A program made the translations under genes and the position numbers. A DNA stretch of 22,283 bases from a virus, in IMG/VR virus record IMGVR_UViG_3300025000_001858, positions 1-22,283 of that record; one strand, 5' to 3'. How positions within the stretch are numbered: position 1 is the stretch's first letter; each line of letters begins with the position of its first letter. The notes under the pieces are model-generated. The model was not told where the DNA came from, did not search any database, and saw only the letters and a list, made by a program, of their open reading frames with translations. Below, one piece after another: positions 1-22,283 of the stretch.

Positions 1-37
1 CACCACCACCACCGCCACCACCGCCACCACCACCGCC
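1..37. repeat. Trinucleotide (CAC/CGC)n low-complexity repeat
   Basis: About twelve units of CAC or CGC sit at the extreme left edge. On the minus strand they are GGT and GGC codons and encode the polyglycine tract of the truncated gene. The variation between GGT and GGC suggests selection for glycine, not pure DNA slippage. An assembler would probably fail here, which would explain the window end. Confidence 0.9.
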
Positions 38-367
38 CTCGTCCTCGTCCTCATCCTCCGGCGGGATTCGAGGGTCCACGGGCGTGGTCCCGCCCGTCCG
101 CGCCGGGGGTCTCTCGTCCTCCGCAGGGGGCGGCGCGCCGTTGCCCGCGGCCTTCGCGAAGGGGTCGATTCCGAACATCCCGTAGCCGTACTTCTTCGCG
201 TTCCCCTTCCCGCCGAAGAGATCGTCGGCCTGGGTCTTCTTCTGGATGCCGAGCATCGCGAGGTACTCCGCGAGCTCGAGCTGCGGCTTGAATCCGGCCT
301 GGTCTCCGAGGTACCGGTAGTCCGTCCGGCCGGCCGTGCTCGTGTTGCTCATCCCGGCCTTGATCAT
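1..367 (-). CDS. Unknown phage protein with acidic stretch and polyglycine tract, C-terminus cut by window edge
   Basis: This gene is too short and truncated for a family call. It starts at an ATG whose first bases overlap the stop of the GNAT-like gene (ATGA), with AGGAGG a few bases upstream. The 122 visible residues begin MIKAGMSNTSTAGRTDYRY. A soluble, tyrosine- and lysine-containing middle (GGKGNAKKYGYGMFGIDPF) follows, then a proline-rich stretch, then PPEDEDEDE, then at least 12 glycines running off the window. It is last in the visible connector and tail series, so a virion role is likely but not shown. The glycine tract could be a flexible linker to a further domain. I do not recognise the protein. 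Confidence 0.75.
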   Translation of the reverse strand, partial: MIKAGMSNTSTAGRTDYRYLGDQAGFKPQLELAEYLAMLGIQKKTQADDLFGGKGNAKKYGYGMFGIDPFAKAAGNGAPPPAEDERPPARTGGTTPVDPRIPPEDEDEDEGGGGGGGGGGGG

Positions 368-783
368 TCCGGCCTCCTAGGGCGCGAGAGCGTCAGGTGC
401 ACCCGCGGGTCGGTCGCCATCCCGGGGAGCTCCTTCGCCCACTCGATCATCGAGAGGAGGTAGGTCGCCCCCGGGCACCGCATAAGCGGCAGGTTGAGCC
501 TCTCGAGGACCTGCTCCGCGGCGTGCTTCAGCATGAGCATTCCGTTGCGCCGCGTGGCGCTGTCCGTTCCCTGCCGCGTGAAGAGGAAGTGCCCCTCCGG
601 GATTGCCTCCATGTACCCGACCCCGATCACCATCCCCGCCTCGTCCTCGACCACCGCCACCTCGAGGGTCGGCCAGGCGAAGAGGTCCTCGGGGAAGGGG
701 ATGCCGGGGCTCTCAGCCACGATCTCCGCGATCCTCGCCCTGTCCCCCTCGGTCGCGTTGCGGAGCTTCAGTCTTCCCGTCAC
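364..783 (-). CDS. GNAT-like acetyltransferase-fold protein of the tail module
   Basis: This is a 139-residue protein started by GTG in a GTGA overlap with the stop of the upstream gene. The N-terminus (LKLRNATEGDRARIAEIVAE, residues 5-24) has the strand-helix pattern of GNAT N-acetyltransferases. A strand resembling the fold's central one follows (EVAVVEDEAGMVIGVGYMEA, 41-60), then a helix near MLMLKHAAEQVLERL (82-96). The acetyl-CoA loop would be around RRNG (78-81), but the usual small residue after it is replaced by Met-Leu, so the match is imperfect and activity is uncertain. GNAT-like proteins are known in short-tailed phage structural operons, usually without proven substrates. Here it is coupled on both sides (GTGA upstream, ATGA downstream). 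The longer open frame reaching 1485 is a shadow of the upstream genes. Confidence 0.6.
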   Translation of the reverse strand: MTGRLKLRNATEGDRARIAEIVAESPGIPFPEDLFAWPTLEVAVVEDEAGMVIGVGYMEAIPEGHFLFTRQGTDSATRRNGMLMLKHAAEQVLERLNLPLMRCPGATYLLSMIEWAKELPGMATDPRVHLTLSRPRRPE

Positions 784-1406
784 GGCTCTTCCTCCAGTCC
801 GAACTTTTGCTTCTGGTAGACCCACCGCACGCCCAGGAGGTACGGGTCCACTGACGTCGCCCCCCCGCTCCGGTAGATCCGGAACGAGATGAGCGTGAGG
901 GGGTTCATCTTCTGCGCCGGCGCCGGGAACCTCGCCACACACTGGCGCGAGTCGTCGCCGGCCCCAGTCGCGTAGCTCGTGGTGATGAGCAGCGTCGCGA
1001 AGAACTGCTCCTGCGGTCCAGCCTCGGTCATCTGGAGGGCCCAGGTGAACACCTCGCCGGCCGTCGTGGCCGCGGCGAAGGTGAAGACCGCCTCGCCGTA
1101 CCACTCCCCGTCCTCGACGTAGCCCTCGGGGACCTCGACGACCCCCTGCATCACGTCTCCGCCGACGAACCCCGGGAGGCGGCCGACGGCGATGTTCGCC
1201 CAGGTCGGCGCCGGGACCCCATCCCGCATCGCGGTCACGGACGTCCAGACGGTGCCCCACCTCCCGTAGGACGGGTTCGGCGCGTAGGTCCCCTTCTCGA
1301 GAGCCTCGCGCGTCTCGTTCTCTCCGACGAGGAGAACCTTCAGGGCGTCGTAGACGTTCCTCTCCCCCCGGAGCTTCTCGATGGCCGTCCCCGTGAGCGG
1401 CTGCAT
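780..1406 (-). CDS. Conserved-looking phage structural protein, function unknown
   Basis: This 208-residue protein starts at an ATG sharing one base with the stop of the nozzle-like gene (TGATG). The composition is beta-rich, with many aromatics and alternating hydrophobic stretches such as EAVFTFAAATTAGEVFTWAL, and it has no transmembrane segment or signal peptide. The N-terminus, with IEKLRGERNVYDALKVLLVG (residues 9-28), looks helical. Position directly after the nozzle-like gene and before the GNAT-like gene points to a tail or tail-accessory role, by inference only. I do not recognise a family. Confidence 0.7.
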   Translation of the reverse strand: MQPLTGTAIEKLRGERNVYDALKVLLVGENETREALEKGTYAPNPSYGRWGTVWTSVTAMRDGVPAPTWANIAVGRLPGFVGGDVMQGVVEVPEGYVEDGEWYGEAVFTFAAATTAGEVFTWALQMTEAGPQEQFFATLLITTSYATGAGDDSRQCVARFPAPAQKMNPLTLISFRIYRSGGATSVDPYLLGVRWVYQKQKFGLEEEP

Positions 1407-3793
1407 CAGGGAGTCCTCGCGCGGTAGTCACCGAACGGGTTCCGGCGCATCCACAGGGCCAGCCGGTGGAGGAGGATGCGCGCACCGGTCCCGAGGATTC
1501 CCAGACGGATCCCGACCCTCTCGTCCTTCACGTTGCACGAGATGTGCTGCGTCCCCCTCTGCGGCGTGTAGAGGGTCGGGGCCGGAAGGGCGACCGGGAT
1601 GCCGTCGGCCTTGACGAGGAGGGGGGTCACGAGGCCGTCGCCCTCCGCGTTCAGGGTGAGCCGACGGAAGAGCCCGAGCGAGCCGTCCTCAGCGCCGATC
1701 TTCCCCGTCTCGTAGGCCCACGAGATTGCCGCGGGGTTGAACCCAGTCCAGTCCTCCGTCGCGGACGGATCGAGGTACCCGACTTGGTTGTTGACGCCGT
1801 AGAGCTTCGGGACCCAGAGCTCCGGGGTCGATTCCCCGCCGCGGCGCCCCACGGTGATTCCGCGCGCCTCGAGCGGCCACACCGACCAGCGACGGCCTCC
1901 TGCCTGGCCGGCCGGACCGAAGCCCCCCGCATAGTCCAGGACGTAGATCTTGTCGTTGTGCGTCGAGGTCCCCGTGGGCACCGCGAGGTAAACCCTCCGG
2001 GCGATCTCGTCCACCGCAACGTCGATCTGCCACGCCTCGGGCCAGTTGATGGCGGCCCACTCGACAGGGATCTCCTGTGCGAGGTTCCCGTCGGTACCGA
2101 CCGCCGCGCCCTGGAAGAGCCAGCACCCGGCTCGGTTCACGAGGATCTTGAAGTCGGGACCGTGCCCGATCGACCGGCGCCCGCAGGCACCGAGGAGATC
2201 CGACACCTTGTCGATCGGCCACTCGGACGGATGGCCCGAGCTCTTCTGCGTCACCCAGAGGCTCGAGTCTTTGGCGACGTAGAACCGAGCGTCCCATTCG
2301 AACCCGAGCCACGCCGTCTCACCGTCCGCGGGGCCGAAGGTCTGAGCCCCGTAGAGGGTGTCAATCGACCGGGCCGCGTACGGCTTTGTCCACCACACGG
2401 TTGACTTGTGCGTGGTGTTGGCCGGATCAAACGGCTCGCAGAGGAGGACCGTGACGTACTCGAGATTCACGCCGGGCCCGATCCCCTCGAAGAAGAGCTT
2501 GACGTCGTTCGAGAAACTCCCCGTACAGATGAGCTCCGACACGTAGATGGTGTTGGCGGTCAGCGGGGCCAGGTCCACAGTCGCGGACGCGGATCCAGTC
2601 GTTCCCGACACGCCGTACTTCAGGCTCCCGGACGCGGCCCCGGAGCTCTTGATGTAGGCGATGCGCACGCCGAAGGTCCCACTCCATCCCCCCGTGGCGA
2701 GCGAGGCGATCCCCGGAAGGTCCTTCACCAGCGATCCGAGGTTCAGCAGCCTGGCCGGGGTCGCAGCGACACCGTCGAAGCGGATCACCGCCTCCCCGCC
2801 GCCCAGGCCGTAGAGGGTGCCCGCCGTCACAGTCCAGCCCGGCGGCACAACGCCGGGCAGCGACCCGTAGCCGTATCCGAAGTCCGTCCCCCTCGAGCCG
2901 CCCTCTTTCCACCCGGCAACGGCGCGGTGCTTCTCCCCAAAGTACGCCACCCGTCCCGCGTAGGGAACGGCCAGCGCCGGGAACTTCGCGCTACGCAGCC
3001 GCGGCTGGTCGTTCACGAGCTCCATGCGCTGGAGATCGGCGTCCGCGAGTGTGAAAAGGAAGGTGAAGCCCACGGCCTCCAGGCTCACCGCCCGCCGGAA
3101 CTCCGTCTCGGAATCGGACGTCGTGATCCACACCGACGCGAACGCCACGTCGGAGGTTTGCGGGATGCTGGCGCCCGGAGTGATCGTCAGGAGATCCCCG
3201 GTAAGCGCGTTGACCGCCACCGGCTCTCCCAGGGGTCCCTCTGAGCCGTCCGTGAAGGTGACGTTGAGAGCGACCCACTTCTGCCCGCCAGTGACGCTTC
3301 CCGCCCCTCCCGTCCGCACAACGGTCGGAGGTCCCGGTCTCGCGAACCGGAAAAGACTGAACCCGAGACTGTACGTCGTCCATTCCCCGTACCCGTTTGC
3401 CCCTGATTCGCAGACGATCGCGCGCTCGAAGAATTGCCCCGCCGTGAGGATGAGCGGAGCGTTCCCATGCGGACTGCAGGGAAGCACGGTTGAGTAGACG
3501 TACCCTGGGTCGAGGCTGATTAGGTACCCCTCCCCGCTCGCATACCCCACCACCAGCTGACGCCGTGGCGAAGTGCCCAGGCGCGTGTTGACGACGAGCA
3601 GGCTTCTCGCCGGAGAGCTGTTCGCCCCCGTGCTCGCAAACCCCGTGATCCCGGGCCTCGAGCCAACGCACGATTCCGGGAAGACGCAGTTCTCCGCCGT
3701 CACCGCCGAGTACGGCGCGAGGTCGTTAGGAGGGGTCGACGAGTCGATCCCCCCGAACCACTCCAGCGCCAGGGGCCGAGTCTCCTGGAACAT
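1406..3793 (-). CDS. Tail nozzle / hub-like protein with beta-propeller features and an inserted domain
   Basis: This is a 795-residue protein. An upstream in-frame start exists, but ATG at 3793 is chosen because it lies just after the preceding stop (3798-3800) and the translation then opens with a typical hub pattern, FGGIDSSTPPNDLAPYSAV followed by NCVFPESCVGSRPG. Phage tail nozzle and hub proteins often open this way: GG, a loop, an N at a turn, then R-x-G. The region around ARFYVAKDSSLWVTQ (502-516), WPIDKVSDLLGACGRRS (525-541) and the NRAGCWLFQG segment that follows fits repeated propeller blades. Residues about 305-460 look like an inserted jelly-roll domain (see findings). The length is close to the T7 tail tubular protein B, which sits in an equivalent place after the adaptor. 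Exact family is uncertain, but a role as the distal tail tube of a short tail is likely. Confidence 0.65.
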   Translation of the reverse strand: MFQETRPLALEWFGGIDSSTPPNDLAPYSAVTAENCVFPESCVGSRPGITGFASTGANSSPARSLLVVNTRLGTSPRRQLVVGYASGEGYLISLDPGYVYSTVLPCSPHGNAPLILTAGQFFERAIVCESGANGYGEWTTYSLGFSLFRFARPGPPTVVRTGGAGSVTGGQKWVALNVTFTDGSEGPLGEPVAVNALTGDLLTITPGASIPQTSDVAFASVWITTSDSETEFRRAVSLEAVGFTFLFTLADADLQRMELVNDQPRLRSAKFPALAVPYAGRVAYFGEKHRAVAGWKEGGSRGTDFGYGYGSLPGVVPPGWTVTAGTLYGLGGGEAVIRFDGVAATPARLLNLGSLVKDLPGIASLATGGWSGTFGVRIAYIKSSGAASGSLKYGVSGTTGSASATVDLAPLTANTIYVSELICTGSFSNDVKLFFEGIGPGVNLEYVTVLLCEPFDPANTTHKSTVWWTKPYAARSIDTLYGAQTFGPADGETAWLGFEWDARFYVAKDSSLWVTQKSSGHPSEWPIDKVSDLLGACGRRSIGHGPDFKILVNRAGCWLFQGAAVGTDGNLAQEIPVEWAAINWPEAWQIDVAVDEIARRVYLAVPTGTSTHNDKIYVLDYAGGFGPAGQAGGRRWSVWPLEARGITVGRRGGESTPELWVPKLYGVNNQVGYLDPSATEDWTGFNPAAISWAYETGKIGAEDGSLGLFRRLTLNAEGDGLVTPLLVKADGIPVALPAPTLYTPQRGTQHISCNVKDERVGIRLGILGTGARILLHRLALWMRRNPFGDYRARTP

Positions 3794-3797
3794 CAGA

Positions 3798-4148
3798 TCA
3801 GACCAGCTTCGGCAGGACGATCTCGATGTTGACGACGTCTGCCGTGACTCCCGCCGGGTAGGCACCCGCGGCCAGGTCCGCGCCTGTCGCGATCACCGTG
3901 ACGGGGACCTTTCCCACGTCCAGCGTCGCGCCGGCCGTGAAGCCGTAGAAGTGCCCGGAGTCCCCCTTCCCCCAGATCCTGACCTGGGCGGCCTGGTTCT
4001 TCGAGACCAGGAGGCCCGGGATCGTCGTGAGGTTCAGGGTGTCCCCCGCGGCCGGGTAGTTCGCCGAGAAGGCGAGCGTCCCGCGAACCACGGGCACCTT
4101 CCCGCTGAAGTCGGAGAGCTTGGGGTTGACCGTGAGAGCGAGTGCCAT
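3798..4148 (-). CDS. Small structural protein, function unknown
   Basis: This 116-residue protein starts at ATG with GGAGG six bases upstream (ACGGAGGCCCCGATG), a strong site. It is Gly/Ala/Thr/Val-rich and beta-like throughout, with FTAGATLDVGKVPVTVI near the middle and no Cys, signal peptide or membrane segment. Such small beta proteins between connector and tail genes are often head decoration or tail completion proteins, but nothing here is diagnostic. It lies between the adaptor and nozzle-like genes. Confidence 0.7.
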   Translation of the reverse strand: MALALTVNPKLSDFSGKVPVVRGTLAFSANYPAAGDTLNLTTIPGLLVSKNQAAQVRIWGKGDSGHFYGFTAGATLDVGKVPVTVIATGADLAAGAYPAGVTADVVNIEIVLPKLV

Positions 4149-4159
4149 CGGGGCCTCCG

Positions 4160-4840
4160 TCAGGTGATGTAGGGGAGCCGGGTGCGGCTCGGGTGGTAGA
4201 ACTTCCGGCGGAGCACCCGCCGTTGCTTCTGTCTGATGGCCGTCGCGTAGAGGTTCTCCCTCTCTCGGGCGTAGTCACGCTCGAACTTCGCCTCGGCTGC
4301 CGACGCCCCCTTCGCCCCGCAGACGAGCGCCGCCGTGAGAAGCGCCACGGCCTCCGCGGAGTCGATCATCGGGAGAGCGTCGGTCGGGAGCGCCACCTCG
4401 GGCGGGACGCTCAGGTAGTCGATCTGCACTTCCCGGTCCGCGGTCGCGCCGGCGAAGCGGATCGCCCCACCCTGCCACGACCAGGACCCGAGAAACTCCC
4501 TCTGCTCCGTGTTCGCGAGGTCCTCACGAACCTGCACCATCCCGCGCCAGTCCGAGGCCAGGGTCGAGCCAGCCGCCCTCTCGTGGAGGACCACCGGCTG
4601 GACGAAGTCGGCCGGGAGCGGTGGCGTGCTCGTGAGGGTCAGCGCCGTGACCCCCGCCGGCACCGTGACGGTCGCCTCGAGCCGGTACCTCTCGATCCCC
4701 TTCGACCGGAGGAACCCATCGAGACGGCTCTGCGCGATCCCCACGTACGGCAGGAGCACCGAGTCCTGGTACTCCTGCACGTCGAGGTCGTTCAGGAGCG
4801 CCCTGACCTTCCCCGTCACGGTGGCGAGGGTGTCGGCCAT
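4160..4840 (-). CDS. Head-tail adaptor (connector) protein, tail tubular A / gp4-like
   Basis: This 226-residue protein fits the phage adaptor class that binds beneath the portal and joins it to the tail. The N-terminus is a helical bundle pattern (VTGKVRALLNDLDVQEYQDS, residues 8-27, then LLPYVGIAQSRLDGFLRSKG), followed by a beta domain (RYRLEATVTVPAGVTALTLT). A C-terminal helix with charged repeats (EAKFERDYARERENLYATAI) leads to a basic tail (KQRRVLRRKFYHP). The length is near the 196 residues of T7 gp11. Position between capsid-side genes and the nozzle-like gene supports the call. The ATG is one base past the previous stop (TAG, then TC, then ATG), with only a weak AGGT nearby. Confidence 0.7.
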   Translation of the reverse strand: MADTLATVTGKVRALLNDLDVQEYQDSVLLPYVGIAQSRLDGFLRSKGIERYRLEATVTVPAGVTALTLTSTPPLPADFVQPVVLHERAAGSTLASDWRGMVQVREDLANTEQREFLGSWSWQGGAIRFAGATADREVQIDYLSVPPEVALPTDALPMIDSAEAVALLTAALVCGAKGASAAEAKFERDYARERENLYATAIRQKQRRVLRRKFYHPSRTRLPYIT

Positions 4841-4843
4841 GAC

Positions 4844-5500
4844 CTACCGGCCCTTGCCCCTGGCCTTCTCGGTGGCGAAGTCCTCGGCGGCCGCCTGCTG
4901 CGCGGCCAGGAGGCCGAGCCGGGCGGTCCGGGCGTTGATCGCCGGGACGTACCCCAGCTCGATCGCGCGGTCCTCGTCGAAGATGGCTCCGCACGCCTGG
5001 TGGTAGGCCAGCTTCCCGGACACCTGCTCTCCGCAGCCCGGGCACTCCTCGGTGATCGACGTCCGGATCGGCGCCCCCCACGGGACGTTCATCCGGAAGA
5101 CGTGCGCCCCGATCTTGGCGTGAACGTCGACGAGCTCGGGCTTGTGGAACTTCTCCCACTGCGAGAGCCCCTCCCCGATCTTGGAGCGCAGGAGATCGGT
5201 GTACCTCTCCTCGGCCGCCACGAGCTCGTCCTCCTCGGGCTCGGCGCCGCGAGCGACGAAGACCCCGTGATCGAGGAAGGGATCGGCCAGAGCCTGGGCC
5301 ACCACCCTGCCGTCCCGCTGATGGATGATCCGGTCGTTGAAGCCCCGGTCCTCCGGTTCGTTGATGACCGGCTCGACCCGGCAGACGGTGAAGCGGCCGC
5401 TCTCGGCTCCCACCGGCCCGCGGCCCGGCAGGTCGTAGCGCCCCATCGAGCCGTTGAAGAGGCTGATCGGCGTGTGGCAGACGGAAACGATGGTCGGCAT
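4844..5500 (-). CDS. Unknown phage protein with C2HC-type zinc-finger-like motif
   Basis: This 218-residue protein starts at ATG after AGGGAGAA. The N-terminal half is mixed alpha/beta (IVSVCHTPISLFNG, then VVAQALADPFLDHGVFVARG). The C-terminal half holds CPGCGEQVSGKLAYHQACG (Cys153, Cys156, His167, Cys170), a spacing that could bind one zinc ion. The end is an Ala/Lys-rich helix (LLAAQQAAAEDFATEKARGKGR). It lies between the major capsid neighbourhood and the adaptor. Unknowns of this size are common between capsid and connector genes of short-tailed phages. No function is assigned. Confidence 0.7.
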   Translation of the reverse strand: MPTIVSVCHTPISLFNGSMGRYDLPGRGPVGAESGRFTVCRVEPVINEPEDRGFNDRIIHQRDGRVVAQALADPFLDHGVFVARGAEPEEDELVAAEERYTDLLRSKIGEGLSQWEKFHKPELVDVHAKIGAHVFRMNVPWGAPIRTSITEECPGCGEQVSGKLAYHQACGAIFDEDRAIELGYVPAINARTARLGLLAAQQAAAEDFATEKARGKGR

Positions 5501-5511
5501 TTCTCCCTCTC

Positions 5512-6258
5512 TCAGGCCCCGGGGATCTCGAGCCCCGCGAGCGACACGTTCGGCGTGAGGCCGGTCATGCCCCCCACCTCGTTTTCCCAGATGTCACGCT
5601 TCACCCGACGGGCTTCCTTGTCGCGCAGCTCGCGCCTCACCCGCGCAGCGCGGAGGTTCTCCGCGATCCGCTTCTCCCTGCCGGCCGAGTCCTCGTCGTC
5701 CGGGGGAGTCAGGCTCCGGAGGCGCGCCCACCAGGACGCGAGCATCCGCAGGCCCGTCGTCGTCGGCCTCGCGGGGGTCTCCTCCCCGTCCTGGCCCTTC
5801 TTCCGGAAGTGCCGGAAGAACCGGTACTCGCCCCTCGAGGGATAGATCGGGCGGGAGAGGTAGGAGAGACCGTCCTCCCACTTCCTCTCAGCGGCCTCCC
5901 ATGCCTCTCTCGAGACGCGCGTGGGGACCCACTCCTCCACGAACCAGAAGTCCTCGAGCCAAGGGAACTTCTGGTCCCACTGGTAGCGCAGGCGCGGGAG
6001 GCCCGCGTCCTCCGCTTCGACGTTCTCCCAGAGCCCGCCCACGAGCTCGAGCCGGGAGCTGCCGTTCACGATCCGGAGCATCGGGTCGCCGTAGAGGTTT
6101 CGGCCGGCGAGGTCGTCGAGGATCCTCTGCCAGTCGGGGTCCGCCGTCGGTGCCCACTCGTTGACGACCCACGCACCGGGCATCAGAAGAGGCCTGGCGG
6201 GCCCCGCTCTCTCCGCGGTCAGGGTTTCGAGGTCGAGGTCCGCCAGGCTGTTGGTCAT
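5512..6258 (-). CDS. Conserved-looking phage protein downstream of the major capsid gene, function unknown
   Basis: This 248-residue protein has a tryptophan- and proline-rich first half (LLMPGAWVVNEWAPTADPDW, residues 24-43; LYGDPMLRIVNGSSRLE, 55-71) and a highly charged helical second half (IAENLRAARVRRELRDKEAR). The phrase LYGDPMLRIVNGSSR looks like a conserved core of the sort seen in unknown proteins of phage head modules. No signal, membrane segment or catalytic motif is seen. The ATG at 6258 follows the capsid gene by 15 bases, with GAGGAG at a long spacing. The second half could bind nucleic acid or another virion protein, but this is inference. Confidence 0.65.
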   Translation of the reverse strand: MTNSLADLDLETLTAERAGPARPLLMPGAWVVNEWAPTADPDWQRILDDLAGRNLYGDPMLRIVNGSSRLELVGGLWENVEAEDAGLPRLRYQWDQKFPWLEDFWFVEEWVPTRVSREAWEAAERKWEDGLSYLSRPIYPSRGEYRFFRHFRKKGQDGEETPARPTTTGLRMLASWWARLRSLTPPDDEDSAGREKRIAENLRAARVRRELRDKEARRVKRDIWENEVGGMTGLTPNVSLAGLEIPGA

Positions 6259-6273
6259 CGTGGTTCAGGCTCC

Positions 6274-7539
6274 TCAGTAGCCGGTCGGCTTCACGAGCGA
6301 GGAAACGTACCCGCCCGCGGAGGTGTCGACGCACATGAAGGCGCCTTCCCAGATGAGGTACCAGACGTAGGCACTCATCGGGTAGCCGTCGGTGGTGGAG
6401 TAGCGCGGGAAGAGGGTCGCGGTCCCCATCTTCAGGAGCTGAACGTCCTCCACGACGAGGCGCGCCCAGGCGGACGGGACGAAGTAGTCGAGCCGGGTGT
6501 CGGGAGCGTGCGTGCACTGTTTGAAGGGGCGTCCGCAGAACTGCCCGTCGGTCTCGATGTCGAAGCCGAAGTCGGGGACCTTGCCGTGGTTCGCCGGGCC
6601 CTCGAGCTCCTGGATGGCGGTCGCGCTCTCGGCCAACCCGGCCCACTGGGCCATCGAGCCGATCCACAGGCCCTTCTTGACGGAGTCCTTGCCCCGCTTC
6701 TGGCGCATCTTGTGGAGGAGCTGGTAGCCGTGGGAGTAGGTGAGCTGCGAGCCGGCGGGGACGTAGGGGGTCCGGATCTCCGGGTACGCCGCCCGATCGA
6801 GGCCGCCCACGAGGCCCGTGGCGGCGCCGTTGTGCCACCCCGGGATGCCGGCCACCGTGACCGGCGTCGCGCCCGTGAGGCCGCCGAGGCAGTAGACGTC
6901 GCCCGCGATCTGCGCGGCGAAGGCCGCGGAGAAGACGACGGTCTTGGTCTCGTAGTCGACCGAGACGACCTCGACGTCGGTCACGCCGCCCGCCGTGGAG
7001 CGCTGCGTCGCCTGGTTGCTCGTGTAGCAGGTGACCGCCATGCCCGGCTGGAAGTTGCGGGCGTCGTCGAGGACCACGGTCGTGGTCGTGTGCCCCGACA
7101 CGACGGCGGCGAGGATGCCGTTACCGGCCTGGAACGCGAGGATGTCCAGGAAGGCCGCGACCCCCTTGCTCGAGTCCTCCATCTCGGACTCGACGAGGTT
7201 CTCCACCGCCTTCTCCGGGCTGTTGGAGTGGTACTCGACCGCGAGGCTCATCTCCTTCGCATACTTCAAGGGATAGGGGCTCGCGGTGTACTCCTTGCGG
7301 AGCCCCGCGTTGCCCGGACCGAGAGAGATGGCGCCGTTGAAGTTCGCCATCGACGCGCGTCCGCCCGTCCGCACCCAGATCGGCGCGCGGTACGCCTTCT
7401 GACCGATCGTCACGACGTCGGTCCGCTTCTTCATCAGGTTGTAGAGGTCGGCGTCCTGGGGGACCATCTTCGGGAGAGGGTTCTTCTTCCGAACCTTCTC
7501 CAGGTAGGTCGCCACCGCCTCGCTGTCGATCATCGGCAT
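6274..7539 (-). CDS. Major capsid protein (HK97-like fold suspected)
   Basis: This 421-residue protein follows the scaffold-like gene by three bases, the classical place of the major head subunit. It has an N-terminal arm, a long helix in the first third (SPEKAVENLVESEMEDSSKG) that fits the spine helix of the HK97 fold, and Gly/Ala/Thr-rich beta regions. The C-terminal domain ends in YPMSAYVWYLIWEGAFMCVD. Central residues about 170-240 look like an extra beta insertion (ITCYT- and VVSVDYETKTVVF-like strands). Two Met codons stand at residues 1 and 3, and the first has GAAGGGA at fair spacing. Family assignment rests on context and fold pattern, not a signature motif. Confidence 0.75.
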   Translation of the reverse strand: MPMIDSEAVATYLEKVRKKNPLPKMVPQDADLYNLMKKRTDVVTIGQKAYRAPIWVRTGGRASMANFNGAISLGPGNAGLRKEYTASPYPLKYAKEMSLAVEYHSNSPEKAVENLVESEMEDSSKGVAAFLDILAFQAGNGILAAVVSGHTTTTVVLDDARNFQPGMAVTCYTSNQATQRSTAGGVTDVEVVSVDYETKTVVFSAAFAAQIAGDVYCLGGLTGATPVTVAGIPGWHNGAATGLVGGLDRAAYPEIRTPYVPAGSQLTYSHGYQLLHKMRQKRGKDSVKKGLWIGSMAQWAGLAESATAIQELEGPANHGKVPDFGFDIETDGQFCGRPFKQCTHAPDTRLDYFVPSAWARLVVEDVQLLKMGTATLFPRYSTTDGYPMSAYVWYLIWEGAFMCVDTSAGGYVSSLVKPTGY

Positions 7540-7542
7540 GGC

Positions 7543-8838
7543 TTATCCCTTCATCACGGCCCGGAAGATGTCGCGCGCTGTGGGCCTCGCCCCGGGAGGC
7601 AGAGCGGGCGCCGACGTCGTCGCCGGCCTCCCTCCCGTCGCCTCTCGAATCGAGACCACCTTCGCGGCCTTCCCGAGCTTCAGTTGTGAGGCCTTTCGGA
7701 TCCGCTCCGCGATGCCGTCGGTCCTCTTCCGGAACTCCAGGTCCACCACGTTCTTCGCCCGCGCCCGGATGAGGCCCGCCGCCTTGGCGATCCTCTGCTC
7801 CGGGGGGAGGCTCGTGTCGTTGAGGGCCTGAATGAAGAGGCGCTGGACGGCACCGTTTCCGGCGACGGTCCGGTGAACCCCGTGAACGATTTCGTTGATG
7901 ACTTGCTCCGAGGTGAGGAGCCCATCCGGGTCCCGCCTCTTCACCACGTCGGCCACCAGCGCCCGGACCTCGCGGTCCGCCGCCTCGTTGCCGCCTGCGA
8001 AGAGACGCTGCCGCTGCTCCGCCTGCCCCCGGGTGTCCTGCTCCCGCCTCCGCGCCGGCTCCTGCGCGTCCGGATTCGGAAGGGGGGCCGGGGCTGCGGC
8101 CGCGGGCGCCGCCGTGCGCCCCGTTGCGAGCTCGTCGATCATCTCGCGGACCGCCGCCAGCGCCTCGCGCCTGAACGGGTCCTCCGCCGCGATCGACTCG
8201 AGCTTCGCGAGCCCCGTTTCCCAGACCTGGCCGCCGAGCTCGTAGTAAGCCTCGGGGGCCAGCTTGGGGAGGCTCTTCGCCACCGTCCGGATGAACCGGT
8301 CGGCGTTCCCCGGGTCCAGCTCGCGCAGCCCGTCGAGGAACTTCTCGGGGCCGTCGGCGTCCGGGTGCGTGAAGAGACCCTCGAAGGCGTCCAGCGCCTT
8401 CGCACGGTCGACCGTGAGGGTCAGGTCGTCGAGGGACTGGATCTGCTCCCTGTACGCCTGGGCCTCTTCGACCGAGATGCCGAGGGGGTCGAGGTCCCGC
8501 TTGTAGAAGTGGGCCGCCCTGAGCTCGGGGAACTTCTTCAGGACCGCCTTCAGGTCCTTCGGGATCTCCGCGTCCTCGAGGGGGTCTTCCTCCGCGGTCT
8601 TCTTCTCCGGCTCGGCTTCGGCAGGGGGCTCCTCGCCCTCCGCCTCTTCGCTCCCTTCGCCGTCGGTACTCGCCTCGTCGGCCAGGTCCTCACCCGCATC
8701 CTCTTCGCCCTCGCCCATCAGGGCAGCGAAGCGGGACGGCGTTTCGGGGGCGGCCGAGGACTCGCTTGGCGCCGGCGAGCTCGGTTCCGCGTCCACGGTC
8801 GGGGCCGCACTCGCCCCGGTTTCGATGTCGTCGCTCAT
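7543..8838 (-). CDS. Capsid scaffolding-like protein
   Basis: This 431-residue protein sits directly upstream of the capsid gene. Residues 1-95 are acidic, Ala/Ser/Pro/Glu-rich and probably disordered. The middle is largely helical with charged segments (LPKLAPEAYYELGGQVWETG and similar), then a Gln/Arg-rich linker (RRREQDTRGQAEQRQR), then a C-terminal helical and basic region (KASQLKLGKAAKVVSIREAT). This layout matches scaffold proteins, whose basic C-terminal part binds the capsid protein. Length is above the T7 scaffold (about 300) and near other podovirus scaffolds. The ATG overlaps the stop of a possible 23-residue cistron (TGATG) and has GGGAGG six bases upstream. No protease catalytic motif is visible. 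Confidence 0.75.
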   Translation of the reverse strand: MSDDIETGASAAPTVDAEPSSPAPSESSAAPETPSRFAALMGEGEEDAGEDLADEASTDGEGSEEAEGEEPPAEAEPEKKTAEEDPLEDAEIPKDLKAVLKKFPELRAAHFYKRDLDPLGISVEEAQAYREQIQSLDDLTLTVDRAKALDAFEGLFTHPDADGPEKFLDGLRELDPGNADRFIRTVAKSLPKLAPEAYYELGGQVWETGLAKLESIAAEDPFRREALAAVREMIDELATGRTAAPAAAAPAPLPNPDAQEPARRREQDTRGQAEQRQRLFAGGNEAADREVRALVADVVKRRDPDGLLTSEQVINEIVHGVHRTVAGNGAVQRLFIQALNDTSLPPEQRIAKAAGLIRARAKNVVDLEFRKRTDGIAERIRKASQLKLGKAAKVVSIREATGGRPATTSAPALPPGARPTARDIFRAVMKG

Positions 8839-8909
8839 CAGGTCCTCCCGGGCGTGTTACGGGTCGCCCGTGCCCGAGTGCGGGGAAGAGGGTCCCCGGA
8901 GCCCTTCAT
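8838..8909 (-). CDS. Possible 23-residue basic peptide upstream of the scaffold gene
   Basis: This small frame encodes MKGSGDPLPRT followed by an Arg/Thr-rich end. Its stop shares a base with the scaffold ATG (TGATG), and a purine-rich site, GGAAGGGAA, lies at suitable distance before its ATG. The pattern fits a translated leader that feeds ribosomes into the scaffold gene. It may be only spacer DNA, because the scaffold gene has its own strong site inside this frame. No known peptide is recognised. Confidence 0.3.
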   Translation of the reverse strand: MKGSGDPLPRTRARATRNTPGRT

Positions 8910-8935
8910 GCCGTTCCCTTCCGGATCTGTCTCAA
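8906..8935 (-). other. Possible nine-codon mini-cistron between fibre and scaffold genes
   Basis: After the fibre stop, AGGAG is followed six bases later by TTG, opening a nine-codon frame (MRQIRKGTA) whose TGA overlaps the next ATG as ATGA. An ATG at 8941 lies in the same frame but directly abuts the AGGAG. The chain of coupled stops and starts is the only evidence. Confidence 0.2.
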
Positions 8936-8944
8936 TGTCATCTC

Positions 8945-10189
8945 CTAGAAGGTCGCCAGTGCGACCCAACTGTAGGAATCCGCGTCCGACTTGCCGCAAA
9001 TCGCGATCGTGTCCGCGACCCCGGCCCCGCCCGCTACGTAGAACATCAGGCCGCGCGCAGTCGCGTCGCACGTCGGGCGACTGCCGGTGACCAGCCGCAC
9101 CCCGGTACCGACCAACCGTGCCTGTCCCGTGCTCCCCGCCCACACGTCCGCGACGGAGCCGTTGCCGAGTACGACGCGGTTGTCGGCATCGACGTAGGCT
9201 GCGTAGCCGATGGCCGTCGCGTTGTTCCGTTGCGCCGCGGAGCCGAGGCCCGCCAGGGGGCCGATAAACGTGCCGGTGCCGCCGGTCGTAACGGCGTTTG
9301 CCGTGCTCGGCGTGGCCCCCGACGAGTACCCGGCTGAGAAGCCGATCGCGACGTTGGTGTTGCCCGTCGTGACGCTCCGGAGCGCCGAGTGCCCTAGCGC
9401 CAGATTGGTCGCGCACGAAGTGCAGACGAGGAGCGCGCCGGTGCCGACCGCTACGTTGCTGAACCCGGTTTCGATGGCCGCGAGCGCGTTGTTGCCGACG
9501 CTCGTATTCGTTGAACCGAGCGTCATCCCGAGCGCCGTACCGCGATAGACGCGCACCCCCGCGAAACCGTCCGAGTTTGACCCGCTGACGGTCAGCGCCG
9601 CGTCCGCGCTGTTGTCGTCGTAGGTCGTCGTCGCAATCGGGATCGTCCCCGACGTGACCCACCACGACGACGTCGGCCCCTGCTTGGACGAGTAGACCTT
9701 CCACCCGGTCGCCAGCGGCGGCGGCGAGGCGGGCTGCGTCGTCGTGATCGCCTTCGTCCCGTCCACGGTGATGTTCGCGCTGACCGTCCCGACAGCGGTC
9801 TCGCCAGTCGCCGTGACCCACGAGCACTTGACGTTCCACGTCCCGGCAGGCTTCGTGCCCGCCGCTATGGCCGCAAGCGTCGCTGCGCCAGGGGGCGCGA
9901 CAGGGGTTAGGGTGAGGGCGCCGCCGTCCACGCTGACGTTCCGCGCGACGGTGGTCCCGGTGCTCGTCGTCGTGTCCGTCGTCGGCGCGTAGACCGTCGG
10001 CGAGCAGGCGAGATACGGCGGCGTGCCGGAGAAGTACGGCACCAGCCCGTCCGCGCAGCCCGTAGGGGCCGTCGCCGCCCCGTAGGACCACCCCTCGTTC
10101 ATCCGCGCCGGCCGCTGCTGCTGCGCGAGCGCCTCGAGCGGGACGAGGAGCACCGCCAGGAGCGCGAAGAGAGCCGAGAGCCGTCTCAT
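8945..10189 (-). CDS. Fibre or adhesin-like protein with Sec signal peptide and YadA-head-like repeats
   Basis: This is a 414-residue protein, started at the ATG overlapping the previous stop (ATGA). A GTG 15 bases upstream is possible but would put five extra residues before the signal. Residues 1-22 form a textbook Sec signal peptide: MRR, a leucine-rich core (LSALFALLAVLLVPLEALA), and likely cleavage after ALA-22. A fibronectin-like beta region lies around 115-200 (GTWNVKCSWVTATGETAVGT). From about 225 come repeats of the YadA head type: NTSVGNNAL, NVAVGTGAL, NLALGHSAL, NVAIGFSAG, NATAIGYAA. These fold as left-handed beta-roll coils in trimeric adhesins. The C-terminus carries two Cys (374, 398) in RPTCDATARG and ADTIAICGK. 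It lies between head genes, so it may be a virion fibre, but the signal implies export. Codon use (more GCG, GGC) looks unlike its neighbours, which suggests later acquisition. Confidence 0.7.
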   Translation of the reverse strand: MRRLSALFALLAVLLVPLEALAQQQRPARMNEGWSYGAATAPTGCADGLVPYFSGTPPYLACSPTVYAPTTDTTTSTGTTVARNVSVDGGALTLTPVAPPGAATLAAIAAGTKPAGTWNVKCSWVTATGETAVGTVSANITVDGTKAITTTQPASPPPLATGWKVYSSKQGPTSSWWVTSGTIPIATTTYDDNSADAALTVSGSNSDGFAGVRVYRGTALGMTLGSTNTSVGNNALAAIETGFSNVAVGTGALLVCTSCATNLALGHSALRSVTTGNTNVAIGFSAGYSSGATPSTANAVTTGGTGTFIGPLAGLGSAAQRNNATAIGYAAYVDADNRVVLGNGSVADVWAGSTGQARLVGTGVRLVTGSRPTCDATARGLMFYVAGGAGVADTIAICGKSDADSYSWVALATF

Positions 10190-10488
10190 CGCTTGTGCCC
10201 CCACGCGAGGAGGACCTCGTTGATCGTGCCCGCGGCCCGCGTGATGTCGATCTGCACGAGGCTCGAGGGGCGCAGGTCGTAGTACTCCGTCGCCCCGGTG
10301 TAGGCCACGAGCGCCCCGGAGTTTTTCGTCTCCATGAACGACGTCGGGCTCTCCCCCTGGAGGATCGAGATCGACCCCTCGAAGCCCGTGCCGCGGATCT
10401 GGACGCGCAGATAGGCGACGTCTCCGACGCTCTGCACCCCCGAGCTCCAGTTCGCCGTGATGTCCGTCGGGTTGAGCTTGATGACCAT
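10186..10488 (-). CDS. Small head-associated protein, function unknown
   Basis: This 100-residue protein begins MVIKLNPTDITANWSSG and has a beta-rich core (VAYLRVQIRGTGFEGSISIL), ending NEVLLAWGHKR. It has no Cys, membrane segment or signal. AGGAGA overlaps the portal stop and lies six bases before the ATG, so the pair is coupled. Its stop overlaps the fibre start. It could be a fibre-attachment or decoration protein because it joins the portal gene to the fibre gene, but this is only positional. Confidence 0.65.
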   Translation of the reverse strand: MVIKLNPTDITANWSSGVQSVGDVAYLRVQIRGTGFEGSISILQGESPTSFMETKNSGALVAYTGATEYYDLRPSSLVQIDITRAAGTINEVLLAWGHKR

Positions 10489-10498
10489 CGTCGTTCTC

Positions 10499-12916
10499 CT
10501 ACATCACCGGGGCGCCGAGGCCGGGCGCCGTGAGGTCCTGCCCGGGGCCTACGGGGTTCGTCATCGGGTTCATCTCGCGCGCGTCGGGCCTTGGGCCTCC
10601 CGGCCTGGGAGGGCCGCCAGCGGCCGGCGCAGGCCCAGGGGCAGGCATCGGAGGCGCGGAGAGCATCCCCACCAGCGCCTGGCGTTGCTGGATCGCCATG
10701 AGGTGCTCGCGCCAGTGAGCCTTCACGTTCTCCCACCCGGCACTGTTCTGCAGGCGCACCTTCCCGCCCTCGCGGCTGTTGGCCCAGAGGTCGATCGCCT
10801 GGATGTGCGCCGCGTGGTCCTCGAGCTCCACGTCCACCGGCACCGTCGAAGACGGCATCCCGGTGTAGGGGTCGAGCGAGGGGGCCTCGTCGAGGAGGGC
10901 CTCGATTTCCCGGCGCTGCTGCTCCCGCGCGTCCTGCCCGGGGAAGCGGAGGTCCCGGTGCCCGAGGTTCTCCGCCGTGATCGCCTCGTTCTGGGGGCCG
11001 AGGACGAGGCCCTGGAACGCGGCGTTCGCGGAGTATTCGAACCAGGCGGCCCGGCGCTCGGCGGGCCCCATCGGGAACCCGGCATCGTCGTCGCTCTCGA
11101 TCCGGATCTCCCCCTTCAGGGAGTCGATCGAGATGGTCTGCTTTCCCCACTCGCCCGAGTCGTTCTGCGTCCCTACCTCGACGTCGTCGTACCCGTCCCG
11201 CGCGTAGATCTCCACCGCCTGGAGGTCGCTCTCGTTCGAAAGCGCCTCGAGCTCCTTCCACGGGATGCCGTGACGCATCAGCCCCTGGTCGCGCATGAGG
11301 CGGTAGCCGCCGAGGGTTCGGCCGGCGCCGCCCGCGTTACCACCCCACAGGGCCGGGACGATTCCGCTGCGCTGCTGCGCCCTCTCGCCCCCCAGCTCCT
11401 TCTCGAGGTTGCCGACCTCGGACGGGAGGTTCGCGGTTGGAGTCGGCACCACGGCGTCCCGGAGGCTCCCGCCGTCCGCCGGGGTCTTCGCCTGGTAGAT
11501 GAGCCCCGGCTGGATGCGCCCCGCGGCGTACTCCTCGGCGCCGAGGATGTCGTTGTTGACGATCATCGCGGGGATGCCCTGCCGCGCCCCCTCCACCCGG
11601 AGGTTGAGGAGCTCGTTCGCGGTCTGCTGGAGCTCCCAGGTGGCGCTCCCCGCCGAGACGACCCCCGAGCCGTGCCCCGGGAACGTGAACCGGAAGGTCC
11701 AGTGATCGTCCATCGACTCGTCGAAGGCCTCGCAGAGGACGTCGCCCATGAAGACGAGGAGGGCCCCCTCCCCGAACTTCTCCTTCAGCTTCGCCTTCAC
11801 CCCGGGGTCCCCGACCTCCTCGAGCTGCCAGGGGCGGAGCCAGGCCCTCTCGTAGCAGAGGAGGTGATCGGGCCGCCGACTCGATCCGTAGACCAGGCCG
11901 CGCCGGGCCTCCGTCTCGTAGCTCTCCGAGGAGGACCCGCCGCTCCCCTTGTCGGTCAGCTCATCCGCCTTCTGGGGGTAGAGAGCCTTCGCGTGCGCCC
12001 TGGGGACGTCCTCCACGAGGGAGACGTACCCGCACTCCCTCACCAGGCGCGCCCCGGGGGTCCGCCGCATCTCGATCAGCCCGTGCGCGGTCTTCACCAC
12101 GCCGGCCTTGGGGATCTCGAGCATCCGCGCGACCCGGGGAACGGGGCCGTACTCCGGAGGTATCGGGCTCCCCATCTCGAGCGGGGCTCCGCAGTCGACG
12201 CACGCCGGCGCCTCCATCGGGGAGGTCTCTCCGCACATCGCGCATCGCATGGACGCGGGGCTCGTCTCCCCGATCTCGATCGTGATCTCGGGCTCGGTCG
12301 TCGACCCGAATCGCGCCTTGTCCGCACGCAGCCGCGTGTAGACCGCGCCGAACCCGTCGTTCCAGAAGTAGTAGCCGAGCCAGCGCCGGATGGTCAGGGA
12401 GTCGGTCGCCTTGTTCACCCACTCCACGAACCGCTCCCCCTCCTCGGCCGCGATCACGTCGCGCGGCTTGTCCGGGTCTCCGGGGGCGAAGCTGGTCTGC
12501 ACCGGGTTGGCGATCATCAGTGCCACGAAGTCGAGCCCGTACGGCGTGTAGAAGTTGTCGATGTGGAACGAGGGGAGGTCCTGGTCGGGCTCCGCCTCGT
12601 CCTCGAGCTGGCGGATGACGTCGACGTACCGCCTCTCACCCGGATCCCAGGCCAGGAGCTGCCGGCCGTTCCACCCTTCCCGGCGCTCGAGAGCCGGGCG
12701 GATCTCCTCCATCCGGAACCCGTCGTCGGAGTCCTTGATCTTCGTCCAGATCGCCTTGAGGGCGGCCTCTTCCTCCTCGTCGAGCTCCACCGCGGCCCGG
12801 TCGTACGTCGGGGCGTGGTCGTCTCCAACGAGGATGCCCCGCTGCTCCTCGCGGGCCTCGTCCTCTCCACCCTCAGAGCCCGTGAGCGTCGCCAGGAGTC
12901 CCTCGAGGCCCTCCAT
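10499..12916 (-). CDS. Portal protein with inserted zinc ribbon
   Basis: This 805-residue protein is the dodecameric ring at the head vertex through which DNA enters and leaves. The size suits the large P22-like portal class. N-terminal residues 1-55 are acidic and likely disordered. Recognisable portal-type segments include YTPYGLDFVALMIANP (123-138), LTIRRWLGYYFWNDGFGA (174-191) and the wing-to-stem helices after SATWELQQTANELLNLRVEG. An insert at 225-242 holds CAMC and CVDC with a 10-residue spacer, a zinc-ribbon pattern. The C-terminus is Pro/Gly-rich (MPAPGPAPAAGGPPRPGGPR). The start ATG shares one base with the previous stop (TGATG), with AAGGAG eight bases upstream. It is downstream of terminase and upstream of scaffold and capsid, with an unusual gene block in between. 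Confidence 0.8.
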   Translation of the reverse strand: MEGLEGLLATLTGSEGGEDEAREEQRGILVGDDHAPTYDRAAVELDEEEEAALKAIWTKIKDSDDGFRMEEIRPALERREGWNGRQLLAWDPGERRYVDVIRQLEDEAEPDQDLPSFHIDNFYTPYGLDFVALMIANPVQTSFAPGDPDKPRDVIAAEEGERFVEWVNKATDSLTIRRWLGYYFWNDGFGAVYTRLRADKARFGSTTEPEITIEIGETSPASMRCAMCGETSPMEAPACVDCGAPLEMGSPIPPEYGPVPRVARMLEIPKAGVVKTAHGLIEMRRTPGARLVRECGYVSLVEDVPRAHAKALYPQKADELTDKGSGGSSSESYETEARRGLVYGSSRRPDHLLCYERAWLRPWQLEEVGDPGVKAKLKEKFGEGALLVFMGDVLCEAFDESMDDHWTFRFTFPGHGSGVVSAGSATWELQQTANELLNLRVEGARQGIPAMIVNNDILGAEEYAAGRIQPGLIYQAKTPADGGSLRDAVVPTPTANLPSEVGNLEKELGGERAQQRSGIVPALWGGNAGGAGRTLGGYRLMRDQGLMRHGIPWKELEALSNESDLQAVEIYARDGYDDVEVGTQNDSGEWGKQTISIDSLKGEIRIESDDDAGFPMGPAERRAAWFEYSANAAFQGLVLGPQNEAITAENLGHRDLRFPGQDAREQQRREIEALLDEAPSLDPYTGMPSSTVPVDVELEDHAAHIQAIDLWANSREGGKVRLQNSAGWENVKAHWREHLMAIQQRQALVGMLSAPPMPAPGPAPAAGGPPRPGGPRPDAREMNPMTNPVGPGQDLTAPGLGAPVM

Positions 12917-13275
12917 CAGGTGTTCTCCTTCGCGGCCTCGTCCAGCGTCCTGCGCGCGGCCGCGGCTTGCGCGAAGCGCCGCTCGAGGTCACGCTTCGCC
13001 CGGCTCGGTGAAACGATCCGGAAGGACGGCTGCGGGGGCCGCGGCTGCACCCCGTGGGAAGAAACCGGCCGCGTGCCGTCGTGCGTCGTCTCCAGCTCGG
13101 GAATCCCCTCGTGCTGGCCCGCCGCCGGCTCCGCGGCCTGTCTCAGCGTCTCCACCGTCTCCTCGAGACGGGCGAGGCGCCGGTCGACGAGGATGTTCTG
13201 CGCCACGATCGCCGCCACGGTCAGCGACTGCACGACGATCAGCACGGTGCCGAGGAGAGCGAGGTCGCCGCTCAT
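12916..13275 (-). CDS. Single-pass membrane protein with coiled coil, possible lysis or envelope factor
   Basis: This 119-residue protein opens with a hydrophobic span (LALLGTVLIVVQSLTVAAIV, residues 5-24) and then a heptad-like charged helix (DRRLARLEETVETLRQAAEP). A Pro-rich linker and a basic helix (RAKRDLERRFAQAAAARRTL) complete it. The layout of one N-terminal helix and a long soluble coiled coil resembles inner-membrane spanins and phage membrane-anchored unknowns. The ATG overlaps the stop of its neighbour (ATGA), and AGGG lies just upstream. Its stop overlaps the portal start. It could instead be a virion ejection factor. The family is not recognised. Confidence 0.65.
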   Translation of the reverse strand: MSGDLALLGTVLIVVQSLTVAAIVAQNILVDRRLARLEETVETLRQAAEPAAGQHEGIPELETTHDGTRPVSSHGVQPRPPQPSFRIVSPSRAKRDLERRFAQAAAARRTLDEAAKENT

Positions 13276-13667
13276 CGCGCCCTCAGCTCCCGGTTGATCA
13301 CCGTCTTGAGCTCAACGATGGTCTCCCGGAGGCTCCGGACGTCCTGCTGTAAGCCGTCGATCTGGATCGTGAGACGCCGGATCTCGGCGTCCTTCGCCTT
13401 GTCCGAGGCGTGCTGCGCGTCCGCCGTCCGCACGAGCTCCATGTGGGCCCGCGGGTTGATCTCGTGAAGCTGGATGAGCTGGTTCACCCGCTGGTCCAGC
13501 GCCCAGACCAGAATCCCCGCGAGGGAAATGCCGAGAGCCGCCGTGATCGCCACGACCGTCTTCCAGAGGTCCTTCATCGGAACCACCTGCGGCGGGCGCG
13601 GGTCCCTCGAGTGGGTGAACTGGTACTCCTTCCCGTCGGACGCCGTCACGCGATCACCTCGGAACAT
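13272..13667 (-). CDS. Membrane-anchored coiled-coil protein with multiple candidate starts
   Basis: The annotated start gives 131 residues. The first 30 are polar (VTASDGKEYQFTHS, then DPRPP), followed by MKDLWKTVV and a membrane span (AITAALGISLAGILVWAL, about 40-57). A long coiled coil runs to the C-terminus (IRRLTIQIDGLQQDVRSLRE). The pattern resembles an inner-membrane spanin. Three starts have plausible ribosome sites: ATG 13667 (GAGGA at five bases; overlaps the upstream gene by 14), GTG 13649 (GAGGTG) and ATG 13577 (AGGTGG). The last would give a 101-residue form starting just before the membrane span. I chose 13667 because 14-base overlaps occur elsewhere here. It forms a pair with the next gene, which has a similar layout. 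Confidence 0.6.
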   Translation of the reverse strand: MFRGDRVTASDGKEYQFTHSRDPRPPQVVPMKDLWKTVVAITAALGISLAGILVWALDQRVNQLIQLHEINPRAHMELVRTADAQHASDKAKDAEIRRLTIQIDGLQQDVRSLRETIVELKTVINRELRAR

Positions 13668-13905
13668 CTCCGTCCTCGTCGACGGTCACCGGCCCGAAGA
13701 ACCACCCGAACACGATGGTCCGGGCCGCCTTCCGCCCCCACCCGGCCAGCGCCGACACGAGGAAGAGGACGAGCGTCCTCCACGAGAGCTCCTCGGCCAT
13801 GGCCCAGGCGGAGAGAGCGTCCGTGATGGCGATCGCGAGGCCCGCGTAGGCCCCCACCATCGCTCTCGAGTGCCACCACGGAATCGCCGCGCCGGGAGAC
13901 GTCAC
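13654..13905 (-). CDS. Two-helix membrane protein, holin-like
   Basis: This 83-residue protein starts at GTG. It has two hydrophobic segments: AMVGAYAGLAIAITDALSAW (about 15-34) and TLVLFLVSALAGWG (about 44-57), the second followed by a basic turn (RKAAR) and a further hydrophobic stretch (TIVFGWFFGP). The C-terminus is charged (DEDGD). Size, two or three membrane spans and charged termini fit small phage holins, which make the hole that triggers lysis, but holins share little sequence. Context with a lipoprotein and coiled-coil membrane proteins supports a lysis cassette. GAGGA lies only one base before the GTG, and AAGGA about ten bases before. No lysin gene is seen nearby, so the call stays tentative. 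Confidence 0.5.
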   Translation of the reverse strand: MTSPGAAIPWWHSRAMVGAYAGLAIAITDALSAWAMAEELSWRTLVLFLVSALAGWGRKAARTIVFGWFFGPVTVDEDGDVPR

Positions 13906-13909
13906 GTCC

Positions 13910-14116
13910 TCAGTCCTTGATGTCGCGGTCCGCCTGGTCGATCAGGGCGGCGGTCAGGAGCAGCGGCGATCCGTCCGCGGCCCCGAAGGCGCGCGCGTAG
14001 TCCACCGCGTTCCTCTCCCCCTTCGGAGGGAGCACCTTGATCGCCTCGTCCACGACCTTCGCGAGTTCGAGAGCCTTCATCGCCAGAGCGAATGCCTCAT
14101 GTGCGTCGAGTGCCAC
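13910..14116 (-). CDS. Small unknown protein (68 residues)
   Basis: It starts at GTG with a very strong site, AAGGAGG, six bases upstream. The site overlaps the coding end of the preceding gene. The product is helical, Ala- and Leu-rich: AHEAFALAMKALELAKVVDE then AIKVLPPKGERNAVDYARAF. There is no membrane span, Cys or signal. It lies between two tiny genes and the holin-like gene. I do not recognise it. The strong ribosome site argues that it is real. Confidence 0.6.
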   Translation of the reverse strand: MALDAHEAFALAMKALELAKVVDEAIKVLPPKGERNAVDYARAFGAADGSPLLLTAALIDQADRDIKD

Positions 14117-14117
14117 G

Positions 14118-14282
14118 TCATGCCTCCTTCGGGGGTCTGAGCGGAGGAAGCGACGCGAGGGCTTTCCTCACATCCGCCGCCTTCGGGTTGTTCATTCCGA
14201 CGAGCTTCGCGAGAGCGACGCGCCCCTCCGGCGAGTTGCCCAGGAGGAGGAGCTGCTCGAGCACGGCGAGGGCTTCCTTCAC
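14118..14282 (-). CDS. Small unknown protein (54 residues)
   Basis: The chosen start is GTG 14282, because AGGTGA (formed by the stop of the previous gene) lies five bases before it. The open frame reaches further upstream, but that part is a shadow of the Pro/Thr-rich gene. The product VKEALAVLEQLLLLGNSPEG continues through an amphipathic helix and ends LRPPKEA. The N-terminal helix is leucine-rich, but short for a membrane span and flanked by acidic residues. Function is unknown. Confidence 0.55.
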   Translation of the reverse strand: MKEALAVLEQLLLLGNSPEGRVALAKLVGMNNPKAADVRKALASLPPLRPPKEA

Positions 14283-14286
14283 CGCG

Positions 14287-14715
14287 TCACCTGATCCTCG
14301 TGAGCCGGTACGCCGCAGGCACCGTCCCAGGCACATCCGAGTGGTAGAGGAGGACCTCCACCTCCGCACCGTCCGGCCACCGCAGCACTCCGCCCACCGG
14401 CGGCGTCCCAACCAGCATCGGCGCCGGCTGCAGGCGCAGGAGCGGCGTCCGCTCGCAGGCGCACGGTGGGGTCGTCCCCCCAGGCAGCGGCGTTGCCGTA
14501 GCCGTAGGGGGCGAAGGGGAAGGGGTAGGGCTTGGGGATGCGGCCGGCGTCGGTGTCGCTGTGGCCGCCGGCCGCGGGGTCGGTGTCGGAGTAGCCGTGG
14601 CGGGAGGCCGGGGCGTGGGGTAGACGGGCCGTCGCGTGGGGGTCGGCGCCGGCACCCACTGCGCCACCGCCGTCCCCGCCACGAGAACCGCCAGGAGCCA
14701 CGCCCACCGGTTCAC
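14287..14715 (-). CDS. Secreted proline/threonine-rich protein with signal peptide
   Basis: This 142-residue protein starts at GTG in a GTGA overlap with the previous stop. The N-terminus MNRWAWLLAVLVAGTAVAQ is a good Sec signal with likely cleavage after AVA. Next comes a long low-complexity region of Pro, Thr, Ala and Ser (repeats like PTPTPRPAATATPTP, about residues 22-78). A short globular end contains CAC (near 87-89) and WPDGAEVEVLLYHSDVPG. Such Pro/Thr regions act as extended spacers across the periplasm or cell wall. An outer spanin-like or envelope-spanning role is possible, but no lipobox is seen at the cleavage site. It stands beside a lipoprotein and membrane proteins. The longer open frame reaching 14952 is a shadow of the neighbouring gene. 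Confidence 0.6.
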   Translation of the reverse strand: MNRWAWLLAVLVAGTAVAQWVPAPTPTRRPVYPTPRPPATATPTPTPRPAATATPTPAASPSPTPSPSPPTATATPLPGGTTPPCACERTPLLRLQPAPMLVGTPPVGGVLRWPDGAEVEVLLYHSDVPGTVPAAYRLTRIR

Positions 14716-15212
14716 TCGCCCGCGATCCCCGGCGTTCCGCCGACCGCGTACTCGTTCTCGAGCCAGCTCTGGATCGTCTGCCCGGCGAAGGCCTCGCGGG
14801 CCCGCGCGTTCGCGCCGAACGTGATCCCGTCGTACTTCGCGACCTGGATGAGCCCGGTCAGGAGCGCGAAGCCCGTGAAGGCCGGGTCGAGCATCCGGTA
14901 CTTCTCGAGGAGCTCGGGGTCGAGGACCTTCAGGCGATCGATCTCTCCCCACGCCTCGTCCTCGCCCGAGCCATGCCTGGCGAGGTTGCCCTGGTAGCCG
15001 ACGCAGTGGTTCGCGCGGCGCACCGCCTCGAGGACGTCCGGGCCCGCCATCCGGCTCCCGAGCCCGTACCTCGGGGCCCCCGGGCCGGGACGGTTGAAGA
15101 TGAAGAGGGTTCCCGAGGGGACGGGGTCGGGGGTCCCCAGAAGGTCGATGAGCTTCTCCTCGAGAGCTTCGACTCTCTCCTCGAGGGACTTGAGGTCTTC
15201 GGATTTCGCCAT
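14712..15212 (-). CDS. Unknown protein with N-terminal coiled coil (166 residues)
   Basis: The ATG has GAGGAG just before the upstream stop, at good spacing, so the pair is coupled. Residues 2-25 form an acidic heptad pattern (KSEDLKSLEERVEALEEKL). The middle contains SGTLFIFNRPGPGAPRYG and a possible helix DVLEAVRRANHCVGYQGNL. The C-terminal region has FTGFALLTGLIQVAKYDGIT, which is mildly hydrophobic but not a clear membrane span. No lysozyme or amidase catalytic pattern is visible. It ends within the start of the secreted Pro/Thr-rich gene. Its place in the block suggests a linked role, but I assign none. Confidence 0.6.
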   Translation of the reverse strand: MAKSEDLKSLEERVEALEEKLIDLLGTPDPVPSGTLFIFNRPGPGAPRYGLGSRMAGPDVLEAVRRANHCVGYQGNLARHGSGEDEAWGEIDRLKVLDPELLEKYRMLDPAFTGFALLTGLIQVAKYDGITFGANARAREAFAGQTIQSWLENEYAVGGTPGIAGE

Positions 15213-15614
15213 CTACTTCTCCTCGGGCAGTGACCGGACCGCCTTCGCTTCGGCCGTCCGGAGTTCCTTCAGTTGCTTCGGCAGGGCCCCCTTACGCTCC
15301 AGGGCCTCAACCGCTTCCTCGAGCCGCTTCCGCCACCCGGCGAGCGCCGCGTGCGCCTCTCGGCACCCCGCTCCCGCCACCTCGACGCACCTCTCCTCGT
15401 ACCGCGCGTTCGCCCAGGCCCACCCGTTCGCGGACGTGAGGACCTTCTGCTCCGACGTCGCACAGCCGGCGGCCAGGAAGGCCAGCACGGCGAGCGAAAA
15501 GGTGAGGGGGCGACCGGGGAGGTGGGACCGGCCGCCCCCTCGGGGGGGGAGAGAACCCGGCGCCTCGGGTGACAGCCCGACGAACCGGGGGAGGAGACCC
15601 AGGGAGCGCCTCAC
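15213..15614 (-). CDS. Putative outer-membrane lipoprotein
   Basis: The protein has a lipobox: LTFSLAVLAFLAAGC, with the modified Cys followed by ATS, so no Asp at +2 and outer-membrane sorting is expected in Gram-negatives. The mature part is about 80 residues and helical (EEAVEALERKGALPKQLKEL), with two extra Cys (ERCVEVAGAGC). The start is uncertain. GTG 15614 overlaps the terminase stop (GTGA) and is chosen, but it leaves about 36 residues before the hydrophobic core, longer than usual, in a G/C-rich stretch with hairpins. TTG 15629 would be longer still, and the next GTG lies inside the core. An outer spanin is one possibility. Exclusion lipoproteins are another. Neither is shown. Confidence 0.6.
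   Translation of the reverse strand: MRRSLGLLPRFVGLSPEAPGSLPPRGGGRSHLPGRPLTFSLAVLAFLAAGCATSEQKVLTSANGWAWANARYEERCVEVAGAGCREAHAALAGWRKRLEEAVEALERKGALPKQLKELRTAEAKAVRSLPEEK
15535..15570. other. Two short G/C-rich inverted repeats near the lipoprotein start
   Basis: A run of five C is followed by TC and then eight G (15535-15549). Next is ACCCG, six bases, CGGGT (15555-15570). Both could form hairpins in the transcript between terminase and the lipobox. No T-rich tail follows, so they are not clear terminators. They lie inside the chosen reading frame, so they may be only codon bias. Confidence 0.35.
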
Positions 15615-17116
15615 CGGCCCCTCCGCCAACGACCGATGGTCGTCGGGAGGTAGCGGGGTCGCGCCGTCTTCTTCTTCTCTTCGGCGCGGATCTTCTCGAA
15701 CATCAGGTGACGCTCGGTCAGGTCGTGCACCGGGATCTTTTGTTCCTCAACCCGGGCGACCACACGCTCGCGCAGCGTCGGCTCCGGGCCCCTCGAGCGA
15801 TCCACGTACTCGGTGGCGTACCGCCCTGCGTCGCACCCGTGGTTGTTCACGTCGACGGGGGTCTCCTTGATGGGCTTGCCGTCGGGCGCCCTCGGCCAGG
15901 CGTAAACCTCGAGCTCGTCCACCGTGCAGGTGGGGAGGTGCCGCCCCGCGAGGTCCGCGTCCCGCTCCGCGATCGAGCCCTCGACGAAGAACATCCGGGG
16001 CTTCCCGTCCCCGGCGACCCGGAGGCGCGCCTGGACCTTCTGGATGCCGGCCCCGATCTCCTTGATCGCCGCCCGCGTCCGCACTCCCCGGCGGTAGACC
16101 GTCGCCCGATCCTCGAGGTCGTGGTCCGCCACGATCGCCTCGAGGACCATGTCTCCCGGTCCCTCTTCACCCGGCGGGCGGAGTTTCTCGGACTTCAGGA
16201 GAGCCTTGATGTCCTCCGCGAAGTCCTCCGCGAGGCGCTGCGTGCGGTAGAGCTCCCGGACGAGGTACATCCGCCCGTCCCCGTCGATCCCCCAGAGCTG
16301 GAAGACCGAGGGGTTGTTGAAGCCCCAGTCGATCGAGCCGATCCACCGTGTGATCTTTGGGAGCTTGTCCCTCGAGATCAGGTGGATGCCACGGTCGAAA
16401 CCGTCGTAGACGATTCCCTCCGCGGCCACCCACTGCCCGTCCCGCAGGCGCGCACGCCGCACCCCGGTGAGGGCGTCGAGAGCCATGAGGCTCCGCGCCC
16501 CCTGCTCGGTCATCTCCCCGTCGTCGTCGAAAAGGGTGGGGTTGTCCTGGTGCTTCGAGTGCAGGACCCGGAGCGACTCGCGGTGCAGGATCCAGTGGCT
16601 CGGGGGCCCCGGGTTGCAGTCCCCGAAGATCATCGGGGTCTTCGTCTTCGCCCCTCGGCCCGTGCAGCGGGTCGTCAGGATCTCCCAGTCCTCGAGCGTG
16701 AGCTCCTCGGTCTGGTTCACGACGATCCAGTCCCGCTCCCCCGAGAGGACCTTCCCGGGACGGTCCATCCCGCCGATGTAGAGGCGGGCCCCGTTCTCGT
16801 ACTCGTAGAACTCCGGGTGCGACCCGCCGTAGGTCGTCACGCCGCCGCGGATCTTGATGATCCGCTCGTAGGTCTCTAAGACGGTCCCCGTCATGTCGGC
16901 CCGCACCTTCCGAACGAGCGCCGCGCGAGCCCTGGGAGTCGCACGCAGGAGCGTGTCGAGCCTCCAGATCACCAGCCAGGTCTTCCCCGTCTCAGCCGGC
17001 CCCGCCAGCATCCACTCGTGCTGCGTGACACTCAGCGCCTCGAGGGCCGCGCCCCGGAACGTCGGCACCCACGCACGCTTCCGCTTCCGGAGCTCCTGCT
17101 CCGCGGCGACCGCCAT
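15611..17116 (-). CDS. terL: Terminase large subunit (ATPase and nuclease)
   Basis: This 501-residue protein pumps DNA into the procapsid and cuts the concatemer. The Walker A motif is GPAETGKT (39-46). Walker B with catalytic acids is DWIVVNQTEE (129-138, Glu137/138). The coupling-type motif GDCNPGPPSHW follows (165-175). The nuclease domain has the expected acidic residues: Asp263 in SIDWGFNNPS, Asp331/333 in VADHD, and Asp429 in HGCDAGRYATEY. The C-terminus is basic (KKKTARPRYLP). ATG 17116 is chosen because GAGGTG lies six bases upstream, beside the previous stop; the in-frame start at 17173 would overlap the small subunit by 47 bases. It pairs with the small subunit gene 10 bases upstream. 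Confidence 0.95.
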   Translation of the reverse strand: MAVAAEQELRKRKRAWVPTFRGAALEALSVTQHEWMLAGPAETGKTWLVIWRLDTLLRATPRARAALVRKVRADMTGTVLETYERIIKIRGGVTTYGGSHPEFYEYENGARLYIGGMDRPGKVLSGERDWIVVNQTEELTLEDWEILTTRCTGRGAKTKTPMIFGDCNPGPPSHWILHRESLRVLHSKHQDNPTLFDDDGEMTEQGARSLMALDALTGVRRARLRDGQWVAAEGIVYDGFDRGIHLISRDKLPKITRWIGSIDWGFNNPSVFQLWGIDGDGRMYLVRELYRTQRLAEDFAEDIKALLKSEKLRPPGEEGPGDMVLEAIVADHDLEDRATVYRRGVRTRAAIKEIGAGIQKVQARLRVAGDGKPRMFFVEGSIAERDADLAGRHLPTCTVDELEVYAWPRAPDGKPIKETPVDVNNHGCDAGRYATEYVDRSRGPEPTLRERVVARVEEQKIPVHDLTERHLMFEKIRAEEKKKTARPRYLPTTIGRWRRGR

Positions 17117-17126
17117 GCGGAGCACC

Positions 17127-17768
17127 TCAGTGCTCGGCGGCGACGCTTGCGTCGAGCCTTGTGCGGAGAGCATTCAGTTCCTCGTCGGTCATCGCCTCGA
17201 GGTCGAAGGAGCGAACCGCCTCTGGGATGAGGGGCTTCCCACCCTTCCCCGTCAGCTCGGTCCTCTCCGCCCACTCGGGCCGGTGCTTCGCCAGTGCCTT
17301 GTGGAGGGTCCTCTCGAACTGGACCGCTTCCTGGGCCACCCGCTCGCCCTCGAAGTAGATCCCCTTCGTCATCTTCCCGAGTGCGAGGTTCATGGCGTGC
17401 AGCTCGAGGTCGTCGACCCCGGCCTGCACCGCCGTCTCCCACGCTTCCGCGAACTCGGGGTTCTGCTTCCTCTCCTGGTACGCCATCGCTCGGCTGATCG
17501 ACGCCGCGTCCGCGGCCGGCTGGATCACGCCAACGGACTCCCGGAGAGCCTTCAGGAAGATGGGGCGCCAGTTGTACGGCTTCGGGCCGGGCTCCCCCGC
17601 GCGTGGGAGAGTCAAGACTTTCCGAGTCCCTGCCGCCTTCGCCGGGGCCGCCAGGACCTTCCGGGCTCCGCTCCGCCCCCTGGCCTTCGCCTTGGCCTGC
17701 GCGGCCGACTTCTTCGCCGCCTTGGCCTTCGGCCGTGACGTCGGACTCGACTGGCGGATCTTGGTCAC
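17127..17768 (-). CDS. terS: Terminase small subunit
   Basis: This 213-residue protein precedes terL, as expected for the DNA-recognition subunit. Residues 1-50 are a basic Lys/Ala/Arg-rich tail (SRPKAKAAKKSAAQAKAKAR). A helix-turn-helix-like domain follows at about 68-115 (RPIFLKALRESVGVIQPAAD, then AASISRAMAYQERK), ending in the frequent NPEFAEAWETA helix seen in small terminases. A conserved charged region (LALGKMTKGIYFEGERVAQE) may form the oligomer core. The C-terminus (AMTDEELNALRTRLDA) would contact the large subunit. The start is GTG, with only GGGGG as a weak site inside a hairpin, which suggests controlled translation. Confidence 0.85.
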   Translation of the reverse strand: MTKIRQSSPTSRPKAKAAKKSAAQAKAKARGRSGARKVLAAPAKAAGTRKVLTLPRAGEPGPKPYNWRPIFLKALRESVGVIQPAADAASISRAMAYQERKQNPEFAEAWETAVQAGVDDLELHAMNLALGKMTKGIYFEGERVAQEAVQFERTLHKALAKHRPEWAERTELTGKGGKPLIPEAVRSFDLEAMTDEELNALRTRLDASVAAEH

Positions 17769-17786
17769 GCCCCCACGGTCGGGCGT
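17767..17786 (-). promoter_or_regulatory. Hairpin covering the small terminase start
   Basis: The minus strand reads ACGCCC, eight bases, then GGGCGT. The GTG start begins with the last two bases of the right arm, and the weak GGGGG ribosome site lies in the loop and right arm. The six-pair stem would hide the start in the transcript. Whether this is a real switch or chance in GC-rich DNA is open. Confidence 0.4.
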
Positions 17787-17793
17787 TACAGGA

Positions 17794-18066
17794 TCAGGCG
17801 CATCCTTTTCGAGTCCCTAAAGGGACACGTTTTCCGCCTCGAGACGGCAAATACCGGAGCGTCGTCGGCACGGGGTCCAGCCTGACCCAGGGCACGAGGA
17901 AGTTCCGCCCGCAGCCGGCCGGCGCCGGGCACGTCCACAGCCGCTCGCTCACCTCCCGCTCCCTGCGAGGGTCCGGGTCCACCTCCGGGACGTGCCGGGG
18001 CCCCCTGCGCCTCTTCACCGCCACCGCCGGCTTCCCGCACCACGGGCACCGCTCGGGACGGATCAA
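17794..18066 (-). CDS. Small zinc-ribbon protein (Ogr/Delta-like possibility)
   Basis: This 90-residue protein is annotated from TTG 18066, which overlaps the stop of the nuclease gene (TTGA), with GGAGAG a few bases upstream. The N-terminus MIRPERCPWCGKPAVAVKRR carries Cys7 and Cys10. Later CPAPAGCGRNFLVPW carries Cys46 and Cys52. This C-x2-C ... C-x5-C pattern, with Lys/Arg after the first pair and Phe after the last, resembles the Ogr/Delta zinc-finger activators of P2-type late promoters, although their spacing is shorter. Its position immediately before the late genes would suit a late transcription activator. It could equally be a general phage zinc ribbon. The C-terminus is basic (RGGKRVPLGTRKG). 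Confidence 0.55.
   Translation of the reverse strand: MIRPERCPWCGKPAVAVKRRRGPRHVPEVDPDPRREREVSERLWTCPAPAGCGRNFLVPWVRLDPVPTTLRYLPSRGGKRVPLGTRKGCA
17813..17826 (-). other. Short perfect hairpin GTCCC-TTTA-GGGAC
   Basis: Five-base arms and a four-base loop lie at the end of the zinc-ribbon gene, about 45 bases before the small terminase start. There is no T-run after it, so a classical terminator is unlikely. Together with the second hairpin at 17767-17786 it marks the join between early and late genes. Confidence 0.35.
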
Positions 18067-18557
18067 CCCAGCACTCTCCGCCGCACCAGCTCCCCCCGTC
18101 TTGCCTCCACCGCCGCCACCGAGCTCCCCACGGGGATCCCGCAGAACGTCCCCTCCCCGGCGCACCGCCCCTTCCTCCGGCCCCTGGGGGCCCGTGCAGC
18201 CGCCGCCCGCAGCTCGGCCTCGATCGCCCCGGACACCCAGTCCTCGGTCCTCCAGACCACCGCCTTCACCCCGGGCACGCTCCCGAGGACCTCGAGCCAG
18301 GAGTCCTGGTGCGACGTCGGGTCCTCGCCGGTCCGCTTCAGCTCCGCGAAGATGAGCCTCCCCTTCTTCGCCATCGTGAGGTCCGGGTACCCCTTGTCCC
18401 CCCTCATGTGGGTCGCCCACCGCCCTGAGGGGAGGACCGCGGGCCGGAAGTGCGCCACCTTCCACCCGAGGAGCTGCGCCAGCTCGATCACGTTCCCCTC
18501 GAGCTCGGACTCGCGGACGGAGCGAAGATCGGGGGCCGTCGCCGCGCGCCGCGTCAA
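18063..18557 (-). CDS. VRR-NUC type nuclease
   Basis: This 164-residue protein belongs to the PD-(D/E)XK fold, VRR-NUC group. Landmarks are the helix SELEGNVIELAQLLGW (17-32), RGDKGYPDLTM with Asp59 (52-62), IFAELKR with Glu72 and Lys74 (69-75), a downstream Gln84, and the strand VKAVVWRTEDW (97-107). These enzymes cleave branched or other DNA structures, and in phages they often sit near replication genes. TTG 18557 overlaps the previous stop (TTGA) and has GGGAG five to eight bases upstream. ATG 18653 would overlap the previous gene by 100 bases, so it is rejected. The basic, Cys-containing C-terminus (ARAPRGRRKGRCAGEGTFCG) is extra and may bind DNA. Confidence 0.8.
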   Translation of the reverse strand: MTRRAATAPDLRSVRESELEGNVIELAQLLGWKVAHFRPAVLPSGRWATHMRGDKGYPDLTMAKKGRLIFAELKRTGEDPTSHQDSWLEVLGSVPGVKAVVWRTEDWVSGAIEAELRAAAARAPRGRRKGRCAGEGTFCGIPVGSSVAAVEARRGELVRRRVLG

Positions 18558-18967
18558 GTCTTCTCCCCCTGCGACTTCTCCTCCGGCTCGCGGATCTCGG
18601 CCAGCGCCTTCTTCCCGAGCTTCACGAACTGCCTCCCGCGCTCCGTCGGCCAAGACCCCATGATTCCGCCCCCGTGCTCCAGCAGGCCCCTGTCGTCCAG
18701 GGCGTACATCAGCAGGAACGCGGCCCCCACCACAAGCGCGTTCTCCGACCCCGTGTCCAGCCCCATCCCTTTCAGCGTCTCCCGCCTCGCCTCGGGCTCT
18801 TCCTCCACGAGCCGCACCGCGAGCTGCAGGGCCTCAATGGGGCACCCGCAGCCGCAGGTCCCGAGGACTCCGATGCCGAGGCCGTCGGCCAGGGTCTCGT
18901 ACGCGCAGCCGTCGACCTCCCACTGCCCGTCCTCGAGATGGACGATCTTCACGGCCTCGGTCTTCAT
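18554..18967 (-). CDS. Unknown protein with CGCGC motif (137 residues)
   Basis: The ATG overlaps the previous stop (ATGA) and follows GGAGGGGAG, a strong site. The N-terminus MKTEAVKIVHLEDGQWEVDG is beta-like. Residues about 37-42 read TCGCGCP, a tight cluster of three Cys that may bind a metal, followed by a helix (EALQLAVRLVEEEPEARRE). Later there is a hydrophobic, possibly helical stretch (ALVVGAAFLLMYALDD), then GSWPTERGRQFVKLG and a charged end. Proteins with a CGCG-P motif occur among phage unknowns. No function is assigned. Confidence 0.65.
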   Translation of the reverse strand: MKTEAVKIVHLEDGQWEVDGCAYETLADGLGIGVLGTCGCGCPIEALQLAVRLVEEEPEARRETLKGMGLDTGSENALVVGAAFLLMYALDDRGLLEHGGGIMGSWPTERGRQFVKLGKKALAEIREPEEKSQGEKT

Positions 18968-19164
18968 CGCTCCCCTCCCTGCCCTCCGCAGGCCTCCCAG
19001 GCCGCGAGGTACGGTGCCTCGAGCTCTTCGATCCAACCACTCGCCTTCCTCAGTTCATTCACCAGGCGGACCCTCTCGCACAGGGTAAGGCGCGCACCGA
19101 ATTGCTTCCTCGCTGCCCCCGCTTCCCGGGCGATCTGATAGCCGTTCCACGTCAGTTCATTCAC
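18964..19164 (-). CDS. Small unknown protein (66 residues)
   Basis: MNELTWNGYQIAREAGAARK opens a mostly helical, charged product, with CERVRLVNELRKASGWIEEL in the middle and a short C-terminal region containing AACGG-like turns. The ATG at 19164 overlaps a tiny upstream frame by eight bases, and GGAGGTG lies upstream at a somewhat long spacing. Its stop is coupled to the next gene (ATGA). No family is recognised. Confidence 0.6.
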   Translation of the reverse strand: MNELTWNGYQIAREAGAARKQFGARLTLCERVRLVNELRKASGWIEELEAPYLAAWEACGGQGGER

Positions 19165-19219
19165 CAGGCACCTCCGGGAACTCCCCCTCGGCCTCGTCCA
19201 ACAGTTCGGCGAGGGTCAT
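19157..19219 (-). CDS. Possible 20-residue acidic peptide
   Basis: The frame encodes MTLAELLDEAEGEFPEVPGE. Its ATG overlaps the stop of the preceding gene (ATGA), and GGAGG lies six bases upstream, which is a strong site. Its end supplies the GGAGGTG site of the next gene and overlaps its start by eight bases. It may be a translated coupler or a real microprotein. Confidence 0.45.
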   Translation of the reverse strand: MTLAELLDEAEGEFPEVPGE

Positions 19220-20181
19220 CGCGGTCCTCCCCCCAGCGCCGCCGCCAGCCGCGCCTTGGCCTCGTCGATGCGGGACACGAGGCCGACCGGCACGTCGTAG
19301 TCCGACCAGTACACTGCGCTCTCCGCGAGGTCGGTCAGGACGGCGAGGGCGAAGCGGGAGGCGTCGAGGAGCGGATCGGGCAACCGACAAGGGTTGCTTG
19401 GCAGTCCGTTCATAGCGACGAGGAGATCCTGCACGGCGTAAGCGAGCTTGCTCGGCATGACCGGGTGGCCGCAGTAATCCCCGAACTGATCGACGCCTCC
19501 GAAGACATCGCACATGGCCTTGTCTGCGCGCTCCTTCGCTTCCGCGACCGTCGGGGGCGGCGGGGCGGGGGCCATCTCCGCCAGCGAGTGCGCGTTGATG
19601 GCGGCGGCGACGGCGGGCGTGACGTCCGCGAACGTGCCGCAGTTGATCGGCGGCGTCTGGTAGCCGTCGTCGTACGCGGTGGGGACTGGACAGGCGCACG
19701 GGGCCATCTCGCAGATGCCGCACTCGCCGAAGCGTGCGGGTCCTGTCAGCGGGGCGGGGGCGGGCATGACGGTGCCGGTCGTACCGGACCATTCCATGCC
19801 TGGCAGCGTGGCGGGGGCGTCAGCGGGGTCGCGTGGTTTCGCATGGAACAGCCCGACGAGCCGCTCTTGCTCCGGGCGGTGGCAGCGGCAGTCACACTCG
19901 GCGTCAAGCGACGTGGCGTGCAGGCACATCCGACAAGTGAACTCTCGTTTAGCGCTCCCCTTCGCGGCGTCGAGGAGGGCGCGGAAGGCCTTGGTGAGCG
20001 ACGAGATGCGGCCGGCGAGTGACTCGGACAGGTCGTGCCACTCCTGCCGGCCCTCGTCGTCCATCGGCCCGTACCAGCGAAGCAGCGCCGCCTCGGCTTC
20101 GCGTATCGCGGCGTCGAGGTCAGACGTCGGACGCTCTGGTCCGCCGCGCTCCTCGACGGTCAGGCCGTCAATGGTTCCCAT
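19216..20181 (-). CDS. Cysteine-rich protein with two possible zinc clusters (321 residues)
   Basis: The ATG follows AAAGGAGAGG, an excellent site, and overlaps the previous gene by 14 bases. Residues 20-75 look helical (LDAAIREAEAALLRWYG, then LAGRISSLTKAFRALLDAA). The first cluster is Cys83, Cys86, Cys96, Cys98, Cys100 and His101 (TCRMCLHATSLDAECDCRCH). The second is Cys154, Cys157, Cys162 and Cys164 (ECGICEMAPCACP). A Pro/Ala linker precedes a C-terminal helical domain (AKERADKAMCDVFGGVDQFG and later LLDASRFALAVLTDLA). Repetition of related Cys clusters suggests a scaffold or nucleic-acid role. No enzyme motif is seen. Codon choice looks less biased than the late genes, so transfer is possible. 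Confidence 0.6.
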   Translation of the reverse strand: MGTIDGLTVEERGGPERPTSDLDAAIREAEAALLRWYGPMDDEGRQEWHDLSESLAGRISSLTKAFRALLDAAKGSAKREFTCRMCLHATSLDAECDCRCHRPEQERLVGLFHAKPRDPADAPATLPGMEWSGTTGTVMPAPAPLTGPARFGECGICEMAPCACPVPTAYDDGYQTPPINCGTFADVTPAVAAAINAHSLAEMAPAPPPPTVAEAKERADKAMCDVFGGVDQFGDYCGHPVMPSKLAYAVQDLLVAMNGLPSNPCRLPDPLLDASRFALAVLTDLAESAVYWSDYDVPVGLVSRIDEAKARLAAALGGGPR

Positions 20182-20344
20182 GGTCCTCTCCTTTCCCGCC
20201 GCTTTCGGCGGCGAGGCTTGTTTTCAGCCATGCCTTACACGCGGTGCACCACTTCTCTCCGGAAGATAGCCGCGAGAAGAACTCCTCGTGCGACATACCG
20301 AGTCGGGTAGCCGTTCCCCGGAGAGCCCCGACGCGGCTACCCAC
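20168..20344 (-). CDS. Small CxxC protein with possible helical recognition segment (58 residues)
   Basis: GTG 20344 is chosen because AAGGAG lies exactly five bases upstream. The frame continues a little further up to a TTG, but without a site. The sequence VGSRVGALRGTATRLGMSHE suggests a short helical segment. EEFFSRLSSGEKWCTACKAW then carries a CTAC knuckle, after which the chain ends in a Lys/Ser/Gly tail. Phage and host proteins with a GxKxCxxCKxW pattern are known, usually as parts of HNH-like or recognition domains, but here the second Cys pair is absent. A single knuckle might pair in a dimer. Function is unknown. Confidence 0.55.
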   Translation of the reverse strand: MGSRVGALRGTATRLGMSHEEFFSRLSSGEKWCTACKAWLKTSLAAESGGKGEDHGNH

Positions 20345-20798
20345 GGCGGCTCCTTGTGTCAAGGGCGGCGAGTAGATCCGTCAGGGCTACGATCATGTCG
20401 CCCTCCATCTCGGTAAGGTGGCGCGGGTGGAGCTCCGCCGCGAACAAGACTCGGCGTGCGTTCTCCTCGACCTCCCGGCCCGCGTCGAGCGGTAGGAGGA
20501 ACTTGCGGAGCGCCTCTACGTGCGCCAGCACGGCCGGCGCCACCCGGATGCACTCGTGGTCGTCGTGTCCGCAGGACTCCCCATCCTCCCCGTAGCTCTC
20601 GTGCTCGCCCGCTGGGCACCCGCAGAGGCACACCGCGTTGCACTCCTCGAGAAGCCCCGTCAGCCTCTCCACCTCGGCCCGGTGCGCCGCGTCCACCTCG
20701 AGCAGCTCCGCGCAGTGAGGGTGATCAGCGTCGTCCGGGAGAGAACGCACCAGAAACTCGACGTGCCCCCTCGTCGGAATCCCCTCACGCCCCGACAC
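20337..20798 (-). CDS. Unknown protein with Cys/His cluster (153 residues)
   Basis: GTG 20798 is chosen because AGGTGA lies a few bases upstream; it overlaps the previous gene by 14 bases. Residues 36-52 are an acidic helix (DAAHRAEVERLTGLLEE). A Cys/His-rich loop follows (53-83): CNAVCLCGCPAGEHE, SYGEDGESCGHDDHEC, with Cys 53, 57, 59, 61, 76 and 83 and His 66, 78 and 81. The remainder is helical (VLAHVEALRKFLLPLDAG, later DMIVALTDLLAALDTRSRRG). The cluster could bind one or two zinc ions. There is no catalytic pattern. Confidence 0.6.
   Translation of the reverse strand: MSGREGIPTRGHVEFLVRSLPDDADHPHCAELLEVDAAHRAEVERLTGLLEECNAVCLCGCPAGEHESYGEDGESCGHDDHECIRVAPAVLAHVEALRKFLLPLDAGREVEENARRVLFAAELHPRHLTEMEGDMIVALTDLLAALDTRSRRG
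20350..20355 (-). promoter_or_regulatory. Ribosome binding site AAGGAG deciding the GTG 20344 start
   Basis: AAGGAG is followed by five bases and GTG on the minus strand. It lies inside the end of the preceding gene, whose TAG stop overlaps the new frame. It is the reason for placing the CxxC gene start here instead of at the upstream TTG or the downstream ATG. Confidence 0.7.
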
Positions 20799-21009
20799 GC
20801 TTCACCTCGCTCCGCTTCCCCAGCTTCTCCAGCCGCTCCATCACGATCGGGAGCTCGATCTCCTGCACGGCGCTCTTCGCCACGTCCAGGGCGATCCCGC
20901 GCAGATCCGGCCTCCCCGAGTCCAGTAGCCCGCCCGCCATCCTCAGCCGGTCCGCCGGGCTCATCGCCATCACCTTCCGGAACAGGTCCTTCACGTCGAT
21001 CTCGCTCAC
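20785..21009 (-). CDS. Small unknown helical protein (74 residues)
   Basis: The start GTG 21009 overlaps the replication gene stop (GTGA), with GGGAGGGGG upstream. The product opens with DVKDLFRKVMAMSPADRLRM (6-24) and continues GLLDSGRPDLRGIALDVAKS, ending with a basic helix (MERLEKLGKRSEVKRVGA). The SPADRLRMAGGLLDSG turn suggests a small helical bundle. It follows the replication protein directly and may act with it, for example as an accessory or loader partner, by position only. The much longer frame reaching 21606 is a shadow. Confidence 0.6.
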   Translation of the reverse strand: MSEIDVKDLFRKVMAMSPADRLRMAGGLLDSGRPDLRGIALDVAKSAVQEIELPIVMERLEKLGKRSEVKRVGA

Positions 21010-21956
21010 CGTCCCCCTCCCTTCCCCACGGCCATCCTCGCGTCCTCCACGACCGCCGAGGCCACCGCCGCCTCGAGCCTTTCCCTCCACCCGTTCGGTT
21101 CCCTCCCGTTCCACTCCTCCCCGCCGCGCCACCGCTCCCAGGCCTCCTCGAGGTCGTCCGGCACCACCGGCCGCGCCGGGTGTATCAGCGCCTTGTAGAC
21201 CCCGATCACCCAGAGCGGGGCCTCCTCGTCCACCACCCGCCCGGCCGGGGCCGCCGAAGCCGGCCGGTGCGCCCCCGCGAGCGCCCGTGCGTGCTGCGCC
21301 TCCACCTTCCCGGCCTGCCGGTGGTAGCAGGTCTTCGCGCACGCCCTCCAGACCGAGACCCCCTTCCACCGGGTTTTCTCGTAGTGGGCCCAGGACGCGC
21401 GGATGTCGTGCTCCGCCCACTCCGGCCAGGTGGCCCGGGCGTACGCCACCCACTCCTCCTCGGTCGGAGGGACCATCCGCGGACCCCTCTCCGCGCGAGC
21501 GCGGGGGCCGGGGGCGGAGCCCCCGTCGTCCGGCTCCGCACTCGCCTCTCGCCTCTCGCCTCTCGCCTCCGCCTCCGGGTGCATCCGCTGTGCGTCTGCT
21601 ACGCACGTGCTACGCGGCTGCTGTGCATCTGCTGGCGGCGGCGGGTATTTGCTCTTCAGCGCCCGCCGCTGCTGGCGGAAGTCCAGCAGCTCTAGGTAGG
21701 GCTCCTCCTCGACGGCGTAGAGAGCGATCAGTCTGGCTGTCTGGACCTCTGCCAGCCAACGGGAGATGTCGGCCTCGCGGACCTCGTCGAGTCGAAGCGG
21801 GAAGCACCCGGCACGTAGGAGAGCCGGATCGGCCGAGTAGCGGCCAAAGTCGTCCACCACGGACATGAGACGGCGGTAGAAAACCTCCGCCTGGGGCTTC
21901 AGCCGGTTCACCCGGCGAGACGTCAGGATTCCCTCGCGCAGGATCCGGTTCGGCAC
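21006..21956 (-). CDS. Phage replication protein with N-terminal winged helix (DnaT/O-like)
   Basis: This 316-residue protein begins at GTG 21956 after GAGGTA. The N-terminal domain (1-105) has the pattern of phage replication-initiation winged helices: NRILREGILTSRRVNRLKP, then EVFYRRLMSVVDDFGRYSAD, PALLRAGCFPLRLDEVREAD and EEEPYLELLDFRQQRRALKS. Residues about 105-160 are a low-complexity linker. The next region (EEWVAYARATWPEWAEHDIR, then ASWAHYEKTRWKGVSVW) resembles the DnaT-like C-terminal helices that bind single-stranded DNA. Such proteins recognise the origin and recruit a helicase loader. The linker contains a seven-base tandem repeat and a strong hairpin. Homologue identity was judged from pattern only. 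Confidence 0.7.
   Translation of the reverse strand: MPNRILREGILTSRRVNRLKPQAEVFYRRLMSVVDDFGRYSADPALLRAGCFPLRLDEVREADISRWLAEVQTARLIALYAVEEEPYLELLDFRQQRRALKSKYPPPPADAQQPRSTCVADAQRMHPEAEARGERREASAEPDDGGSAPGPRARAERGPRMVPPTEEEWVAYARATWPEWAEHDIRASWAHYEKTRWKGVSVWRACAKTCYHRQAGKVEAQHARALAGAHRPASAAPAGRVVDEEAPLWVIGVYKALIHPARPVVPDDLEEAWERWRGGEEWNGREPNGWRERLEAAVASAVVEDARMAVGKGGGR
21509..21525. repeat. Perfect inverted repeat CGGGGGC-GGA-GCCCCCG
   Basis: Seven-base arms and a three-base loop lie in the linker-coding part of the replication gene. The motif is like short G/C-rich palindromes I recall as frequent in high-GC bacterial chromosomes, so it may have come from the host. It also encodes Gly-Ser-Ala-Pro in the protein. 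Confidence 0.7.
21541..21568. repeat. Four perfect copies of a 7-base unit (CTCGCCT) in the replication gene
   Basis: The unit is repeated four times with no mismatch, followed by a partly degenerate CCGCCTC. Seven is not a multiple of three, so gain or loss of one copy shifts the frame of the replication protein after its winged-helix domain. The minus strand encodes a charged linker (EARGERREASA). Confidence 0.9.
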
Positions 21957-21958
21957 GG

Positions 21959-22252
21959 CTACCTCTGGGCCTCGGCCCGTGCCGCAGAGAACTCCAGCCG
22001 CGCCAGCCGGAGAAGCGTGCCAAGGGTCGGGGGCGGGTCGAAGGCCCGGCCGGCGTTCCTCGAGCGGTAGGCCTCCGCCCGCTCCATCTCCCGGACGAGG
22101 AGGACCCTCGGGCGCCCGGTGACCCTCACGAGCCGCCGAAGCTCCGACTCGCTCCCCACCAGGAGCGCGTCCCCGTCCTCGAGAAACTCGTCGATGTCCC
22201 TGAGAACCGCCTCGAGCACCTCCGGCTTCTCCCTCGAGAGCGGACTCCTCAC
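21959..22252 (-). CDS. Small unknown protein (97 residues)
   Basis: GTG 22252 has GGGAGG eight bases upstream. The product opens RSPLSREKPEVLEAVLRDI with an acidic helix (DEFLEDGDALLVGSESELRR), a beta-like stretch (LVRVTGRPRVLLVREMERAE) and a basic helical end (LGTLLRLARLEFSAARAEAQ). No motif is recognised. It precedes the replication protein by two bases after its stop and is the first complete gene of the window in transcription order. Confidence 0.6.
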   Translation of the reverse strand: MRSPLSREKPEVLEAVLRDIDEFLEDGDALLVGSESELRRLVRVTGRPRVLLVREMERAEAYRSRNAGRAFDPPPTLGTLLRLARLEFSAARAEAQR

Positions 22253-22271
22253 GACTTCGTCCTCCCGGCCA

Positions 22272-22283
22272 CCCCCCCCCCCC
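22272..22283. repeat. Homopolymer run of 12 C at the window end
   Basis: The right edge is a run of at least 12 C after CCA. On the minus strand this is poly-G just before the first gene. It may be a real tract, a sequencing artefact or the start of a longer one. Confidence 0.85.

Follow-up and report, generated by a model that had tools for sequence, protein, structure and literature searches.

Why would a tailed phage carry, in the middle of its virion genes, a gene for a fibre-like protein that begins with a signal peptide? Tailed phages are assumed to fold their fibres, and to assemble them, inside the cytoplasm, and a protein of this kind raises the question of whether it is built into the particle at all. 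The gene lies in a virus record of 22,283 bp without taxonomy, hereafter the window, meaning the whole stretch of DNA that was analysed; its minus strand holds a tailed-phage morphogenesis module (Table 1). A sequence-only reading had described, at 8945-10189, a gene encoding a signal peptide, repeats and a C-terminal cysteine pair, and had regarded it as acquired cargo that might be displayed on the infected host. The coordinates proved exact, and the signal peptide and repeats stood up to shuffling. Here, we combine the anatomy of the protein with a survey of related genes and domains in uncultured phages.

The gene and its neighbourhood

The gene starts with an ATG at 10189 and stops at 8945-8947 on the minus strand, and its start codon overlaps the stop of the preceding 100-aa open reading frame in an ATGA. 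Because of this overlap, we rejected the idea that the signal peptide is an artefact of a wrongly chosen start codon; an alternative GTG at 10204 adds just five residues ahead of the same signal. A consensus scan, which proves little, found no promoter-like site near the gene. Taken together, the overlap and the result of the scan suggest late expression, with translation of the gene probably coupled to that of the late operon. The earlier placement between portal and scaffold genes holds as a position, although both neighbours are named by position only. Its argument from codon preference survives in part: among 21 genes this one shows the largest deviation (z=6.2), with the gene at 19216-20181 (6.0) and that of the major capsid protein (5.3) close behind, so codon use argues weakly for recent acquisition.

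Table 1. Features of the window and of the fibre-like protein (L003, corresponding locus of a relative)
Feature	Position	Strand	Basis or remark
Small terminase	17127-17768	-	PHROG match
Large terminase	15611-17173	-	PHROG match
Small ORF with conserved lipobox, lipoprotein/o-spanin-like	15213..15629	-	LAAGC; LAVGC in relative
Putative portal	10499-12916	-	by position; 69% identical in L003; no convincing family match
100-aa ORF	10186-10488	-	between putative portal and fibre-like gene; ATGA overlap with the start of the latter
Signal-bearing fibre-like protein, 414 aa	8945..10189	-	sequence, signal and repeat scan
Sec signal peptide, residues 1-22, cleavage between ALA and Q	10124..10189	-	score reached by 0/5000 shuffles
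Short segment with Cys45 and Cys62, possible disulfide hairpin	10004..10057	-	sequence
Middle region, residues 95-215, Ig/FN3-like by eye only	9545..9907	-	no family match; pLDDT mostly <50
N-x-A/S-x-G repeat region, ~residues 224-330	9200..9520	-	PHROG 6002 and PHROG 4636 matches
C-terminal cap domain, residues 366-414, with Cys374/Cys398	8948..9094	-	common to ~36 clusters
Putative scaffold	7543-8838	-	by position; 63% identical in L003; no convincing family match
Major capsid protein	6274-7539	-	PHROG 14242, E=7e-5; 75% identical in L003
SU10-type adaptor	4160-4840	-	Pfam match

The conserved lipobox of the small open reading frame beside the large terminase suggests that the host is probably diderm, in which case Sec export alone would bring a protein as far as the periplasm. 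As a separate observation, residues 223-249 of the putative portal contain a CxxC...CxxC stretch, RCAMCGETSPMEAPACVDCG, which resembles a double zinc ribbon below threshold (E=0.075) and is kept in the relative L003 as RCALCSGVSSVDSPACDDCG. A zinc-ribbon-like insert of this kind is unusual for a portal.

The search for relatives of the window phage yielded no more than two. Their genes for terminase, portal, scaffold, capsid and tail follow the same order as in the window, mostly at 45-75% identity. One of them, G002 (42 kb; putative portal 69% identical), repeats its first bases at its end (~245 bp, located by a 40-mer) and is therefore probably a complete genome. Nothing similar to the fibre-like protein was found in G002, and no homologue of the 100-aa open reading frame was found in G001 or G002. 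G002 encodes its own tail spike of 706 aa (PHROG 2234), which has no signal. The absence of the gene from a syntenic, probably complete genome that has a different small open reading frame at the site and a spike of its own shows the gene to be an accessory insertion in a lineage with an ordinary receptor-binding protein, and thus bears out the earlier description as cargo. G002 also encodes an integrase (PF00589), and the lineage may be temperate.

At the portal-scaffold site of the relative (L003:10452-10763), a single unrelated-looking 103-aa open reading frame stands in place of both the 100-aa frame and the fibre-like gene. The site has the look of a slot for cargo genes, and the 103-aa protein might be distantly related to the 100-aa one. 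G002 further encodes a giant protein of 3168 aa (L005:3927-13433), which may be an ejected internal virion protein; it matches PHROG families without an assigned function and, weakly, virion RNA polymerase (E=2e-4).

Anatomy of the fibre-like protein

The N-terminus, MRRLSALFALLAVLLVPLEALA followed by QQQ, is a textbook Sec/signal-peptidase-I signal. With a home-made rule that weighs n-region charge, an uncharged h-region and an A-x-A-type cleavage site, it scores 12.7, a value that none of 5000 shuffled N-termini reached. By the same rule, it is the sole signal peptide among the 28 called genes of the window, none of the others scoring above 0. Searches of Pfam and PHROG gave no family match to the N-terminus as a virion-attachment domain; the segment is a signal peptide instead.

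The repeat region matches PHROG 6002 'virion structural' (E=2.9e-10) and PHROG 4636 'tail spike' (E=5.6e-6). It contains the five N-x(1-2)-[AS]-x-G sites of the protein, at residues 228, 245, 262, 279 and 323, the first four of which are spaced by 17; shuffled versions of the protein have a mean of 1.05 such sites and reached five in 18/5000 cases. Seven cysteines are present (45, 62, 122, 256, 259, 374 and 398), with 374/398 forming the C-terminal pair, and this odd number would leave one unpaired, perhaps Cys122. In an AlphaFold model of the full protein (with fragment rows; mean pLDDT 58.5), the repeats and the cap are modelled and the N-terminal half is not reliably so: the cap reaches 93-95 and most 10-residue repeat blocks 73-90. 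Foldseek returned no convincing fold for either the full model or the cap, and no binding or docking domain was identified in the protein. An endolysin was considered as well and rejected, as no catalytic domain was found.

The signal peptide together with N-x-A/S-x-G repeats could also belong to a lysogenic-conversion adhesin of the trimeric autotransporter (YadA/Eib) kind, standing on the surface of a lysogen, and the integrase of G002, with its hint of a temperate lineage, is in keeping with such a role. However, Pfam gave no YadA head and, even at E<1, no YadA anchor; the gene has no lipobox, the mature part contains no stretch hydrophobic enough for a membrane segment, and the gene is coupled to late genes, the consensus scan having found no promoter-like site of its own. 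We regard a lysogenic adhesin as quite improbable. Two proposals of the sequence-only reading are not supported by these results, namely membership of the trimeric adhesins, whose head motif is present here but with a spacing of 17, and stable display on the cell surface, since a protein that has neither membrane anchor nor lipobox would be left by Sec alone in the periplasm of a probably diderm host.

A widespread C-terminal cap domain

The C-terminal residues of the protein, RPTCDATARGLMFYVAGGAGVADTIAICGKSDADSYSWVALATF, are an instance of a widespread domain, which we call the cap. Searches of IMG/VR with the whole protein, its C-terminus or the capsid protein yielded no relatives, and a degenerate motif was therefore needed. 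We scanned IMG/VR with the pattern GGAGVxD....[hydrophobic]CxK, in which only the second cap cysteine is fixed, and obtained 61 matching loci. Most of them carry '..PTC[DN]...RG......GGAGVxD...xCxKda.d.YaW' at the very end of the open reading frame. The pattern also matched 16 times in 84,980 bacterial and archaeal species, with about nine true caps; when these and the IMG/VR matches are pooled, the cap occurs in ~36 clusters, mostly from IMG/VR contigs. Among deposited phages (50,697 records), a single isolate has it, Bacillus phage Goe8, and plasmids and the PDB gave no convincing match. A second motif scan that did not ask for the cysteine returned mostly high-GC noise and few true caps. 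No Pfam model matches the domain. An isolated cap fragment with its linker was modelled by AlphaFold at a mean pLDDT of 77.9.

A terminase is recognisable in 18 of the 42 cap-bearing records, indicating that these records are phages. In bacterial genomes, too, there are proteins that finish with the cap, namely in Parcubacteria, Jorgensenbacteria, WWE3, Geomonas and Desulfuromonadales (L070, L071, L075, L079, L082), so that the domain is common to phages and cells; the bacterial-genome proteins with complete 5' ends bear signals. Two further architectures were seen. In a 1342-aa open reading frame (L235:2465-6493), an upstream non-exported coding region seems to be fused in frame to a signal-like HFLPLLFVAALHAQ of a cap protein, and at L238:3520-4587 a collagen-like repeat protein ends in a signal-less version of the cap.

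Association of the signal peptide with the cap cysteine pair

A complete 5' end is available for 26 clusters, of which 19 carry a signal peptide according to our rule and three more when judged by eye (L014, L022, L045). After further 5' ends and the full G033 gene had been fetched, 27 signal-bearing and nine signal-less rows could be compared. The first cap cysteine is present in all 27 signal-bearing rows and absent in eight of the nine signal-less ones, the exception being L034, which has the cysteine pair without a signal; a near-identical count (28/1 vs 0/8) gives Fisher p=2e-7. The cap tree, which is poorly resolved, offers one supported independent contrast of signal against cysteine, which is not significant. 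The link is therefore strong and at the same time not phylogenetically independent, and shared ancestry could explain part of it. The signal-less set includes a tail spike (L241; PHROG 2234, E=2.5e-20) and the tail-region protein of Goe8. Export thus accompanies the disulfide-capable form of the cap, whereas the form that lacks the pair belongs to ordinary tail proteins of the cytoplasm.

The same comparison bears on a conventional reading, in which the protein would be an ordinary, cytoplasmically assembled virion fibre and its hydrophobic N-terminus a segment for attachment to the virion or a membrane. Proteins that have the repeats alone or the cap alone are indeed signal-less tail proteins. 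Nevertheless, the signal-bearing N-termini comprise many different sequences that share A-x-A-type cleavage sites followed by Q and no single docking motif, and these sites, the coupling of cysteine to signal and the even cysteine numbers described below recur in many unrelated signal-bearing proteins. An ordinary fibre is thus improbable.

Cysteine parity and clustering of signal-bearing genes

We called genes on about 23 phage records, chosen for carrying the cap. By the signal rule, 82 of 927 proteins are signal-bearing, compared with 25 for shuffled N-termini. Cysteine parity was counted on non-redundant proteins of at least 120 aa, with only the mature part considered for signal-bearing proteins. 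The latter have 34 even and 5 odd cysteine counts (1.73 Cys/100 aa), and the other proteins 136 even and 170 odd (0.84 Cys/100 aa), giving an odds ratio of 8.5 (Fisher p=2.6e-7) for the even excess; with the cap proteins removed, the signal-bearing parity is 33/7. Exported proteins of Gram-negative bacteria are known to favour even cysteine numbers (PMC7678975).

Signal-bearing genes are also clustered. Within four genes of a cap gene they make up 31 of 119 genes, compared with 32 of 598 elsewhere (p=2e-10), which makes them about six times likelier there (odds ratio). Pairs of signal-bearing genes within three genes of each other number 56, against 22 expected; none of 2000 shuffles reached 56. 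Given the choice of records, this clustering applies to cap-bearing phages and not to phages in general. In G025, five signal-bearing genes stand in a row just downstream of the head genes, and G036 has five in a row and two beside a capsid-like gene.

Within structural modules, signal-bearing genes follow one another in runs at L090:2443-8878, at L113:931-7720 and 23488-24659 of G036, and at L089:8377-14072, and one such protein in G017 has a beta-helix (L087:16758-20000). Such runs seem to be a general trait of the uncultured phages in this set.

The cysteine pair that tracks the signal, the clustering in structural modules and the even cysteine numbers together make it very likely that the predicted export of the fibre-like protein is real, as the earlier reading had suspected from the signal peptide. 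Nor does the gene stand alone: many uncultured phages have signal-bearing genes of the fibre-like kind in their structural modules.

Interpretation

Our preferred reading, to which we assign a probability of roughly 0.55, is that the gene encodes a fibre-like accessory protein that is exported and acts either at the envelope or beyond it. As an accessory insertion in a virion operon, probably expressed late, it would yield a product that host Sec exports and that loses its signal peptide between ALA and Q. The protein would then fold into a fibre-like form, with disulfides made in the oxidising periplasm, or outside if the outer membrane is crossed; its oligomeric state we can only infer. It would act outside the cytoplasm, on the envelope of the infected cell or in the medium after lysis, most likely as a binder of surface glycans or receptors, and would not be built into capsid or tail in the cytoplasm. 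The protein appears to be one member of a recurrent group of exported fibre-like phage proteins that share the C-terminal cap.

A second route to the virion deserves attention. The protein could be exported, matured by disulfide formation in the periplasm and docked on virions at lysis, in which case the non-exported 100-aa neighbour could be the docking site. The position in a late structural operon, here and in other phages, suits this proposal, as do a cap and repeats of the type found in phage tail proteins and a neighbour that is both ATGA-coupled to the gene and, like it, missing from G002. On the other hand, G002 has a normal signal-less tail spike while lacking the gene, no docking domain was identified, and we know of no precedent among tailed phages. 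We judge this route unlikely. The wider proposal, that many uncultured phages make some receptor-binding or decoration fibres through Sec export, periplasmic disulfides and joining of virions at lysis, is a tentative one that we likewise doubt; to our knowledge, such a split assembly line has not been described for tailed phages.

The preferred reading of an exported accessory protein draws on two comparative lines, the signal-tracking cysteine pair and the even cysteine numbers across unrelated families. On this sequence evidence, an exported, disulfide-rich, fibre-like set appears to recur in the virion operons of uncultured phages and to be almost absent from cultured ones. With no matching Pfam model for the cap and one deposited isolate, the phenomenon would have been hidden from work on cultured phages. 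This raises the question of whether such exported fibres target the host envelope, serve as soluble binders or are picked up from the periplasm by virions at lysis. Exported accessory proteins encoded by phages are already known, and the present protein has a real chance of being something more unusual.

Relation to known systems

In a literature search, mostly without subscription journals, no paper came up that describes fibres with a signal peptide in the structural modules of phages. Several known groups share part of the layout. Trimeric autotransporter adhesins (type Vc, YadA/Eib) are exported, repeat-rich and fibre-like, as is our protein. They carry a YadA outer-membrane anchor, also in the prophage-borne Eib, whereas our protein ends in the cap; the repeats of YadA heads are spaced by 14 rather than 17. 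Lambda Lom/Bor-type morons are phage proteins with signal peptides, and lom lies among lambda's tail genes, but they are an outer-membrane protein and a lipoprotein and are not fibre-like. Sec-exported endolysins also have signal peptides (PMC6116005), but these are lysis enzymes and likewise not fibre-like.

Closer in sequence are signal-less virion proteins, which the sequence-only reading had named as the kind of homologue that would speak against export. Such proteins exist for the repeats alone and for the cap alone. Proteins of cyanophage S-H9-1/S-CAM4, Pelagibacter phage HTVC112P and Methylophilales phage Venkman, annotated as virion structural or tail, have N-x-A/S-x-G repeats, but they have no signal and no cap and match a small part of our protein. 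Goe8_c01040 of Bacillus phage vB_BmeM-Goe8 and the tail spike at L241:4513-6966 share the cap, are of tail type and lie beside other tail genes, but lack both the signal peptide and the first cap cysteine.

The nearest protein with the full layout does have a signal. It is an 819-aa protein of G033 (L140:7185-9644), an IMG/VR phage contig of 94 kb, and it shares the signal peptide, a cysteine hairpin placed directly after it, N-x-A-x-G repeats that end in a ...FIG...NADN..VLG block as in our protein, and the cysteine-paired cap. Its gene adjoins terminase and portal genes. It differs in being twice as long, in being followed by two more signal-bearing genes and in belonging to an unrelated phage, so that the layout is common to phages that are not related. 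With its signal peptide, its cysteine-paired cap and its place in a structural module, the protein of the window has the features of this cap-sharing, Sec-exported class.

Follow-up and report, generated by a model that had tools for sequence, protein, structure and literature searches.

A Conserved Block of Predicted Envelope Genes between Terminase and Portal-like Genes, a Candidate for Part of a Split Phage Lysis System

Results

The virus record IMGVR_UViG_3300025000_001858 was analyzed whole, as a window of 22,283 bases. It is a fragment of a virus genome, and every likely gene in it lies on the minus strand. The two ends, a CCACC repeat (positions 1–60) and a C tract (22270–22283), are probably assembly breaks, and the repeat cuts into a Gly/Pro-rich gene. 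A gene identified by eye as GNAT-like (364–780) follows the tail genes, as it does in several relatives (L102, L103, and L106). Eight genes, designated A to H, occupy positions 12916–15629 on the minus strand, between the gene for the terminase large subunit (TerL) and a portal-like gene. TerL (15611–17173, minus strand), the upstream flank, matches phrog_5653 (E = 1e-22) and other TerL families, and its relatives are 73–88% identical. Neighbors from A to H overlap or are separated by at most 4 bases, except for a 14-base overlap of F with G and a 19-base overlap of TerL with A; H overlaps the portal-like gene by a single base. Only TTG at 15629 and GTG at 15614 could serve as the start codon of A.

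The downstream flank (10499–12916, minus strand) has no family match of its own. Two of its 21 aligned homologues match the head–tail adaptor family phrog_332 (best, 2e-5) and one matches the portal family phrog_156, all weakly. The gene is called portal-like because of these weak homologue matches and its position ahead of scaffold-like and major-capsid-like genes. Residues 225–243 form a zinc-ribbon-like insert (CxxC ... CxxCG) that is found in at least 90% of the 21 homologues and is unusual for a portal; the match of the portal profile to PDB sequences is confined to this insert. A fold prediction made from two sequences had a pLDDT of 31 and was unusable.

An earlier note, made from the window sequence, described eight coupled genes between terminase and portal, and the same eight positions recur in the same order, with a similar overlap pattern, in a 42-kb virus record (G001; locus L003 covers the block). 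TerL and the portal-like protein of this relative are 73% and 71% identical to those of the window. This ordered recurrence in an independent record shows, on comparative grounds, that the eight ORFs are genuine genes and not chance ORFs. A short contig (L001) is 88–100% identical to the window across TerL, A, and the beginning of B.

Identity between the window and G001 is 71% for A, 58% for B, 53–55% for C, 72% for D, 68–69% for E, and about 39–41% for H, and these six alignments score 21 to 74 standard deviations (z) above shuffled sequences. Codon comparison of the two viruses gives dN/dS values of 0.30 for A, 0.75 for B, 0.37 for C, 0.39 for D, 0.44 for E, and 0.78 for H, with 0.33 for TerL and 0.37 for the portal-like gene as flanks. 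These values point to purifying selection that is clear on A, C, D, and E and weaker on B and H. For F and G, alignment with the G001 counterparts is no better than chance (z of 1.9 and 0.0, respectively), but both retain their position, gene overlaps, and predicted layout. The counterpart of F (L003, 8712–9008) is a clear two-segment protein and that of G (L003, 8993–9400) has the same layout as G; neither has sequence similarity to its window equivalent. F and G are therefore best described as apparent positional replacements of like layout, for which homology is not demonstrable. Exchange for unrelated proteins of like layout would be typical of fast-changing lysis genes.

The envelope features listed in the earlier note are present: a lipobox in A, a signal peptide in C, two hydrophobic segments in F, and one such segment each in G and H, together with a heptad signal. 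Hydropathy was judged with simple home-made scripts, one of which used simplified energy values. Gene A (15213–15629) encodes a predicted lipoprotein and candidate o-spanin, with the lipobox LAAG/C and a mature part of ~83 residues counted from the lipobox Cys. The corresponding motifs are AVG/C in L003 and LAS/C in L111, a third phage; the Cys is not followed by Asp, and an outer-membrane-type lipoprotein signal, as expected of an o-spanin, is thus predicted from the sequence. Cysteines occupy mature positions 1, 26, and 34 in both the window and L003. Across the forward frames of the block this is the only lipobox, in the window and G001 alike; in particular, no embedded o-spanin lies within G or H. 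No hydrophobic segment follows the lipobox, so A lacks the C-terminal membrane segment of a unimolecular spanin.

F (13654–13905), a protein of 83 residues and a candidate class II holin, has two hydrophobic segments that could form a helical hairpin. In the window and in the G001 counterpart, both segments outscore every stretch of three soluble controls, and basic residues lie outside the hairpin; the window protein is only moderately hydrophobic, below the Kyte–Doolittle cutoff of 1.5. G (13272–13667), a candidate i-spanin, has one strong predicted membrane segment (residues 38–56), a charge of +2 before and −1 after it, a C-terminal coiled coil with a heptad score above that of shuffled sequences, and no Cys. 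Its L003 counterpart has the charges reversed (−1/+2) and one Cys. H (12916–13275) is a second predicted single-pass membrane protein, with its segment at residues 7–25 and a coiled-coil heptad signal above shuffles.

The remaining proteins are a soluble one, a secreted one, and two small helical ones. B (14712–15212; 166 residues) comprises an N-terminal helix followed by a domain; it lacks a signal peptide, matches no PHROGs or Pfam family, and has no significant hit in the PDB, and a fold prediction from three sequences was unusable (pLDDT of 38). C (14287–14715) has a hydrophobic N-terminus predicted to be a signal peptide, a Pro/Thr-rich linker, and a short conserved C-terminal domain. 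The earlier note had proposed C as part of an envelope bridge; C has no further membrane anchor, and nothing marks it as a bridge. D (14118–14282; 54 residues) and E (13910–14116; 68 residues) belong to a conserved core with A, described below. As the earlier note had remarked, nothing in the block resembles an endolysin: none of the eight proteins matches a lysin family in PHROGs or Pfam. Holin and spanin families in the same databases likewise gave no match. Searches with B, E, G, and H by tblastn found nothing in 50,697 phage records. Peptide-pattern scans are insensitive, as the window B pattern missed the 58% identical copy in L003, and the small number of relatives is therefore a lower bound.

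The G001 record continues past the point at which the window stops, with genes for a 3168-residue polyvalent protein, a tailspike, a GH108 endolysin, and, on the other strand, an integrase. The polyvalent protein (L042, 4928–14434) carries ddrB-ParB, PBECR5 nuclease, LPD38, and GGDEF (diguanylate cyclase) domains. The endolysin matches PF05838 (E = 5e-21) and phrog_315 (E = 1e-29) and lies at 35.55–36.16 kb, ~26 kb from the block at 7.07–9.73 kb; it is observed in the relative, the corresponding part of the genome being absent from the window contig. No holin or spanin gene stands beside it, where just ~115 bases precede the integrase. Outside the block, scanning G001 for hydropathy and lipoboxes turned up no further late-oriented short gene that convincingly encodes a membrane protein or lipoprotein. 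Any holin and spanin functions of G001 therefore most likely reside in the block, since the scan found no other candidate; this exclusion argument, drawn from simple scripts and one record, is not proof. Beyond the integrase, on the strand opposite to the late genes, lies a DUF4136-like lipoprotein gene (L043, 325–894, minus strand) that scores below the Pfam cutoff and is possibly a lysogenic-conversion gene.

Conservation of gene order, complete in G001, extends in part to a third phage. A 7.7-kb contig (L111), found by a search with the lipoprotein, encodes a lipoprotein 41% identical to A, followed directly by homologues of D (z about 13) and E (z of 7–8 against shuffles). The D homologue abuts A, with B and C not between them, and next after the three comes a protein of 74 residues that is weakly hydrophobic over two stretches. 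The L111 terminase belongs to other families than the window TerL; its gene (1981–4530) also bears a large insertion resembling an intein. A, D, and E thus travel together in all three phages, across two types of terminase. The L111 lipoprotein has no tblastn match in the 50,697 phage records, weak lipoprotein matches occur in two bacterial genomes, and the A family, with no match in PHROGs or Pfam, is apparently undescribed.

With a profile of the portal-like protein, homologues were detected in 60 of the 399 genomes scanned, all from one class in the phylum to which an Acidobacteria genome belongs, and head-gene order is the same at many of these loci. The assumption of the earlier note that terminase and portal genes are usually adjacent is misleading for this family: in the roughly ten Acidobacteriota relatives with both genes recognizable, the gap generally holds about 0.3–2.2 kb of other small genes, mostly soluble. 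A–H are absent from every fetched Acidobacteriota locus. A spacer between TerL and portal is accordingly ordinary for the group, but the envelope content of the spacer in the window is not. In L082 and L091, a short gene with two hydrophobic segments lies directly upstream of TerL. Two genomes, G837 and G807 (L094 and L084), have an SLT transglycosylase gene and small membrane, holin-like genes upstream of the portal gene; in G553, a membrane coiled-coil gene comes after an SLT gene. Within this group, it is normal to find small genes close to TerL and portal, some of them of lysis type. No recognizable TerL was present within about 13–15 kb further upstream in G837 and G807; their portal, capsid, tailspike, SLT transglycosylase, and holin-like genes, located in bacterial genomes, may be remnants or a domesticated particle.

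The terminase has a different distribution from that of the head genes. A genome-contig scan with the portal-like protein found no match, whereas the scan with TerL found siphovirus-like MAG contigs with unrelated neighbors. The window TerL is 56–58% identical to those of two such contigs (L055 and L056), whose other genes are unmatched, and at most 34% identical to those of the prophages that share its portal and capsid genes (L082–L101). Because TerL is nearer to the MAG contigs than to these prophages, the terminase has probably been exchanged, and because the neighbors of its MAG matches are unrelated, TerL is of little use for recognizing phages of this type. The prophage survey sampled one phylum, so these relatives do not fix the host of the window phage.

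Discussion

We infer the function of the block from these comparisons. Its best explanation, to which we give slightly less than even odds in its favor, is that the block, situated between terminase and portal within the late operon, supplies the half of a split lysis system that acts at the membrane and the outer membrane. In such a system, F would collect in the inner membrane and open it when infection ends, as a holin does, and the opening would release the GH108 muramidase onto the wall. After the wall has been cut, the outer-membrane lipoprotein A and the inner-membrane coiled-coil protein G would together bridge the periplasm and disrupt the outer membrane in the manner of PseT.2/PseT.3 of T4 and Rz1/Rz of lambda. 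D and E would probably be small partners of A, and B, C, and H may be passengers or regulators. This reading draws on synteny, selection, a distant GH108 gene without a neighboring holin or spanin, the lipobox and cysteines of A, the two hydrophobic segments shared by F, its L003 counterpart, and the short genes ahead of TerL in L082 and L091, and the set of A, D, and E with a short hydrophobic gene after it in L111. Against it stand the missing holin and spanin family matches, the spacing of A and G, the charges and Cys of the L003 G counterpart, and the moderate hydropathy of F; in addition, eight genes exceed what lysis needs.

Comparison with known systems yields both likenesses and differences. 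At least one periplasmic Cys is present in 507 of 528 known spanin pairs, and the commonest combination, which T4 also has, is none in the i-spanin and two in the o-spanin (PMC6139136). A has two periplasmic cysteines besides the lipid-bearing one and the window G has none. As in the separated T4 pair PseT.3/PseT.2, G combines one membrane segment with a coiled coil, and the pair does not lie beside holin and endolysin genes; the T4 spanin genes are likewise located away from both (PMC6139136). Two-component spanin genes are embedded, overlapping, or adjacent, with a maximum separation of roughly 1 kb (PMC6139136), whereas A ends at 15213 and G begins at 13667, ~1.5 kb away with five genes between them. 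The candidate pair also differs from that of T4 in that family searches detected no sequence similarity. Like the lambda-type S-R-Rz-Rz1 cassette of podovirus CSP3 (PMC10269572), the block gathers a holin-like hairpin, a lipoprotein, and a membrane coiled coil in one late unit; unlike that canonical contiguous cassette, it includes no endolysin, which lies ~26 kb away in G001, and it has the additional genes B, C, D, E, and H. The sister Acidobacteriota prophages G837, G807, and G553 also pair an SLT gene with small membrane or membrane coiled-coil genes, upstream of portal in G837 and G807, but they have no A–H homologues and carry the SLT enzyme in place of GH108. The lysis-type block with a spanin-like pair suggested in the earlier note thus remains the best reading, by exclusion in G001, the lipobox and cysteines of A, and the topology of the window G, with the new lysin that it included set aside. 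A lysin and spanin pair elsewhere in the phage, named there as a refutation, was found in half: the lysin lies elsewhere in G001, and no spanin or holin outside the block was found.

The gap between TerL and portal could instead be a cargo site, holding mixed genes without a joint function, perhaps one or two lysis genes among unrelated small late genes. The gaps of about ten Acidobacteriota relatives do hold other small genes, mostly soluble and often with a short coiled coil, rather than A–H; B and C separate A from D in the window, but D directly follows A in L111; and F and G have been exchanged between close relatives. However, G001 keeps all eight positions, even to the overlap pattern, and A, D, and E remain together in L111 despite another terminase, and we regard a cargo site as unlikely, if a serious alternative. 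The constancy of these three genes raises a further idea, which we hold to be quite unlikely: that A, D, and E form the center of a new type of machine, one that disrupts the outer membrane or spans the envelope, in which a lipoprotein acts with two small helical proteins and a replaceable membrane protein in place of a lone Rz/Rz1-type pair.

A trans-envelope complex with a role other than lysis, such as superinfection exclusion or a surface change, might be built from A, C, and the membrane coiled-coil proteins. The block does bring together proteins predicted to be lipid-anchored, secreted, and located in the inner membrane, and G001, a temperate phage, encodes an integrase and, separately, a DUF4136-like lipoprotein. 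Yet the overlaps tie the genes into the late packaging and head operon and not to the integrase, and G001 would be left with no recognized holin or spanin candidate, so that we consider such a complex improbable. Still less probable is that the proteins belong to the virion or, as the earlier note had suggested as one option, form a DNA-ejection conduit through the envelope. The location among packaging and head genes would suit this role, and membrane coiled coils could serve ejection, but sister phages with the same head module have none of A–H, G001 has its own giant 3168-residue polyvalent protein and a tailspike further along, and the proposal has no family support. That a gene of the block, such as B, for which no relatives are known outside this phage group, encodes a lysin of a new type is very improbable, as B has neither a signal peptide nor a lysin match and the close relative G001 has an ordinary GH108 endolysin.

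Conclusions

Of the surveyed phages that infect Gram-negative hosts, about 13% lack a recognizable spanin (PMC6139136); one explanation that has been suggested is wide separation of the lysis genes. Read as half of a split lysis system, the conserved lipoprotein and membrane block far from the endolysin would be a concrete example for such phages. It would be unusual in combining a lysis-accessory block distant from the endolysin with a lipoprotein family that seems not to have been described and with the two small conserved proteins D and E. The window phage shares its head genes with Acidobacteriota prophages, and lysis genes in phages of this group have received little study. The A family, outside PHROGs and Pfam, may be used as a marker for finding similar blocks.
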